Below, piece by piece: positions 1-64,000 of a stretch of 64,000 nucleotides of DNA. Each line of letters begins with the position of its first letter. Position 1 is the first letter of the stretch. The stretch comes from Rhizobium grahamii (GTDB taxonomy: Bacteria > Pseudomonadota > Alphaproteobacteria > Rhizobiales > Rhizobiaceae), in the NCBI RefSeq assembly GCF_009498215.1, contig NZ_CP043498.1, positions 744,001-808,000 on the forward strand, given 5' to 3'. The notes beneath the pieces are model-generated. The model saw only the letters and a program-made list of their open reading frames with translations, did no database searches and had not been told where the DNA came from. The position numbers were made by a program, and so were the translations under genes.

Positions 1-522
1 CGCCTTGGTCTGCGCCGTCACCGCCGGATCGGGCTTGAATTCGGGCTGCTGCTGTGAAAGCGAGCCGAACAGCACGTCGACCAGTCGGTCGATAAGCTCA
101 GGGCCGTAGCCGATCATCACGCCGACGACGATGACGGCGATCGTGACGAGGCCGCAGAGGTGCAGCAGGATATCCGAAAGCGGATACCACGCCATCAGAT
201 GGTCGGGACCGCCGAGTTCGGAGGCGGGACGGGCAAGATTTGCAAGGTGGCTGAGCCAACCTGCCGGCAGCAGCGTGACCAGCGTCATCATCAGCGCGAA
301 GGTCGGCGAGATGGCGATCGCGCCGAGTGCAGCGGCGGTAACGACGGCAGCGATTGCCGCCATGTTGCCCCAGCCGAGGCCGACGAGAAGAATGGGAAGG
401 GCCGAAGCGGCGTAGAGAACCGCACTGAACGACGGCTGCAGGCTTGCGCCGAGCACCAGAAGTGCGGCGGTCAATCCGGCGAGTGCGCCGATGCCCAGCG
501 TTTTTTTGTCCAGTTTGTTCAC
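1..522 (-). CDS. DUF2232 family integral membrane protein (3' end beyond the window)
   Basis: The first 174 codons of a very hydrophobic protein read from a GTG at 522; an in-frame TGA lies six codons upstream, so this is the first possible start, and an AGGA sits about 9 nt before it. At least four membrane segments are visible: residues about 12-28, 34-50, 55-88 and a stretch near residue 125 rich in Val and Ile. The frame runs open off the left edge. Rhizobial genomes carry a DUF2232 membrane protein directly after rpsF-rpsR and before rplI, and this position and hydropathy match. Its biochemical role is unknown; YybS-like proteins in other phyla occupy the same ribosomal context. The family call rests on position plus composition, not on a motif. 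Confidence 0.75.
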   Translation of the reverse strand, partial: MNKLDKKTLGIGALAGLTAALLVLGASLQPSFSAVLYAASALPILLVGLGWGNMAAIAAVVTAAALGAIAISPTFALMMTLVTLLPAGWLSHLANLARPASELGGPDHLMAWYPLSDILLHLCGLVTIAVIVVGVMIGYGPELIDRLVDVLFGSLSQQQPEFKPDPAVTAQTKA

Positions 523-632
523 GGTCGCTGTCCTGCTTCATCAAGCAGTTAGAGGGTTTTTCCGAATCGGTTTCAGAAAGACCTCAACATGGGTTTTAAG
601 AGTTCCGATCCGCGCCCATCGCGAAAGGGAGA

Positions 633-656
633 AGGGAAGGCATTGCTGCCTTCCCT
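633..656 (-). terminator. Perfect 9-10 bp hairpin between rpsR and the DUF2232 gene
   Basis: A GGGAAGGCA / TGCCTTCCC inverted repeat with a four-base loop lies 22 nt after the rpsR stop. There is only a weak T-rich tail on the minus strand, so partial termination or protection of the rpsF-rpsR mRNA 3' end is more likely than full termination. Either would lower expression of the membrane protein relative to the ribosomal proteins. Confidence 0.5.
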
Positions 657-677
657 CGATTTGGTCTCGTCAGCTGA

Positions 678-926
678 TTAAGCGACGACGTACGGCAGCA
701 GGCCGAGGAAACGAGCGCGCTTGATCGCCTGAGCGAGTTCGCGCTGCTTCTTCTGCGAAACAGCCGTGATACGGGAAGGAACGATCTTGCCGCGCTCGGA
801 AATGTAGCGCTGCAGGAGACGAACGTCCTTGTAGTCGATACGCGGAGCGTTTGCGCCGGAGAACGGGCAAGTCTTGCGACGACGGTGGAACGGGCGACGT
901 ACCGGTGCGGAGGAAGATTCAGACAT
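678..926 (-). CDS. rpsR: 30S ribosomal protein S18
   Basis: An 82-residue basic protein with the S18 core: RRKxCPF followed by a Tyr-Lys-Asp segment (about residues 16-34) and the C-terminal block IVPSRITA...[14 protein letters not shown] (about 48-78). S18 binds the platform of the 30S subunit together with S6 and contacts 16S rRNA. The length is normal for alphaproteobacteria. It lies 12 nt after rpsF in the same direction, so the two are surely cotranscribed, consistent with S6 and S18 forming a heterodimer. Cys19 in the CPF motif is retained. Confidence 0.98.
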
Positions 927-938
927 TCTCAGTTCTCC

Positions 939-1397
939 TTATGCACGGTCTTCGCGCGGAGCGCGATCAGGGCGCGGGCCACGCTGGAAGTCGCCGTCAC
1001 GGCGCGGCGGACGGTCGCCGAACTCGCGGCGCGGGCCACGGTCGCCGCCTTCACGCGGGCCGCGGTCGTCGCGGTCGCGCTTCTGCATCATGGCAGACGG
1101 GCCTTCTTCGTGAGCTTCAACAGCGATCGTCATGTAGCGCAGGACGTCTTCGCTGATGCGCATCTGACGTTCCATTTCCTGCACGGCAGCAGCCGGAGCG
1201 TCGATGTCGACGAGAACGTAGTGAGCCTTGCGGTTCTTCTTGATGCGGTAGGTCAGGGACTTGAGGCCCCAGTTCTCTACGCGCCCGACCTTGCCGCCGT
1301 TAGCTTCGATAACACCCTTGTACTGTTCTACGAGGGCATCGACCTGCTGAGCGGAAATATCCTGTCGGGCAAGGAATACATGTTCATAAAGAGCCAT
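939..1397 (-). CDS. rpsF: 30S ribosomal protein S6 with Arg/Gly/Asp-rich tail
   Basis: A 152-residue S6. The start at 1397 gives the canonical MALYEHVF N terminus; an in-frame codon ten residues earlier has no family support. The ferredoxin-like core occupies about residues 1-95, with the conserved [13 protein letters not shown] segment near residues 44-56. S6 pairs with S18 on the 30S platform. The last roughly 45 residues are a low-complexity tail of repeated [16 protein letters not shown]-type units, a tail seen in alphaproteobacterial S6 and absent from the 135-residue E. coli mature form in this composition. It is the first gene of the rpsF-rpsR operon and has a promoter about 220 nt upstream. 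Confidence 0.98.
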
Positions 1398-1527
1398 GAC
1401 AGCTTTGCCTTTCTTGCGTTTATTCAACCCGATATTCGGCGGCTAAGCCTCAACGACTGCTCCTGATTGGGTAAACCCAGGCAAGAAAAGCGTTCCGAGA
1501 CGGTCGAGAGCGGAGACACGGGAGGCT

Positions 1528-1543
1528 GGAACGCTTCCGTTCC
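1528..1543 (-). other. Hairpin in the rpsF leader
   Basis: GGAACG and CGTTCC flank a four-base loop in the long (about 220 nt) untranslated leader of rpsF. Leaders of rpsF in many bacteria carry a structure bound by the S6:S18 dimer for feedback control. The hairpin is perfect, but I cannot show that it contains the conserved S6:S18 recognition bulge. Confidence 0.3.
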
Positions 1544-1616
1544 GAACGATTTCCCGTGGGAAACCGGCCCTCCGTTCAGCCACCAGCCAGAAGACCGGGT
1601 TTTGCGAACAGGGCGG

Positions 1617-1644
1617 CTTATACGGATTTTTGGCGGAAACGCAA
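1617..1644 (-). promoter_or_regulatory. Candidate sigma-70 promoter of rpsF-rpsR
   Basis: On the minus strand TTGCGT (-35, 1644-1639) and TATAAG (-10, 1622-1617) are separated by 16 nt, with an A-rich spacer. It lies in the only intergenic stretch upstream of rpsF, immediately after the convergently irrelevant end of the upstream minus-strand cyclase gene. This predicts a leader of roughly 210 nt. Confidence 0.55.
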
Positions 1645-1651
1645 GGGACAG

Positions 1652-3427
1652 TCAGCAATGTTCTCGCTGCGAGTTCAACGAAGGCAGCCCCGCCTTGCGC
1701 AGGCCGTCGACGAAATGGTCGTAATGCGCAGGCGCGACGTAGGGCGTCAGGATCTTCCAGTAATGCTCGAGATCGGCCGGAACGTTCGCCAGTATCTCCG
1801 GTATCAGGCGCCGTGCTTCGTCATGCCGATCGAGCTGCCCGAGGCTTGCAAGCAGCACGACGCGGTTGAAGTAGGCGCGGCGCAGGGGCAGGCCGCGTTC
1901 GGAATAGTGGATCGCTTCCTCGTAGTTGCCGAGGTGATAGTGGGATAGCGCCAGCCGGTCGAGGATCAGATAGGTCAGCGGATCGTGCGGGCTGAGCCGC
2001 AGGGCCATGTGAAGCGGGTCATAGGCTTCCGCGAAATGGCCGGTGAAGATGCGCGCCCATCCCAATGCCATGTGGGCAAGGGCGAAGTTCGGATTGGTGT
2101 CGATCGCCTGTTGCGCTTCCTCGACGGCCGCCGGCGCATTTTGCCCGACGAAATGGCCAAGGCACATCGCGTAGTGAGAGTAGGGGTCGCGTGGGTCGAG
2201 CGCCACCGAGCGCTCGGCGGCGGCCCGAAGCTCGGTGCTGTCCCTGTCGACGTCGTCGCTGAAGCCGTGGAAGCAACGCGCGTAAAGGGAGCGGGCCAGC
2301 ATCATATGCGCACGGGCGAGATCCGGGGCGAGTTCGATTGCGCGGCGATGCCAGGCAATGGCTTCGATGAAATGCTCGGCCGTGTCCTGAGCGTTGTGCA
2401 GCCACGTCCCGCGCATGTGGCTCTCGTAGGCGTCGAGATTGTCGGTGGTCCGCAGCAGCGCGCGGCGGCTCTCGCCGATGAGGATTTCCGGTTCGATGGC
2501 ACCGACGACGTTCTGGGTAAGCTCGTCCTGGATCGCGAAGATATCGGCGATCTCGCGGTCGTAGCGTTGCGCCCAGAGGTGGACGCCGCTCTCCGCCTCG
2601 ATGAGCTGGCCGGTAACGCGGACCCGCGACCCGGCACGGCGCACGCTGCCTTCGACGAGATAGCGGACGCCGAGATCGCGCCCGATCTGCTTCACATCGA
2701 CAGCTCGGCCCTTGTAGGCAAAGGACGAATTCTGGGCGATAACGAAGAACCATCGATAAAGCGACAGGGCGGTGATGATGTCCTCGGTCAGTCCGTCGGC
2801 GAAGAATTCCTGCTCCGGGTCGTCCGACATGTTGACGAAAGGCAGAACCGCAATCGAGGGCTTGTCCGGCAGCCGGAGCGGGCCGGCGAGCACGCCGGTC
2901 TCCAGCGGGTCCTCTCCACCCCAATGCACGCGATGAACGGATACCGGCCGCGGAATGTTTTTCAGGGTGCGGTCGCCCATCGGGATCAGGGGGAAATCCA
3001 GCTTCCCTTCGATATGCTCGCGCAGCGCGCCGGAGATGCAGATACCGGAGGGTAGCGCCACTTCCTGCAGCCGCGCCGCGACATTGACGCCATCGCCGAG
3101 CAGGTTGTCTCCCGATACGACGACATCGCCGAGATTGAGACCGAGGCGAAACTCCATGCGCCGGTCGGGCGGCAGGTCCGCATTGCGCCGGTTGAGCGCA
3201 CGCTGGATGGCGACTGCGGCGCGAACGCCCTGCACGGCGCTTGGAAATTCGGCAACGACGCTATCCCCGGCACTGCCGAAAATCCGGCCGCCATGTTCGT
3301 TGACAAGATCGCTGATCGTGGCGCCGTAGACGCTCAATGTCGCAAGCGCATCTTCCTCGTTGGCTGCAACAAGGCGGCTGTAGCCGGCAACGTCGCCGGC
3401 AAGGATGACTGCGAGCTTTCGTTCCAC
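1652..3427 (-). CDS. Class III adenylate/guanylate cyclase-domain protein with TolB-like and TPR regions
   Basis: A 591-residue soluble protein starting at GTG 3427 with AGGAG 11 nt upstream. Residues 1-165 form a class III nucleotidyl cyclase domain: metal Asp12 (LAGDVAGYS) and Asp55 (GSAGDS), and the transition-state pair Asn115 and Arg119 in GDGVNVAARL. The position that normally carries the purine-selecting Lys (GRIVKTTGDG in classical members) is Gly51, so substrate preference cannot be assumed to be ATP. Residues about 190-310 resemble the TolB-like FADGLTEDI...AYKGRAVDVKQIGRDLGVRYLVEGSVRR module, and residues about 340-560 contain TPR-like helices. This architecture is multiplied in rhizobia. 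No signal peptide or membrane segment is seen. It stands alone between rpsF and the aldo/keto reductase gene. Confidence 0.88.
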   Translation of the reverse strand: MERKLAVILAGDVAGYSRLVAANEEDALATLSVYGATISDLVNEHGGRIFGSAGDSVVAEFPSAVQGVRAAVAIQRALNRRNADLPPDRRMEFRLGLNLGDVVVSGDNLLGDGVNVAARLQEVALPSGICISGALREHIEGKLDFPLIPMGDRTLKNIPRPVSVHRVHWGGEDPLETGVLAGPLRLPDKPSIAVLPFVNMSDDPEQEFFADGLTEDIITALSLYRWFFVIAQNSSFAYKGRAVDVKQIGRDLGVRYLVEGSVRRAGSRVRVTGQLIEAESGVHLWAQRYDREIADIFAIQDELTQNVVGAIEPEILIGESRRALLRTTDNLDAYESHMRGTWLHNAQDTAEHFIEAIAWHRRAIELAPDLARAHMMLARSLYARCFHGFSDDVDRDSTELRAAAERSVALDPRDPYSHYAMCLGHFVGQNAPAAVEEAQQAIDTNPNFALAHMALGWARIFTGHFAEAYDPLHMALRLSPHDPLTYLILDRLALSHYHLGNYEEAIHYSERGLPLRRAYFNRVVLLASLGQLDRHDEARRLIPEILANVPADLEHYWKILTPYVAPAHYDHFVDGLRKAGLPSLNSQREHC

Positions 3428-3571
3428 GGGACAATGCTCCTGCGGCGCTGCCAGAGCTCCGTAAACCTAGCTGAAATGCCCCGAGCCGAGAAGCAAAATC
3501 GCTTTGCCGGCGGTCATCCGGGCAAGCGAGCGGAGGAAGGACCCGGCCGTACGTCGGCCGGGTCGATAGCG

Positions 3572-4615
3572 TTAGATCGACATCGGATACTGGCGGTGAA
3601 CGGCCTCGATCTCCGTCATCACCTCATGCGAGAGCTTCAGGCTGATCGCGCCGATGTCCGTTTCAAGCTGCTTCATCGTCGTTGCGCCGATGATAACCGA
3701 TGCCATGAAGCGGCGTGTCAGGCAGAAGGCGAGCGCCATCGCCGACGGGTCGAGGCCGTGGCGTGCCGCGATCTCGAGATAGGCCTTGGTCGGAGCCTCC
3801 TGCAGAGGCTGCAGGCGTCCGCCAAGATCACTGTTGATCGAGCCGCGCGAGCCCTCCGGTTTGGCGCCTCCGACATATTTGCCGCTGAGGATGCCGCCGG
3901 CGAGCGGCGAGTAGGCGAGCAGGCCGACATCCTCGTGATGCGACAGCTCCGCAAGATCGAGATCATAGTGCCTGTAGAGCAGATTGTACTCGTTCTGGAT
4001 GGTCGCGACGCGTGGCAGCCCGAGCGTCTCGGAAAGCGTGAGATACTTCTGCGTGCCCCAGGTCGTCTCGTTGGAGAGGCCGATCGCCCGCACCTTGCCC
4101 TCCTTCACCAGTTCTCCCATGGTTTCGAGGATCTCGGTGATGTTGGCGACGGCCTTGGCACGGTCCTGCTTGAAGGGATCGTAGTGCCAGTTCTGGCGGA
4201 AGTGGAAATGGCCGCGGCTTGGCCAGTGGATCTGGTAGAGGTCGACATAGTCGGTCTTCAGCCGCTTCAGGCTTGTTTCAATCGCGAGGCGGATGTTCTT
4301 GGCATCGGCGCCGTCACCACCGCGGAGATAGGAGCGACCGGGGCCTGCGACTTTCGTGGCGAGCACGATGTCCTTGCGCTTGCCGGTCTTCTGGAACCAG
4401 CTGCCGATATAGTCTTCCGTCAACCCCTGCGTCTCCGCCGAAACCGGCGTGGTCGGATAGAGCTCGGCCGTATCGAAGAAGTTGACGCCTTTCTCGACGG
4501 AATAATCCATCTGCTCATGCGCGTCAGCCTCGGTGTTCTGCGTGCCCCAGGTCATGGTGCCCAGGCAGATTTCGGACACGGAAATATCCGTGCGGCCAAG
4601 TTTCTTGTATTTCAT
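3572..4615 (-). CDS. tas: Tas-like NADP(H)-dependent aldo/keto reductase
   Basis: A 347-residue (beta/alpha)8 aldo/keto reductase. The start at ATG 4615 gives MKYKKLGRTDISVSEICLGTM, the usual family beginning, with AAGG 9 nt upstream; the frame stays open further upstream but that extension is unconserved. The catalytic tetrad is intact: Asp48, Tyr53, Lys88 and His130 (in QIHWP). The segments GTMTWGTQNTEADAH, ETQGLTE and SNETTWG closely match E. coli Tas. The physiological substrate of Tas is unknown; it was isolated as a suppressor of tyrosine auxotrophy. The gene is single, minus strand, and divergent from fabD across a 208-nt spacer. Confidence 0.9.
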   Translation of the reverse strand: MKYKKLGRTDISVSEICLGTMTWGTQNTEADAHEQMDYSVEKGVNFFDTAELYPTTPVSAETQGLTEDYIGSWFQKTGKRKDIVLATKVAGPGRSYLRGGDGADAKNIRLAIETSLKRLKTDYVDLYQIHWPSRGHFHFRQNWHYDPFKQDRAKAVANITEILETMGELVKEGKVRAIGLSNETTWGTQKYLTLSETLGLPRVATIQNEYNLLYRHYDLDLAELSHHEDVGLLAYSPLAGGILSGKYVGGAKPEGSRGSINSDLGGRLQPLQEAPTKAYLEIAARHGLDPSAMALAFCLTRRFMASVIIGATTMKQLETDIGAISLKLSHEVMTEIEAVHRQYPMSI

Positions 4616-4823
4616 CTGAAAGCCTTGAAGGTGATCTGGAAAAGGATTGGTCTGAAAAGACGGAGCAAATCTAGACCGGAATCGAGCGAGCGCAAGAGGC
4701 AAAACCAGCCTTTCTCGCAGCCGCAAAAGCCTTGGAACGCGGGGCTCCGCCACTTGACTCTGCAGGAAAGAATGTCAATTGGAGGCGAAATAACCAGAGG
4801 TCCATTTAAAAAAGGACATAGGA

Positions 4824-5768
4824 ATGAGCATCGCTTTTACATTTCCGGGACAGGGCAGCCAGGCTGTCGGCATGGGCAAGGATCTTGCCGAGAACTACGC
4901 CGAGGCGCGCGCTGTCTTCCAAGAAGTCGACGACGCTCTGGGCGAAAAGCTTTCTGAGACCATGTTCAATGGTCCGGAAGACAAGCTGACCCTGACGGCC
5001 AACGCGCAGCCGGCCCTGATGGCGGTCTCGATGGCGGTCATCCGCGTCCTCGAAGCCAAGGGCGTCGACCTCAAGGCGAAGGTCTCCTATGTCGCTGGCC
5101 ATTCGCTCGGCGAATATTCCGCACTCTGCGCCGCCGGTACCTTCTCGCTCGCCGACACCGCGCGACTGCTGCGCATTCGCGGCAATGCCATGCAGGCTGC
5201 CGTGCCGGTTGGCGTTGGCGCCATGGCTGCGATCATCGGCCTCGAGCACGCAGATGTCGTCGCTGTCTGCGAGGAAGCCTCTGCCGTCGGATCCTGCCAG
5301 ATCGCCAACGACAACGGTGGTGGCCAGATCGTCATATCAGGCGAGAAGGCAGCCGTCGAAAAGGGCGCCGCGATCGCGACCGAAAAGGGTGCCAAGCGCG
5401 CGATCCTTCTACCGGTCTCCGCTCCCTTCCACTCGTCCCTGATGGCTCCCGCCGCGGAAGCGATGCGCGAAGCGCTGGCGGCTGTGAAGAAGTCCAACCC
5501 GGTCGTGCCTGTCATCGCCAACGTGCGTGCGGCACCCGTGACCGACGCCGACGAGATCGCAAAGCTGCTCGTGGAACAGGTGACGGGCCAGGTTCGCTGG
5601 CGCGAAACGGTAGAGTGGTTTGCCGCCAACGGTGCAACGACGCTCTACGAGATCGGCTCCGGCAAGGTCCTGACCGGTCTCGCGCGCCGTATCGACAAGA
5701 CTGTGAACGGTATTGCCGTCAACACGCCTGCCGACATCGATGCGGCCGTCGCCGCCCTGATGGCCTGA
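4824..5768 (+). CDS. fabD: Malonyl-CoA:ACP transacylase
   Basis: A 314-residue FabD that moves malonyl groups from CoA to acyl carrier protein, the entry step of type II fatty acid synthesis. Seen directly: the PGQGSQ loop at residues 8-13, the nucleophile Ser94 in GHSLGEYS, the general base His203 in PFHS, and the late GxGxVLTGL segment. The start has AAGGA seven nt upstream. It begins the run fabD-fabG-acpP-fabF on the plus strand, the standard rhizobial order, and fabG follows after 29 nt. Confidence 0.97.
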   Translation: MSIAFTFPGQGSQAVGMGKDLAENYAEARAVFQEVDDALGEKLSETMFNGPEDKLTLTANAQPALMAVSMAVIRVLEAKGVDLKAKVSYVAGHSLGEYSALCAAGTFSLADTARLLRIRGNAMQAAVPVGVGAMAAIIGLEHADVVAVCEEASAVGSCQIANDNGGGQIVISGEKAAVEKGAAIATEKGAKRAILLPVSAPFHSSLMAPAAEAMREALAAVKKSNPVVPVIANVRAAPVTDADEIAKLLVEQVTGQVRWRETVEWFAANGATTLYEIGSGKVLTGLARRIDKTVNGIAVNTPADIDAAVAALMA

Positions 5769-5797
5769 TAGATTTAACGATTACAAGGAACACCTCC

Positions 5798-6535
5798 ATG
5801 CTCGATCTTTCCGGCCGCAAGGCTCTGGTCACCGGCGCTTCTGGCGGCATTGGTGAAGAAATCGCCCGCCTCCTGCACAAGCAGGGCGCCATCGTCGGCC
5901 TGCACGGCACCCGCGTCGAGAAGCTCGAGGCGCTGGCAAATGACCTCGGCGATCGCGTCAAGATCTTCCCGGCAAACCTTGCCGACCGCGACGAAGTCAA
6001 GGCGCTCGGCGTCAAGGCCGAAGCCGACCTCGAAGGCGTCGACATCCTCGTCAACAACGCCGGCATCACCAAGGACGGCCTCTTTGTTCGCATGAGCGAC
6101 GAGGACTGGGATAACGTCATCGAAGTGAACCTGACGGCGATGTTCCGCCTGACGCGCGAACTGACGCACCCGATGATGCGCCGCCGTTATGGCCGCATCA
6201 TCAATATCACCTCGGTCGTCGGCGTTACCGGAAATCCCGGCCAGGCGAACTACTGCGCCTCCAAGGCAGGCATGATCGGCTTCACCAAGTCGCTGGCCCA
6301 GGAGATCGCGACCCGCAACGTCACTGTCAACTGCGTGGCACCTGGCTTCATCGAAAGCGCCATGACCGGCAAGCTGAACGACAAGCAGAAGGAAGCGATC
6401 ATGGGAGCGATCCCGATGAAGCGCATGGGCACGGGCGCTGAAGTCGCCTCCGCGGTCGCCTATCTCGCTTCGTCGGAAGCCTCTTATATGACGGGCCAGA
6501 CACTGCACGTAAACGGCGGCATGGCCATGATCTGA
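5798..6535 (+). CDS. fabG: 3-oxoacyl-ACP reductase
   Basis: A 245-residue classical SDR. The start is ATG 5798, with AAGGA 8 nt upstream and the conserved MLDLSGRKALVTG beginning. The NADPH-binding TGASGGIG motif is at residues 12-19, NNAG at 86-89, and the catalytic tetrad is Asn111, Ser139, Tyr152 and Lys156. The C terminus ...LHVNGGMAMI is typical of FabG. It reduces beta-ketoacyl-ACP in the elongation cycle. It lies 29 nt after fabD; a 290-nt spacer separates it from acpP, so acpP probably has its own promoter. Confidence 0.97.
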   Translation: MLDLSGRKALVTGASGGIGEEIARLLHKQGAIVGLHGTRVEKLEALANDLGDRVKIFPANLADRDEVKALGVKAEADLEGVDILVNNAGITKDGLFVRMSDEDWDNVIEVNLTAMFRLTRELTHPMMRRRYGRIINITSVVGVTGNPGQANYCASKAGMIGFTKSLAQEIATRNVTVNCVAPGFIESAMTGKLNDKQKEAIMGAIPMKRMGTGAEVASAVAYLASSEASYMTGQTLHVNGGMAMI

Positions 6536-6825
6536 AACGGGAAACTGCCTCTTGGGGCGGTTTTCCCCGCAATAGCATGTTGACCAACCCGATGGGGTTG
6601 ATTTTCTGGCTTTGCGGCAGACTTAAACCGTGTTAAGCGGGCCATTGACTGTGAACAGTCTCCCGAGAAAGAAGACGGACCGGCGGGCTTTTGTGCAAGC
6701 CTGGGACATTTCTGGTAGCCGGGTTGAAAGAGTTTGCCGAAGGTGGCCTTAGGGCGCCGCAGGCTGAAACAGGGTAGAGTGCCATAAAGGCATTCTGATC
6801 AGGATATAAGGTCGAGGAAACCGAC
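6536..6825 (+). promoter_or_regulatory. fabG-acpP intergenic region with a small palindrome
   Basis: This 290-nt stretch has no credible gene. It holds a GGGG/CCCC-stem hairpin just after fabG (near 6553-6567), and an inverted repeat GACTGT-GA-ACAGTC at 6647-6660 that overlaps a TTGACT -35-like hexamer. A dedicated promoter for the very abundant ACP is expected here. I cannot assign a -10 element with confidence. Confidence 0.35.
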
Positions 6826-7062
6826 ATGAGCGATATCGCAGAACGCGTAAAGAAAATTGTTATTGATCATCTTGGCGTCGACGCCGACAAGGTTGTCGAA
6901 GGCGCAAGCTTCATCGACGATCTGGGCGCTGACTCGCTCGACACCGTCGAACTGGTCATGGCGTTCGAAGAAGAATTCGGCGTTGAAATTCCTGATGACG
7001 CTGCAGACTCGATCCTGACGGTCGGCGATGCTGTAAAGTTTATCGAAAAGGCTCAGGCTTAA
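6826..7062 (+). CDS. acpP: Acyl carrier protein
   Basis: A 78-residue acidic protein, the phosphopantetheine-carrying partner of the Fab enzymes. The attachment site is Ser37 in [18 protein letters not shown], and the helix II acidic surface recognised by Fab enzymes is intact. GAGGAA precedes ATG 6826 by 6-7 nt. The length is standard. This is the housekeeping AcpP rather than a NodF- or AcpXL-type carrier, judged from its place between fabG and fabF and its near-consensus sequence. Confidence 0.98.
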
Positions 7063-7080
7063 TCCTGAGCGTTTGAGAAA

Positions 7081-7107
7081 GGGCGGACCCGGAGTCCGCC
7101 CTTTTTA
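7081..7107 (+). terminator. Rho-independent terminator between acpP and fabF
   Basis: GGGCGGAC and GTCCGCCC form an 8-bp stem with a short C-CGGA loop, followed directly by TTTTTA. It begins 18 nt after the acpP stop and ends 40-50 nt before fabF. Partial read-through would let acpP be made in large excess over fabF. Confidence 0.88.
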
Positions 7108-7155
7108 TTTCTGGCATGGTTCTCCAAGAACATAAAAGGCGGGGGAATGCGGTCG

Positions 7156-8418
7156 ATGAGACGGGTGGTTATAACAGGTACGGGCATGGTATCGCCCCTG
7201 GGATGCGGAACGGAAGTGACGTGGTCCCGATTGCTTGCGGGCCAAAACGGCGCCCGGCTGGTCACTGAGTTCGAAGTCGAAGACCTTCCCGCAAAAATCG
7301 CCTGCCGTATTCCTGTTGGTGACGGTACCAACGGTACCTTCAACGCCGATGACTGGATGGAGCCGAAGGAACAGCGCAAGGTTGATCCTTTCATCATCTA
7401 CGGCATGGCCGCTGCGGATATGGCGCTGAACGATGCGAACTGGCATCCGCAGACGGACGAGGAACAGATCTCGACCGGCGTGCTGATCGGTTCCGGCATC
7501 GGTGGCATCGAGGGCATTGTCGAAGCGGGTTATACGCTCCGCGACAAGGGGCCACGCCGTATTTCTCCCTTCTTCATTCCCGGTCGTCTGATCAATCTCG
7601 TATCCGGCCAGGTGTCCATTCGCCACAAGCTGCGCGGCCCCAACCACTCCGTGGTTACCGCATGCTCGACGGGCGCTCACGCGATCGGCGACGCTGCTCG
7701 TCTGATCGCATTCGGCGACGCCGACGTCATGGTCGCAGGCGGCACGGAATCGCCGGTCAGCCGCATTTCTCTGGCGGGCTTTGCAGCCTGCAAGGCACTC
7801 TCCACCCAGCACAACGACGATCCCACCAAGGCATCGCGTCCGTACGACAAGGACCGTGACGGCTTCGTCATGGGCGAGGGCGCCGGGATTGTCGTTCTCG
7901 AGGAACTGGAGCACGCCAAGGCTCGCGGCGCGAGGATCTATGCCGAAGTCGTCGGCTACGGTCTCTCGGGCGACGCCTACCACATCACCGCTCCGTCGGA
8001 AGATGGCGAGGGCGCCGGCCGCTGCATGGCCGCTGCCCTGAAGCGTGCCGGTCTGACGCCTGCTGATGTCGACTACATCAACGCTCATGGCACATCGACC
8101 ATGGCCGATACGATTGAACTCGGCGCCGTCGAGCGCCTGGTCGGCGATGCGGCGTCGAAGATCTCCATGTCGTCGACGAAGTCCGCGACCGGCCACCTGC
8201 TCGGTGCGGCTGGTGCGATCGAAGCGATCTTCGCGACGCTTGCGATCCGCGACAACATCGCGCCTCCGACGCTCAATCTCGACAATCCCGAGCGCGAAAC
8301 GGCAATCGACCTTGTCCCACACAAGGCACGCCAGCGCGAGATCAATGTTGCGCTGTCGAATTCGTTCGGATTCGGTGGCACGAATGCATCGCTGGTGCTT
8401 CGCCGCTACGTCGGCTGA
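7156..8418 (+). CDS. fabF: 3-oxoacyl-ACP synthase II
   Basis: A 420-residue condensing enzyme. The catalytic triad is Cys170 (VTACSTGAH), His311 (NAHGTST) and His347 (SATGHLLG); the GFGGTNASLV C-terminal motif is present. It elongates acyl chains with malonyl-ACP and is responsible for the temperature-responsive C16:1 to C18:1 step in other bacteria. Two starts compete: ATG 7147 (AAAAGG 7 nt upstream) and ATG 7156 (GGGGGA 9 nt upstream). The second gives the common MRRVVITGTGMVSPLG N terminus and is preferred. It is followed by mltG after 113 nt. Confidence 0.96.
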   Translation: MRRVVITGTGMVSPLGCGTEVTWSRLLAGQNGARLVTEFEVEDLPAKIACRIPVGDGTNGTFNADDWMEPKEQRKVDPFIIYGMAAADMALNDANWHPQTDEEQISTGVLIGSGIGGIEGIVEAGYTLRDKGPRRISPFFIPGRLINLVSGQVSIRHKLRGPNHSVVTACSTGAHAIGDAARLIAFGDADVMVAGGTESPVSRISLAGFAACKALSTQHNDDPTKASRPYDKDRDGFVMGEGAGIVVLEELEHAKARGARIYAEVVGYGLSGDAYHITAPSEDGEGAGRCMAAALKRAGLTPADVDYINAHGTSTMADTIELGAVERLVGDAASKISMSSTKSATGHLLGAAGAIEAIFATLAIRDNIAPPTLNLDNPERETAIDLVPHKARQREINVALSNSFGFGGTNASLVLRRYVG

Positions 8419-8531
8419 TAGACTCGGCGTCCTGACGGCCCTCGGGCAACGCGCAAGGCGGGTTGCCCACCTGTATTTTGCCGCATTGCTTCGCGAGAAG
8501 CGGGATGTAGGCCAAGCTTAGAGGATTGCCG

Positions 8532-9764
8532 GTGAACGATACGAACCAGAGCAACGACACGATTGGCCAGCCGGGCCAGCAGTCGCAGAACGGGCCGTTT
8601 ATTCCGAAATCGCCTGCTGAAGCGCTGCGTCCCGAGCGCGTGCCGGAGCCGCCGAAGCGCTCCAAGAAGGCGCGCAGCCAGGTCGTTATCTTCCTCAACT
8701 TCCTGATGACGCTGGTTGTGCTCGGCTGTGCCGGCGCGGTTCTGATCTTCTATTACGCGATCTCCGCCTATCAGGAGCCTGGCCCTCTCGAGACGAATAC
8801 GAACTTCATCGTTCGCGGCGGCGCAGGCGTCGCCGAGATCGCTTCCAACCTGGAGCGCAACAACATCATCTCGGACAGCCGAGTCTTCCGCTATCTGACG
8901 GCGACGCATCTTGAAAAGGGCGAAAGCCTGAAGGCCGGCGAGTACGAGATCAAGGCGCACGCATCCATGAACGACATCATGGAGCTGCTGAAATCGGGCA
9001 AGTCGATCCTCTATTCGGTCGCGTTCCCTGAGGGCCTTACCGTTCGGCAGATGTTCAACCGTATGAACGAGGATACGGTCCTCGAAGGCGATCTGCCGGC
9101 AGTCCTTCCGACGGAAGGGGCGCTGCGTCCCGACACTTACAAGTTCTCGCGCGGAACGAAGCGCTCCGAGATCGTCGAACAGATGGCTGCAGCACAGCAG
9201 AAGCTCGTCGACCAGGTTTGGGACAAGCGTGATCCGTCATTGCCGCTGAAATCGAAAGAGGAGCTGGTGGTACTTGCCTCGATCGTCGAGAAGGAAACAG
9301 GTGTCGCGGACGAACGTGCCCACGTTGCTTCCGTCTTCCTGAACCGCTTGTCCAAGGGCATGCGTCTGCAGTCTGATCCGACGATTATCTATGGTCTCTT
9401 CGGTGGAGACGGAAAGCCGGCCGACCGGCCGATCTACCAGTCCGACCTGAAGAAAGAGACGCCCTTCAACACCTACGTCATCAAGGGACTGCCGCCGACG
9501 CCGATCGCCAATCCCGGACGTGATGCGCTGGAGGCCGTTGCCAATCCCTGGAAGACGCAAGACCTCTACTTCGTTGCCGATGGCACGGGTGGCCACGTTT
9601 TCGCGGCGACGCTTGAGGAGCACAACGCCAACGTCAAGCGCTGGCGGAAGCTCGAGGCGGACAAGGGCGCGGACCCGAATATTGCCGTGGACGGCCAGCC
9701 AGACGGAGCGGCGCCTGCCGACACGCCGGCTGCACCAGCTCCGAAGAAAAAGAAAACCAACTGA
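8532..9764 (+). CDS. mltG: Endolytic murein transglycosylase
   Basis: A 410-residue MltG (YceG). The start is GTG 8532, with AGAGGA 6 nt upstream; a TTG two codons earlier would leave no spacing. A Pro-rich cytoplasmic N terminus (1-48) is followed by one membrane helix (about 51-77), then a LysM-like subdomain and the catalytic YceG domain with Glu253 in ASIVEKET. The C terminus is Ala/Pro/Lys-rich. The enzyme cuts nascent glycan strands at the inner membrane and helps set strand length. It follows fabF, as in many proteobacteria where mltG sits at the end of the fab cluster. Confidence 0.95.
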   Translation: MNDTNQSNDTIGQPGQQSQNGPFIPKSPAEALRPERVPEPPKRSKKARSQVVIFLNFLMTLVVLGCAGAVLIFYYAISAYQEPGPLETNTNFIVRGGAGVAEIASNLERNNIISDSRVFRYLTATHLEKGESLKAGEYEIKAHASMNDIMELLKSGKSILYSVAFPEGLTVRQMFNRMNEDTVLEGDLPAVLPTEGALRPDTYKFSRGTKRSEIVEQMAAAQQKLVDQVWDKRDPSLPLKSKEELVVLASIVEKETGVADERAHVASVFLNRLSKGMRLQSDPTIIYGLFGGDGKPADRPIYQSDLKKETPFNTYVIKGLPPTPIANPGRDALEAVANPWKTQDLYFVADGTGGHVFAATLEEHNANVKRWRKLEADKGADPNIAVDGQPDGAAPADTPAAPAPKKKKTN

Positions 9765-9778
9765 TTTCGGAGGATCGA

Positions 9779-10666
9779 ATGGCTCTTCAGTCTATGACCG
9801 GTTTCGCGCGTCGTGAGGGCACGACGGGGCGCTGGCGCTGGGCCTGGGAGCTGCGCTCGGTCAATGGCAAGGGGCTGGACGTACGGTTGCGGCTGCCGCC
9901 GGGCCTCGAAAGACTGGAAGCCGATGTGCGCCGGTTCGTCGGCGAGCAGTTCGGCCGTGGCAACATGCAGGTTTCGCTTTCCGTTTCCACCAGCGAGAAC
10001 CGGCTGGAAACCGTCCTGAACCAGGAAGCGCTGGCCGCCGTGCTGTCGCTCCGCGACCAGTTGGGCGGCATCATCGATCCGGCGCCGCTGCAGCTCGATA
10101 CGCTGCTGTCAATCCGCGGGATCATTGACTTCCGCGAACCCGAGGATAGCGAAGACGCGATCGTACTGCGCGACGCTGAGATCATGGATGGCTTGAAGGC
10201 TGCGCTGTCAGACCTTTGCCTCATGCGCGAAAGCGAAGGCAGTGCGCTGGCGCGGGTGCTTCTCGATCATGTCGCGATGATCGAGAGTTTGACCCAGACT
10301 GTCGAACGGGATCCGTCGCGCTCGACCGCAGAGATCGTCGCGAAGCTCTCGGCGCAGGTCGCGATGTTGATGGACGGCGCAGGCCCGTTCGATCGCGACC
10401 GGCTGCATGCCGAGGCAGCGCTGCTGGCGACGAAGGCCGATTTGCGCGAGGAAGTCGACCGCCTGAAGGCACATGTCGCCGCAGCGCGCGATCTGCTCGC
10501 CAAGGGCGGTCCGGTCGGGCGCAAGCTGGATTTCCTTGCGCAAGAATTTAACCGCGAATCGAATACCGTTTGCTCGAAATCGAATGCCGCTGCCGTAACC
10601 GCTGCCGGCATCGAGTTGAAGGTGGTCATCGACCAGTTTCGCGAGCAAGTCCAGAATTTGGAGTGA
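9779..10666 (+). CDS. yicC: YicC/YloC family endoribonuclease
   Basis: A 295-residue protein starting MALQSMTGFARREG, the YicC signature, with GGAGGA just upstream. The C-terminal DUF1732 block is clear: EVDRLKAHVAAARDLL...GRKLDFLAQEFNRESNTVCSKS (about residues 225-272). YicC-family proteins are stress-linked proteins; E. coli YicC has been shown to act as an endoribonuclease. It begins 14 nt after mltG and ends 3 nt before gmk, and yicC-gmk adjacency is widely conserved. Confidence 0.93.
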   Translation: MALQSMTGFARREGTTGRWRWAWELRSVNGKGLDVRLRLPPGLERLEADVRRFVGEQFGRGNMQVSLSVSTSENRLETVLNQEALAAVLSLRDQLGGIIDPAPLQLDTLLSIRGIIDFREPEDSEDAIVLRDAEIMDGLKAALSDLCLMRESEGSALARVLLDHVAMIESLTQTVERDPSRSTAEIVAKLSAQVAMLMDGAGPFDRDRLHAEAALLATKADLREEVDRLKAHVAAARDLLAKGGPVGRKLDFLAQEFNRESNTVCSKSNAAAVTAAGIELKVVIDQFREQVQNLE

Positions 10667-10669
10667 GAC

Positions 10670-11335
10670 ATGAGCCCGGCTTCGTCGACTATGCCCACCA
10701 AGATCGCCCGACGCGGGCTGATGCTTGTTCTTTCCTCGCCGTCAGGCGCCGGCAAGTCGACCATTGCCGGCAATCTCCTGCGCGATGACCACAGCCTGGA
10801 AATCTCCGTCAGCGTAACGACGAGAGCGAAGCGCCCGAGCGAGATCGCCGGCAAGCACTATCATTTCATCACCGTCCCGCAGTTCGAGAGAATGCGCGAT
10901 GCCGGCGACCTGCTGGAATGGGCTGAGGTACACGGCAACTTCTACGGTACGCCCCGTGAGCCGGTCGAAGCCGCCATGGCCGAGGGCCGCGACATGCTGT
11001 TCGATATCGACTGGCAGGGAGCGCTGCAGCTGCAGGAGAAGATGAAGGCCGATATCGTCTCGATCTTCGTACTGCCGCCAACGATGACGGAGCTCCAGTC
11101 ACGGCTGCATCGTCGCGCCGAGGATTCGGAAGACGTCATCCGGACTCGGTTGCTGAACTCTCGAGCCGAGATCGAGCGTTGGCGCGAGTACGACTACGTC
11201 ATCGTCAACGACGATCTGGACGAAGCCTTCCGCAATGTAAGCTGTATCGTCAATGCCGAGCGTGTCCGTCGCGACCGGCGCCATGGCCTGTTCGACTTCG
11301 TCAAAGGCCTGTTGACCGAAGAGCCGAACCTTTAA
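10670..11335 (+). CDS. gmk: Guanylate kinase
   Basis: A 221-residue GMP kinase with the P-loop SPSGAGKST at residues 23-31, the GMP-binding [12 protein letters not shown] region, and the [13 protein letters not shown] and [10 protein letters not shown] motifs. It converts GMP to GDP with ATP. The first 15 or so residues are less conserved, but the start at 10670 has a GAG-type ribosome site inside the end of yicC, so translational coupling is likely. It is the last plus-strand gene of the fab-mltG-yicC cluster and converges with rsmA. Confidence 0.96.
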
Positions 11336-11377
11336 TCCGGCATCGCTGCTGCTGATAACGCCTGATAGCTGCTGCCT

Positions 11378-12205
11378 CTAGAGGCAGTTGGCGAGCCGCA
11401 CGAATTCTTCCACCGAGAGAGTTTCTGCCCTGCGCGATGGATCGATCTCAGCCTTGTTCAGCAATGCTTCTCCGCCGAGCGGCTTCAAGCTCTGCCGCAG
11501 CATCTTGCGGCGTTGACCGAACGCCGCGTGCGTCACCTTTTCGAGGTTGCCGACGGCGCACGGCGCTGGGTTCTCGTTCGGCGTCAGATGGACGACAGTC
11601 GAGGTGACTTTCGGCGGCGGCGTGAAGGCTTGCGGCGGGATATCGAACGCCATACGAGCGCTCGTGCGCCATCCGCAGAGAACGCCGAGGCGCCCGTAAT
11701 GATCGTCATCTTCGGTCGCGACGATGCGCTCGCCGACTTCCTTCTGGAACATCAGCGTCAGCGAGTCCCAGAACGGCGGCCACTGCTTCGGCAATATCCA
11801 GTTGACGAGAAGTTGAGTCCCGACATTGTAGGGGAGATTGGCAATGATCTTGACCGGACCCTCCGGTGCCATCGCCTCGAAATCGGTCTTCAGCGCGTCA
11901 CCCTCGATCACCTCAAGGCGTCCGGGATAATGATCGGAGATTTCCGCCAGAGCCGGAAGGCAGCGCGTGTCGCGCTCGACGGCAATGACCTTCTTGGCGC
12001 CGAGCGCCAGGATTGCCCGCGTCAGTCCGCCCGGGCCGGGACCTACCTCGAACACGGTTGCGCCTTCCAGGGAGCCCGCCGTGCGCGCGACCTTCTGGGT
12101 AAGATTGAGGTCGAGCAAAAAGTTCTGGCCGAGAGCCTTGCGGGCGTCGAGGCCATGCCGCTGAATGACGTCGCGAAGTGGCGGAAGCCCGTCCAGAGCC
12201 GCCAT
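11378..12205 (-). CDS. rsmA: 16S rRNA dimethyladenosine transferase
   Basis: A 275-residue KsgA/RsmA that dimethylates A1518 and A1519 of 16S rRNA. The SAM site [15 protein letters not shown] is at about residues 49-63 and the catalytic NLPYNV motif near residue 122. The start codon overlaps the pdxA stop (TGATG), so it is translationally coupled to pdxA, the usual pairing in proteobacteria. It is the last gene of the minus-strand lptF-lptG-lptD-surA-like-pdxA-rsmA run. Confidence 0.97.
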
Positions 12206-13230
12206 CAGTGGCGGCCCTCTACGACCCGTCCGAGATGCGCAGCAAGCTTCAGCGCCGCAACGAGGCTGCTGTCTTTCGCGAGGCCCTTGCCGGCAATGCC
12301 GAAGGCCGTGCCGTGATCGGGCGATGTCCGAATGAACGGGAGCCCGAGTGTGACGTTGACGGCGTCATCGAAACCCAGCGCCTTGGCGGGAATGAGAGCC
12401 TGATCGTGATACATGCACACCGCGACGTCGTAACGCTCGCGAGCCGAATCGTGGAACATCGTATCTGCGGGCAGGGGACCGATGGCGTCTATGCCCTCGG
12501 AACGCAGAAACTGCACCGCGGGCCTGACGATCGTTTCATCCTCCCGGCCGATCGTGCCGTCTTCGCCGGCATGCGGATTGAGGCCCGCGACGGCGAGGCG
12601 CGGATTGGCGATGCCAAAGCGTTCCTTGAGGTCGGTATGCGCGATCCGGCAGGTTTCGATGATGCTTTCCGCCGTCAGCGCCTGCGGGACGTCCTTGATC
12701 GGAATGTGGATCGTCACCGGAATTGTCCGCAGCTTTGGCCCGGCAAGCATCATGACTGGCGTGACCGGCGTGCCGGTCGCGCGGGTCGCGAGTTCAGCCA
12801 GGAACTCCGTATGCCCTGGGAAGCGGAAGCCGCTTTCATAGAGCACTGATTTGGCGATCGGGTTCGTAACCACACCCAGTGCGTCGCCCGCGATCGTCAG
12901 CGAAACAGCCTTCTCGATGGCGGCAATCGTTCCCTTTGCAGTCGCGACGTGGGCCTCGCCAGCAGCGACATCGACGCCAGCGGCGATCGGCAAAACCGGC
13001 AGCGCGTCAGGAAACAACGCACCGGCCTCCTCACAATTCGATTCGCGGATAGAAACTGAAATATCGAGCTGTCTGGCGCGCGCCGCGAGAACATCGGGAT
13101 CGCCGATGAAGATGAACGTCGGCAGGCCGAGCTCACGTCGGCGAGCCCAGGCCATCAATGTTACGTCAGGGCCGATACCGGCCGGATCGCCTTGCGTAAG
13201 GGCCAGTGGCCGCGAAAAGGGAACGGTCAT
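12205..13230 (-). CDS. pdxA: 4-hydroxythreonine-4-phosphate dehydrogenase
   Basis: A 341-residue PdxA of the DXP-dependent vitamin B6 pathway. It oxidises 4-phosphohydroxy-L-threonine to a product that decarboxylates and is used by PdxJ. The N-terminal [14 protein letters not shown] (about residues 9-22), the central GHTEFLA block and the metal-ligand GLNPHAGE region are present. A six-nt gap follows the upstream SurA-like gene and a one-base overlap joins it to rsmA, so the three are likely on one mRNA. Confidence 0.97.
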
Positions 13231-13236
13231 GGAGTA

Positions 13237-14187
13237 TCAGGGACGCAGGATCTGCGCCTTCTTGCGCAGTTCAGCCAGATACTTGGTCGAGTTTTCATTT
13301 TCCGGCGCCGCGTCCTTGCCCTTGGCATTGTTCAGATCTTCCTGACGGAAGACCATTTCAGCGGCCTGGTCGTCGGAAACCTGACGCTGGCTGCAGATGC
13401 CAAGATACTCGACGCCCTTTTCCGTCACGCGGGTCCCCGTGGTATTGCCCTTGGCCTGCTCGACAAGAGGCTTCCATTCAGGCGGAAGCTCGGGAGCAAG
13501 GATACGACCGAGTTCACGTACGGAAACATCGCGCATCGTTGCGGCGAAGACCTTCGCCTGTTCGCAGCCCGGGTACTTCGAGCGCGACGCCTCGGCTTCG
13601 CTCTTGCGCTTTCCGACGATGCCCTTCTTGTTCGCAGGCACGACAAAAATCATCTGCTGGAGAATATATTCGGTCGTCTCGGGCTTCTGCTTGTTGTTCT
13701 GCATCATGCGCGCAACAAGGTCTGCGTTCGACATCTTGCCGGACGCGCCGTAACGGGCGTTTACGAGACGCGGCCAGCTCATCTGCACGGCGATGAACGC
13801 CTTGAAGTGCTCGACGCCAACGCCGGCCTGATTCAGGATCTGGGTCATCTGCGCAGGCGTCAGCTTGTTGCCCGTCGAGAAGCGCTCAAAGGAGGCGTCG
13901 ACATCAGCCTTCGAAACGGACATGCGAACGCGGGCAATTTCCTGCTGCTTCAATGTCTGATCGACGAGCTGTTCTTCGGCAGCCTTGCCATCCGCCTTCT
14001 GGTGCTGAAGGCGAAGGAAGGCCTGGCGCTTGGCGACGTCTCCGCTGGTAATCGCAGTGCCGTTGACGACGACCTTGACTTCGCTTGCCGCGAAAGCCTT
14101 GCCTGCCTGTGGTGCAACCAAAGCCGCCAGCATCGTGAATGCCATGGCTGCGAATGCCGTCTTGGCGGACTTTCCAGCGTCAATCAT
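13237..14187 (-). CDS. SurA-like periplasmic chaperone (SurA N-terminal domain)
   Basis: A 316-residue exported protein with a signal peptide of about 33 residues (MIDAGKSAKTAFAA..., ending KAFA-A). Residues about 38-160 match the SurA N-terminal chaperone region: VVVNGTAITSGDVAKRQAFL followed by helical segments. The remainder has only a degenerate parvulin-like part (QQMIFVVPA ... YLGICSQRQVSD) and I do not see the conserved Gly-Gly-Asp-Leu-Gly parvulin signature, so isomerase activity is doubtful. Between lptD and pdxA is the classical surA locus, supporting a role in outer-membrane-protein folding, perhaps LptD itself. A 181-nt spacer separates it from lptD. Confidence 0.85.
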   Translation of the reverse strand: MIDAGKSAKTAFAAMAFTMLAALVAPQAGKAFAASEVKVVVNGTAITSGDVAKRQAFLRLQHQKADGKAAEEQLVDQTLKQQEIARVRMSVSKADVDASFERFSTGNKLTPAQMTQILNQAGVGVEHFKAFIAVQMSWPRLVNARYGASGKMSNADLVARMMQNNKQKPETTEYILQQMIFVVPANKKGIVGKRKSEAEASRSKYPGCEQAKVFAATMRDVSVRELGRILAPELPPEWKPLVEQAKGNTTGTRVTEKGVEYLGICSQRQVSDDQAAEMVFRQEDLNNAKGKDAAPENENSTKYLAELRKKAQILRP

Positions 14188-14368
14188 CTATTATCGACCC
14201 TTCCCATTGACGCGGCTTTCGAGAGCCACGCTCATACCTTTTTCAAGACGAAGCGGCATTGCTGCACACGATCGGTTCAGCATATGCCCCATAAGTCGGC
14301 TAGCGACAATGTCCTGCATAGCGATACGGCAAAAGAAAGGCCCCTTTCTTTCGCCGTATGTCAATTCG

Positions 14369-16720
14369 TCAGTAGATGCTGGAGTTGCTGACGTCGCCAG
14401 AGCCGAGGTTCAGGTCGCCGAGGGTACGGAACGTCAGCTTCGCGCCGATCGTCCAGTCGCTCGCCGACTCGTCGCTGAGGTCGCGCTTGTCGGTATAGGC
14501 AATGGTAAAGATCGTGCACTCGTCCTCGTAGGAGAGACCGACCATCTGGCGGCTTACGACATTGTTGTGCAAGTCGTAGGCGACGCCACCGAAGATGGAC
14601 CAGTAGTCCTTGAACTTGACGGTGGCTCGCGCCTGGACTTCATCGTTGTCAGTGGTGAAGCCGTACTCAGGCTGCGCCGAAACGTGGGTGTAGAGCAACT
14701 GGCTCTGGAACACGTCCGTCTGGAAGCCGGCCGTCAGATCGCCGCGACGCAGGTCGAAGCTCTTTTCGTCAAGCCGATACGATGCCGCGAAGGCAAAGCC
14801 CTGCGGGGTCTCGATGCCGCCAAGTCCGACATAGTCTGAGCGCGTGTGCTCAAGGCCGGAATCGGCGCCGACGTTGACGAGATCGTAGGTGTCGAACGAA
14901 TTCTGGCCGCCAAGCTGGTAGGACTGCCCGAAGATGCCGTGCAGCTTGTAGCCATTGTCGAACGTGCCGGTGTACTGGATGCCGACGTTCGCGCGGGTGC
15001 CGCCTTCGATACGGTCATAGCCGGAGAACTTGTCGCGTTCGAAGAGGTTGGTCGCGTCGAAAACGAAGCTCTGCGCATCTTCGTTAGGCAGAGCGCCGGC
15101 AAGCGACTCGTTCGGACGTGCATAGACCTGGACGATGGGCTCGAACAGGTGCGTGCTGTTCTCCGTCGTCGCAAGGATCGGATAACGCATCTCGAGGCCG
15201 GCGGTGATCATGCCACGGGTGGCGGCATCGCTTGTGTCGTAATCGCCACCGTACGAGAATCCGGAAATGGAATTTGGGCTGTCCATGTTGAGCGCGAGCG
15301 CGTCACCACGGGCCGCAAGCAACGGCGTTATGAGAACGCCGGCTGGCGTCACGAAAGTCCGCTTCCACTCAAGCTCGCCGGTCAGGCGCGATGTCTGCCC
15401 CTGCAGACCGCGGAAGCGGTCGAAGCCGGCGACATCGTACGCATCGTTGTGCGTACGGGAGATGTTGGTGAAATTGATATTCCCCGAGAGTTCGCCGCCT
15501 GCGAGCGGTTGCGGCGCAACGAAGTGATAGTCCATCACAGGATAGACGATCGCCTGCTGCTTTTCGGCGACGTTGGCCGAGTCCGCATCCTGTACGTCGA
15601 AGTAGAACGAACGCAGATCGAAGTAGTTACGCGACCCAAGACCAGTCAGGTAGACTTGGTTGGTGTGCGTCGTTTGGTTAAGTCCCTTCAACTCGTAGGT
15701 ACGGGCGAAGTTGTTGTCGCTCTGCACCATGACGTCCCAGCCGAACGTCCAGCGCGGATTAACCTTGAACTCGGCCTTGGAAGCAACGACGCCGCGGAAA
15801 TCCTTCTCTGCATCGCTGGTACCGGCCGTGAACTTGTCGGGGCTCATCTGATCGATACCGGCGATACGCAACGTGTGCGTGCCGTTCTCGAAACGCTGGC
15901 GGAATTCGGTATCGAGCAGGAAGCCCTGGCTCGTGTATCCAGTTCCCGTGACCGTCGCATCCATGCTCGGCGATATGACGTAGTAGTATGGGACGGAGAC
16001 GCCGAATCCGAGGTTCTGCGCGGAAGTGTAGCTCGGGAAGAGGAAGCCTGACTTTCTCTTGACGGTGTTGTCGGGCACTTCCAGCCACGGGACATAAGCG
16101 ATCGGATGGCCGAGAAGCTCCAGGCGGGCTCTCTCAAGGCGAATCGTGTGCTTCTCGCCATTCTGGATGACGCGCTCTGCCTTCACCTGCCAGAATGGCG
16201 GCTTCTGCGGGTTTTCCGCGCAAGGCAGACAGGCGGTGTAGACACCCTTGTTCAGGATCATCTGCGTGCCGCTGACGCGCTCGCCGCTCTCCGCCACGAG
16301 GCGCGTATTGTCGGCCGTCTCGATGCGCAGCGAGTTGATGAACCCGTTGGCGAAATCGTCCGTCACGTCGAGCTTGTCCGCATACATGCGGTTTCCGTCG
16401 GGGCTGACGAGCTCGACATTTCCGAGCGCCATCAACCGGCCGGTCTTCTGATTATATTCGACGCGCTGCGACACCATCTTATAGCCGGCGTAGTTGATCT
16501 GTACGCCGCCGATGGCGGAAACGATTTCCGCGTCCTTGTTGTAGACAAGCTCATTTGCCGAAAGAAGCATCTTCGCTTCTGCCGGGACGTTTGGCTTTAT
16601 GTTCTGTAAAGCGTCCTGCGCGAATGCCACGGGAACGCTGCAAGTATAGGTACTCAGTGCTACGCCTGCTAACAGGGCAACCAACTGCTTACGAACAATC
16701 TTGCGGTTGCCTGCCGCCAC
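14369..16720 (-). CDS. lptD: LPS-assembly protein LptD
   Basis: A 783-residue outer membrane protein that inserts LPS into the outer leaflet. The start is GTG 16720, which overlaps the lptG stop (TAGTG) and has AGGAGG 7 nt upstream; the frame is open further but that would lie inside lptG. A signal peptide of about 35 residues is followed by an OstA/LptA-like beta-jellyroll (about 55-170; ANELVYNKDAEIVSAIGGVQI) and a C-terminal barrel domain ending NSSIY. Two Cys lie close together in TACLPCAE, with one late Cys in EDECTIF; these could support the inter-domain disulfides known from E. coli. Confidence 0.95.
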   Translation of the reverse strand: MAAGNRKIVRKQLVALLAGVALSTYTCSVPVAFAQDALQNIKPNVPAEAKMLLSANELVYNKDAEIVSAIGGVQINYAGYKMVSQRVEYNQKTGRLMALGNVELVSPDGNRMYADKLDVTDDFANGFINSLRIETADNTRLVAESGERVSGTQMILNKGVYTACLPCAENPQKPPFWQVKAERVIQNGEKHTIRLERARLELLGHPIAYVPWLEVPDNTVKRKSGFLFPSYTSAQNLGFGVSVPYYYVISPSMDATVTGTGYTSQGFLLDTEFRQRFENGTHTLRIAGIDQMSPDKFTAGTSDAEKDFRGVVASKAEFKVNPRWTFGWDVMVQSDNNFARTYELKGLNQTTHTNQVYLTGLGSRNYFDLRSFYFDVQDADSANVAEKQQAIVYPVMDYHFVAPQPLAGGELSGNINFTNISRTHNDAYDVAGFDRFRGLQGQTSRLTGELEWKRTFVTPAGVLITPLLAARGDALALNMDSPNSISGFSYGGDYDTSDAATRGMITAGLEMRYPILATTENSTHLFEPIVQVYARPNESLAGALPNEDAQSFVFDATNLFERDKFSGYDRIEGGTRANVGIQYTGTFDNGYKLHGIFGQSYQLGGQNSFDTYDLVNVGADSGLEHTRSDYVGLGGIETPQGFAFAASYRLDEKSFDLRRGDLTAGFQTDVFQSQLLYTHVSAQPEYGFTTDNDEVQARATVKFKDYWSIFGGVAYDLHNNVVSRQMVGLSYEDECTIFTIAYTDKRDLSDESASDWTIGAKLTFRTLGDLNLGSGDVSNSSIY

Positions 16721-17808
16721 TAGCCATCCTCCTGATGAAGCAGAATTGTTGCACCCAGAGCCAAGGCGACGATGACCGGAATCCACGTCGCCACGAAAGG
16801 CGGGACAACCCCACTGCTTCCGAATGCTTTTACAAGCACGGTGACCACATAAAGCACGAAGCCCGACAGGATTCCACCTAGAATCACTGACCTCGATTGG
16901 TTGAACCGGCTAAATTTTAGGGACACTGTTGCAGCAATGAGAGTCATCGCCACGAGCAGCAATGGCTGCGACAACAGAGAGTGGAATTGAGTCTCCAGAG
17001 CCTTGGTCGGAATCCCGAAGGATTTCGCGATTTCGATTCGATGGGAGAGATCAAAAAAGCCAATGGTTTCAGGGTTGGTAAGCCGCTGTTGGATGAAGTC
17101 CTGTTTCAAATTGGTGCGAACCCGCACCTCATCCTTGCGAGTTGCTATTTCACCTGGCCGACGCTCTACAACGTTCTTAAGAAGCCAGTAACCATCTTCC
17201 AATTTTGCGGTCGCGGCGTCCTGTCTCAGAATGATGTGAGCGCTCGAATCGAAGTGTACGAATACGGCATCCACAAGCCGCGTTCCGTCGTCGACGACGC
17301 TGTGCGCGCCGATGACGACGTCGTCGTCCTTGCTGATTTGACGGATCCACGGCACCTGCGGAGCGCTGGTCGAAGCACCGTTATCGCCACGCCAGTTGCT
17401 TTCAAACTGAGCAGCCTGTCGCTGTCCCCAGGCAGCCAGCGGATTGAGCGCTGCGATCACTCCGAGCCCGAGAAAAAACGCGCCAGCCACGAACGGAGAC
17501 ATGAATTGCCAAACCGAAATGCCGGCAGCGCGCGTCACGACGAGTTCGTACTTGCGGTTCAGGCCGATCAGAACCGTCATGCCGACAAACAGGGCAATGA
17601 ACGGCACGGTCTGCTGCAGAATAAGGGGGAGGCGGACCGCGGTCATCAGGAGGCCACCGGCGACTGTGTATCCGGGAAGGCTGGCCATGCGGCTTGCCGT
17701 TTCACTGAAATCGACGAGGAAGACGATCCCTGTGACGCCGAGGAAAAACCAGATGGTGGTCGATACGTAACGGCGGAAGAAATAGCGCCCGAGCGTTCCG
17801 AAGATCAT
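16720..17808 (-). CDS. lptG: LPS export ABC transporter permease LptG
   Basis: A 362-residue inner membrane protein of the LptF/LptG permease family: three N-terminal membrane helices (about residues 10-120), a large periplasmic beta-jellyroll (about 130-265), and three C-terminal helices (about 275-358). With LptF and the ATPase LptB it drives LPS from the inner membrane to the Lpt bridge. It is coupled at both ends: ATGA overlap with lptF and TAGTG overlap with lptD. Order decides the assignment: the second permease gene, next to lptD, is LptG in alphaproteobacteria. Confidence 0.94.
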   Translation of the reverse strand: MIFGTLGRYFFRRYVSTTIWFFLGVTGIVFLVDFSETASRMASLPGYTVAGGLLMTAVRLPLILQQTVPFIALFVGMTVLIGLNRKYELVVTRAAGISVWQFMSPFVAGAFFLGLGVIAALNPLAAWGQRQAAQFESNWRGDNGASTSAPQVPWIRQISKDDDVVIGAHSVVDDGTRLVDAVFVHFDSSAHIILRQDAATAKLEDGYWLLKNVVERRPGEIATRKDEVRVRTNLKQDFIQQRLTNPETIGFFDLSHRIEIAKSFGIPTKALETQFHSLLSQPLLLVAMTLIAATVSLKFSRFNQSRSVILGGILSGFVLYVVTVLVKAFGSSGVVPPFVATWIPVIVALALGATILLHQEDG

Positions 17809-18983
17809 GCGCGACCTCCAGCAGACGGCCCTGCGGTGCCACGTCGGTTCTGCACCAATTTGCGCCAGAGCATCGCGATGCGATCGCTTACGAAAGATGC
17901 CAGAGACAGCCGTTTGTGGAAAACGATCGATGCGATCGCAAGCGCACTCGCGGCAAAGGGGATCGCGTAGAGAACACCGATGAACATCGGCTTCGTATCG
18001 ATCTGGTTGGCGGCATAGAACGTCGCCCAGCGAATAGTGAAGGCGAGCACCAGCGCGGAGACCATCGGATGCAATCGCGCCTCTCGATGAGACCGGGCAT
18101 CGCCTGCTATCGCCAGCGACACGAGCGCAAACACCATGGGAAGCAGCCAGTCGCTCAGGCGTCGATGGAGCTCGGCACGATAACTGCCTGGACGCGAAAT
18201 GTAATCCTTGTCGTTCTTGTCGGGATCCAGCAGGAACGAAAGCTCGCGGTCAGATGCCCGAAGCGTTGCCTGGCCGCGGTTCTGGGTAAGGTCCGAGAGA
18301 TCGAAGGAATACGAATCGAAACGGATAACCGAGACATCGCCGGTCGTTGTCTTACGGTGCACTTCGCCGTCATGCATGATCAGCGAGGTACCCTTCGCAT
18401 CCACAGCACCTTCGCGAGCGTAATAGATCAACTCGAAAGCCGGGTCACGCTCGTCGACGACGAAAAGCCCCTTGAGAATGCGTCCCGAAAGTCGCTCGGA
18501 AATCTGCACGTAGAGACCGTTGTCGATGCGGCGGAAGTTCTTCTCTTCGATGACGGTCGAAAGCAAGTCGGCGTAGGCAGCTGCGATCATCTGGCGTGCG
18601 CCGGACTTCGCCTTCGGCTCGATGACATTGTCGACCAGGAAGGAAAAGGCGCTGATGATGGCGGCAAGAACGAGAATCGGCCGCAGGATGGTGCTGCGGC
18701 GAGCGCCTGCTGCATCGATGACCGCGAGTTCGGAATCGTTGTTCATCGTCGTCAGCGTCTGGGTGATGCCGATGACGAGCGCGAACGGAAGGACGACCGG
18801 AATGATCGACGGCAGAATCAGTGTCGCGAGCTTTGCGAACGAGCCCATCGACTGGCCGCTATCGGTCACCAGATTGATGCGCTGCAGCACCTGCGTCGTC
18901 CAGATGATCGCAAGTACGGGCAAAAGGGCCACGAGAAACATCTGGCCTACGCGCCGCAATATGTATGTTTCAAGCAGTTTCAT
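17805..18983 (-). CDS. lptF: LPS export ABC transporter permease LptF
   Basis: A 392-residue permease of the YjgP/YjgQ family with the N-terminal ETYILRRVGQMFLVALLPVLAIIWTTQVLQ segment, six predicted membrane helices and a periplasmic jellyroll between the two groups. ATG 18983 is chosen because it begins at the conserved KLLETYILRR; 18 further codons upstream have no family resemblance. It is the first gene of lptF-lptG-lptD. The 98 nt between it and the end of the PAP2 phosphatase gene should hold the operon promoter. Confidence 0.94.
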   Translation of the reverse strand: MKLLETYILRRVGQMFLVALLPVLAIIWTTQVLQRINLVTDSGQSMGSFAKLATLILPSIIPVVLPFALVIGITQTLTTMNNDSELAVIDAAGARRSTILRPILVLAAIISAFSFLVDNVIEPKAKSGARQMIAAAYADLLSTVIEEKNFRRIDNGLYVQISERLSGRILKGLFVVDERDPAFELIYYAREGAVDAKGTSLIMHDGEVHRKTTTGDVSVIRFDSYSFDLSDLTQNRGQATLRASDRELSFLLDPDKNDKDYISRPGSYRAELHRRLSDWLLPMVFALVSLAIAGDARSHREARLHPMVSALVLAFTIRWATFYAANQIDTKPMFIGVLYAIPFAASALAIASIVFHKRLSLASFVSDRIAMLWRKLVQNRRGTAGPSAGGRA

Positions 18984-19081
18984 GCATGCCCTTGAACGCT
19001 CTTTGCGAACTTGTCCCGCTTCGCAGCGGAACCCCATCTACGCTCTTTGGTTCGCTTTTGCGACAAGGCACATTCGAAAAT

Positions 19082-19876
19082 TCATTCAAATTTCAGTTTT
19101 TTTTCAGTGTGTGGCGAATCGGTTAGCATCATCGTCGCAGCGAAGACGACGAGCGATGACAGCCATCCAAGCATGACGTCGGAAAGGTAGTGGGCGCCGA
19201 ATGAAAGCCGCAGAAGCGCCACCAGCAGGGAAATGGCGCCCATCGGCACGATGGCTGCGGCCCGCAAATGGCGCGGTACAAGAAACGCAAGGCAGAACAG
19301 CCAGCCTGCCGCTGCCGCCTCTCCGGAGACGAACGAACAGTTCGTGAGGCATTTCCCGGCCATGGAGCCCGCCTGGACGAAGTCGAATGGTCCGCCGAAA
19401 TCGATGGTCTGCGAGGGTCGCGGACGCCCCCAGTAACTCTTTAGTACGACGTTCACGAGGAGAATCGGCCCGAGGACGAGCGACGAAAGCGCGATCCTCA
19501 AAGCGCGGGCTCGGACGGCGTTGAATGTCGCGCCATACTCCTCGTAGCAGGCAAACAGCTTCCAGAGCATGGCGATCGCAATCAGATAGGGCAGGCGGAA
19601 GAGAAACGATCGAACGGCACGCAGCGCCGACTCGCTTCGATAGGGAAAGCTTCCGCAATGTTCTTTCAGCGATCCGTCGAGACAGGTCTTCGCCCTGAAG
19701 AACTGTTCCGCAACGTAGAGATCCAGCGAGGGGAACAGGTTGAAGAAGATCAGCAGCGCAAACCACGCGGAAAACAGAAGGAAAAAAGCGTGAGTTGCCC
19801 TGTTCGGGCCAGGCTCGCCAAACGTCGCCAACAGGCTTTTAGCGTCAGATATCATCGCCGAAGACACAGGGTTCAT
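19082..19876 (-). CDS. PAP2-family membrane phosphatase with altered motif 2
   Basis: A 264-residue protein with about six membrane helices. The three phosphatase motifs are recognisable: K146-x6-R153-P154 (KSYWGRPRP), motif 2 SFVSGEAA (181-188) and motif 3 R223-x5-H229-x3-D233. Motif 2 has Glu186 where the classical PSGH has His, so the proton-donor site is changed while the nucleophile His229 is kept. Substrates in the family include lipid A phosphates, phosphatidylglycerol phosphate and undecaprenyl pyrophosphate; the location beside the lpt operon suggests an envelope lipid, but this is inference. Confidence 0.82.
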   Translation of the reverse strand: MNPVSSAMISDAKSLLATFGEPGPNRATHAFFLLFSAWFALLIFFNLFPSLDLYVAEQFFRAKTCLDGSLKEHCGSFPYRSESALRAVRSFLFRLPYLIAIAMLWKLFACYEEYGATFNAVRARALRIALSSLVLGPILLVNVVLKSYWGRPRPSQTIDFGGPFDFVQAGSMAGKCLTNCSFVSGEAAAAGWLFCLAFLVPRHLRAAAIVPMGAISLLVALLRLSFGAHYLSDVMLGWLSSLVVFAATMMLTDSPHTEKKLKFE

Positions 19877-20032
19877 GGTTGCCCTGGATCATGGGCAACC
19901 AAAATGACACGCGTTTGAATGTCGGCGGGGTGACAAGAGCGGCATAGGTCGTCGCATCGTCTTGTTTTCGACGCTGAAACCCGAAATGATGCGGGCAGAG
20001 AGGATTTCCCAAAGAATCCCACTGGAGAAGAC

Positions 20033-21532
20033 ATGTCAGCTAAGTTCGAGATATCGTTTGAAAAGACCGCGGAACCATCAGGCGGATACGCAATCCTTCT
20101 GAAGGCCAGCGAGGCCGAAACCGCTGCCGGCGCCAAGGTGGTCGACCCGGCGTCGGTGATCGCCAGAGCCTCCAAAGTCGCCGGTTTCAGCGCAAAGCTT
20201 GCGACCGCGCTCGACATCGTTGCGCCAGAAGGCTCGGCAGCGGAACGAATCTTTGTGATCGGGCTTGGGAAGCCAGGCAGCCTGGCGACTCATGACTGGC
20301 TGAAAGTGGGCGGAGCCTCCGCGTCGAAGATCAAGAACGCCAGCTCGGTCACGATCTTCCTCGACGCCCCTGACGTCGAAGTTGGTCCACAACAGGCGGC
20401 GGACTTCGCGCTCGGCATGCTGCTGCGCGCCTACAGCTTCGACACATACAAGACAAAGAAGGCGGACGAAGAAACTGCCGGCAAGTCGCGAAACGAACCG
20501 ACCAAGGTGGTCATCGTAACGGCAGCTGCCCGCGAGGCGGCTGAAATATTTAAGGTGTCGCAGGCGGTTGCCGGTGGTGTGAACCTGGCGCGCGATCTGG
20601 TCAACGAGCCGCCGAATGTTTTGGGACCAGTGGAATTTGCTGCCAAGGCGAAGGAACTCGAGGCGCTCGGCGTCGAGGTTGAGGTGCTGACGGAGCAGGA
20701 AATGCAGAAGCTCGGCATGGGCGCGCTTCTCGGCGTCGCTCAGGGCTCCGTACGCCCGCCGAGGCTCGCCATCATGCAGTGGAAAGGCGGCAAGAGCGGA
20801 GAGAAGCCTGTTGCCTTCATCGGCAAGGGCGTCGTCTTCGACACGGGTGGCATCTCCATCAAGCCCGCCGCCGGCATGGAAGACATGAAGGGCGACATGG
20901 GCGGAGCCGCCGCCGTCACCGGACTTATGCACGTGCTTGCAGCGCGCAAGGCCGCGGCCAACGTCGTCGGCATCATCGGGCTTGTGGAAAACATGCCTGA
21001 CGGCAACGCCCAGCGTCCAGGCGATATCGTGACGTCGATGTCCGGCCAGACGATCGAGGTGATCAACACCGATGCCGAAGGCCGCCTCGTGCTTTGCGAT
21101 GCCCTCTGGTATTGCAACGACCGCTTCAAGCCCAAGTTCATGATCAACCTGGCAACGTTGACCGGTGCGATTCTCGTTGCGCTTGGCAATGTGCACGCAG
21201 GCCTGTTCTCGAACGACGACGAGCTCTCCGAGCAGCTGACCGCTGCCGGGCTCGTCACGCGCGAGAAGCTGTGGCGCATGCCTATGGGCAAGGAATACGA
21301 CAAGATGATCGACAGCAAGTTCGCCGACATGAAGAACACCGGCGGCCGTCACGCGGGCTCGATCACTGCCGCACACTTCCTCAAGCGCTTCGTGCAGGAC
21401 ACGCCCTGGGCGCATCTCGACATCGCCGGGACCGCGATGGGGTCTCCTCTCGATGAGATCAACCAGTCCTGGGGTTCCGGTTTCGGCGTGCGGCTGCTCG
21501 ACGAGCTCGTGCGCGCCAACTACGAATCATGA
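20033..21532 (+). CDS. pepA: Cytosolic leucyl aminopeptidase (M17)
   Basis: A 499-residue M17 aminopeptidase. All two-metal site residues are present and align with E. coli PepA at a constant offset: Lys265, Asp270, Lys277, Asp288, Asp347, Glu349, plus Arg351 in the NTDAEGRL signature. The N-terminal 165 residues form the variable domain that in E. coli also binds DNA. It removes N-terminal residues from peptides. It is divergent from the PAP2 gene across 156 nt, and its stop overlaps the holC start (ATGA). Confidence 0.97.
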
Positions 21533-21978
21533 CGGAAGTCCTGTTCTATCACCTGACCGAATCCAAGCTGGAGGACGCGCTTCCGCCGCTGCTCGACAAA
21601 AGTGTCGAGCGCGGCTGGCGCGTCTGCGTCCAGATGAAGGAAGCCGCGCGCCGCGATCTCCTCGATCAGCATCTCTGGACTTTTCGGGAGGACAGCTTCC
21701 TGCCGCACGGCACTGATGATGGGGAGATGGCTGAAAGCCAACCGGTGTTGCTGACCGTATCGGACGCGAATCCAAACTTGGCGACTGTCCGCTTCATCGT
21801 CGACGGCGCCGAACCTCCGTCGCTCGATGCCTATCAGCGCGTCGTCTTCATGTTCGACGGCTATGACCAGGAGCAGCTGGAAGGCGCCCGTGGGCAATGG
21901 AAGAAGCTGAAAGGTGAGGGGCATACGCTGACCTATTGGCAGCAGACCCCGGAAGGCCGTTGGGAAAAGAAGGCCTAG
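21529..21978 (+). CDS. holC: DNA polymerase III chi subunit
   Basis: A 149-residue Hol[30 protein letters not shown] at the N terminus, then [18 protein letters not shown] (about residues 45-62) and QPVLLT. Chi links the clamp loader to single-stranded-DNA-binding protein at the replication fork. The four-base overlap with pepA makes a pepA-holC operon, an order kept in many proteobacteria. The length is normal. Confidence 0.95.
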
Positions 21979-21985
21979 AAACAGT

Positions 21986-22012
21986 GAAGCCCGCATTTCG
22001 CGGGCTTCTTTG
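21986..22012. terminator. Bidirectional terminator between holC and the sugar dehydrogenase gene
   Basis: GAAGCCCGC and GCGGGCTTC form a perfect 9-bp stem with a five-base loop, with TT(C)TTTG after it on the plus strand. It lies 8 nt after holC and a few nt after the stop of the convergent minus-strand gene, so it can serve both. Confidence 0.85.
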
Positions 22013-22014
22013 TA

Positions 22015-22941
22015 TCAATCGTGGAAGGCTTCGACGAACTTCCGTCTGCCGAGCATGAACGCATCCGCGACGTGGCGAAGCGGTGCAAGGTCGACATCCG
22101 AGGTGCCGGCTTTGACGATTTCCGCGAAACGGCGGTAGAGTGCTGGATATTCTTCCTCCGGTGCGGAGAACTTCAGTTCGCCATTCACCGACAGCTTCGA
22201 TCCGCCTTCCGCGAGAACCATCTGGCCGTCAGCCGTCTCGGCGATGATGTCCCAGCTTTGCTTGCCCGTCTGGCGCCAATCGAATTCGGCGCGCGCCGGC
22301 ACGCCGTCGGCGTTCTTGAAGTACAGGTCGGCAGCGATCGGTGCGTCGCGGTTTTCCGGGAATTCCAGCGTCGCGCTGGTGAGGAAGATCGCCTTTGGCA
22401 GGATGTGCGTCACGATCGAAAGGGCGTTGATGCCGGGATCGAAAACGCCGAGGCCGCCGGCCTGCCAGATCCAGTCCTGATTTGGATGCCAGTGGCGGAC
22501 GTCTTCCTTCCAGATGACGTGAACGCTTTCGATAGTGGTGGACGCGAGGAAGGACTTGGTCGCCTCGACGGCTGCCGCATAGCGCGAGTGCCAGCTGGCG
22601 AACAGCGATACGCCCTTGGAAGCGGCCAGCGCCTCGAGATCAGCGACTTCGCTCAGCGTCGCACCGGGAGGCTTCTCCAGGAATACATGCTTTCCAGCCG
22701 ACAAAGCCTTGTGCGCGGCCTCATAGCGGTACTGCGGCGGCATGCACAGCGATACCGCATTGATCTCGGGAACAGCCTCCAGCATCGCATCGATGGTCGT
22801 GAAGCTCTGCACGCCATCGACGGTGCCATGGCGGCTCGCCGTCGCGATGAGGTTGAAATCGGGATTCTTCGCGATGGACGGAAGATGCTGGTCGCGGACA
22901 ATCTTGCCGACGCCAACGATGGCGAGGTTGATGGGTGACAT
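22015..22941 (-). CDS. D-galactose / L-arabinose 1-dehydrogenase-like Gfo/Idh/MocA oxidoreductase
   Basis: A 308-residue NAD(P)-dependent dehydrogenase from ATG 22941; a TTG ten codons earlier is also possible and neither has a strong ribosome site. The Rossmann motif is GVGKIVRD at residues 10-17 and the catalytic Lys90 is in EKPPG. The blocks ASWHSR, WKEDVRHWHPNQDWIW, GGLGVFDPGINALSIVTHILP and EFDWRQTGKQSWDI match the L-arabinose/D-galactose 1-dehydrogenase group described in Azospirillum and rhizobia, which feeds the non-phosphorylative aldonate pathways. No lactonase or dehydratase gene is adjacent, so the exact sugar is not decided here. Confidence 0.85.
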   Translation of the reverse strand: MSPINLAIVGVGKIVRDQHLPSIAKNPDFNLIATASRHGTVDGVQSFTTIDAMLEAVPEINAVSLCMPPQYRYEAAHKALSAGKHVFLEKPPGATLSEVADLEALAASKGVSLFASWHSRYAAAVEATKSFLASTTIESVHVIWKEDVRHWHPNQDWIWQAGGLGVFDPGINALSIVTHILPKAIFLTSATLEFPENRDAPIAADLYFKNADGVPARAEFDWRQTGKQSWDIIAETADGQMVLAEGGSKLSVNGELKFSAPEEEYPALYRRFAEIVKAGTSDVDLAPLRHVADAFMLGRRKFVEAFHD

Positions 22942-23036
22942 GCTGCTACTCGCGTTCGGTGTTTCGCTCAAAAGTATGATTTATTTTGTCACTGTTCTAT
23001 CAGAAAGAAGCCGGCGAGCAAGCGCCGGCGTGACTG

Positions 23037-23867
23037 TCAGAGTGACGCCATCACCTGGGCCGGAGCGTCCTGCTTCTTGAACTTGAGCGTCACGACCTTG
23101 TAGCCCTCGGCTTCCAGGCGCATGAGAAGCGTCGGCAGCATGTTGGCCGTGCGGGTGTGGATATCATGCATGAGGATGATGCCACGGCCTCTTTTGTGCA
23201 GGAGGTCCATGGTGCGCTTCGTGACGGCGGCAGGGGAGGTGTTGAAATAGTCCTTGCTGTCGACGTCGACATCCATGACCACCATCTCGCGCATCGCGAC
23301 GGCGGCGCGCAGCTTGTGCGTATCGGCGAGATAGGGGAAGCGGAAGAAGTTGACGTCCACGCCTGTCGCCTTGGTGACTGCGGCTTCACCGCGCGTGACC
23401 TCGGCCATGGCTGCATCGAAGCTGATGGTCGCCAGATCCTGGTGCTTGTAGGTATGGCTGCCGATGGCGTTGCCTTCCATGGCGACTTTTTTCGCCAGCG
23501 CCGGGTGAAGCTCGGCCATTTCGCCGACCATCATGAACGCGCCCTTGACGCCGAACTGGTCCAGCGTTGCCAGCACGCGGTCCGTACGGCCGGGGATCGG
23601 GCCGTCGTCGAAGCTCAGGATCACTTCCTTGTCTTCAAGGCGCAGCTCGTGGATCGAGGAAACGGTCAACGTCCGGCCGGCGAGGTTGTGCCGCGCGCCG
23701 GGCATCGCTGTCTGCCGGCTCGTTTGTCCGCCGGTATCGGCTTGGCCTTCGGGGGCGACGATCGACGACGTCTTGATCGTCCTGTCTGGCGCAGGTTGTT
23801 TTGCAGTCTGACAGCCAGCGAGTGCCGCGCACAGGACGAGGCCGGAATATAGCGTGAAGCGATGCAT
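23037..23867 (-). CDS. Polysaccharide deacetylase (CE4) lipoprotein
   Basis: A 276-residue predicted lipoprotein: lipobox AALAGC with Cys19, then a disordered linker to about residue 60. The NodB-homology domain follows, with SFDDGP (catalytic Asp87 and metal Asp88), SHTYKH (metal His138 and His142), RFPY and MHDIH. All catalytic features of a zinc-dependent deacetylase are present. Family substrates are N- or O-acetyl groups on chitin-like oligomers, peptidoglycan or exopolysaccharide; the lipid anchor points to an envelope or matrix polysaccharide. It is a single gene, 95 nt from the end of the dehydrogenase gene's 5' side. Confidence 0.9.
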   Translation of the reverse strand: MHRFTLYSGLVLCAALAGCQTAKQPAPDRTIKTSSIVAPEGQADTGGQTSRQTAMPGARHNLAGRTLTVSSIHELRLEDKEVILSFDDGPIPGRTDRVLATLDQFGVKGAFMMVGEMAELHPALAKKVAMEGNAIGSHTYKHQDLATISFDAAMAEVTRGEAAVTKATGVDVNFFRFPYLADTHKLRAAVAMREMVVMDVDVDSKDYFNTSPAAVTKRTMDLLHKRGRGIILMHDIHTRTANMLPTLLMRLEAEGYKVVTLKFKKQDAPAQVMASL

Positions 23868-23994
23868 GAAAGGGGCTCAACAAATCAGTAATGAATGTTG
23901 AGACAACCTTTCGAATTATGGTTAACGATCGGTTTCCGCAGTATCGTTGCCGTCAAGAAATCCTGGCCAGCAACGGTTTCAGCAGCAAGTGTGG

Positions 23995-25875
23995 CTATCC
24001 TGCCATAGCCTCTTCGTACTCGGAGGAAAGCTCGAGCCATTGTTCCTCAGCGGCGGCAAGCTTGGCCGCGGCCTCGCCCCGTTGCTTGGCTTTTTCGGCT
24101 GCCTTCGCTGGCGCCTTCTCGTAGAGCTGCGGATCTGCAAGTTCCACATCAAGCGCCTGAATCAGTTTCTCCAGTTTGCCGGTCAACGATTCGACTTCAT
24201 TGATCTTTTTCTTCAGCGGCGCCAGCGAAGCGCGCTTGTCGGCATTGAGCTTTCGCTGGTCGGCCTTGGACGCCGATTCCTCGACCTGAACCTTTTCGTC
24301 CTTCTTCTTCCCCGACGACACGACGAGGTCGCGATACTCTTCCATGTCGCCATCGAAGGTCGTGACGGTGCCATTGTTGACGAGCCAGAGCCGATCGACG
24401 GTTGCCTCGATCAGGTGACGATCGTGCGAGATCAGGATGACCGCGCCGTCGTAGTCGTTCAGCGCCTCGATCAGGGCGCGGCGGCTGTCGATGTCGAGGT
24501 GGTTGGTCGGCTCGTCGAGGATCAGGAGATTCGGCGCGTGGAAGGCGGCAAGCCCCATCAGCAGACGCGCCTTCTCGCCGCCCGAAAGATCCTTGGCGGC
24601 GGTCGACATCTTTTCGGTGGCCAAGCCCATCTGCGCGACGCGTGCACGCACCTTTGCTTCCGGCGCATCAGGCATCAGTCGGCGGACGTGTTCGACCGGT
24701 GAATCGCCGGGAACGAGATCGTCGAGCTGATGCTGGGCGAAGAAGCCGATCTTGAGGTTGGGTGCCTGCTTAAGTTCACCGGCCTGCGGAGCAAGCCGGC
24801 CGGAGATGAACTTCGCAAAGGTCGATTTACCGTTGCCGTTCGAGCCGAGCAGGGCGATGCGGTCGTCATTGTCGATCCGCAGGTTGAGGCCCTTCAGGAT
24901 CGGCTTCCCGGGCTCGTATCCGACTGCGCCGCCGCTGATGGCGACGATGGGCGAGGCGGGCTGCTTTTCCGGCTCGGGAAAGGTGATCGGCTGGACGTGA
25001 TCTTCGATGACCGCCGCGACCGTTCCCATCCGCTCCAGCGCCTTCACGCGGCTCTGTGCCTGGCGAGCCTTGGAAGCTTTCGCCTTGAAGCGGTCGATGA
25101 AGCTCTGGAGATGCTTTCGCGCGGCGTCGTTCTTGGCCTTGGCCTTGGTCTGCAGTTCGTCGGCTTCTGCCTTCTGGCGCTCGAACTGGTCATAGCCGCC
25201 GCGATAGAAGGTGAGTTTTTTCTGATCGAGGTGGACGATCGAGTTGACCGCGTTGTTGAGCAGGTCGCGGTCGTGGCTGATGACGATGACCGTGTGCGGA
25301 TAGCGCCGCACGTAGTCTTCAAGCCAGAGGGTTCCTTCGAGGTCGAGGTAGTTTGTCGGTTCGTCGAGCAACAGGAGATCGGGTTCGGCAAAGAGCACCG
25401 ATGCCAAGGCAACGCGCATGCGCCAGCCGCCCGAGAATGAGGACGCCGGACGCAACTGTGCTTCCTGGCTGAAGCCGAGGCCTGCGAGAATGCTCGCAGC
25501 CCGCGCTTCGGCGGAGTGTGCGTCGATATCGACGAGCCGCATCTGGATTTCGGCGATCCGGTGGGGATCGCCTGCGGTCTCCGCTTCCTTCAGCAGCGCG
25601 CTGCGTTCCTTGTCTGCGGACAGAACGATACTCAGCAGGGATTCTTCCGTGCCCGGCGCTTCCTGCGCGACCTGACCGATGCGGGCGTTCTTAGGAAGAG
25701 AGACCGATCCGGTCTCCGCCCCGAGGTCGCCGGTGATGATCCGGAAAAGGGTCGACTTGCCGGCGCCGTTTCGCCCGACCAGGCCGGCCTTGGTGCCGGC
25801 AGGCAGGGAAACGCTGGCATGATCTAGAAGCAGGCGGCCGGCAATACGCGCGGAAATATCGGTGATCGTAATCAT
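23995..25875 (-). CDS. ABC-F family ATPase (YheS-like)
   Basis: A 626-residue duplicated ATPase without membrane segments. The start at ATG 25875 (MITITDISARIAGRLLLDHA) is where family similarity begins; an in-frame extension of 53 codons is Pro/Arg-rich and unsupported. The first Walker A is GRNGAGKST (34-42), the signature FSGGWRMRVALA and Walker B LLLLDEPTN follow; a second set is GSNGNGKST, LSGGEKARLLMG and LLILDEPTN. The inter-domain linker and a charged C-terminal coiled coil (about 530-626) resemble E. coli YheS. ABC-F proteins act on ribosomes to relieve stalled or difficult translation. It is separated by 46 nt from the GGDEF gene. Confidence 0.93.
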   Translation of the reverse strand: MITITDISARIAGRLLLDHASVSLPAGTKAGLVGRNGAGKSTLFRIITGDLGAETGSVSLPKNARIGQVAQEAPGTEESLLSIVLSADKERSALLKEAETAGDPHRIAEIQMRLVDIDAHSAEARAASILAGLGFSQEAQLRPASSFSGGWRMRVALASVLFAEPDLLLLDEPTNYLDLEGTLWLEDYVRRYPHTVIVISHDRDLLNNAVNSIVHLDQKKLTFYRGGYDQFERQKAEADELQTKAKAKNDAARKHLQSFIDRFKAKASKARQAQSRVKALERMGTVAAVIEDHVQPITFPEPEKQPASPIVAISGGAVGYEPGKPILKGLNLRIDNDDRIALLGSNGNGKSTFAKFISGRLAPQAGELKQAPNLKIGFFAQHQLDDLVPGDSPVEHVRRLMPDAPEAKVRARVAQMGLATEKMSTAAKDLSGGEKARLLMGLAAFHAPNLLILDEPTNHLDIDSRRALIEALNDYDGAVILISHDRHLIEATVDRLWLVNNGTVTTFDGDMEEYRDLVVSSGKKKDEKVQVEESASKADQRKLNADKRASLAPLKKKINEVESLTGKLEKLIQALDVELADPQLYEKAPAKAAEKAKQRGEAAAKLAAAEEQWLELSSEYEEAMAG

Positions 25876-25921
25876 GCCGGCGTTTTGGCTGAAAGCCGCA
25901 GCCAGCGCAAGAGCCTGCCTG

Positions 25922-26968
25922 TCAGCGTCCGAAGGCCTGTACCGGTTGGCGCCGGTTCGACTGTGCGGCATGCAGGGCCACACGCGCATTGGCCTGTAGC
26001 TGGGAGGCGGTGGCGGCGTCGCCGCTAAGCGCAATGCCGAGAGACACAGTCAACCTTGCGGAGGCGGTGTCGGTCGCCGCGAAGATCAGGTTGTCTTCGG
26101 CAGCGGTCCGCAGTCGTTCGGCAATGGCGACGGCCTCCTGCATTCCCACATTGGCGAACAGAAACGCAAACTCGTCGCCATCCGTCCGCGAAACGAAGTC
26201 GTGCTTCTTGATCGACTTGCGGAAGATATCCGCGAGCTTTTTCAGGAGACGGCTGCTGATCTGCTGGCCGTAGCGGCTGTTGAAGGCCTTGAACTCGTCG
26301 ATGTCGACCATGATGAGGGCGCTGCCGGCAGCCCCTTCCTCTCGCTCGTAGAGATCGGCCATCGTCTTGTTGAGCGCGATGCGGTTCGGCAGTCCCGTGA
26401 GCTTGTCGGTCGTTGCGGCGGCATGGGCCGCGGCCACGCCCCGGGCGAGCGCATCGAGCCGTTCCATATCGGTCTCGAGCTTCGCTTCGAGAGCGGTTTC
26501 CGCCGCCAGCGTCTCTTCCAAGGTCCGCGAGAGATATTCCATCTCGCTCATCAGCGAGGAAAGGCTCTGGTCGGGAGAGTCGACGATCGAACCGAGAACT
26601 GCCGCCGTTGCCCGCACAAAGGACTTCTTGCCGGCGAGGCTTTCGGCAAGCTGGTCCGCAAGGTCTCGGAGCAATTTGCTTGTCTCCGCCTGGGAGACGC
26701 TGTCGATCATGCCGCAATGGCTGACAAGGCGATATTTCAGGCCGAGTTCATCGAGCGACGACTGTTTCGGATTGGGCCCAAGCGCGGCGATATCCTGCGC
26801 CAGGGCTGCGTTCTGTCCGATGATGGCTTCGTGCAGGAGCTCGTAGTTGCGCGGAAACCCAGCGATCCCAAGCCGCGTGATATGCTGGCTCACGCGCTGA
26901 ATGTCGGTCGCGACCGGCGGACGCGCCGCTTCACGTTGCGTCTGTGCATTCGATGCTGCATTTCGCAT
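25922..26968 (-). CDS. GGDEF-domain protein with a degenerate active site
   Basis: A 348-residue soluble protein. Residues 1-170 are a helical region resembling other alphaproteobacterial diguanylate cyclase sensory parts (TRLGIAGFPRNYELLHEAI). The GGDEF domain spans about 185-340 and begins with DKLTGLPNR. The signature reads Asp263-Gly-Asp-Glu-Phe267 instead of GGDEF, and the usual FKxxNDxxGHxxGD stretch reads FKAFNSRYGQQISS, losing the guanine-contacting Asp and the GHxxGD residues. Diguanylate cyclase activity is therefore questionable and a c-di-GMP- or GTP-binding regulatory role is possible. No EAL domain or membrane anchor is present. Confidence 0.88.
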   Translation of the reverse strand: MRNAASNAQTQREAARPPVATDIQRVSQHITRLGIAGFPRNYELLHEAIIGQNAALAQDIAALGPNPKQSSLDELGLKYRLVSHCGMIDSVSQAETSKLLRDLADQLAESLAGKKSFVRATAAVLGSIVDSPDQSLSSLMSEMEYLSRTLEETLAAETALEAKLETDMERLDALARGVAAAHAAATTDKLTGLPNRIALNKTMADLYEREEGAAGSALIMVDIDEFKAFNSRYGQQISSRLLKKLADIFRKSIKKHDFVSRTDGDEFAFLFANVGMQEAVAIAERLRTAAEDNLIFAATDTASARLTVSLGIALSGDAATASQLQANARVALHAAQSNRRQPVQAFGR

Positions 26969-27112
26969 TGCGGCCCCCTCGCTTTTCGGTCCTGTCCGAC
27001 CTCGCGTTGTAGAGTCCTATGCGCGCAATCGCTTAAAATTGCTTGAATTCAGGCTCGATCGGACTGGTTTCGGTCGGCTTGTCCGGTAACGCGGTTAATG
27101 AGGCCTTGCTTA

Positions 27113-27628
27113 TCAGGCGCCAAGCCATCTCTTGCCGTCGCTCCTCAGGTAGTATGCGAGGTCGAGGGAAAGGCTGGGTTTGCCAAGGCCGGTCAGGATC
27201 ATGTGGCATTGGCCGCGATGATGCGTCTGGTGATTGAAGACATGGGAGAGCCCGCTCCAGAGCGACTGCGTGATCACGGTCGAAACGGTGACCGGCGTGT
27301 AGGTGAAGTCGGCGGCGATGGCCGCATCGTCAAGCGTGTCGACCCACGTAATGATCCGCTGGTCTTCGGCTCGACGCGCCTCGGTGAGGGACGGCAGGTC
27401 GGCATGCAGTATGTGGTCGAGGCTTGTAGGTGCGTTGCCGGTGCCGCTGAAACGCTTCATCCAGATCCTGTCGGCGACCAGAATATGATTGAGCGTTCTC
27501 TGCATGGAGCCGAAGAAGGCACCGCGATCGGCTTGGAATTCATCGCCCGTGAGTTCGGCTGCGGCGGTGTAGACGATGTCATTGGCCCAACGATTGTAGT
27601 CGGCAAACATCCTGTATTGTTTCAGCAT
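27113..27628 (-). CDS. DinB-family metal-dependent protein
   Basis: A 171-residue four-helix-bundle protein. ATG 27628 is preferred over GTG two codons upstream because GAGGAG lies 5 nt before it. The metal triad is formed by a His in TLNHILVADRIWMKRF (about residue 47-50) and the late HVFNHQTHHRGQ cluster (about 132-143). DinB/DfsB-like proteins include thiol-dependent transferases and nucleases; the substrate cannot be told from sequence. It is a lone gene, 144 nt from the GGDEF gene, divergent from ndk. Confidence 0.87.
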   Translation of the reverse strand: MLKQYRMFADYNRWANDIVYTAAAELTGDEFQADRGAFFGSMQRTLNHILVADRIWMKRFSGTGNAPTSLDHILHADLPSLTEARRAEDQRIITWVDTLDDAAIAADFTYTPVTVSTVITQSLWSGLSHVFNHQTHHRGQCHMILTGLGKPSLSLDLAYYLRSDGKRWLGA

Positions 27629-27819
27629 TTCCACTCCTCGATCTGCTCTTCGAACCGATCATAGGACGATTTCGCCTGATCGGTAGTGATGACGCCATGA
27701 AAATTGATGATGGCTTCCGAGCGTGCGACACTGGCGTGAAATTACCGGTCCCCCTTGTTTTCAGGCAATCGGACGGGTAAACACCGCCCACTTTTCCCCG
27801 ATAACTGAGGATTATTACA

Positions 27820-28242
27820 ATGGCCATTGAACGCACCTTCTCGATGATCAAGCCGGACGCAACGAAGCGCAACCTGACGGGCGCTATCACCAAGATGCTC
27901 GAAGATGCCGGCCTGCGCGTCGTCGCCTCCAAGCGCGTCTGGATGAGCAAGCGCGAAGCAGAAGGCTTCTACGCTGTTCACAAGGAACGCCCCTTCTTCG
28001 GCGAACTGGTTGAAGGCATGACCTCCGGCCCGACCATCGTTCAGGTTCTGGAAGGCGAAGGCGCCATCCTGAAGAACCGCGAAATAATGGGTGCGACCAA
28101 CCCGGCAAACGCTGACGAAGGCACGATCCGCAAGGTTCACGCCCTGTCGATCGGCGAAAATTCCGTTCACGGCTCCGACGCTCCGGAAACCGCTGCTCAG
28201 GAAATCAAGTACTGGTTCTCCGACACCGAAATCGTCGGCTGA
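27820..28242 (+). CDS. ndk: Nucleoside diphosphate kinase
   Basis: A 140-residue NDK that equilibrates nucleoside tri- and diphosphates through a phosphohistidine. The catalytic His117 is in NSVHGSDA, and Lys11 in [10 protein letters not shown], Arg87 region [12 protein letters not shown] and the ALSIGEN segment are present. The length is standard for tetrameric bacterial forms. It is monocistronic, with a terminator about 45 nt after the stop. Confidence 0.98.
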
Positions 28243-28287
28243 TTCAAGAGTTCAGCAAATCCGCTGAACGCATTGAACTGACTCTGA

Positions 28288-28315
28288 AAGCCGGGGCATC
28301 GCTCCGGCTTTTTTA
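28288..28315 (+). terminator. Terminator after ndk
   Basis: AAGCCGG and CCGGCTT form the stem around a nine-base loop, followed by TTTTTT. Its T-run touches the stop codon of the convergent lipoprotein gene, so the structure may also stop transcription coming from that side. Confidence 0.85.
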
Positions 28316-28819
28316 CGTCGAGGGGCAGGTGTCCTTGGTGTCGTAGTCGGTCGTTCCGTCGGCTTTGAAGACCTCGGGATTCTTGTTGTAAAACGGCCCG
28401 ACGACCAGCGGCTTGCCCGGCATCACGGATTGATCGACGCTGGAAATCACCTTCGTCTGCAGGCTCTGCAACGTCTTGCCGCCGGCATCGACCAGCCGCA
28501 CGTTGACCACGTAGGGTCTGTCTTTCTTGACGCAGTGAACGGCAGGGCTCTGGATCGTGATCTTGTCCCAGAAGGGGTAGATCTTCTCGTTCGTGACAAG
28601 CGGATCGCCGCCGCTCGGGTTCTCGAACTCGGCGATGGCAACGCTGCCATCAGGGATCGGAGCCTTCTTGTTCAGTGTCACGAGATAGGTGGCGACCGCC
28701 ACCCGGTAATTGAACACGAAGACATGGCCACCGAATTCGACCAGATTGTCCGTCTGTCTCTGACAGCCCGCGAGGACAACAATCGCGGTCGCGAGCGCTG
28801 CGATCCATCCTGCTTTCAT
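28313..28819 (-). CDS. Putative lipoprotein of unknown function
   Basis: A 168-residue protein with a lipobox VLAGC (Cys19). The start at ATG 28819 gives a short charged N region and hydrophobic core; upstream in-frame sequence is Arg/Pro-rich. The mature part is mostly beta-type with one internal Cys in HCVKKDRPYVVNVRLVDAGG and a terminal Cys in DTKDTCPST, which could form a disulfide. I do not recognise the family. Its start overlaps the stop of the upstream CGNR regulator by four bases, so the two genes are translationally coupled. Confidence 0.75.
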   Translation of the reverse strand: MKAGWIAALATAIVVLAGCQRQTDNLVEFGGHVFVFNYRVAVATYLVTLNKKAPIPDGSVAIAEFENPSGGDPLVTNEKIYPFWDKITIQSPAVHCVKKDRPYVVNVRLVDAGGKTLQSLQTKVISSVDQSVMPGKPLVVGPFYNKNPEVFKADGTTDYDTKDTCPST

Positions 28820-29364
28820 CGGGCGTCCTCCTCTTTTTTCCGCCGGTAGTGTCGGTTCGCCTTGGCACGGTTGCCGCAAACGGCCATGTCGCACCATGCG
28901 CGGCTTCGGTTCTTGCTTCGGTCGATGAAGAGCCAGCCGCAATTCCTGCATATCTTCATGCGTTCCGGTTCCGGCATCGAAATCAGGGCGATGGCGGAGC
29001 GGGCGGTCGCGTGCGCGATGTCGTTCCGCTCTGCCTCGCGGAGATTTCCGGCCGCCGCGTCCAGAAGGTCGGCCAGCAGCAGGTCGTCGTCTCCGTCAAG
29101 GATACGCGCCCTGAAATAGCGGTCGGTTGCTTCCCTGAGGTCGATGAACCGCCTTTTGTCGTCAGGAGACGAAGGCGCCACATCGCCGAACAGCGCACGT
29201 TCGGCACAGAACCGGGAGGCCGCATCGGGAAAAGCCGCAAGCTGTGTCTCGGTCGCAAAACGGTCGATTGACCTGGCGTCGTCGTGGCGAAGAATGACGC
29301 TGTTGGCGACATCCAGCGCCAACGCCCCACCGGCAAATCGATGTTCTGTCCACGAAAAGCTCAT
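28816..29364 (-). CDS. CGNR zinc-finger / ABATE-domain transcriptional regulator
   Basis: A 182-residue protein. The N-terminal two thirds are an ABATE-type stress-response region beginning FAGGALALDVANSV (about residues 9-22), and the C terminus is a CGNR zinc finger: CRNCGWLFIDRSKNRSRAWCD..VCGNRAKANRHYRR, with four Cys arranged as CxxC...CxxxxC. CGNR proteins are small DNA-binding regulators common in actinobacteria and rhizobia, usually next to transporters or enzymes they control. ATG 29364 is chosen at the start of similarity. Its 62-nt divergent spacer from the LivH-like permease gene suggests that it regulates that gene. Confidence 0.88.
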   Translation of the reverse strand: MSFSWTEHRFAGGALALDVANSVILRHDDARSIDRFATETQLAAFPDAASRFCAERALFGDVAPSSPDDKRRFIDLREATDRYFRARILDGDDDLLLADLLDAAAGNLREAERNDIAHATARSAIALISMPEPERMKICRNCGWLFIDRSKNRSRAWCDMAVCGNRAKANRHYRRKKEEDAR

Positions 29365-29426
29365 CCTCAAAATATAACTGGTAAAATGAATTTTGCTAGT
29401 TATGATTTTGCCATCGGGAGAGCGGT

Positions 29427-30323
29427 ATGGCCTATCTGTTGCAGCAGCTGGCGAATGCGGTGCCGTTGGCAGCGCTCTATGCTGCGCTGGCATTCGGCTA
29501 TGCCGTTGCCTTCGGCGTGACCAAGCGTCCTGATATAACTTACGGCGCGATTTTCGCCTTCTCAGGCCAGATCCTGCTGCTCTTCACTGACATCGCCTAC
29601 AACAGGCTATGGCTGATCCTGCCCGCAGCCCTCGGCTTCGGCGCGGTGTGCGCAGTGCTTTATGGGGTGACCGCAGGCATCTGGGTCGGGCGTTCGATCA
29701 TGCTGCCGTTGGTGCGCAACGCGTCGAACACGGTGATTGTCGCAGCGCTCGGCGTCACGATCGTGCTCATGGAAACCGCCCGCCTTGCTTCCAATACGAG
29801 AAGCCTGTGGCTGTCACCCTTCATGAACAGCCATGTCGTGCTCTGGCATGGCGGTGCATTCGACGTCGTGCTGACGCAGATACAGTTGGTCAACACCGTC
29901 CTGATGTGCGTGCTCGTCCTGATCGGCGCCTTCGTCCTCGGCTGCTCCTCATGGGGGCGCATGTGGCGCGCGGTCACCGACGACCCGCTGGCGGCGGAGC
30001 TCTGCGGCACCAGTTCGCGTCGCGTCTTCCTGGTGGCCTATGCCACCGCTGCGCTGGTCGCCTCGATTTGCGGGATTCTCTCGACTGCCTATTACGGGAC
30101 GATGGATTTCGGCGACGGCTTGTTGTTCGGGCTGAAGGTGCTGATGGTGGCTGCCGTCGGCGGGTATTCAGATCCCGTGAAATCCGCGGGAGGGGCGGCG
30201 GGCCTGGGTTTCGTCGAAACCCTTTGGACCGCCTACGGATCATACCTGTGGCGGGACTTTACCGTCTTTTCGCTGCTGGTCTTACTGCTCGTTCTCAGCA
30301 GGCGCGAGCGCGTCGCTCCCTAG
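29427..30323 (+). CDS. Orphan LivH-like branched-chain amino acid ABC permease
   Basis: A 298-residue, very hydrophobic protein with about eight membrane helices. Start region ANAVPLAALYAALAFGYAVAFGVTKRPDITYGAIFAFSGQI and the cytoplasmic EAA-like loop WRAVTDDPLAAELCGTSSRRVFLVAYATAAL are typical of LivH (BPD_transp_2) permeases. Neither the LivM partner, LivG/LivF ATPases nor a LivK binding protein is adjacent, so it must either work with subunits encoded elsewhere or have another role. It is divergent from the CGNR regulator. Its end is 12 nt from the convergent moaE. Confidence 0.83.
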   Translation: MAYLLQQLANAVPLAALYAALAFGYAVAFGVTKRPDITYGAIFAFSGQILLLFTDIAYNRLWLILPAALGFGAVCAVLYGVTAGIWVGRSIMLPLVRNASNTVIVAALGVTIVLMETARLASNTRSLWLSPFMNSHVVLWHGGAFDVVLTQIQLVNTVLMCVLVLIGAFVLGCSSWGRMWRAVTDDPLAAELCGTSSRRVFLVAYATAALVASICGILSTAYYGTMDFGDGLLFGLKVLMVAAVGGYSDPVKSAGGAAGLGFVETLWTAYGSYLWRDFTVFSLLVLLLVLSRRERVAP

Positions 30324-30335
30324 GGATGGAGAGGC

Positions 30336-30797
30336 TCATTTCCACTTGTCGCGGGCGGTATCGTCGACGTCTTTGGCCTCGATCCACTCCCGCTCTTGGC
30401 CGTCCTTGCCATGCTCCTTCTTCCAGAAGGGCGCCGACGTCTTAAGGTAGTCCATTACGAAATTCGCCCCGTCGAAGGCGGCCTGCCGGTGCGGCGCCGC
30501 TGCGATGACCAGCACGATATTCTCGCCGGCCGCGATCTTTCCATAGCGATGGATGGCGGTCAGCCCGACGAGCTTGAAGCGTCCGATCGCCATCGCGGCG
30601 ATCCGCGTCATCTCCGCCTCGGCCATGCCAGGGTAGTGCTCGAGCTCGAGTGCAGCGAGCGTCCCGCCCTCATCGCGGCAGAGGCCGGAGAAGGTGACGA
30701 TGGCGCCGATGCCGGGATTGCCCTTGCTGAGCGCGTCGATCTCGGCCTGGAGGTCGAAATCCTCGCGCTGGACGCGGATGGTGGGAGAGATGCTCAT
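30336..30797 (-). CDS. moaE: Molybdopterin synthase catalytic subunit
   Basis: A 153-residue MoaE that, with thiocarboxylated MoaD, converts cyclic pyranopterin monophosphate to molybdopterin. Conserved segments are GAIVTFSGLCRD (about residues 30-41), LELEHYPGMAE, HRYG, and the catalytic WKKEHGKDGQEREW near the C terminus. ATG 30797 is chosen because upstream codons lie in the repeat-containing spacer and lack similarity. The partner moaD lies 213 nt upstream on the same strand, the gap being filled by a palindromic repeat, which is unusual for this pair. Confidence 0.95.
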   Translation of the reverse strand: MSISPTIRVQREDFDLQAEIDALSKGNPGIGAIVTFSGLCRDEGGTLAALELEHYPGMAEAEMTRIAAMAIGRFKLVGLTAIHRYGKIAAGENIVLVIAAAPHRQAAFDGANFVMDYLKTSAPFWKKEHGKDGQEREWIEAKDVDDTARDKWK

Positions 30798-30837
30798 AAG
30801 TGTGGTTTCGGCTTTTCGGCGAGGGAGTGCCGTGCCA

Positions 30838-30986
30838 GCCCCCTCTGTCCTGCCGGACATCTCCCCCACAGGTGGGGAGATCGACTCGTGGCGGGATCCC
30901 CGAAGAACGTTGAGGTCCGAGCGAGCGGCTACCCCCAGCCGATCTCCCTCCTTGAGGGGGAGATGCCCGGCAGGGCAGAGGGGGGC
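30838..30986. repeat. Rhizobial intergenic palindromic repeat (RIME-like) between moaD and moaE
   Basis: Two arms of about 45 nt face each other. The left arm (about 30839-30883) and the reverse complement of the right arm (about 30940-30986) share the pattern CCCCCTCTGYCCTGCCGG-CATCTCCCCC, and each arm also contains an internal palindrome (CTCCCC..GGGGAG). About 55 nt separate the arms. Mobile palindromic elements of this general composition, including the Rhizobium-specific intergenic mosaic elements, are scattered between rhizobial genes. Assignment to a named family is from memory of the pattern and not verified. Confidence 0.72.
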
Positions 30987-31010
30987 GCCGCGCCACAGCC
31001 GTCATGATAG

Positions 31011-31265
31011 TCACCCGCCCGTCATCGGCGGGAATATGCCGATCTCCCTGGCGTCGCCGATCGGCTCGTCGTGCTCGACATGCTCCTGGTCGATCGCGAC
31101 GCGGATCACGTCGGGGAACTGAAGCGCGGTCTCATATTCCTCGCCCATCGTCTTCAAATGATTCAGAAGATCGGCAACGGTGACCACGGATGAGGGGAGC
31201 GTGATCTCTTCTTCGGCCTTGCCGATGCGTTCGCGCACCCAGGCGAAATAGACGAGCTTTGTCAT
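31011..31265 (-). CDS. moaD: Molybdopterin synthase sulfur-carrier subunit
   Basis: An 84-residue beta-grasp protein ending in the diagnostic Gly-Gly (FPPMTGG), which is adenylated by MoeB and thiocarboxylated to donate sulfur in molybdopterin synthesis. N-terminal VYFAWVRERIG and central TVADLLNHL are typical. Its start overlaps the pgsA stop by four bases. moaE follows on the same strand after the palindromic repeat. A user of the cofactor, a molybdopterin oxidoreductase, lies at 39256. Confidence 0.95.
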   Translation of the reverse strand: MTKLVYFAWVRERIGKAEEEITLPSSVVTVADLLNHLKTMGEEYETALQFPDVIRVAIDQEHVEHDEPIGDAREIGIFPPMTGG

Positions 31266-31852
31266 TCTTCGTCATCCACGATGTGCTTCAGACCGGCCCG
31301 GAAGTAGTCATACCCGGTGTAGATCGTCAGCAACGCTGCGATCCAGAGAAGGCCGATGCCCGTCTTCGTCGTATAGGGGAAGACCTCATCGCCCGCAGGA
31401 CCGGCGAGCAGGAACGCGATGGAAACCAGCTGCACCGTCGTCTTCCACTTGGCAATCCGGGTGACCGGCACGCTGACCTTAAGGGCCGCCAGATATTCAC
31501 GCAGACCGGAAACCAGGATCTCGCGGCAGAGAATGGTGATCGCAGCCCAGATCGACCAGCCCGCAATCGTCTGGTCGGCGGCGACCAGCAGAAGGATGGA
31601 GGCGACAAGCAGCTTGTCGGCGATCGGGTCGAGCATGCGTCCGATGTTCGACGTCTGGTTCCAGATGCGGGCGAGATAGCCGTCAAGGAAGTCGGTGAGC
31701 GATGCGATCACGAAGATCCACAACGCCACCCATCGCGCGGTATTGCTGATCGCCAGCTTCCCCTCGAGGAAGAAGCAGAGAACGATCGCCGGAACAGCAA
31801 GAATGCGGCCGTAGGTCAGCAGGTTCGGAATATTATATGCGCGCGATGCCAT
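31262..31852 (-). CDS. pgsA: CDP-diacylglycerol--glycerol-3-phosphate 3-phosphatidyltransferase
   Basis: A 196-residue inner membrane enzyme that makes phosphatidylglycerol phosphate. The CDP-alcohol phosphotransferase motif is complete: Asp54-x2-Asp57-Gly58-x2-Ala61-Arg62-x8-Gly71-x3-Asp75-x3-Asp79. N-terminal NIPNLLTYGRIL and the later CREILVSGLREYLA segment fit PgsA, not Pss or Cls. About five to six membrane helices. The order uvrC-pgsA-moaD-moaE is typical of Rhizobiaceae, and pgsA-moaD overlap by ATGA. Confidence 0.95.
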   Translation of the reverse strand: MASRAYNIPNLLTYGRILAVPAIVLCFFLEGKLAISNTARWVALWIFVIASLTDFLDGYLARIWNQTSNIGRMLDPIADKLLVASILLLVAADQTIAGWSIWAAITILCREILVSGLREYLAALKVSVPVTRIAKWKTTVQLVSIAFLLAGPAGDEVFPYTTKTGIGLLWIAALLTIYTGYDYFRAGLKHIVDDEE

Positions 31853-31881
31853 GAAACATGTCTCTGAAGTGATGTGCCCGT

Positions 31882-31910
31882 AGATGACGGCTTTGACGGT
31901 AAAGCGTCAA
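31882..31910 (-). promoter_or_regulatory. Candidate promoter and palindrome upstream of pgsA
   Basis: On the minus strand TTGACG (31910-31905) and TCATCT (31887-31882) are 17 nt apart. The -35 lies in an inverted repeat TTGACG-CTTTAC-CGTCAA (31910-31893), which could bind a regulator. The -10 is weak. pgsA starts about 30 nt downstream. Confidence 0.4.
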
Positions 31911-31962
31911 CATTCTTTCTATTTTTTCGCTGCCTTTGCGTGGAATTTGCGACTGACTCCAC

Positions 31963-33999
31963 CTATTTCGCGGCGTCATCGTGAAAATGATTGTAAACCT
32001 GCTTGGCGACCGTCTCCGAAATGCCCTCGACGGCCATCAGATCGGACAAAGCAGCGCGGGAAACCGCCTTGGCGGTTCCGAAGTGCTGCAGCAGGGCGCG
32101 CTTGCGCGACGGCCCGATGCCGCCGATTTCGTCGAGCGGGTTCTTGACCAGCTCCTTCTTGCGCCGGGCGCGATGCGAGCCGATGGCGAAGCGGTGCGCC
32201 TCGTCGCGCATGCGCTGGATGAAATAAAGAACGGGGTCGCGCGGCGGCAGGGTGAAGCTCTCGCGTTGCGGTGGAAAGAAACGCTCGCGACCGGCATCGC
32301 GGTCGACGCCCTTGGCGACGCCGATGGCGATCACGCTGTCGGTGATCCCGAGTTCCTCGAGGATGGCGCGCACGGCCGTCATCTGCCCCTGGCCGCCGTC
32401 GATGAGGATGACGTCGGGCCACGCGGGGAACGGCATGTCGGCCGCATCCGCCGGCGATGCCGGTTGGCTGCGGTCGGGAATACCTTCTTCCTTGAGCAGG
32501 CGCGAGAAACGTCGTGTCATCACCTCGCGCATCATGCCGAAGTCGTCGCCCGGCGTGATGTCGGTCGATTTGATGTTGAACTTTCGGTACTGGCTCTTCA
32601 CGAAGCCTTCCGGCCCCGCGACGACCATGCCGCCAACCGCGTTGGTGCCCATGATGTGAGAGTTGTCGTAGATCTCGACGCGCTGCGGCACATAAGGAAG
32701 CTTGAACGTATCCTTGAAGCCCTCGAGCAGGCGCGATTGCGACGCCGTCTCGGCAAGTTTGCGGCCATGCGCCTCGCGCGCATTGGCAATCACATGCTCG
32801 ACCAGATCACGCTTCTCCCCGCGCTGCGGGACGAGGATCGACACTTTATGCCCGGCCTTCTCGCCAAGTGCTGCGGCAAGCAGTTCGAGTTCCTCGACCG
32901 TTTCCGACAGCAGGATCTGCTTGGGCACCGGCTTGTCGTCATAGAACTGCGCGAGGAAGGCATTCAGAACCTCGGCACCCGACAGCTGCGGGTCGGCCTT
33001 CGGGAAATAGGCGCGGTTGCCCCAGTTCTGCCCCGTGCGGAAGAAGAACACCTGGATACAGGAGATGCCGCCCTCGTGGTGGATCGCGAAGACATCGGCT
33101 TCTTCCACGCCGGCGGGATTGATGCCCTGATGACTGGAAACATGCGAGAGCGAGGCCAGGCGATCGCGATAGACGGCAGCGCGCTCGAAATCGAGGTCCT
33201 CTGCCGCGAGGTTCATCGCCTCGGCGATATGCGCTTTGACCTTCTGGCTCTTGCCGGAAAGGAAGTCCTTCGCCTCCTGCACAAGCTCGCCGTACCCCGC
33301 ATCGCTGATCTCGTGCGTGCAGGGCCCGGAACAGCGCTTGATCTGGTAGAGCAGACAGGGACGGGTGCGCGTCTCGAAGACGCTGTCGGTACAGGTGCGG
33401 ATAAGGAAGGCGCGCTGCAGCGAGTTGATCGTCCGTCCGACGGCGCCAGCCGACGCAAAGGGGCCGAAATAGTCGCCCTTGCGGGCGCGGGCGCCGCGAT
33501 GCTTGAGGATCGCCGGTGCACGGTGGTCGCCTGATATCAGGATATAGGGAAACGACTTGTCGTCGCGCAGCAGCACATTAAAGCGCGGGCGCAAGCGCTT
33601 GATGAGATTCGCTTCCAGCAGGAGTGCTTCGGTTTCCGTGCGCGTCGTCACGAATTCCATGTTCGCCGTCAGCCGCACCATCTGCGCGATGCGGTTCGAA
33701 TGCACGCGGCCGAGCGCATAGTTGCTGACGCGCTTCTTCAGGCTGCGTGCCTTGCCGACATAGAGCACGTCGCCGGCCTCATTGAACATGCGGTAGACGC
33801 CAGGGCTGTTCGGCAGCCGCTTGACGAACTCCGCAATCAGGTCGGCGCCAACAAGGCCGGTTTCGTTGGCCCCGCCTTCGTTCCAATCGATTGCAGCCGT
33901 CGGCGCCGCCGTGGAAGCGTCGCTCTCCACTTCGATATCGTCGTCGACATCCGTTTCGTCATAAAGAACGCCGCCATCGGGCAGCTTCCTTGAATTCAT
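31963..33999 (-). CDS. uvrC: Excinuclease ABC subunit C
   Basis: A 678-residue UvrC that makes both incisions in nucleotide excision repair. An acidic, low-complexity N-terminal extension of about 55 residues precedes the GIY-YIG nuclease (GVY 67-69, YVG 80-82). A UVR motif is near residues 255-290 ([18 protein letters not shown]), the RNase H-like second nuclease follows ([18 protein letters not shown] and [12 protein letters not shown]), and HhH motifs end the protein ([17 protein letters not shown]). The start overlaps the stop of the upstream SDR gene (ATGA). Confidence 0.97.
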
Positions 34000-34769
34000 T
34001 CCGTAATCTCCGCCACGTCAGGCGTCTTCCAGGCAAGGTGCTGGCCGCCGTCAAGGGCAATCATTTGGCCGGTGATCGAGGGCGTTTCGTAGAGGAAGCG
34101 AATCGTTTTGCCGAATTCCTCGAGCTTCGGCCCTCGCTTGAGGATAAGCGCTGAAACCTGTGCTTGGAAGTCTTCTTGCAATTGCCGCTCGCTCGGCATC
34201 GATGGACCGGGGCCGATCGCGTTGACGCGGATGCGCGGAGCCAGAGCCTGCGCCATGGTCTGTGTCGCGGTCCACAAGGCAGACTTCGAGAGCGTATAGG
34301 AGTAGAAGCTTGGACGCAGCGCCCATACGCGTTGGTCGATGATGTTGACGATCAGCCCGTCCGTCTGCTCCGGCAGCTGTGCTGCAAAACCGGCCGAGAG
34401 AATCGACGGGGCGCGGACATGGACCGCGAAATGCTCGTCCCATGCCGCAGCGTCGATATGACGGACCGAATCCTCGTGGAAAACCGAGGCGTTATTGACC
34501 AAAAGATCGATCGGCCCGATTGCGTCCGAAACCCTTTTTATCAGGTCACCCGTCTCCTCATTTTTTTCGAGGGCCGCTTTCACTGCGACGGCGCGAATTC
34601 CCTTTTGCCTCAATTCTGCCGCGAAATCTTCAGCCTCTTTCAGCGAACGGTTTGCGTGGATCGCAACCGAGAAGCCATTTGCTGCAAGATCCTCGACTAT
34701 CGCCCGACCTATTCTTTTGGCAGCGCCGGTCACGAGTGCGGTGCGAAGTCTTTTCCCGTTCAAAATCAT
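33996..34769 (-). CDS. SDR oxidoreductase, pteridine-reductase/FolM-like
   Basis: A 257-residue short-chain dehydrogenase. The cofactor motif TGAAKRIG (residues about 14-21) carries the Arg of the TGxxxRxG pattern typical of pteridine reductases. NNAS replaces NNAG. The catalytic Tyr and Lys are present ([10 protein letters not shown]), but the position of the usual catalytic Ser reads Asp (NIIDQRVW), as in E. coli FolM, which reduces dihydromonapterin. The end [12 protein letters not shown] fits this group. It is translationally coupled to uvrC. The precise substrate is inferred from motif resemblance only. Confidence 0.82.
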
Positions 34770-35125
34770 GCCTCTTCATCACGCGAGTCTGTGCGCGGCA
34801 TATATAGGCGCCTGGATCGACCTTATAAATAGGCGTCATGCTTGTGCTGGAGAGGGGGATATTGTATGTATTATTTAAGAAATAAATTCATTAAAATAAG
34901 TATTGCTGATTTAACCATTCATTATGGTTAACAAATATTCTGTTGCGGCAAAGCAACATCGAATTTCAGCCACCCGTGGGCCACAATCAAATCACATTTT
35001 GGCTCTTTCAATTCCTCATTTGGACATCAATTTCCCTTCCGAACCGCAAGGGACATTTGTAATAGCCCGCTGATGCTTCGCTGTAGGACAGTTGACGAAG
35101 GCGGCGGGTCTGAAAGGAGACGAGT
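34770..35125 (+). promoter_or_regulatory. AT-rich regulatory region upstream of the RopB-like gene
   Basis: This 356-nt stretch contains no credible gene and is far richer in A/T than its neighbours, especially 34860-34945. It holds a perfect inverted repeat TTAACCAT-TCATT-ATGGTTAA at 34911-34931 and several TTAA-containing runs. AAAGGAG 7-8 nt before ATG 35126 is the ribosome site of the outer membrane protein gene. Long AT-rich leaders are common for abundant porins. No convincing -35/-10 pair could be chosen. Confidence 0.5.
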
Positions 35126-35758
35126 ATGCGTACGTTTATTGCCAGCCTGTTGGTTTCGACTGTTGCCCTCGGTGGGCTTTCCGCAGCTTATGCAGCTGAC
35201 GCTGTTGACCAGATCCCGGAAGCTCCGGTAGCTCAGAACGAGCCGGCTCCGGCTGCAACCTGGCAGGGCTTCTACCTCGGCGGCGCCGGCACCTACAACA
35301 TCGGCCGCTTTGGCGACAACTACAATGCTCGTGCGATCGGCGCGCAGATCTACAGCGGTTACAACTGGCAGCAGGGCCAGATCGTATACGGTCTCGAAGG
35401 CGACATCGGTTACTCCGGCGCTGACGGCGGCGCTCCTGGCGGCGTTGGCAAGAACGAAGTCAATGGCTCGGTGCGCGGTCGCGTCGGTTACGACCTGAAC
35501 CCCTTCCTGGTATATGGCACCGGCGGTCTTGCTCTGACGAAAAACAAGTTCAGCAACGCTGCCGGCTCTGACAGCGACACGGCTGTCGGCTACACGGTCG
35601 GTGCTGGTGCTGAAGCTTTCGTCACGAACAACATCACCGCTCGCGTCGAGTATCGCTACACCAACTACCAGCACAACGATTTCGAAATTGGTGGCGCAAC
35701 CATCGCTCGCGGCTACGACGAGCACAGCGTCAAGGTCGGTATCGGCATGAAGTTCTAA
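35126..35758 (+). CDS. ropB: RopB/Omp25-like outer membrane beta-barrel protein
   Basis: A 210-residue protein with a clean signal peptide (cleavage after AYA, residue about 23), a Pro/Ala-rich linker (residues 28-44), and an eight-stranded barrel of the Omp25/RopB family beginning WQGFYLGGAGTYNIG and ending VKVGIGMKF, with the terminal Phe needed for Bam recognition. Related barrels (YEGDIGYSG, VRGRVGYDLNPFLVYGTGGLA, ITARVEYRYTNY) are abundant surface proteins in rhizobia and Brucella, implicated in envelope stability and host interaction. It is monocistronic, with a strong terminator. Codon use is highly biased, as expected for strong expression. Confidence 0.9.
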   Translation: MRTFIASLLVSTVALGGLSAAYAADAVDQIPEAPVAQNEPAPAATWQGFYLGGAGTYNIGRFGDNYNARAIGAQIYSGYNWQQGQIVYGLEGDIGYSGADGGAPGGVGKNEVNGSVRGRVGYDLNPFLVYGTGGLALTKNKFSNAAGSDSDTAVGYTVGAGAEAFVTNNITARVEYRYTNYQHNDFEIGGATIARGYDEHSVKVGIGMKF

Positions 35759-35780
35759 GCTTATATCGCTTACGGAAAAA

Positions 35781-35805
35781 GCCGGGCTCCAGCCCGGCTT
35801 TTTTG
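35781..35805. terminator. Terminator after the RopB-like gene
   Basis: GCCGGGCT and AGCCCGGC pair around a two-base loop, preceded by AAAAA and followed by TTTTTT, so it can act in both directions. It separates the outer membrane protein gene from the convergent SDR gene. Confidence 0.92.
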
Positions 35806-35821
35806 TTTTCTCCGACAGGCT

Positions 35822-36637
35822 CTATTTCGGGAAGTCGGTCGAGACGGCGAGTTCCTTCGCCACCTGCTCGTTCTTCGCCTCGATCACGGCAACCGTATCG
35901 CTGCCGAACGGCATGCGAAGCGGTGGATTGTCGGAATGCGCGAGGGTGATCATCGCTTTCGCGAGACGAGCAGGGTCGCCGGGCTGCTGGTGGTTATGGC
36001 CGGCAGCAAACTCGCGCATCGCGCCGACAGGCGTTTCCAGATAGTCGGCAATCGAGCTTGGACTGATTGCAAGTGAGCTCTCGTCGAGAAAGTCCGTCCG
36101 GAAGAAACCAGGCTCGACGACCGTGACCTTGATGCCGAACGGAGCCACTTCGGCCGCAAGTGCCTCGGAAATGCCCTCGACCGCAAACTTCGTCGAGCAA
36201 TAGACGCCCCAGCCGGCATGCGACATGTAACCGCCGATGGAGGAAATGTTGAGCACGCGGCCGGACCGCTGGCGGCGCATGTGCGGCAGCACGGCGCGCG
36301 TCACCTTCAGAAGGCCAAAGACGTTGGTGGCGTAGAGCTTCTCGATTTCTTCTGTCGTCGCCTCTTCAACCGCACCGAGCAGACCGAAGCCGGCATTGTT
36401 GAGCAGGATGTCGAGTTTGCCGAAGCGCTTCACGGCTGCCTCCGCTGCCTTGTGCGCCGAGGCCTCGTCGGTCACGTCAAGCGATACGGCGAGCAGGTTG
36501 GGGTGATTGCCGAACTTCTCTTCAAGGCCGTTCGGGTTGCGCGCTGTTGCGACGACAGCGTCGCCGGCATTGAGAGCTTCCTGGGTGATAAGGGCGCCGA
36601 ACCCACGCGATGCCCCTGTGATGAACCAAACGCGCAT
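35822..36637 (-). CDS. SDR-family oxidoreductase
   Basis: A 271-residue classical SDR starting at ATG 36637 (AAGGAG 6 nt upstream; the longer open frame would run into the LysR promoter). The cofactor motif TGASRGFG is near residues 7-14, NNAG near 80, and the active site is Ser in NISSIGG plus Tyr-x3-Lys (YCSTK). The family covers many small ketone or aldehyde reductases and the substrate is not predictable. It is divergent from a LysR-type gene across 113 nt, an arrangement implying control by that regulator. Confidence 0.9.
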   Translation of the reverse strand: MRVWFITGASRGFGALITQEALNAGDAVVATARNPNGLEEKFGNHPNLLAVSLDVTDEASAHKAAEAAVKRFGKLDILLNNAGFGLLGAVEEATTEEIEKLYATNVFGLLKVTRAVLPHMRRQRSGRVLNISSIGGYMSHAGWGVYCSTKFAVEGISEALAAEVAPFGIKVTVVEPGFFRTDFLDESSLAISPSSIADYLETPVGAMREFAAGHNHQQPGDPARLAKAMITLAHSDNPPLRMPFGSDTVAVIEAKNEQVAKELAVSTDFPK

Positions 36638-36750
36638 GACGATCTCCTTTGTCCGTTGCGCTGCAATTTGCTTACGGAGTGAAGGTAGCGTATCGACATA
36701 ACTGAGAGAATTTACGTTGTGTTTTATGAGTTGCTGAGAAAAATTCATCA
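36638..36750. promoter_or_regulatory. Divergent promoter region between SDR and LysR genes
   Basis: The 113-nt spacer between oppositely oriented genes should contain the LysR binding site. A/T-rich stretch 36690-36745 includes ATAACTGAGAGAATTTAC and other T-N11-A type spacings, but no single perfect palindrome stands out. Confidence 0.4.
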
Positions 36751-37656
36751 ATGAAGCGTGTGCGCTCCACCGATCTCGCGATCTTCCTGGCGATCGCCAA
36801 CCACCGAAGCTTCCGCAAGGCGTCGGTCGAACTGGGAGTGACGGCCTCCGCGCTAAGCCATGCGCTGCGGGCGATCGAGGAGCGGCTTGAGGTTCGCCTT
36901 GTCAACCGGACGACGCGCGGCGTGGCGCTGACCGAAGCCGGCGAACGACTGTTCGATCGCATCCGCCCTGCATTTCTCGATATCGACGCCGCCCTCGACG
37001 ATCTCAACAGTTTCCGCGGCCAGCCGCACGGCAAGCTGCGCATCAATGCGGCGCGCGCCTCGACCAAGCTCGTGCTCCTGCCGATCGTCGCTCGCTTCCT
37101 GAAGGCTTACCCTTCTGTCGAGGTCGAGATCGTTATCGACGATGCGCTTGTTGATATGGTGTCATCGGGCTTCGACGCCGGCGTGCGGTTCGGCGAGAGC
37201 GTCGCGGCGGATATGATCGCGGTGCCGATCGGTCCGCGCCATCGCTTCGCCGTCGTCGCGTCGCCCGGATATTTCGAGGGCAGGGGGCGACCGCTGACGC
37301 CGCACGATCTGCGCGACCACGAATGCGTACGCTACCGCTTTGCCGGCGGCGCCTTCTATCGATGGGAGTTCGAACGCGGCGGCATAGAGCTTGAGATCGA
37401 GGTCGGCGGTCCCCTGACCTTGGGCGATCAGGACATCATTCTGGACGCCGTATTGCAGGGCTGCGGCCTCGGATACCTTTTCGAAGACCAGGTGAAGGAA
37501 GCGATTTCCGAAGGAAGGCTGGTCCGGGTACTGGAAGACTGGTGCCCCTTTTATCCGGGCTTCTTCCTCTATTACCCGAGCCGCCGGCAACTGCCGACAG
37601 CGCTGCGGGCCTTCATCGATTTTGTCAAAGCCGAGAGGATGCAGCCTCAGGCTTGA
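36751..37656 (+). CDS. LysR-family transcriptional regulator
   Basis: A 301-residue LTTR. The winged helix-turn-helix occupies about residues 5-65 (FLAIANHRSFRKASVELGVTASALSHALRAIEERLEVRLVNRTTRGVALTEAGE), followed by the linker helix and the periplasmic-binding-like effector domain (about 92-297). The SALSHALRAIEERLGVRL-type group includes many regulators of adjacent SDR genes. It probably regulates the divergent SDR gene; the inducer is unknown. Its 3' end overlaps that of the convergent GST gene by 10 nt. Confidence 0.93.
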   Translation: MKRVRSTDLAIFLAIANHRSFRKASVELGVTASALSHALRAIEERLEVRLVNRTTRGVALTEAGERLFDRIRPAFLDIDAALDDLNSFRGQPHGKLRINAARASTKLVLLPIVARFLKAYPSVEVEIVIDDALVDMVSSGFDAGVRFGESVAADMIAVPIGPRHRFAVVASPGYFEGRGRPLTPHDLRDHECVRYRFAGGAFYRWEFERGGIELEIEVGGPLTLGDQDIILDAVLQGCGLGYLFEDQVKEAISEGRLVRVLEDWCPFYPGFFLYYPSRRQLPTALRAFIDFVKAERMQPQA

Positions 37657-38243
37657 GGCTTCAGTTCGCCGTAGGCCGGAAATTTCTTCTGGAAGTCGCG
37701 GCTCCAGCCGATGAGTTCGGCATGGTCGGCTTCCCACTGCCCCTTGAAGCGTAGATCAAGGTAACCCAGCACCGCGGCGAGAGCGAAATGCCCGCCATGC
37801 AGCCGCTTTCCGATCTTCGGCAGATGAACGCTCAGATGGTTCAAGCCGCTGACGGCTTTCTTCCACTGCCGGTCGATCCACGGCTGGTGGATCTTCTCTT
37901 CGTCACGGAAGCGCCGTTCGTAGACGATTGCCAGCAGGCAATCGCAAATGCCGTCGCACAAGGCTTCAAGAATTTCCGCCTCGGTGCGCTTGCCATTCTT
38001 GGACGGGTAAAGCCGCTTGCCCTTCAGACGGCCGAAGTAATGCATAATGGCGACGCTGTCGAAGATCGACAGGCCGTCATCGGTCAGCAAGGTCGGGATT
38101 TTGCCGAGCGGATTGTTGTCGACCAGAACAGCCGGGCCGGCATTCGTATCGACGCGGATCTCGGTAGCATCGAGCTCCAGATAGCGCGCAGCCATGCGGA
38201 CCTTGCTGGAATAGGGAGATGTCGGCGAGCAAAGGATCTTCAT
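37647..38243 (-). CDS. Glutathione S-transferase family protein
   Basis: A 198-residue GST from ATG 38243. The thioredoxin-like N-terminal domain begins MKILCSPTSPYSSKVRMAARYLEL, with Ser/Cys near the position of the catalytic residue, the cis-Pro in GKIPTL (about 50) and the glutathione-contacting DSVAIMHYF. The C-terminal helical domain includes FALAAVLGYLDLRF. It belongs to the general bacterial GST group close to YibF. Substrate is unknown. The upstream in-frame extension of 21 codons has no similarity. Confidence 0.87.
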   Translation of the reverse strand: MKILCSPTSPYSSKVRMAARYLELDATEIRVDTNAGPAVLVDNNPLGKIPTLLTDDGLSIFDSVAIMHYFGRLKGKRLYPSKNGKRTEAEILEALCDGICDCLLAIVYERRFRDEEKIHQPWIDRQWKKAVSGLNHLSVHLPKIGKRLHGGHFALAAVLGYLDLRFKGQWEADHAELIGWSRDFQKKFPAYGELKPQA

Positions 38244-38302
38244 GGCGGCTCTTTCGGAACGGGCGTGTTGCGGCGCGACTATTTCTCGCCGCAAAGAGTC
38301 GG

Positions 38303-39172
38303 TCAACCGTTCTTCGCCACCTTGTTTTCACCGCGCAGCCAGAATGCGCGATGCGATGCATAGCGATCCTGCGCCAGATGATCCTTGAGGGCGGGTAGAA
38401 GAGCGTGCAACTCGTCCTTCAGTGTGAAGGGTGGGTTGACGATAACAAGCCCGGAGCCGGTCAATCCGGTAATCCCCCGGTCGCTGCGAACGCTGAGTTC
38501 CGCGCAGAGCATCTTCGGAATGTCGAGGTCCTGCAGCGCCTCATGGAATTCCTTGATGGGTGCGCCCTTCTTCAGCGGATACCACAGGCAATAGGTGCCG
38601 CCCGGGAAGCGGCGATAGGCCTTCGCCAGGCCGTCGACCAGACGCTCGTATTCGCCATCCTCCTCAAACGGCGGATCGACGAGGACGATGCCGCGCTTCT
38701 CCTTCGGCGGCAGGTGTGCGCCGAGCGAAAGCCAGCCGTTCAGTTCGGTGATCCGGACATGATGGTCGCCCTCGAACAGCCGGTGCAGCCGCGCGAAATC
38801 CTCCGGATGCAGTTCCATCGCGGAGAGCCTGTCCTGTGGCCGAAACAGCATGCGGGCGAGCTTCGGAGAGCCGGGATAGAAGCGGATGCCGCCCTCCGGG
38901 TTCAGTTCTCGCACGGCGGTAAGATAGGGCTCAAGCAGCTCGGCGACCTGCGGGGCAAGTTCCGCGTCCAGAAGCTTGCCGATGCCCTCGCTCCATTCGC
39001 CGGTCTTTTGTGCCTCCTCGGAGGAGAGGTCGTAGAGCCCGATGCCGCCATGCGTATCGAGCACGCGAAAGCCTGCATCCTTCTTCTGCATGTAGCGGAT
39101 CAGCCGGGCAAGAACGGCGTGCTTGAGCACATCGGCAAAATTGCCCGCGTGGTAGATATGGCGGTAGTTCAT
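38303..39172 (-). CDS. rlmJ: 23S rRNA (adenine-2030 N6) methyltransferase
   Basis: A 289-residue RlmJ (YhiR). The N-terminal MNYRHIYHAGNFADVLKHAVL, the DTHGGIGLYDL motif (about residues 39-49) that binds SAM, and the catalytic DPPFE (about 165) are diagnostic. It methylates A2030 of 23S rRNA, a non-essential modification. The length and all motifs agree with E. coli RlmJ. It is divergent from the molybdopterin oxidoreductase gene across 83 nt. Confidence 0.95.
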   Translation of the reverse strand: MNYRHIYHAGNFADVLKHAVLARLIRYMQKKDAGFRVLDTHGGIGLYDLSSEEAQKTGEWSEGIGKLLDAELAPQVAELLEPYLTAVRELNPEGGIRFYPGSPKLARMLFRPQDRLSAMELHPEDFARLHRLFEGDHHVRITELNGWLSLGAHLPPKEKRGIVLVDPPFEEDGEYERLVDGLAKAYRRFPGGTYCLWYPLKKGAPIKEFHEALQDLDIPKMLCAELSVRSDRGITGLTGSGLVIVNPPFTLKDELHALLPALKDHLAQDRYASHRAFWLRGENKVAKNG

Positions 39173-39255
39173 TTTCGCTGATGCCCGTGATGAATTCGGC
39201 TGATCGACGTCATTTGTGACTTTTGGCTGGTTTCCGGTTCGAATATAGAAAAGCC

Positions 39256-41394
39256 ATGAACATTGCGACCCCCATTCACGCCAAATCCGCCAAGTCGAAT
39301 GTCAGGCTCGGTCACACCGCTTGTCCGCACGACTGTCCCTCCACCTGCGCGCTGGAGGTGGAGATCGGCGACGACGGTCGCATCGGCCGCGTGCGGGGCG
39401 CAAACGATCACAGCTACACCTCGGGCGTTATCTGCGCGAAGGTCGCGCGCTATGCCGAGCGGCTCTACCATCCGGACCGGCTGATGCATCCGCTGCGTCG
39501 GGCCGGCGCCAAGGGGGCAGGGCAGTGGCAGCAGATTTCCTGGGACGCAGCTCTGGATGAAATCGCCGAAGCCTTCGTCAAGGCGGAAGCGAAAGACGGT
39601 AGCGAAGCGATCTGGCCCTATTTCTACGCCGGGACCATGGGCTGGGTTCAGCGCGATTCGATCGAGCGGCTGCGCCACGCCAAGCGCTATTCCGGTTTCT
39701 TCTCGTCGATCTGCACCAATCCGGCCTGGACCGGCTTCACCATGGCCACCGGCACGCTGCGCGGACCCGACCCGCACGAGATGGGCCGCACCGATTGCGT
39801 GGTGATCTGGGGCACGAACGCGGTGTCCACGCAGGTCAACGTGATGACCCACGCCATCAAGTCCCGCAAGGAACGTGGCGCCAAGATCGTCGTCGTTGAC
39901 ATCTACGAAAATCCGACGATGAAGCAGGCCGATATGGCGCTGATCGTCAAGCCGGGCACCGACGCGGCGCTCGCCTGTGCCGTCATGCACATCGCCTTCC
40001 GCGACGGCTATGCCGATCGTGAGTACATGGCGAAGTATGCCGACGACCCCGCCGGTCTTGAAGCGCACCTGAAGACGAAGACACCCGAATGGGCCGCCGC
40101 CATCACCGGCCTTTCCGTCGACGAGATCGAGGCCTTCGCGCGCCTCGTCGGCACGACGAAGAAGAGCTATTTCCGCCTCGGCTACGGCTTCACCCGCCAG
40201 CGCAACGGTGCGGTCGCCATGCATGCGGCGGCCTCGATCGCGACGGTGCTCGGCTCCTGGCAGTATGAGGGCGGCGGTGCCTTCCACTCCAACAGCGATA
40301 TCTTCCGCATGAACAATGCGGAACTGACCGGCAAGTCGATGAAGGACGCGGATATCCGCATGATCGACCAATCGCAGATCGGCCGCGCGCTGACCGGCGA
40401 TGCCGTAGCGCTCCGCCATCGCGGTCCCGTGGCGGCCATGCTGATCCAGAACACCAATCCGGTAAACATCGCCCCCGAACAACGGCTGGTAAAGCGCGGC
40501 TTTGCCCGCGACGACCTGTTTGTCGCGGTGCACGAGCAGTTCATGACGGATACCGCCGAGATGGCCGATATCGTCATCCCGGCAACGATGTTCGTCGAGC
40601 ATGACGATATCTATCGCGCCGGAGGCCAGAACCACATCCTGCTCGGCCCGAAGCTGGTCGAGCCTCCGGAGACGGTGCGAACAAACCTGTTCGTGATCGA
40701 AGAACTGGCCAAGCGCCTCGGTGTTGCGGATCGTCCGGGCTTCGGCTTCACGGCGCGCGAAATGATCGACCGTGTCCTTCAGGACAGCAACCTGCCGGGG
40801 TACGATCATTTCCTTGAACACAAATGGTTCGACCGCCAGCCGGATTTCGAGGACGCGCATTTCCTCAAGGGTTTCGCGCATCCCGACGGCAAGTTCCATT
40901 TCCGCCCGGACTGGGTCGAAGGCGCCGCGCCGAACAAGCCGCCGGCCGCTGTCGGTGCTCTCGGACCACACGAGCAGCTGCCGGCGTTCCCGGATCAGGT
41001 TGATGTCATCGAGCTTGCCGATGCCGAGCATCCTTTCCGCCTCGCAACGTCGCCGGCCCGTAACTTCCTGAATTCGAGCTTCGCTGAAACGAAGACCTCG
41101 CGTCAGAAGGAAGGGCGGCCGGAACTGATGATGAACCCGGCCGACGCCCTTGCCGGTGGTATCGACCATGGCGATCTCGTGCGGATCGGAAACGACCGTG
41201 GCGACCTCAGGATCCATGTGCGCGTCACCGAAGAGGTGAAGCCGGGCGTGTTGATCGCCGAGGGTCTCTGGCCGAACAAGGCGCATGTCGACGGCGAGGG
41301 CATCAACGTCCTGACCGGCGCCGATCCGGTCGCACCCTATGGCGGCGCGGCGGTTCACGACAACAAGGTCTGGCTGCGCAAGGATGTCGCATGA
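39256..41394 (+). CDS. Molybdopterin-dependent oxidoreductase (DMSO reductase superfamily)
   Basis: A 712-residue protein from ATG 39256. An N-terminal [4Fe-4S] site is formed by Cys23, Cys27, Cys31 and Cys60 (ACPHDCPSTCAL...VICAK). Molybdopterin guanine dinucleotide binding segments follow, including GTNAVSTQVNVM, LIVKPGTDAALACAVMH and the C-terminal MMNPADALAGGIDHGDLVRI domain. There is no twin-arginine signal, so it is cytoplasmic, unlike many respiratory members. The substrate and electron partner are not evident; no Fe-S or membrane subunit gene is adjacent. Its stop overlaps the nudK start (ATGA). Cofactor genes moaD/moaE lie 8 kb away. Confidence 0.88.
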   Translation: MNIATPIHAKSAKSNVRLGHTACPHDCPSTCALEVEIGDDGRIGRVRGANDHSYTSGVICAKVARYAERLYHPDRLMHPLRRAGAKGAGQWQQISWDAALDEIAEAFVKAEAKDGSEAIWPYFYAGTMGWVQRDSIERLRHAKRYSGFFSSICTNPAWTGFTMATGTLRGPDPHEMGRTDCVVIWGTNAVSTQVNVMTHAIKSRKERGAKIVVVDIYENPTMKQADMALIVKPGTDAALACAVMHIAFRDGYADREYMAKYADDPAGLEAHLKTKTPEWAAAITGLSVDEIEAFARLVGTTKKSYFRLGYGFTRQRNGAVAMHAAASIATVLGSWQYEGGGAFHSNSDIFRMNNAELTGKSMKDADIRMIDQSQIGRALTGDAVALRHRGPVAAMLIQNTNPVNIAPEQRLVKRGFARDDLFVAVHEQFMTDTAEMADIVIPATMFVEHDDIYRAGGQNHILLGPKLVEPPETVRTNLFVIEELAKRLGVADRPGFGFTAREMIDRVLQDSNLPGYDHFLEHKWFDRQPDFEDAHFLKGFAHPDGKFHFRPDWVEGAAPNKPPAAVGALGPHEQLPAFPDQVDVIELADAEHPFRLATSPARNFLNSSFAETKTSRQKEGRPELMMNPADALAGGIDHGDLVRIGNDRGDLRIHVRVTEEVKPGVLIAEGLWPNKAHVDGEGINVLTGADPVAPYGGAAVHDNKVWLRKDVA

Positions 41395-41983
41395 CGAAAT
41401 TTGACAAGGCAAAAGCCGAGATCGTCGACGAAAAGACGCTCTCGAACGGCTGGACGCGCCTGAGCGGTTTCCAGATCGACTATACGGATTCCGAGGGCGA
41501 GACACACCGGCTGCAGCGCGAGGTCTATCATCGCACGCCGGCCGCGACCATCCTGCTCTACGATCCCAAGCGAGACACCGTTGTCCTCGTCCGCCAGTTC
41601 CGGCTGCCGGTCTTCCTTCATGGCGAGCCGGCCTGGATCATCGAGGCCCGGCAGGGCTGCTTGATGGCGATGCCCCGGAAGCGGCCATCCGCCGCGAAGC
41701 CGAGGAAGAGACCGGTTTCCGCGTCCGCGACGTCCGCTTTCTCTTCAAGGCCTACAGTTCGCCGGGCTCGAGCATGGAGTTGCTGCATTTCTTTGCCGCC
41801 TCTATCGACACTACCGACCGCGTCTCCGACGGCGGCGGTCTTGCCCACGAGCACGAGGACATCGAGGTTCTGGAGGTCCCACTCGACAAGGCGGTGGCGA
41901 TGATCGAGCACGGCGAGATCATCGACCTGAAGACCATCACGCTCCTGCAATGGGCGGCAATGAACCGCGGCGCCCTGCGCTAG
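41391..41983 (+). pseudogene. nudK: Frameshifted NudK-type GDP-mannose pyrophosphatase
   Basis: The first 85 codons (to WIIEA) match NudK (REVYHRTPAATILLYDPKRDTVVLVRQFRLP), after which the frame goes wrong. One added C in the CCC at 41647-41649 restores a 197-residue protein with AGLLDGDAPEAAIRREAEEETGF (Nudix box), SPGSSMELLHFF and EDIEVLEVPLDKAVAMI, closely parallel to E. coli NudK over its whole length. The second half therefore remains intact in the +1 frame down to the TAG at 41981. NudK hydrolyses GDP-mannose. Either the gene recently lost one base or the base is missing from the assembly; unmutated downstream sequence favours the latter or a very recent event. Confidence 0.9.
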
Positions 41984-42381
41984 GGCATCTGTTGCAAGTG
42001 TTCTGCCGCTGCCGCGGTTCTCAGCTTCGCGTCCATTGTCGCAAGCGGCACGGCCTGAGCCAGGGCAAGGGCGAGATAAGCCGCGTCATAGCCCGACAAG
42101 TGATGCTTTCGCGCGAGGCGGATGATCGTCTGGTGGTCGTCGTCGAACATTGTTCTCAGCGGGAGACTTTCGAGGCGCACAAGGCAACCCAGAATGTCCT
42201 CGGTTGTGATGCGCCGCCTGCGCTCCGCGACCAGCAGAATGTTGCGCATTTCATGCCAGAAGAGATCCGGCACGAACGCATCCTCGATCTCCAAACGGGA
42301 TAACGCAGCTTCTGCCTCGGTATTCTCCTCGTCGGGCAGCAGCCAGGCTGCGGCGATCGATGCGTCAGCGACAAAAGGCAT
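41980..42381 (-). CDS. vapC: VapC-type PIN-domain toxin
   Basis: A 133-residue PIN-domain ribonuclease. The acidic active site is complete: Asp6, Glu44, Asp99 (GYDAAYLALA) and Asp117 (TMDAKL). VapC toxins cut tRNA or rRNA and are held in check by the cognate antitoxin encoded just upstream. The start overlaps the antitoxin stop (TGATG). Its stop codon and that of the convergent nudK lie in one CTAG. Confidence 0.92.
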   Translation of the reverse strand: MPFVADASIAAAWLLPDEENTEAEAALSRLEIEDAFVPDLFWHEMRNILLVAERRRRITTEDILGCLVRLESLPLRTMFDDDHQTIIRLARKHHLSGYDAAYLALALAQAVPLATMDAKLRTAAAAEHLQQMP

Positions 42382-42620
42382 CAGCGGCGTCCTTCAAGCC
42401 GCCATTGCTGTATCTCATCAGCGGTCGTCTTTGTACGCTCCGCTCGCTCGATCCGGAGCAGGCGGATGGCCTGCGCGCGCTCTTCGCGATCGTCGATTCT
42501 GGTCAGCCGTGCAACAGGGACGCTGCCACGCGAGATTTCGATCTCCTGTCCCGCTTCGACCTGCGTCAGAAGCTCGGACAGGCGCGTCTTTGCTTCAGCC
42601 ACCTTAACCTTGATCGTCAT
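42381..42620 (-). CDS. Phd/YefM-type antitoxin of the VapC toxin
   Basis: A 79-residue protein: VKVAEAKTRLSELLTQVEAGQEIEISRGSVPVARLTRI is the Phd/YefM DNA-binding fold (residues about 3-42), and the charged C-terminal helical part should wrap the toxin active site. Antitoxins of this class repress their own promoter together with the toxin. It precedes vapC with a one-base overlap, the usual order. GGAGCAGG lies just upstream of ATG 42620 as ribosome site. Confidence 0.92.
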   Translation of the reverse strand: MTIKVKVAEAKTRLSELLTQVEAGQEIEISRGSVPVARLTRIDDREERAQAIRLLRIERAERTKTTADEIQQWRLEGRR

Positions 42621-42661
42621 TTCCTGCTCCTTGCCTTGCTGAATCTAGCCTCCCTGTAAAA

Positions 42662-42683
42662 GTTGGTCAACTGCATGACCAAC
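42662..42683. promoter_or_regulatory. Palindromic operator-like site between the toxin-antitoxin pair and phnM
   Basis: A perfect inverted repeat GTTGGTCA-ACTGCA-TGACCAAC lies 42 nt before the antitoxin start and 80 nt before phnM. Such a site could be the autorepression operator of the toxin-antitoxin pair, or a GntR-type operator (TGGTC/GACCA half-sites) for phnM. Confidence 0.55.
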
Positions 42684-42763
42684 CTGTAGTGTGTTCACAC
42701 CGATGTCATGAATCAGCGCTATGCGCTCCGCCTTGTCATAAATACCTGCCTGGAGAAGAACCG

Positions 42764-43927
42764 ATGTGGCTCAGCAATTTTACTCTTGTCCTTCCAGATG
42801 AGATCGTGAGCCACGGCTCGGTCCGTGTCGAGGATGGCGTCATCGCTGAAATCCGTCCCGAACCGGTCGCCAACGCTGCGATCGAGGGCGGCGGGCGTCT
42901 GCTGATGCCGGGCTTCGTGGACCTTCACGGTGACATGGTGGAGCGCGAGATTGCGCCGCGCCCGAATGCACCGATGCCGATCGATTTCAGCATCCACGAA
43001 CTGGACAAGAAGCTTGCAGCCGCAGGCGTCACGACCGCATTCGCGGCCGTCTCCTTCGCGACGGAAAGCGTCTACGGCCACGTCCGCTCGCTCGAAACGA
43101 CATCGGCCGTGATCGAAAGCATCAGCCGATTGAAGAACAACCTGCTCATCGATCATCGTGTCCATGCGCGCTACGAGATCACCAATCTCGGCGCCGCGCC
43201 GACGCTCGAAAAGCTGCTCGATGCCGGCCATGTCGACATGGTCTCGCTGACGGATCACACGCCGGGGCAGGGGCAGTACAACAACATCGAGAGTTACATC
43301 CTGAGCATCGCCGAACGTCGCGCCATTTCCGAGGAGATGGCCGCCGAGATGGTCGCCAAGCGTATCGAGATGCGCAACAATCCTGACATCGAGATCAAGC
43401 TGAAGCAGATCGTCGATCTTGCGCTGAAGCACAAGCTGTCGCTCGCCTCCCACGATGACGATAGCGCCGAGAAGGTCGCGCAGATGCACGATCTCGGCGT
43501 TACGATCAGCGAATTTCCGGTGACGCTACCGGCAGCGGAAGAAGCGCGGCGTCGCGGTCTCTGGACGCTGATGGGCGCACCGAACGCGCTGCGTGGCCAA
43601 TCGATGTCCGGCAATCTCAGCGCATTGGATGCCGCTGCCGCCGGCCTTCTGACCGTCATCGCCGCCGACTATCATCCTGCGGCCTTCGTGCCCGGCATCT
43701 TTAAGATCGCCGAGCGCACGAGCCTGCCGCACGCCGTCGCCATGGCGACCCGCAATGCGGCGCGCTCCGCCGGCCTTATGGATCGCGGGGAAATTGCCGT
43801 CGGTCAGCAGGCCGATCTGGTTGTCATCGAAGACGGTGACGTGCATCGCATCCGCGCGACCTTCCGCAAGGGTTTGTTCGTCTACAGCGATGGCACGCTG
43901 CATCAGCCTCGGGCGCTTGCCGCCTGA
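42764..43927 (+). CDS. phnM: Alpha-D-ribose 1-methylphosphonate 5-triphosphate diphosphatase
   Basis: A 387-residue amidohydrolase-fold protein from ATG 42764 (GGAG 8 nt upstream). Metal-site segments are LHGDMVE (His55, Asp57), the SLTDHTPGQGQY loop (about 170-181) and ASHDDDS (about 225), all characteristic of PhnM; the C-terminal VGQQADLVVIEDGDVHRI is also typical. PhnM removes diphosphate from ribose methylphosphonate triphosphate before carbon-phosphorus lyase acts. No other phn gene is present in the window, so this copy is detached from the C-P lyase cluster. Confidence 0.9.
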   Translation: MWLSNFTLVLPDEIVSHGSVRVEDGVIAEIRPEPVANAAIEGGGRLLMPGFVDLHGDMVEREIAPRPNAPMPIDFSIHELDKKLAAAGVTTAFAAVSFATESVYGHVRSLETTSAVIESISRLKNNLLIDHRVHARYEITNLGAAPTLEKLLDAGHVDMVSLTDHTPGQGQYNNIESYILSIAERRAISEEMAAEMVAKRIEMRNNPDIEIKLKQIVDLALKHKLSLASHDDDSAEKVAQMHDLGVTISEFPVTLPAAEEARRRGLWTLMGAPNALRGQSMSGNLSALDAAAAGLLTVIAADYHPAAFVPGIFKIAERTSLPHAVAMATRNAARSAGLMDRGEIAVGQQADLVVIEDGDVHRIRATFRKGLFVYSDGTLHQPRALAA

Positions 43928-43938
43928 GGGCACGGAAT

Positions 43939-43968
43939 ATGTCCCGAGAGGGGAGCCTTTCGGGACAT
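43939..43968. terminator. Hairpin between convergent phnM and purN
   Basis: ATGTCCCGA and TCGGGACAT form a perfect 9-bp stem with a 12-base loop, 9 nt after phnM. There is no U-tract, so it may act as an mRNA 3' end stabiliser or a weak terminator for both converging genes. Confidence 0.5.
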
Positions 43969-44009
43969 GGATATGCGTAGAAACAGAGAATTGGAGCAGG
44001 GCGGGTGCT

Positions 44010-44680
44010 TCAGGCGCCTTCGCCGATCAGCGAGATAACGCTGCTGCGTTCCGCCGGCGCTGCTGCAGCGTCGGTGCTGACGGCCTTGCCGCGCTCCATC
44101 TTCACCTTGCCTTGGGCAAAGAGCCGCAGCGCCTGCGGGTAAAGCTGATGCTCGACTGTGAGCACGCGTGCCGCGAGGCTGTCAGCAGTATCGCTGGAGA
44201 GAACAGGAACGGCCGCCTGGCCGATGACCGGTCCCTCATCCATGCCTTCGGTGACGAAATGCACCGTGCAGCCGGCGATCCGCATCCCGGCGTCGATGGC
44301 GCGCTGATGCGTGTGCAGGCCAGGAAACAGCGGCAGCAGGGAAGGGTGGATGTTGATCATCCGTCCCTCGTAGCGCTGGATGAATGTGCCACTCAGCAGT
44401 CGCATGTAGCCTGCAAGGCAGAGAATGTCCGGAGACAGCTGATCGAGCGCGGCAAAGATTGCCTCCTCGTGCGCTTCCTTGCTCGCATAGTCCTTGCGCA
44501 CGAAGGCAAAGGTCGCAATGCCCTCGGCTGACGCCTTGGCGAGCCCGCCGGCGTCGGCCTTGTCGGAGATCACGCCGACGATTTCAGCCGGATAGTCGCC
44601 AGCCTTGGCGGCTGCGACCAGCGCCATCATGTTGGAACCGCCGCCGGAGATGAAGACGACGACGCGTTTGCGCGGCGATG

Positions 44681-44684
<4 letters not shown>
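44010..44684 (-). CDS. purN: Phosphoribosylglycinamide formyltransferase
   Basis: A 224-residue PurN, which transfers the formyl group from 10-formyltetrahydrofolate to GAR in purine synthesis. N-terminal [15 protein letters not shown] binds the phosphoribosyl group. The catalytic Asn and His are in [10 protein letters not shown] and the Asp in [13 protein letters not shown]. Its start overlaps the purM stop (ATGA), the standard purM-purN operon. Confidence 0.97.
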
Positions 44685-45754
<1,070 letters not shown>

Positions 45755-45910
45755 GCTGCTCTCCGATGGCTGTGCGCGGGCGGGAAATGTCACCGCCTCG
45801 ATATGCGGGTCGCCATTGCATGACACGGGCCTATATGCAAGGGATTGCATGGAAAAAGCCCCAATTTCCCGCTCTTTTGAAGCAGGCTCTCGGGATTTTT
45901 AGCGGCGGGG

Positions 45911-45940
45911 TTGACCATTCTCTCAGCCACATCCTATGTG
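45911..45940 (+). promoter_or_regulatory. Candidate promoter of the perM-hdaA operon
   Basis: TTGACC (45911-45916) and TATGTG (45935-45940) are 18 nt apart, 59 nt upstream of the permease start. It is the best sigma-70-like pair in the 244-nt purM/perM divergent spacer. Confidence 0.45.
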
Positions 45941-45998
45941 CACCAAGGCTGCATCGCGACGATGCGGAAATCGAGACCGTCGATCAGCGGGGAATATG

Positions 45999-47120
45999 AT
46001 GCCACAGCAGGTTAGCGGGGCGGGTCTGAAGCGCCAGGTCATCTTCTGGCTGATCGTGCTCGCCTTCTTCATTGGTTTCCTCTTCGTCTTCAGCTCGATC
46101 CTGCTGCCGTTTCTTGCGGGCATGGCGCTCGCTTATTTCCTCGATCCGGTGGCGGACCGGCTGGAGCGCTTCGGCTTGAGTCGCCTAATGGCCACGATCG
46201 TCATCCTGATCGCCTTCATCGTGATGATCGTGCTGGCCCTGATGATCCTGATACCGGTCCTTGCCAGCCAGCTGAGCGACTTCGCCGGCCGTCTGCCGGG
46301 GTACATCGATCAGCTGCAGACCTTCATCGCCAAGTCGCAGAATTCGCTCTTGCCTGAATGGGTTCGCAACCAGCTCGGAACGATCAAGAACAATTTCTCA
46401 GAGATCCTCTCGCAGGGCTTCGGACTGCTCACCGGGCTTTTCGGTCAGGTATGGAGTTCCGGCCTTGCCGTCGTCAACGTCATCTCGCTCATGGTCGTCA
46501 CCCCGGTTGTCGCCTTCTACATGCTGCTTGACTGGGATCGAATGGTCTCGAAGGTCGATCAGTACATACCGCGGGACTATGTCGCCAACGTCCACCAGAT
46601 CGCGCGCGAAATCGACCAGGCGATCGCGGGTTTCATCCGCGGGCAGGGCTCTCTCTGCTTGATCCTGGGCATCTGGTACGCGGTCGGCCTCTCGCTCGTC
46701 GGCCTGAATTTCGGCCTGCTGATCGGCCTCTTCGCGGGCATGATCAGCTTCATCCCTTACGTCGGCTCGATGGTCGGACTGGTGCTCGCCGTTGGCGTCG
46801 CCATCGTACAGTTCTGGCCGGATTACATCTGGGTCGGGGCCGTGCTTGCCGTCTTCTTCAGCGGGCAGTTCATGGAAGGCAATATCCTGCAGCCGAAGCT
46901 CGTCGGGCATAGTGTTGGCCTTCACCCCGTCTGGCTGATGTTTGCGCTCTTTGCCTTCGGCGCGCTGTTCGGTTTTGTCGGCCTCCTGGTGGCCGTTCCG
47001 GCCGCTGCGGCCGTTGGCGTGCTTGTCCGTTTTGCGCTTTCACGCTACCTTGAGAGCGATCTTTATGCGGGCGGGTCGAAAACTGGCCAGGTTCGCAGGA
47101 CAAAAGCTGACCCTAAATGA
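45999..47120 (+). CDS. AI-2E (PerM) family membrane protein
   Basis: A 373-residue membrane protein of the AI-2E/PerM family with about seven to eight helices. GGGGA 5 nt before ATG 45999 favours it over the ATG one codon earlier. The signature stretch is FDWDR-like LLDWDRMVSKVDQYIPRDYV (about residues 175-195), followed by FIRGQGSLCLILGIWYAVGLSLVG and the C-terminal PKLVGHSVGLHPVWLMFALFAFGALFGFVGLLVAVPAAA. Members are proposed exporters of small molecules, including TqsA, or Na+/H+ antiporters. In many alphaproteobacteria this gene precedes hdaA, and here their ends overlap (ATGA). Confidence 0.92.
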   Translation: MPQQVSGAGLKRQVIFWLIVLAFFIGFLFVFSSILLPFLAGMALAYFLDPVADRLERFGLSRLMATIVILIAFIVMIVLALMILIPVLASQLSDFAGRLPGYIDQLQTFIAKSQNSLLPEWVRNQLGTIKNNFSEILSQGFGLLTGLFGQVWSSGLAVVNVISLMVVTPVVAFYMLLDWDRMVSKVDQYIPRDYVANVHQIAREIDQAIAGFIRGQGSLCLILGIWYAVGLSLVGLNFGLLIGLFAGMISFIPYVGSMVGLVLAVGVAIVQFWPDYIWVGAVLAVFFSGQFMEGNILQPKLVGHSVGLHPVWLMFALFAFGALFGFVGLLVAVPAAAAVGVLVRFALSRYLESDLYAGGSKTGQVRRTKADPK

Positions 47121-47830
47121 ACGAAGTGAAGAATGCTGGTTCCAGGCGCGTCGCAGTGGAACAGATCCCGTTGGCCTTTTCGCACGCCGCCGCAAGCGGT
47201 CGCGACGATCTCTTGATCTCCGAACGCCTGGCTGCAGCTGTCGCGATCGTCGATGCCTGGCCGCAATGGCCGTCGCCTGTCGTTATCCTCGCCGGTCCCG
47301 TGGGCTCGGGCAAATCGCATCTTGCCAATATCTGGAAGCAGCATAGCGGCGCCGTCGATATCCAGCCGGCCAAGGGAGCGTACGCCGCCGTCAGCGCCGC
47401 CAACGGGCCGGTGCTCTTCGAGGACGTCGACCGGGTCGGCTTCGATGACAATGAGCTTTTCCACGTCATCAACAGTGTTCGCGAAAACGGACACAGCCTT
47501 CTGATGACAAGCCGCCTCTGGCCGATGTCCTGGGCTGTCGAGTTGCCCGACCTGCGTTCCCGGCTGAAGGCCGCGACCGTGGTGGAGATCGGCGAGCCTG
47601 ACGAGGAACTCCTCTGTCAGGTGATCGTGAAGCTCTTCGCCGACCGGCAGCTTAATATAGACGACAAACTCGTGCTCTATATCGTTAATCGAATGGAGCG
47701 CTCGTTGAATGCCGCGCAGACGATCGTCGAAAGACTGGACCGGCTGGCGCTCTCTCGAGGCACGAAAATCAGTCGCACTCTTGCGGCCGAAGTGTTGAAT
47801 GAATTGGGCAATTCCGGCGCGGCTGATTGA
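47117..47830 (+). CDS. hdaA: DnaA-related regulatory inactivator (HdaA)
   Basis: A 237-residue DnaA-like AAA+ protein lacking the DnaA DNA-binding domain IV. The N terminus carries EQIPLAF (about residues 15-21), resembling the clamp-binding motif that lets Hda dock on the sliding clamp. Walker A is GPVGSGKSH (about 60-68), Walker B VLFEDVDR. Sensor II region includes NRMERSLNAAQTIVERLD. Hda stimulates ATP hydrolysis by DnaA after initiation, limiting replication to once per cycle; in Caulobacter HdaA has this role. It overlaps the permease gene by four bases, and ppk follows. Confidence 0.92.
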   Translation: MNEVKNAGSRRVAVEQIPLAFSHAAASGRDDLLISERLAAAVAIVDAWPQWPSPVVILAGPVGSGKSHLANIWKQHSGAVDIQPAKGAYAAVSAANGPVLFEDVDRVGFDDNELFHVINSVRENGHSLLMTSRLWPMSWAVELPDLRSRLKAATVVEIGEPDEELLCQVIVKLFADRQLNIDDKLVLYIVNRMERSLNAAQTIVERLDRLALSRGTKISRTLAAEVLNELGNSGAAD

Positions 47831-47862
47831 CTGTCACAGTTCCGTCGTGAAACTGATATAAT
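47831..47862 (+). promoter_or_regulatory. Candidate PHO box and -10 element of ppk
   Basis: Directly after the hdaA stop come CTGTCAC-AGTT-CCGTCGT-GAAA-CTGATAT, three seven-base units with an 11-nt period, the first two forming an 18-nt PhoB-type box (consensus CTGTCAT repeats). A perfect TATAAT -10 (47857-47862) begins 8 nt after the second unit, where PhoB normally replaces a -35. ppk starts 34 nt downstream. Confidence 0.65.
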
Positions 47863-47895
47863 TCGCAAAGCGAGTGAAAACGGGGCAATTGGACA

Positions 47896-50100
47896 ATGGA
47901 CAGCGCAGTCGCGGGGCACAACGAACCTACTCCTGAAGCGAAGGAGACGGTGTTGCCGCTCGAAGAGCTGCTTTCCAGCCCGGAGCGTTTCATCAACCGC
48001 GAATTCTCGTGGCTGCAGTTCAACCGGCGCGTCCTTGAGGAAACGCTGAACACCGAGCATCCGCTGCTCGAGCGCGTTCGCTTCCTGTCGATCTCGGCCG
48101 CCAACCTCGATGAATTCTTCATGGTGCGCGTTGCCGGTCTTGAAGGGCAGGTGCGCCAGAACATCGTCGTTCGCACGCCTGACGGCAAGACGCCCGCCGA
48201 GCAGCTCGACGCCATCCTGCAGGAGATCGATAACCTGCAGATGGAGCAGCAGGCCTCGCTGGCGGTCCTGCAGCAATATCTTGCCAAGGAAGATATCCTG
48301 ATCGTCCGTCCGGGCGCACTCAGTGAAACCGATCGCAACTGGCTCGCGACCGAATTCGAGCAGGCGATCTTCCCGGTGCTGACGCCGCTGTCGATCGACC
48401 CGGCCCATCCGTTCCCCTTCATCCCGAACCTCGGCTTCTCCATAGGCCTGCAGCTGGTCAGCAAGAATGGCCGCGAGCCGATGACGGCGTTGCTGCGCCT
48501 GCCACCGGCGCTCGATCGTTTCGTGCGCCTGCCCGATGATGGCAATACGATCCGCTACATCACGCTCGAGGACGTCGCCAATATCTTCATCTACCGGCTC
48601 TACCCGGGCTACGAGGTGCAGGGCTCCGGTACGTTCCGCATCATCCGCGACAGCGATATTGAAGTCGAGGAAGAAGCAGAAGATCTCGTCCGCTTCTTCG
48701 AAACGGCGCTCAAGCGCCGCCGCCGCGGTTCGGTCATCCGACTCGAAACCGATTCCGAAATGCCGGCATCGCTGCGCCAGTTCGTGGTTCAGGCGACAAA
48801 CGTGCCCGATAACCGCGTGGCCGTTCTGCCGGGCTTGCTAGCCCTGAACACGCTGTCTGAGATCACCAAGGCGCCGCGCGACGATCTGCGTTTCCCCTCT
48901 TACAATGCGCGATTTCCAGAACGCGTCCGTGAACACGCCGGCGATTGCTTCGCCGCCATCCGCGAAAAGGACATGGTGGTTCACCACCCCTACGAGTCCT
49001 TCGACGTGGTGGTCCAGTTTCTGCTTCAGGCTGCACGCGATCCTGACGTCCTGGCGATAAAGCAGACGCTCTACCGCACCTCCAACGACAGCCCGATCGT
49101 GCGCGCACTGATCGACGCGGCCGAATCCGGCAAGTCGGTGACGGCGCTGGTCGAGCTGAAGGCGCGTTTCGACGAGGAAGCCAACATCCGCTGGGCGCGC
49201 GACCTCGAACGCGCCGGCGTGCAGGTCGTCTTCGGTTTCATCGAACTGAAGACCCACTCGAAGATGTCGCTGGTCGTGCGCCGCGAAGAGGGCAAGCTGC
49301 GCAGCTACTGCCATCTCGGCACCGGCAACTATCACCCGATCACCGCGAAGATCTATACCGACCTGTCGTTCTTCACCTGCAATCCGGTGATTGCCCACGA
49401 CATGGCCAATATCTTCAACTTCATCACCGGCTATGGCGAGCCGGAGGAGAGCATGAAGCTCGCCGTATCGCCCTATACGCTGCGCTCGCGCATCCTTCGT
49501 CACATCGACGAAGAGATCAAGCACGCCAAGAACGGCGCGCCGGCCGCCATCTGGATGAAGATGAACTCGCTCGTCGATCCCGAAATCATCGACGCGCTCT
49601 ATACGGCGAGCCACGCCGGCGTCGAAATCGATCTCGTCATTCGCGGTATCTGCTGCCTGCGCCCGCAGGTGCCCGGCCTGTCGGAAAACATCCGCGTCAA
49701 GTCGATCGTCGGCCGCTTCCTCGAACACAGCCGTATCTTCTGCTTCGGCAACGGTCACGGTCTGCCTTCGGACAAGGCGCTGGTCTATATCGGCTCCGCC
49801 GACATGATGCCGAGAAACCTCGATCGCCGTGTCGAAACGCTGGTTCCGCTAACCAATCCGACCGTGCACGAGCAGGTTTTGTCACAGATCATGCTGGGCA
49901 ACCTCATTGACAATCAACAGAGCTACGAGATATTGGCCGACGGGACGTCAAGGCGCATGGAGGTGCGCAAGGGCGAGGAGCCGTTCAACGCGCAACAGTA
50001 TTTCATGACCAATCCCAGCCTTTCGGGCCGTGGTGAAGCGTTGAAATCCAGTGCGCCAAAGCTGATCGCCGGCCTGCTTTCTGGCCGAAACAACAAGTAA
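47896..50100 (+). CDS. ppk: Polyphosphate kinase 1
   Basis: A 734-residue PPK1 making polyphosphate from ATP. The N-terminal domain begins with [18 protein letters not shown] (about residues 32-49). His454 ([12 protein letters not shown]) is the autophosphorylation site by analogy to E. coli His435, and His611 ([11 protein letters not shown]) corresponds to the second conserved His. The phospholipase-D-like C-terminal domains and [17 protein letters not shown] are present. It is 12 nt before ppx, so synthesis and breakdown of polyphosphate are probably one operon. It appears phosphate-regulated from the upstream box. Confidence 0.97.
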
Positions 50101-50112
50101 TATTGGACCTTC

Positions 50113-51636
50113 ATGGTTGAATCAGAAGCCCAGGGGCGCCTTCCAGGCATTGCCCCGGTCTCCGTTGTCGATATCGGGTCGAACTCGATCCGTCTGGTGA
50201 TATACGAAGGTATGTCCCGCTCGCCGACGATCCTTTTCAACGAAAAGGTACTTTGCGGCCTCGGCAAGGGCATCGCCCTGACGGGCAAGATGGACGAGGC
50301 GAGCGTCGAGCGTGCACTGACGGCGCTTCATCGGTTCAAGGCGCTTTCCGATCAGGCGCGTGCGGCAACGATGTACGTGCTGGCGACTGCTGCGGCGCGT
50401 GAGGCATCCAACGGTCCTGACTTCATCCACAGCGCCGAGACGATCCTGGGACGCAGGGTCCGCGTTCTCTCAGGTGAAGAGGAAGCCAAGTTCTCGGCTC
50501 TCGGCATCGTCAGCGGCTTCTTCGCGCCGGACGGCATCGCGGGTGATCTCGGCGGCGGTTCGCTGGAGCTCATCGACATCAAGGGCAAGGAGATCGGCAA
50601 GGGCATAACCCTGCCACTCGGTGGCCTTCGGCTGTCGGAATACGCCGGCGGCTCGCTCGAGAAGGCCCGCACGTTTGCCCGCAAACACGTCAAGACGAGC
50701 GCGAAGCTGCTCGCCCAAGGCGCCGGGCGAACCTTCTACGCCGTTGGCGGCACCTGGCGAAACATCGCGAAGCTTCACATGGAGATGACGCAGTATCCGC
50801 TGCACATGATGCAGGGCTACGAGGTGTCGCTGGAAGCCCTGATGCAGTTCCTTGATCAGGTCGAGGCTGCCAAGGACTCGAAAGATCCCGCGTGGATGGC
50901 CGTCTCCAAGCACCGTCGTGCGCTGCTTCCCTTCGGCGCCGTCGCGATGAAGGAAGTGCTGAGCGTCATGAAGCCCTCTGTCATCTCCTTCTCCGGGCAG
51001 GGCGTGCGCGAAGGCTATCTGTATTCATTGCTCTCGGAGAGCGAGCGCCGCAGCGACCCACTGCTGGCCGCAGCCGGCGAGCTTGCCATCCTGCGTGCAC
51101 GTTCGCCCGAACACGCTCGCGAGCTCGCTGACTGGACCGGTCGCATGATGCCATGCTTTGGGATCGTCGAGACGGAAGAGGAGGCACGCTATCGTCAGGC
51201 CGCCTGTCTTCTCGCCGACATCAGTTGGCGCGCACATCCGGACTACCGCGGCCTTCAGGCGTTGAACATCATCGCCCATTCCTCTTTCGTCGGCATCAGC
51301 CACCCCGGACGCGCCTTCATCGCGCTGACCAACTATTACCGCTTCGAAGGTCCGCATGACGATGGCGCGACCGAACCGCTCGCCGCGATCGCCACGCCGC
51401 AATATGTCGAGCGCGCCAAGCTGCTCGGCGGCATTTTGCGCGTCGTCTATCTCTTCTCCGCTTCGATGCCCGGTGTCGTCCGCAATCTGAGCTTCCAGAA
51501 ATCGTCGAACCCGGATATCGATCTGGAGTTCGTCGTTCCCGCCGAATATCACGATTTCGCCGGCGAACGTCTGGATGGACGCCTGCAGCAGCTGTCGAAG
51601 CTCACCAACAAGCGCCTCGCCTTCCGCTTCGAGTAA
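50113..51636 (+). CDS. ppx: Exopolyphosphatase (Ppx/GppA family)
   Basis: A 507-residue ASKHA-fold phosphatase. The N-terminal VVDIGSNSIRLVIYEG (about residues 16-31), ATAAAREASNG, the LSGEEEAKFSALG loop with its catalytic Glu, and GDLGGGSLELIDI are all canonical. The extended C-terminal half is the HD-like domain of long Ppx proteins. It degrades polyphosphate from the ends; members of the family may also hydrolyse pppGpp. It follows ppk by 12 nt. Confidence 0.95.
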   Translation: MVESEAQGRLPGIAPVSVVDIGSNSIRLVIYEGMSRSPTILFNEKVLCGLGKGIALTGKMDEASVERALTALHRFKALSDQARAATMYVLATAAAREASNGPDFIHSAETILGRRVRVLSGEEEAKFSALGIVSGFFAPDGIAGDLGGGSLELIDIKGKEIGKGITLPLGGLRLSEYAGGSLEKARTFARKHVKTSAKLLAQGAGRTFYAVGGTWRNIAKLHMEMTQYPLHMMQGYEVSLEALMQFLDQVEAAKDSKDPAWMAVSKHRRALLPFGAVAMKEVLSVMKPSVISFSGQGVREGYLYSLLSESERRSDPLLAAAGELAILRARSPEHARELADWTGRMMPCFGIVETEEEARYRQAACLLADISWRAHPDYRGLQALNIIAHSSFVGISHPGRAFIALTNYYRFEGPHDDGATEPLAAIATPQYVERAKLLGGILRVVYLFSASMPGVVRNLSFQKSSNPDIDLEFVVPAEYHDFAGERLDGRLQQLSKLTNKRLAFRFE

Positions 51637-51753
51637 GGCGGAGCCGTCATGGCAGTGCCAGCAAAATCCTGGCCGCCAGCTAGATGAGCTTTCGTGTCTT
51701 GCGCCTCAAGTTGACCTATTGGCTCCATATGCTTGAAATGCCGCATCGACATC

Positions 51754-52398
51754 ATGAGCGAAACTCGGGCGAGGGACATGATCACTGACATCGAGGACTT
51801 CTTCACGAAAGGATGCGGTCGCTGCGATCGCTTTGCGACGCCGGACTGTTCGACGCGCCAGTGGATCGGCGGGCTGAACGAACTTCGCCGAATCTGTCGC
51901 GAGGCGGGGCTGGTCGAAACGGTGAAGTGGGCGCATCCCTGCTATATGCACGAGGGCCGCAACATCGTGATCCTTGGCGCTTTCCGCGACAATTTCCGTG
52001 CGACGTTCTTCAACTCAGCACTGCTGAAGGATCCCGAAGGCGCGCTCGAGAAGCAGGGGCCGAACACCCAGCATCCCGATATGCTCTGTTTCCGGAGCAA
52101 CGAACAGGTCGCGAAGATGGAGCCCGTTATCCGCTCCTACCTGAAGGAGGCCATGGGCTACGCCGAGGCGGGCATCAAGCCTCCCAAGCAGCAGAGCGAA
52201 CTCGAACTGCCGGACGAGCTGGTTGAGGCTTTGGATTCGGATCCGGAACTTGCCGAAGCTTTTCATGAGCTGACGCCTGGCCGCCGGAAGAGCTACGTCA
52301 TCAATCTCAACGGAACGAAGAAGCCGGAAACGCGCATGGCGCGGATTGCCAAATTCCGCGATCACATCCTTGCCGGCAAGGGCGCAACAGAGCGATAG
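51754..52398 (+). CDS. YdeI/DUF1801-type protein
   Basis: A 214-residue protein from ATG 51754; ATG 51778 is an alternative and neither has a clear ribosome site. The DUF1801 domain (YdhG/YjbR-like fold) spans about residues 30-130 (ETVKWAHPCYMHEGRNIVILGAFRDNFRATFF), and the C-terminal LDSDPELAEAFHELTPGRRKSYVINLNGTKKPETRMARIAKF is the YdeI/OmdA region. Bacillus YdeI-type proteins have been linked to antimicrobial-peptide resistance and iron handling, but no mechanism can be seen here. Two Cys pairs near residues 21-33 are noticeable. Confidence 0.82.
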   Translation: MSETRARDMITDIEDFFTKGCGRCDRFATPDCSTRQWIGGLNELRRICREAGLVETVKWAHPCYMHEGRNIVILGAFRDNFRATFFNSALLKDPEGALEKQGPNTQHPDMLCFRSNEQVAKMEPVIRSYLKEAMGYAEAGIKPPKQQSELELPDELVEALDSDPELAEAFHELTPGRRKSYVINLNGTKKPETRMARIAKFRDHILAGKGATER

Positions 52399-52773
52399 CG
52401 GCGAACGGGAACCAGTTCGGACCTCTTCCACCACATTCCCTGAGAGAGCTTATCGTCTCGAACGGAACTCCCCCTGCGAGGGTAACCTCGCTTCGCATTT
52501 CGCAGTGATCGCGATCATCGCTACCATGCCAGTTGCCACATGCAGGCGACTGGCGTACACATTGCCCATCGCGAAAAGCGACCGCCTCCTCTGATCCGAC
52601 GAATGGTCGGATTGAACGGACGATGTCCGGGGACGGTCGAGTACAAGCCATCCACTGCACATCACGCAGGGATCGGCCAGCGTTTCCAAAGAAACCAGAC
52701 GCCTGCATCGCAGGCCCAACCGCAAGAACGGATGCCTGAGGGCACCGGACGCTTGCGCTGATCGGAACGCGTC
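52399..52773. other. Gene-free 375-nt spacer with one hairpin
   Basis: I see no credible gene. A perfect ATCCGAC-GAATG-GTCGGAT inverted repeat lies at 52594-52612 and could be an operator or hairpin for the MFS gene downstream. Short open frames on both strands here have no ribosome site and no recognisable composition. Confidence 0.5.
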
Positions 52774-53967
52774 ATGAATAGACCACTTGTCGTTATTTTT
52801 ACTGCCATTGTCCTCGATGCCGTCGGCATCGGGCTTATCTTTCCCATCCTCCCTTCACTGCTGAGCGACGTCACCCACGGCGGGAACGTCGCTGCCTACA
52901 TCGGCGTGATGACCGCGCTCTATGCGGTCATGCAGTTCATCTTCTCGCCGGTGCTGGGCTCGCTCAGCGATCGCATGGGCCGCCGACCCGTCCTGCTCGT
53001 TTCGCTTGGCGGTGCGGCGATAAACTATCTGCTACTCGCCTTTGCATCCAATCTATGGATGCTTCTACTAGGACGCGCGATCGCGGGCCTCACCAGCGCG
53101 AACATGTCGGTTGCAACCGCTTACATCACCGATATCTCGCCGGAGGATAAGCGCGCGCGCCGCTTCGGCCTGTTCAACGCGATGTTCGGTATGGGCTTCA
53201 TCGTAGGGCCTGTCCTCGGCGGCGTTCTGGGCGACTATTGGCTGCGCTTGCCATTCATCGCCGCAGCCCTGTTGAACGGCTGCAATCTGCTGCTGGCGTT
53301 CTTCGTCTTGCCGGAATCGCGAGTGGCCGGTGCGACGAAAGTCGATCTGGCATCTCTCAACCCCCTTCGTCCGTTACGCTGGGTGCTGTCCGAGAAACGT
53401 TTGCTGCCCGTGACGCTCATGTTCTTCATCCTGAGTTCCACCGGTGAAGCCTACGGCACCTGCTGGGCGCTTTGGGGAAATGATGCCTTCCAGTGGAACG
53501 GGCTCTGGATTGGCCTGTCGCTTGGCACCTTCGGCGTCTGCCAGACCCTTGCGCAGGCGTTTCTTCCGGGGCCAGCCGTCAAGCTGCTGGGTGAACGTGG
53601 TGCCATCGTGACCGGCATCGCGGGTGCTTGCCTTGCACTGACCGTTATGGCCTTCGCCGGTCAAGGCTGGATGATCTTCGCGATCATGCCGGTCTTCGCA
53701 CTCGGCGGCATCGGCACGCCGGCTTTGCAGTCGCTGGCTACCCGCCAGGTGGGAGAGCACCAGCAGGGTCAGTTCCAGGGCCTGCTTGCCTCGGCGGTGA
53801 GCCTTGCCACGATCGTCGGGCCGCTCGGGTTCTCAAGCCTGTATCTGCTTGTCAGAGGGCAGTGGCCGGGTGCGATCTGGCTTTCGGTCGTTGTCGTCTA
53901 TCTGGCCGCACTGCCTGTGGTGCTGGGTCTGCGACTGAAGGCACCAGAACCGGAGCCTGTCTGCTGA
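52774..53967 (+). CDS. TetA-type MFS multidrug/tetracycline efflux transporter
   Basis: A 397-residue, 12-helix MFS protein of the DHA1 group. It resembles Tet(A)-class exporters: N-terminal VVIFTAIVLDAVGIGLIFPILPSLL (helix 1), motif A GSLSDRMGRRPVLL between helices 2 and 3 (about residues 68-81), motif C region GFIVGPVLGG, and TGEAYGTCWALWGNDAFQWNG in helix 7. Such proton-driven exporters include genuine tetracycline pumps and chromosomal relatives of unknown specificity. No divergent TetR repressor is present, unlike mobile tet genes, so a housekeeping efflux role is more likely than acquired resistance. Confidence 0.88.
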   Translation: MNRPLVVIFTAIVLDAVGIGLIFPILPSLLSDVTHGGNVAAYIGVMTALYAVMQFIFSPVLGSLSDRMGRRPVLLVSLGGAAINYLLLAFASNLWMLLLGRAIAGLTSANMSVATAYITDISPEDKRARRFGLFNAMFGMGFIVGPVLGGVLGDYWLRLPFIAAALLNGCNLLLAFFVLPESRVAGATKVDLASLNPLRPLRWVLSEKRLLPVTLMFFILSSTGEAYGTCWALWGNDAFQWNGLWIGLSLGTFGVCQTLAQAFLPGPAVKLLGERGAIVTGIAGACLALTVMAFAGQGWMIFAIMPVFALGGIGTPALQSLATRQVGEHQQGQFQGLLASAVSLATIVGPLGFSSLYLLVRGQWPGAIWLSVVVVYLAALPVVLGLRLKAPEPEPVC

Positions 53968-54122
53968 ATGGCAGACGCCACTGGCTCCACCGCGGTAACA
54001 AATGGGCGGTGTCACCTTTCGTGAGCAAGCCGTTGAAGGACGTATATTTACCGTAACGTACTTCCTTTCCATCGCCTTTAGGCACTCCATCCGCTCACGA
54101 TTGTTGCGGATGGAGAAAGCCG

Positions 54123-55526
54123 ATGAGAATCCTCGCGATCCTGTGTCTCCTGTTGCTCGCTCCCGCGGCCGGTGCCGCCGATAGGGCTCAGCGCGCCTTC
54201 GACAGGGAGATCGAACGGAAGGCGGCGCAAGCCGTCGTCTGGGGCATACCCGCCGTCAACTACGACCTGATGCGGCAGGAGATGCTTGCCAAGACACCGG
54301 GAAAAGTCGGGCAGGTGATCTATTGGGGCCATCCTTTGGATTGGAAAAACCAGACCCTGACACCCAACCCGGATGCCCTCTACTTCATGGTTTTCTTCAC
54401 CACGAAGGACGGGCCTGTCGTTCTCGATCTGCCGCCAGCCGAAGACAAGGCATCCTTCAACGGTAACATCGTTACGGCCTGGCAGTTGCCGCTGGAAGAC
54501 GCGGGCCTGCTTGGATATGACAAGGGCAAGGGTGGAAAATTCGTGGTCCTGCCGCCTGACTACAAGGACAAGCTGCCGGATGGCTACATCCCGCTGAAAT
54601 CCGAGGTCTACGGCGGCTACATGCTGTTTCGCTCAAATCTCCGGAGCCACGGCGATGCCGACGTGCAGGCCTCGATCGATTACGGCAAGAAGCTGAAAGT
54701 CTATCCGCTGTCTGCTGCGGCCAATCCGCCCGAGACCGTCTTCTCCGACGTCAAGGACATCCTGTTCGATAGCACGATCAGGTGGGACGCGAGTTTCTTC
54801 GACAACCTGAATCGCGTTGTCCAGGAGGAGCCATGGATCGTCCGCGATCGCGTCATGATCGATGAGTTGAAGACGCTCGGCATCGAGAAAGGCAAGTCTT
54901 TCGCGCCCGACCGGCATACGCAATCCCTGCTGACCAAGGGCATCAGGGAAGCGCAGGCGCTTCTCGAAGCAAAATACGATGCCGGTCTGCCGCCATTTTT
55001 CACCGCAACGAGCCGCTGGACCTACCCGGCCTATCCCGACCTCCTCAAGGCTGTGCAGGCCGATTTCAACGAGCCGGATGCCTACCCGGTCGATCATCGC
55101 GGCGTCGCCTACAGCTACGCCTACATCGGCATCAAGCGGCTGGGCGCCGGCCAATTCTATTCGATCTCGATCCGCGACAAGGACGGGCACGCCTTCGATG
55201 GGGGCAAGACCTATCGCCTTAACGTTCCGGCGAACGTTCCCGTTCAGCAATACTGGTCGGTGACCGCCTATGACAGGAAGACGCATGCGCTGATCAAGAA
55301 TGTCTCACGCGCCAGTCGTTCATCGCAGATCCCGGACCTGGTGAAGAACGACGATGGCTCCGTCGATCTCTACTTCGGCCCGAAAGCGCCGAAGGGCAAG
55401 GATACGAACTGGGTGCCGACGGATCCGAAGCGTGGCTTCGAGCTGATGTTTCGAGCCTACGGTCCGACACCTGAATTCTTCGACAAGAAGTGGATCCTGT
55501 CTGACGTCGTCCGCGTGGGGAAGTAA
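54123..55526 (+). CDS. Exported DUF1254/DUF1214 protein
   Basis: A 467-residue protein with a signal peptide (MRILAILCLLLLAPAAGAA, about 19 residues). The N-terminal DUF1254 region includes VVWGIPAVNYDLMRQEM and LTPNPDALYFMVFF (about residues 35-95), and the C-terminal DUF1214 region includes VQQYWSVTAYDRKTHALI and KNDDGSVDLYFGPKAP (about 375-445). Both domains are beta-rich and of unknown function; such proteins are frequent, in many copies, in soil bacteria. An inverted repeat ATCCGC...GCGGAT lies just upstream of the start and could hide or regulate the ribosome site. Confidence 0.88.
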   Translation: MRILAILCLLLLAPAAGAADRAQRAFDREIERKAAQAVVWGIPAVNYDLMRQEMLAKTPGKVGQVIYWGHPLDWKNQTLTPNPDALYFMVFFTTKDGPVVLDLPPAEDKASFNGNIVTAWQLPLEDAGLLGYDKGKGGKFVVLPPDYKDKLPDGYIPLKSEVYGGYMLFRSNLRSHGDADVQASIDYGKKLKVYPLSAAANPPETVFSDVKDILFDSTIRWDASFFDNLNRVVQEEPWIVRDRVMIDELKTLGIEKGKSFAPDRHTQSLLTKGIREAQALLEAKYDAGLPPFFTATSRWTYPAYPDLLKAVQADFNEPDAYPVDHRGVAYSYAYIGIKRLGAGQFYSISIRDKDGHAFDGGKTYRLNVPANVPVQQYWSVTAYDRKTHALIKNVSRASRSSQIPDLVKNDDGSVDLYFGPKAPKGKDTNWVPTDPKRGFELMFRAYGPTPEFFDKKWILSDVVRVGK

Positions 55527-55551
55527 TCGCGGCCCATGGTGTGCAACGAAA

Positions 55552-55582
55552 AGGCCCCGCTCTTTCGAACGGGGCCTCTTGA
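55552..55582. terminator. Terminator between the DUF1254 gene and the phytase-like gene
   Basis: AGGCCCCG and CGGGGCCT pair over a 10-base loop, followed by CTTG on the plus strand and preceded by AAAA (a T-run on the minus strand). It therefore suits the minus-strand phytase-like gene best, and both converging genes may use it. Confidence 0.8.
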
Positions 55583-55592
55583 GTGTCTGGAC

Positions 55593-56951
55593 CTACTTGG
55601 CGTTCAGAAGCTCACCGACTTCGAGCAGGCTGAACTCGTTGTTGTCAGCCTTATCGACGGCGCGGCCGGCCGAGAAGGGCAGGTTGTTGTCGTTACCGAC
55701 GACGATGTGCGTTGCATCGACGCGATCGACGTTCTCGATCGTCACGAACGGCATATCGTAGATGCCTTCCTTGTTGCCGGCCTTCTTCTTGTTGTCGGGG
55801 TCCTGAATGTTCAGGAGATCGATATAGCCGATCTTGCGGACAGCCTTGCCAACATTGGCGTCGTTGAACTCGATCTTGTAGATGCGCTTGAGTTCAGCCG
55901 GTGCTTCGAAGCAATCCGGCTTCGGCTGCTTGGGATCGGCGCAAGCCTTGTCCTTCGAGCCGGCACCGTTGTCGCGTTCGATGACGAGCGCGGTTGCGTC
56001 GTCGAGCATGTTGAAGTCGCCGATCGACACACCCTTGTCTTCGAACGGGTAGAACCAGGTGCGGCCGGTCCAGCTCTTGGAAGCGGTGTCGAACTCGATG
56101 ACGCGGATGGCGGTGTGGCCGTCCACCGATTCCATCTTGCCGTCGTCCTGATAGAGCGCGCCTTCCAACAGGCCGTACAGCTTGCTGCCGTCCTTCGACA
56201 TGGCAAGACCTTCGAGGCCGCCCGAACGCTTCAGGTTGAAGACCGGCATCTTGGCGGTCGGGTTTGCCGGAACGGAGAGCACCGGGTTGTCGGGCGACAT
56301 AACCGCCTTGCCGTCGACGGTGGTCGAGAACACGTCGGTCAGGCGGCCTTCGGTGTCGAACTTCAGGAGGTAAGGTCCGAACTCCTCGCCGATCCAGAAG
56401 CCGTCGGCGACGGGCTGTACGGATTCGATATCGAAGTCGGCACCTGTCAGGTAACGCTTCTCGGCGCCTTCGAGAACGATCGGGAAGGGGGCCTTCTTGT
56501 CCGGATCGGACAGGAACAGGTTCTTGACGACATCAACCTTGCCGGTCTGCCAGTCGAACTTCACCTGATGCAGGAAGAGCATCGCGTCGCTGGAGTTGGC
56601 CTTGGAGCCGAAGCCGTTGTCGGAGAGCGTCCAGAAGCTGCCGTCAGCCATGGTCTTGATGCCGGAGAAGCCCTGGATCGGCTGGCCATCGAAGGGAAGC
56701 TTCAGATCGGTGACGCGCGCGCCATCCTTACCGGGAACGGTGCCGAGCGCTTCGGTGCGCTTGCGGTCGGCGGTGGTGAACTTGCCGGCGTGCTTGAGGA
56801 ACTCAGGCGCATCGGCCGGAGCTGCAACCAGCGTGTTGGCAGGCAGGATGGCCTGGCCGGCGAGCTTGGCAGGAAATTCCTGTTGGTCGGCAGAAGCCGA
56901 ACCAGCGATCAAAAGAACAAATGAAACAGAAGCAAGAAGAGTATTTTTCAT
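55593..56951 (-). CDS. Exported esterase-like (phytase-like) beta-propeller protein
   Basis: A 452-residue secreted protein. ATG 56951 begins a good signal peptide (KNTLLASVSFVLLIAGSASA, cleavage near residue 22). The esterase-like-activity-of-phytase domain spans most of the rest: GFSGIKTMADGSFWTLSDNGFGSKANSSDA, DIESVQPVADGFWIGEEFGPYLLKFD, GLEGLAMSKDGSKLYGLLEG and VSIGDFNMLDDATALVIERDNG. These are the blade motifs of the family. Substrates are uncertain: some relatives hydrolyse phosphate esters. Probably periplasmic. It lies downstream of the membrane cyclase gene on the same strand with a 44-nt gap. Confidence 0.9.
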   Translation of the reverse strand: MKNTLLASVSFVLLIAGSASADQQEFPAKLAGQAILPANTLVAAPADAPEFLKHAGKFTTADRKRTEALGTVPGKDGARVTDLKLPFDGQPIQGFSGIKTMADGSFWTLSDNGFGSKANSSDAMLFLHQVKFDWQTGKVDVVKNLFLSDPDKKAPFPIVLEGAEKRYLTGADFDIESVQPVADGFWIGEEFGPYLLKFDTEGRLTDVFSTTVDGKAVMSPDNPVLSVPANPTAKMPVFNLKRSGGLEGLAMSKDGSKLYGLLEGALYQDDGKMESVDGHTAIRVIEFDTASKSWTGRTWFYPFEDKGVSIGDFNMLDDATALVIERDNGAGSKDKACADPKQPKPDCFEAPAELKRIYKIEFNDANVGKAVRKIGYIDLLNIQDPDNKKKAGNKEGIYDMPFVTIENVDRVDATHIVVGNDNNLPFSAGRAVDKADNNEFSLLEVGELLNAK

Positions 56952-56995
56952 CGAAACCCCAGGGATTGGAATGCGGGTCTCGATTAGCAAGCCTT

Positions 56996-58063
56996 TCATG
57001 TCGGCGCGTTGACGCTTGCATGAAGCTTTGGTGACGCCTTGAGGTTGTCCGCCTTGAAGAGCGAGATGACGCCGAGGCTTTGCCCGCGCCCCTTCACGGC
57101 ATGGCTCCCGAGGTCCTCGACGGATACCATTTCCGGCATGTCGATCCGCTGGGCGAGGTCGGAGGAAATCAGGACGGATCGGTTCAGCGTCTTGCAGAGC
57201 GATTCAAGCCTGGAGGTCGTATTAACGGTATCGCCGAAATAGGTGATCTTGTGGTGGTCGACACCGATCTCGGCGGTGATGACCGTTCCGCCATGCAAGG
57301 CGGCGCGCAGGCGAGGGACTTGGCCGTAGGTTTGCAGCCAGCTCTCGGCGTCCGCCTCGATTTCTCCGATGATATCGAAGATGCAGTTGATGCATCGCCC
57401 AAACTTGATGCCGCGCTCCAGCGGCCAACTGATGATCGCGGCATCCCCGACATAATCGTCGATCGTACCCTTATACTTCCGGACTGGCTCGGCGAAGGAG
57501 GCAAACAGTGAACTCAGCATTTGCTGAGCCCGGAGGTCGCCATGCTTTTCGGCAAAGGCGGTCGAATCTACCAGGTCGATGAAGAGAAAGACGCGCTCCT
57601 CACTGATCGGCTTGCGATAGCGGCTAAAAAGCATGCTCGAGAAGATGTCGCGCCCGAGAAGCTCGCGAATGCGCAGCACGAAGATGATGAGCGCGCATAC
57701 CGCAAGCGCATAGAGAAACGCATCGAACGGCAGGATGACTGCATCCACCCATGAAGCCGGACGAAATGCGCCGAGCCACCACATGGAAAGGCCGGCGACC
57801 GCAAATCCGAGGCTCATCAGGATCTCGTAGACGAAGATTTCCGCGAGGAAGAACGTCACGGTCGGCAGCGCCTGCATGCGCCGGGAAAGCCCGCGCAGGA
57901 TCACCTTGCGTTCGAACAGGATAATCGGCATGCCGATGAACAATGCAAACGTCGCGCCGACGAAGGGGTGGCCGCCATAGAACCTGAGATCATAGAGTAC
58001 GCCACTGCCGGCTATGACGAGCGCGATCAGCAGCCAGTTCTGGACTGGAGATATTTCCCTCAT
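56996..58063 (-). CDS. Membrane-anchored class III adenylate/guanylate cyclase
   Basis: A 355-residue protein. Residues 1-135 hold about four membrane helices (LLIALVIAGSGVLYDLRF and ALFIGMPIILF and TFFLAEIFVYEILMSLG and FDAFLYALAVCALIIFVL). The cyclase domain (about 155-330) has the metal Asp in LFIDLVDST and VGDAAI, and the transition-state Asn and Arg in FGDTVNTTSRLE. The purine-selecting Lys is replaced by Asp in IDDYVGD, a variation also seen in other membrane cyclases of this subgroup. cAMP (or cGMP) production is likely. It lies after rnd on the same strand (148-nt gap). Confidence 0.9.
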   Translation of the reverse strand: MREISPVQNWLLIALVIAGSGVLYDLRFYGGHPFVGATFALFIGMPIILFERKVILRGLSRRMQALPTVTFFLAEIFVYEILMSLGFAVAGLSMWWLGAFRPASWVDAVILPFDAFLYALAVCALIIFVLRIRELLGRDIFSSMLFSRYRKPISEERVFLFIDLVDSTAFAEKHGDLRAQQMLSSLFASFAEPVRKYKGTIDDYVGDAAIISWPLERGIKFGRCINCIFDIIGEIEADAESWLQTYGQVPRLRAALHGGTVITAEIGVDHHKITYFGDTVNTTSRLESLCKTLNRSVLISSDLAQRIDMPEMVSVEDLGSHAVKGRGQSLGVISLFKADNLKASPKLHASVNAPT

Positions 58064-58211
58064 GGAGTCCTTTTCGCGGTAAAGCGTCGCCGGAAATGCT
58101 TAAGACATATAGGAAACATCAGGCGCTTCAAAAAGGCACGCCAGCACCGTTTCCTCGATCGGGCCCGATCTCGGAAGCACTTTACGCATAAAAACGTCCG
58201 CCTGATGGCAG

Positions 58212-59357
58212 TTACAGCGCGACGGTCTCGACTTTCTTGCCGACGAAACGAAGCGCGACCTGACCCTGAATGAGCTGCAAGGCGGGTTCGCCGAAAAGCT
58301 CCCGGCGCCAGCCGTGGAGTGCCGCGACTTCAGCCTTCTCGCCTTCAGCGGCGATCCGGTCGAGATCTTCGCTGTTGGCGATGACCTTGGGCGCGACGCC
58401 GTGCTTCTCGGAAATCAGCTTCAGCAGAACCTTCAGCAACTCCGCGGCAGCTGCAGCGCCCTCAGGGGGCTGCGTCTGGCGGGGTGCATGCGGCATCTCG
58501 GCCTTTGGCAAGGCAAGGGCCGCATTCACGGCCTCTACGACCGCGCCACCGGCTGCCGATCGTTCCCAACCCTTGGGGATGGTCCGCAAGCGGCCAAGCG
58601 CCTCGTTGTCCTTCGGCTGCTGCTGCGCGATTTCATAAATCGCATCGTCCTTGATGACGCGCGAGCGCGGCACGTTGCGCGAGCGGGCTTCACGCTCGCG
58701 CCAGGCCGCAACATATTTCAGGACCGCAAGCTCCTGCGGCTTGCGCAGCCGCATCTTCAGCCGCTGCCATGCATCGTCGGGATGCATGTCGTAGGTCTCG
58801 CGGGCCTCGAGGATATCCATCTCTTCCCGGAGCCAGGACGAGCGGCCTTCGCGCTCGAGTTCTGCCTTGAGGTAGAGATAGACGTCGCGCAGGTGGGTTA
58901 CGTCCGCCAGGGCATAGTCGAGCTGCTTTTCGGAAAGCGGCCGCCGGCTCCAGTCGGTGAAGCGCGAAGACTTGTCGATCTGGACGCCCTTGGTGCGGCT
59001 GACGAGCTGGTCGTAAGAGACGGAATCGCCGAAGCCGCAAACCATCGCGGCAACCTGCGTATCGAAGATCGGATGCGGAATGAGGCCGCCCCGGTTGTAG
59101 ATGATTTCGATATCCTGACGCGCGGCGTGGAAGACCTTCAAAACGCTGGTATCTGCCATCAGCTCGAAGAACGGCTTGAGATCGAGCCCCTTTGCCAGAG
59201 GATCAACCAGCACTTCCGTTGTCGGGCTTGCCATCTGGATCAAGCAGAGTTCCGGCCAGAACGTCGTCTCTCGGAGAAACTCGGTGTCGATGGTAATGAA
59301 TTCTGACTTGGCCAGCTCTTTGCAGGCCGCCTCCAAATCGGCGGTTGTTTCGATCAT
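58212..59357 (-). CDS. rnd: Ribonuclease D
   Basis: A 381-residue 3'-5' exoribonuclease of the DEDDy class. Asp24 and Glu26 are in ITIDTEF, followed by the second Asp in VFHAARQDIEII and the Tyr-x3-Asp in YALADVTHL (about residues 150-160). An HRDC domain follows (about 205-290, LAVLKYVAAWREREARSRNVPRSRVIKDDAI). RNase D trims the 3' ends of tRNA and other small RNAs. The length is typical of alphaproteobacteria. It is one gene before the membrane cyclase gene. Confidence 0.95.
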   Translation of the reverse strand: MIETTADLEAACKELAKSEFITIDTEFLRETTFWPELCLIQMASPTTEVLVDPLAKGLDLKPFFELMADTSVLKVFHAARQDIEIIYNRGGLIPHPIFDTQVAAMVCGFGDSVSYDQLVSRTKGVQIDKSSRFTDWSRRPLSEKQLDYALADVTHLRDVYLYLKAELEREGRSSWLREEMDILEARETYDMHPDDAWQRLKMRLRKPQELAVLKYVAAWREREARSRNVPRSRVIKDDAIYEIAQQQPKDNEALGRLRTIPKGWERSAAGGAVVEAVNAALALPKAEMPHAPRQTQPPEGAAAAAELLKVLLKLISEKHGVAPKVIANSEDLDRIAAEGEKAEVAALHGWRRELFGEPALQLIQGQVALRFVGKKVETVAL

Positions 59358-59440
59358 CTCAATTCATTCGCAGGATAGACATAGTTGAACCTTCCTTCTC
59401 CTTTCGGCCGGATATGTCAACTAGAACCCGCAAAGAGCTG

Positions 59441-60831
59441 TCAAACAACTCTCACATAACTGGTCATGCCGGTCTTTTGATGCTCGATGATGTGGCAATG
59501 CAGCAACCAATCGCCGGGATTGTCGGCCACGAAGGCGAGCTGCACCTTTTCGTCCGGCTGAACGAGATAGGTGTCACTGACGAAAGGCATGACCTCGCGC
59601 GTCGATGAGGAGAGCACGGTAAAGCTCATGCCGTGCAGGTGGATCGGATGCGTGTGCGGCGTCACGTTCTCGAGCTGCAGGATATAGCTCTTGCCGAGCT
59701 TCAATTCCGCCAGCGGTGCCGTCGGATCGGGCGTGTCGCCTGGCCACGGGACCTTGTTGATCGCCCAAAAACTGTAGCCAAGCGTGCCGCAGATGCTGTC
59801 GGCCGGTGCGCTCTCTGCCGTGGCGCTTAGAATGAGGGGAATTTTCTGTGCCGAGGAAAGGTCGGCCTTGGCGACCGGGTTTTCACCAAGCGCTGCAAGA
59901 TCGCCGGCATTGCGCTTCAACGACGTTCCAACGGCCTTGAGCTTGGCGATCGTCTTTGGCGTGGTGCCTCTGATATCCTCGAGCGTCGCAACAGCGCCTT
60001 CGCTATCAGGCATACGTACGGCGAGATCGAGACGTTGCCCAGGGCCGATCAAAAGCAGATCGAGCGGAAAGCGCTTCGGCACGGGATTGCCATCGATCGC
60101 AATGACCGTCGCTTCCGCCCCTTCCATCTTCAGCGAGAAGATGCGAGTAACGTCCGTCACCGCAACCCGCAGCCGTATAAGACCGCCCGCCGGCGCATCA
60201 TATTGCGGCTCCGGATGCCAGTTGGCCGTGCGCACCGTTCCGTAAGTGCCGGTCTTTGCCGCATCGCGCGGCCGGAACGGCGCAATGAACTGGCCATCAC
60301 TGCCGAGGCGCCAGTCCCGCAGGTTCAGCACCACTTCGGCATCGAACTTCGGATCGCCGGGATCCTCCACCACCAGAACCCCGTCATGCCGTGACCCATC
60401 TGTGTCAGCGTATTGCAATGCGGGTGATACCAGAAGGTACCGGCGTCCGGCGGAGTGAAGGCATAGTCGAAGCTGTCGCCGGTATAGACGTAGGGCTGCG
60501 TCATGAATGGCACGCCATCCATCTTGTTGGCGATTCTCAGGCCATGCCAGTGGATTGTCGTCGGCTCGTCGAGTGTATTCGTCAGCCGCGCCGCATAGGG
60601 TTTGCCCTTTGTCATCCGAAGCACCGGCGGCATGCTGCCGTCGCCCCAGGTCATGATGTCTTTCGTCACACCGGAATCGGCAATGCTGGCCGTCGTCTTG
60701 ATCGCCTTCAGCACCTGCGGTTCGGGTGCCGCTTCCGCCAGTCCGAACTTGCCGGCGACGCCGATCCCGACGCCGTAAGCACCTGCGACGGCAGAGGCTT
60801 TCAGGAGATTGCGACGGGTGAGAAGGGGCAT
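59441..60831 (-). pseudogene. Frameshifted twin-arginine multicopper oxidase
   Basis: The first 150 codons from ATG 60831 encode a Tat signal (TRRNLLK near residue 5) and cupredoxin domains with the copper ligands HWHG (94-97) and WYHPH (135-138). After GHGMT the frame ends in unrelated sequence, while a second frame continues VLVVEDPGDPKFDAEVVL to the C terminus with HTHPIHLHG and HCHIIEHQKTGM. Adding one base to the four-C run at 60379-60382 (four G on the coding strand) restores a 463-residue protein. All four Cu sites are thus intact on both sides. Family members oxidise Cu(I), metals or phenols in the periplasm. A recent mutation or an assembly error in a G run explains it. Confidence 0.88.
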
Positions 60832-61100
60832 GGCGAGACTCCGCGGGAACGATATCGTTCTTCTTTAAAGTTGACCGCAAGCTTCAGCAATATGGTGCGA
60901 GCTTGCCAAACTGCCGCACGGCTTTCTCGATGAGACGGTTGCATGCGTGCTATAAAGCCGTCGCAACGCGCGTGCACTATGCGCCAAGTCTTGACAAATC
61001 AGGCGGTCCATGCGCTTTTCCGCCCGATTTTCTTGTCGGTGCCGGAGAGCCTTTGGAGCCCCTGCTGCCGTCTTTAAGCCAGATACTGGGAATTGAGATG
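60832..61100. promoter_or_regulatory. Divergent region between the multicopper oxidase and aspS
   Basis: The 269-nt spacer has no gene. Candidate plus-strand elements for aspS are TATAAA at 60951-60956 and TTGACA at 60991-60996, but neither has a good partner at 17 nt. The GGAG on the minus strand just before 60831 is the oxidase ribosome site. Confidence 0.35.
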
Positions 61101-62891
61101 ATGCATCGTTACCGCAGCCACACATGTGCAGCCCTCCGCAAGTCGGATGTCGGCGCCAATGTCCGGATCTCGGGCTGGGTTCACCGCGTTCGTGACCATG
61201 GCGGCGTCCTCTTCATCGACCTTCGCGACCACTACGGCATGACCCAGGTCGTTGCCGACCCGGATAGCCCAGCCTTCAAGGCCGCCGAAACCGTTCGCGG
61301 CGAGTGGGTCATCCGCATCGACGGCGTTGTCAAGGCGCGTTCGGAAGACACCGTCAACAAGAACATGGCGACCGGCGAGATCGAGCTCTACGCACAGGAT
61401 ATCGAGATCCTGTCCGAAGCCAAGGAACTGCCGCTGCCGGTCTTCGGCGAGCCTGATTATCCTGAGGACATCCGCCTCAAGTACCGCTTCCTCGACCTGC
61501 GTCGCGAGACGCTGCACAAGAACATCGTCAAGCGCAGCCAGATCATCTCGGATATCCGCAACCGCATGACGTCGGCCGGCTTCGGCGAATACACGACGCC
61601 GATCCTGACGGCGTCCTCGCCGGAAGGCGCGCGCGACTTCCTTGTGCCTTCCCGTATCCACCCCGGCACCTTCTTTGCCCTGCCGCAGGCGCCGCAGCAG
61701 TACAAGCAGCTTCTGATGGTGGCCGGTTTCGACCGCTACTTCCAGATCGCGCCTTGCTTCCGCGACGAAGACCCGCGCGCCGACCGCCTGCCGGGCGAAT
61801 TCTACCAGCTCGACCTGGAAATGAGCTTCGTTACCCAGGAAGACGTCTGGGACACGATGGCCCCGATCATGACCTCTGTCTTCGAGCAGTTCGCCGAAGG
61901 CAAGCCGGTCACCAAGGAATGGCCGCGCATCCCCTATGACGTCGCGATTCGCAAGTACGGCTCCGACAAGCCCGACCTGCGTAACCCGATCGAGATGCAG
62001 GCCGTTACCGAGCACTTCGCCGGCTCCGGCTTCAAGGTGTTCGCCGGCATGATCGCTTCGAACCCGAAGGTTGAAGTCTGGGCGATCCCGGCCAAGACCG
62101 GCGGCAGCCGCGCATTCTGCGACCGCATGAACGCCTGGGCGCAGTCGCTGGGCCAGCCGGGCCTTGGCTACATCTTCTGGAAGGAAGAAGACGGCAAGGT
62201 CGGCGGTTCCGGTCCGCTTGCCAAGAACATAGGCGAAGAGCGCACCGAAGCGCTCCGCGTCCAGCTCGGCCTTGAAGCGGGCGATGCCGCCTTCTTCGTC
62301 GCCGGCGAGCCGGCGAAGTTCTACAAGTTTGCAGGCGAAGCCCGCACCAAGGCCGGCGAGGACCTGAACCTCGTCGATCGCGACCGCTTCGAGCTGTGCT
62401 GGATCATCGACTTCCCGTTCTACGAATGGAGCGAGGAAGACAAGAAAATCGACTTCGCCCACAACCCCTTCTCGATGCCGCAGGGTGGTCTGGAAGCGCT
62501 GCAGACGCAGGATCCGCTGTCGCTCAAGGCCTACCAGTACGACGCCGTCTGCAACGGTTTCGAAATCGCCTCGGGCTCGATCCGTAACCAGTCGCCGGAA
62601 GCCATGGTCAAGGCCTTCGAGCTGGTCGGCCTCAGCCAGACGGATGTCGAAGAGCGCTTCGGCGGCATGTACCGCGCCTTCCAGTACGGCGCCCCTCCGC
62701 ACGGCGGCTGCGCCTTCGGTATCGACCGCGTCGTCATGCTGCTGCTCGGCGCCAAGAACCTGCGCGAAATCACGCTGTTCCCGATGAACCAGCAGGCGCA
62801 GGACCTCCTGATGAACGCCCCGTCGGCGGCCACGCCGAAGCAGCTGATGGAACTGTCGCTGCGCGTCATCCCGCCGGTCAAGAAAGACTGA
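61101..62891 (+). CDS. aspS: Aspartyl-tRNA synthetase
   Basis: A 596-residue class IIb synthetase. ATG 61101 yields the usual [23 protein letters not shown] lies 8 nt upstream, and the preceding ATG is one codon earlier. The N-terminal OB-fold anticodon domain ([22 protein letters not shown]), motif 2 ([18 protein letters not shown]), the bacterial insertion domain and motif 3 ([23 protein letters not shown]) are present. Bacterial-type AspRS of this clade can be nondiscriminating when GatCAB is present; that cannot be judged here. It has its own terminator. Confidence 0.97.
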
Positions 62892-62913
62892 GCGAACTGA
62901 TTGCACAAAAAAA

Positions 62914-62942
62914 GCCGGCGACCTGTTCGCCGGCTTTTTTGC
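62914..62942. terminator. Bidirectional terminator after aspS
   Basis: AAAAAAAGCCGGCG and CGCCGGCTTTTTT enclose a seven-base loop 18 nt after the aspS stop. The A-run and T-run make it effective on both strands, also for the convergent gene ending at 62960. Confidence 0.92.
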
Positions 62943-62959
62943 ATGTCGGTAACGTGCGT

Positions 62960-64000
62960 TCAGATTGCCGCGTAGATCGCGTCGCGGAGATCCACGGTGA
63001 AGCGGCCCCACATGCCTTCTAGCGTCGTATTTGTCAGCGCAACGACGGTAAGTTTTTTCTCCGGATCAACGAACCAGCTGTGGCCGTAGACGCCGCCCCA
63101 GCGGAGTGTCCCCTTGGACCACGGCACCTGTGCCGCGACCGGATCAGTCACGACCGCCCAACCGAAGCCGAAGCCGACACCCGGATCGAGAGGCTGGCGC
63201 ACACCATTTGCCTGATCGGCCATCATGGTCTCGACAGCCCCGGTCGTGAGGAGGGGCGCACCACCCCTACGGATCGTTTCCAGGATTGTCAGCACGTCGC
63301 TGGCCGTGCCTGCCATGCCGGCGCCGCCGGAATGATAGGCGCTCGGATGGAAGATGCGGTCCGGCGTAAAGCGCACGAAACCGGTGAGCGCCCGCACCGA
63401 GGCCTCCTTGCCCATCGGCGTCGGTTCGGGTGAGGCGTCAACATAGGCGGCGGCGAGCCGGCTGCGGTCGCGCACGGCAAAGGCGGTGTCGACAAGGCCG
63501 AGCGGCTCGGTCACCAGTTTTGCCACGGCCTCGCCGAGCGAGCAGCCGGTCTCCTTCTCGATGATGCCGCCGATGACGTCCATCGCGAGCGAATACTGCC
63601 AGCTTGAGCCGGGAGAAAAGAGAAGTGGAACGCCCGCAAGTCGCTTCAGGTTTTCGGCAAGCGAGAGGCCGGGTTGATCGATGCCGTCGGAAATGCCGGC
63701 CTTGGCATAGGGACCATCCTCCTCGGCAAAGCCGTAGCTGAGGCCCGAGGTATGGGTCAGCAGATGTCGTATCGTGATCGTCGCTTCCTCTCCGTTTGGA
63801 AGCCTGGGACGAAAATCAGGGAGCCATTTGGTGATCGGATCGTCCAGTCCCATGCGTCCCTGCTCGATCAGCCGCATGGCCGCGATCGTGACGATGGGTT
63901 TGGTCACCGAAGCCAGCCGGAAGATCGTGTCTTCCTGCATGCCAACGCCATTCTCCCGATCGGCGAGGCCCGCAGCCCGGCGATAGGCCACCTTGCCATC
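62960..64000 (-). CDS. Serine hydrolase of the beta-lactamase/class C family (5' end beyond the window)
   Basis: The visible 346 codons reach the right edge still open, so the N terminus is missing. The catalytic Ser and Lys are in LASVTKPIVT (SxxK); WQYSLAMDVIGGIIEK carries the second-motif Tyr, and GVYGHSWFVDPEKKL stands where the KTG-like motif should be (HSW). HLLTHTSGLSYGF is characteristic of the esterase/carboxypeptidase-like beta-lactamase-fold group. Function could be an esterase, aminopeptidase or penicillin-binding protein; true resistance is unlikely. It converges with aspS, sharing the terminator. Confidence 0.88.
   Translation of the reverse strand, partial: DGKVAYRRAAGLADRENGVGMQEDTIFRLASVTKPIVTIAAMRLIEQGRMGLDDPITKWLPDFRPRLPNGEEATITIRHLLTHTSGLSYGFAEEDGPYAKAGISDGIDQPGLSLAENLKRLAGVPLLFSPGSSWQYSLAMDVIGGIIEKETGCSLGEAVAKLVTEPLGLVDTAFAVRDRSRLAAAYVDASPEPTPMGKEASVRALTGFVRFTPDRIFHPSAYHSGGAGMAGTASDVLTILETIRRGGAPLLTTGAVETMMADQANGVRQPLDPGVGFGFGWAVVTDPVAAQVPWSKGTLRWGGVYGHSWFVDPEKKLTVVALTNTTLEGMWGRFTVDLRDAIYAAI

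Follow-up and report, generated by a model that had tools for sequence, protein, structure and literature searches.

The window analysed here, a stretch of 64,000 nucleotides from Rhizobium grahamii, covers positions C1:744001-808000 of a 5.89 Mb genome, and the nearest named relatives in the ppk comparison are Rhizobium species. It contains four consecutive genes, all on the plus strand, in the order AI-2E family (perM-like) transporter, hdaA, ppk and ppx. The hdaA stop codon directly adjoins the box considered below (hdaA end 47830, box start 47831). Since ppx starts only 12 nt past the ppk stop, it is plausible that ppx shares the promoter of ppk. The features of the locus are:

45936-47120, plus strand: AI-2E family transporter (perM-like; PF01594, E 4.1e-65), with a 4-nt overlap with hdaA
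47117-47830, plus strand: hdaA, DnaA regulatory inactivator (NF006571, 368.6 bits, cut-off 297)
47831-47837, plus strand: half-site U1, CTGTCAC, 7/7 to CTGTCAY
47842-47848, plus strand: half-site U2, CCGTCGT, at an 11-nt period, 5/7 to CTGTCAY
47849-47855, plus strand: conserved spacer GAAACTG, including the CTG that is the conserved part of the proposed third repeat
47853-47859, plus strand: proposed third repeat (U3) of the initial annotation, CTGATAT, 5/7 to CTGTCAY
47857-47862, plus strand: TATAAT hexamer named in the initial annotation (alternative -10 register, gap 8)
47859-47864, plus strand: likely -10 region, with the conserved TA at 47859-47860, 10 nt after U2
47896-50100, plus strand: ppk, polyphosphate kinase 1 (TIGR03705, E 1.6e-284, 945.6 bits, cut-off 465.85)
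50113-51636, plus strand: ppx, exopolyphosphatase (TIGR03706, 319.6 bits, cut-off 307)

A predicted PHO box between hdaA and ppk

A PHO box consists, according to the part of the source consulted, of two copies of CTGTCAT spaced by 4 nt (PMC3131613). Upstream of ppk, two direct 7-nt repeats are joined by the 4-nt linker AGTT and agree with the consensus at 12/14 positions; the second unit alone reaches 5/7 and departs from the consensus at positions 2 and 6, which are nevertheless conserved. A further linker, GAAA, separates U2 from the third 7-mer, which overlaps TATAAT by 3 nt. The initial annotation had reported these three 7-mers and the hexamer, and its sequences and coordinates are all correct in the window.

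As a bare motif and without conservation, the box is unremarkable and not beyond chance. With up to two mismatches, the pattern CTGTCAYN4CTGTCAY finds 98 matches in the 5.89 Mb genome versus 48 for a reversed-pattern control, a frequency of about one per 64 kb. The window itself holds one more match, at 59438-59455 on the plus strand (two mismatches), located at the 3' end of a minus-strand ORF and probably due to chance. The same genome scan gave candidates at expected places, namely upstream of pstS (3895227), phnG (3627801) and a ugpB-like gene (3724093), the last name being a reading of a short stretch rather than the result of a family search. One PhoB above the family cut-off is encoded in the genome (C1:3900972; TIGR02154, 341.6 bits, cut-off 296.2), about 5 kb downstream of pstS. 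As a separate observation, the family match of phnG in this genome (C1:3627927-3628348) is split into two segments that overlap, 3627927-3628058 and 3628052-3628348, which may reflect a frameshift or an error in the sequence.

Conservation of the block in related species

The box becomes credible through its conservation across relatives and not through its sequence alone. At most nine mismatches to a 29-nt consensus were found in 63/80 relatives, the 80 being the top-ranking ones of 591 confirmed. None of 1528 control segments, each 330 nt long and taken from these loci, reached this level, and their best value, 11 mismatches, occurred in three segments. As the 29-nt reference is the consensus of the relatives themselves, closeness to it is partly given by construction; the contrast with the control segments and the permutation test described below do not depend on this construction alone. 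These locus counts are also not independent, because the relatives share ancestry.

More than nine mismatches were observed in 17/80 relatives (best 80 of 591). Nine of the 17 were unanchored (L062, L066, L072, L073, L076-L080), six of them from Mesorhizobium, which leaves 71 anchored loci. Eight of these 71 carry 11 to 13 mismatches and overlap the control distribution; they include three loci of the Brucella group (L068, L074, L075) that were anchored one unit off and whose own register gives a TA at gap 10. The region upstream of ppk in these three (Ochrobactrum, Falsochrobactrum and Brucella grignonensis) also holds a perfect 14-nt palindrome, CTGTCATATGACAG, whose first half is followed 10 nt later by a TA. 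Five Mesorhizobium loci without the block (L072, L073, L076, L077, L079) have a common stretch, AAACTGTCGCAAAA, 157-246 nt before the ppk match start.

Position by position, conservation follows the two half-sites and the spacer. Across 69 distinct relatives, U1 positions 2-7 hold 1.09-1.89 bits. In U2, position 2 is mostly C (71 percent) or T (23 percent) and position 6 is G in 90 percent; native PhoB units have an A at position 6, which U2 lacks in nearly all relatives. The first three positions of the proposed third repeat are C, T and G in 78, 96 and 93 percent of relatives, and its positions 4-6 are weak (0.07, 0.46 and 0.89 bits), whereas 17 of the 25 positions spanning U1.1-U3.3 hold at least 1.27 bits. 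The conserved run extends from U1 to the CTG of the spacer, followed by three weaker positions, a near-invariant TA and then decay. Of the three repeats with an 11-nt period originally proposed, U1 and U2 hold, whereas the third overlaps the -10 region and is kept mainly as CTG; it consists of this CTG and a portion of the -10.

Within the genus, the 25-mer is found exactly once per genome in 31/31 genomes (three mismatches allowed), with no match for the reversed control, and 30 of these 31 sites were checked, each being 60-66 nt upstream of the extrapolated start of ppk. It occurs in 3/199 genomes of the order, all from the genus of the window, and in 0/4 genomes sampled from the rest of the family. 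Among the ppk relatives, the block is intact in other genera, for example Agrobacterium and Sinorhizobium.

The position of the block relative to the hdaA stop varies among loci: in the 61 well-matched loci with hdaA found, 46 have it directly at the stop codon, 13 have it 1-102 nt further on and two show a 9-nt overlap. Its distance from the start of the ppk match reaches 202 nt (in L054). Therefore, the block is not kept as part of hdaA, and it is conserved as DNA and not through hdaA coding constraint.

The block further contains the inverted repeat CAGTT-N9-AACTG, which would allow a dyad operator or an RNA leader element to be the conserved feature. The arms are fully paired in 29/71 loci, in one of them via a compensated change (CAGAT with ATCTG), but 42/71 lack a full dyad and eight other loci have CAGGA or CAGAA as first arm next to an unchanged AACTG. 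On the RNA side, no Rfam match was found in 47000-48200 and the fold is ordinary (z -0.44). We therefore regard this explanation as extremely unlikely.

Spacing between the box and the likely -10 region

A TA exactly 10 nt past U2 is present in 59/63 well-matched ppk loci and in 65/71 anchored ones, compared with a TA background of 1.7 percent of window positions. In a count that covered phnG and phnC, the same gap was found in 29/29 phnG and 20/20 phnC loci with a recognisable box, while another 1 and 10 loci, respectively, lack such a box; in E. coli phoA, counted by eye, the gap is also 10 nt. This spacing test is the most telling evidence for a PhoB site.

The initial annotation had placed a perfect TATAAT at the -10 position of PhoB-dependent promoters. 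The hexamer is indeed present, but it begins 8 nt after U2 and hence 2 nt early. Its inner TA sits at the Pho position and is kept, whereas the exact hexamer at the gap-8 place is found in only 12/71 anchored relatives (TA at gap 8: 39/71), and Sinorhizobium meliloti (L064) has GGGGTAGC in its place. These counts also bear on the idea that the region is a constitutive sigma-70 promoter (GTCACA, 18 nt, TATAAT, extended -10 TG) merely resembling a Pho box. Such an arrangement can be read in the window with 10/12 matches and a TG before the second hexamer (one found versus 0.3 expected). However, it is the box core and one TA that are fixed among relatives rather than the hexamer, and a conserved block of 25 nt is more than a bare promoter requires, so that we consider this reading very unlikely.

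The predicted ppk promoter is like the E. coli phoA type of PhoB-dependent sigma-70 promoters in its two 7-nt half-sites, its 11-nt period, its 10-nt gap to the TA of the -10 and its lack of a good -35 element. In contrast to this type, ppk has the off-consensus second half-site CCGTCGT and a conserved CTG in the spacer. For S. meliloti, published PhoB box predictions overlap the -35 region in 16/33 genes with start sites.

Scores against a rhizobial PhoB matrix

A PhoB matrix was built from same-genus upstream regions, using 30/30 pstS, 29/30 phnG and 20/30 phnC loci; the remaining loci had no site under the rule applied, and in one pstS locus (L171) the anchor falls one unit further on than in the rest. 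The matrix was anchored on the consensus and is thus not free of prior knowledge, while ppk was outside the training set. A de novo motif search was dropped: it recovered Pho-like repeats in pstS, phnC and the pooled set, but an unrelated motif in phnG.

Scoring with such a matrix had been suggested along with the initial annotation. The ppk box obtains 8.9, a value equalled or exceeded at 11/127,964 window positions, the box included (10 higher). This is not comparable to the native Pho boxes, whose medians are 21.1 for pstS, 20.2 for phnG and 19.3 for phnC (minima 12.8, 4.4 and 4.1), in a comparison that favours these genes because they trained the matrix and that measures strength rather than strictly defining a site. 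When a TA is required 10 nt downstream, two of the 11 top positions remain, 47831 and 42692. With U1 fixed and linkers of 1-8 nt tried, 4 nt is best (median 8.9; linker 1 gives 7.5 and linker 7 gives 6.2).

Ranked by matrix score over both strands of its own locus (usually 7.2 kb), the block has a median rank of 2 and comes fourth or better in 58/71 anchored loci. Out of 200 column-permuted matrices, one reaches the median rank and none reaches the count; for the U1-U2 register alone, 0/200 reach the median and 0/200 the count. The rank test used the anchored block only, as the top upstream matches of L035 and L037 fall in hdaA and not in the box.

Two other places in the window score high on the minus strand. 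The top score, 13.5, belongs to 27725-27742, which lies within a minus-strand ORF, has no TA at gap 10 and is probably a chance match. Two overlapping matches (10.6 and 9.1), also without TA at gap 10, are found at 19904-19936, upstream of the minus-strand ORF 19082-19876 and inside the minus-strand ORF 19873-20217, as a possible weak Pho-like site.

The strength of the box varies considerably among relatives. Among the divergent relatives, some carry high-scoring boxes (L061, 19.85; L063, 15.25; L003, 15.16), and that of L061 is about as strong as those of known Pho genes. In L003, L024, L029, L041 and L047, the second unit differs yet is nearer to the consensus. Degenerate boxes are found in L020, L022, L023, L038 and L071, with best upstream scores below 3.3 and none with a TA at gap 10.

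The low score in the window raises the question of whether the conserved block could be the site of another activator, either for a starvation induction independent of PhoB or for another OmpR-family regulator with an 11-nt tandem site. The main reason for giving this view any weight is Caulobacter ppk1, which is reported, in the portion of the publication consulted, to be starvation-induced but PhoB-independent and to respond to cytoplasmic phosphate (PMC11208175). In addition, the off-consensus bases of U2 (C at position 2, G at position 6) and the linker bases are strictly kept in the ppk block, and L020, L022, L023 and L071 keep a recognisable block (six to eight mismatches) at very low PhoB scores. 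Against it, the TA spacing is the same as in phnG and phnC, the PhoB matrix beats nearly all permuted matrices, and L003, L024, L029, L041, L047 and L061 have units nearer to the Pho consensus or an extra unit. For ChvI in particular, the comparison covered the Caulobacter consensus TTGC-N3-GCAA, as given in the section of the source consulted; the block does not contain it, and no TTGC occurs in 47826-47870. Overall, we consider another activator unlikely.

Compared with the pstS, phnG and phnC promoters of the same genus, the ppk region shares the half-site period and, with phnG and phnC, the TA at gap 10. It differs from them in its score (8.9 versus medians of 19-21) and has linker sequences of its own.

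Promoter model and transcription of ppk

Taken together, we predict 47831-47864 to be a PhoB-activated sigma-70 promoter for ppk, and probably also for ppx, with a probability of about 0.8. A PhoB box with promoter before ppk, as initially proposed, is backed by the conservation, the native Pho spacing and the PhoB encoded in the genome, while its geometry and the third repeat had to be revised. Given the strong conservation of this DNA among related species, the candidate phosphate-starvation promoter is very probably real. It is of the ordinary PhoB type, which is well supported, and does not represent a novel system.

Established knowledge of PhoB promoters suggests how binding, activation, start site and co-transcription of ppx would work here. 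Upon phosphate starvation, PhoR would phosphorylate PhoB, and a PhoB dimer would bind the tandem half-sites CTGTCAC-AGTT-CCGTCGT, standing in for the -35 element. RNA polymerase would recognise the -10 region (about 47859-47864), with its conserved TA 10 nt downstream of U2, and transcription would start at about 47870, so that the leader before the ppk start at 47896 would be short, with ppx presumably co-transcribed. As the second half-site is off-consensus, we infer that activation of ppk is likely to be weaker or later than that of pstS, giving a modest or late response.

The initial annotation had also assumed that the perM-hdaA transcript ends just before the box, which would make ppk independent of it. 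This assumption is unsupported: a simple consensus scan found no terminator-like site between 47830 and 47896, and the sole such site in 46800-48300 lies inside perM (47035-47058), at chance level (one found versus 2.0 expected in shuffles). Since no terminator was found and the hdaA stop adjoins the box, readthrough from hdaA into ppk is possible and the independence of ppk is unproven. Such readthrough may supply a basal level of ppk.

A more elaborate version of the PhoB model would see the ppk box as a deliberately weakened composite site, read by PhoB together with a second regulator or through direct polymerase contact. This joint reading would have kept CCGTCGT and the CAAACTG spacer near-unchanged across much of the family. 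We regard this as quite improbable; if true, polyphosphate synthesis would begin only in one specific phase of phosphate stress.

Polyphosphate synthesis and phosphate starvation

According to the part of a review that was consulted, most bacteria induce Ppk under phosphate starvation (PMC4415409), and excerpts of another study list S. meliloti 'ppk' among phosphorus genes up-regulated under predation (PMC10315480). For S. meliloti, the sections of PMC3596328 consulted name 'ppk' among the Pho-regulon family genes induced in a PII mutant, in likeness to the promoter predicted here; they cite Krol and Becker for the PhoB dependence of such genes, and ppk's own box is absent from this text section. 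The identity of 'ppk' in these papers is uncertain, because S. meliloti also has a PPK2, SMc02148 (as stated in the part of PMC3163519 consulted), and the listed gene could be this PPK2 rather than PPK1.

We take SMc00618 to be the S. meliloti ppk. Our literature search, with Yuan 2006 and Krol and Becker 2004 outside its coverage, found no publication on this ppk promoter, which is no proof of absence.

Caulobacter ppk1 is likewise an alphaproteobacterial ppk induced by phosphate starvation, but according to the portion of the publication consulted it is PhoB-independent (PMC11208175), whereas the rhizobial ppk box reads as PhoB type. This contrast between the two promoters is experimentally testable. 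Polyphosphate synthesis under phosphate shortage seems paradoxical, and the conserved promoter would mean that selection has acted in much of the family on the link between ppk and the phosphate response.
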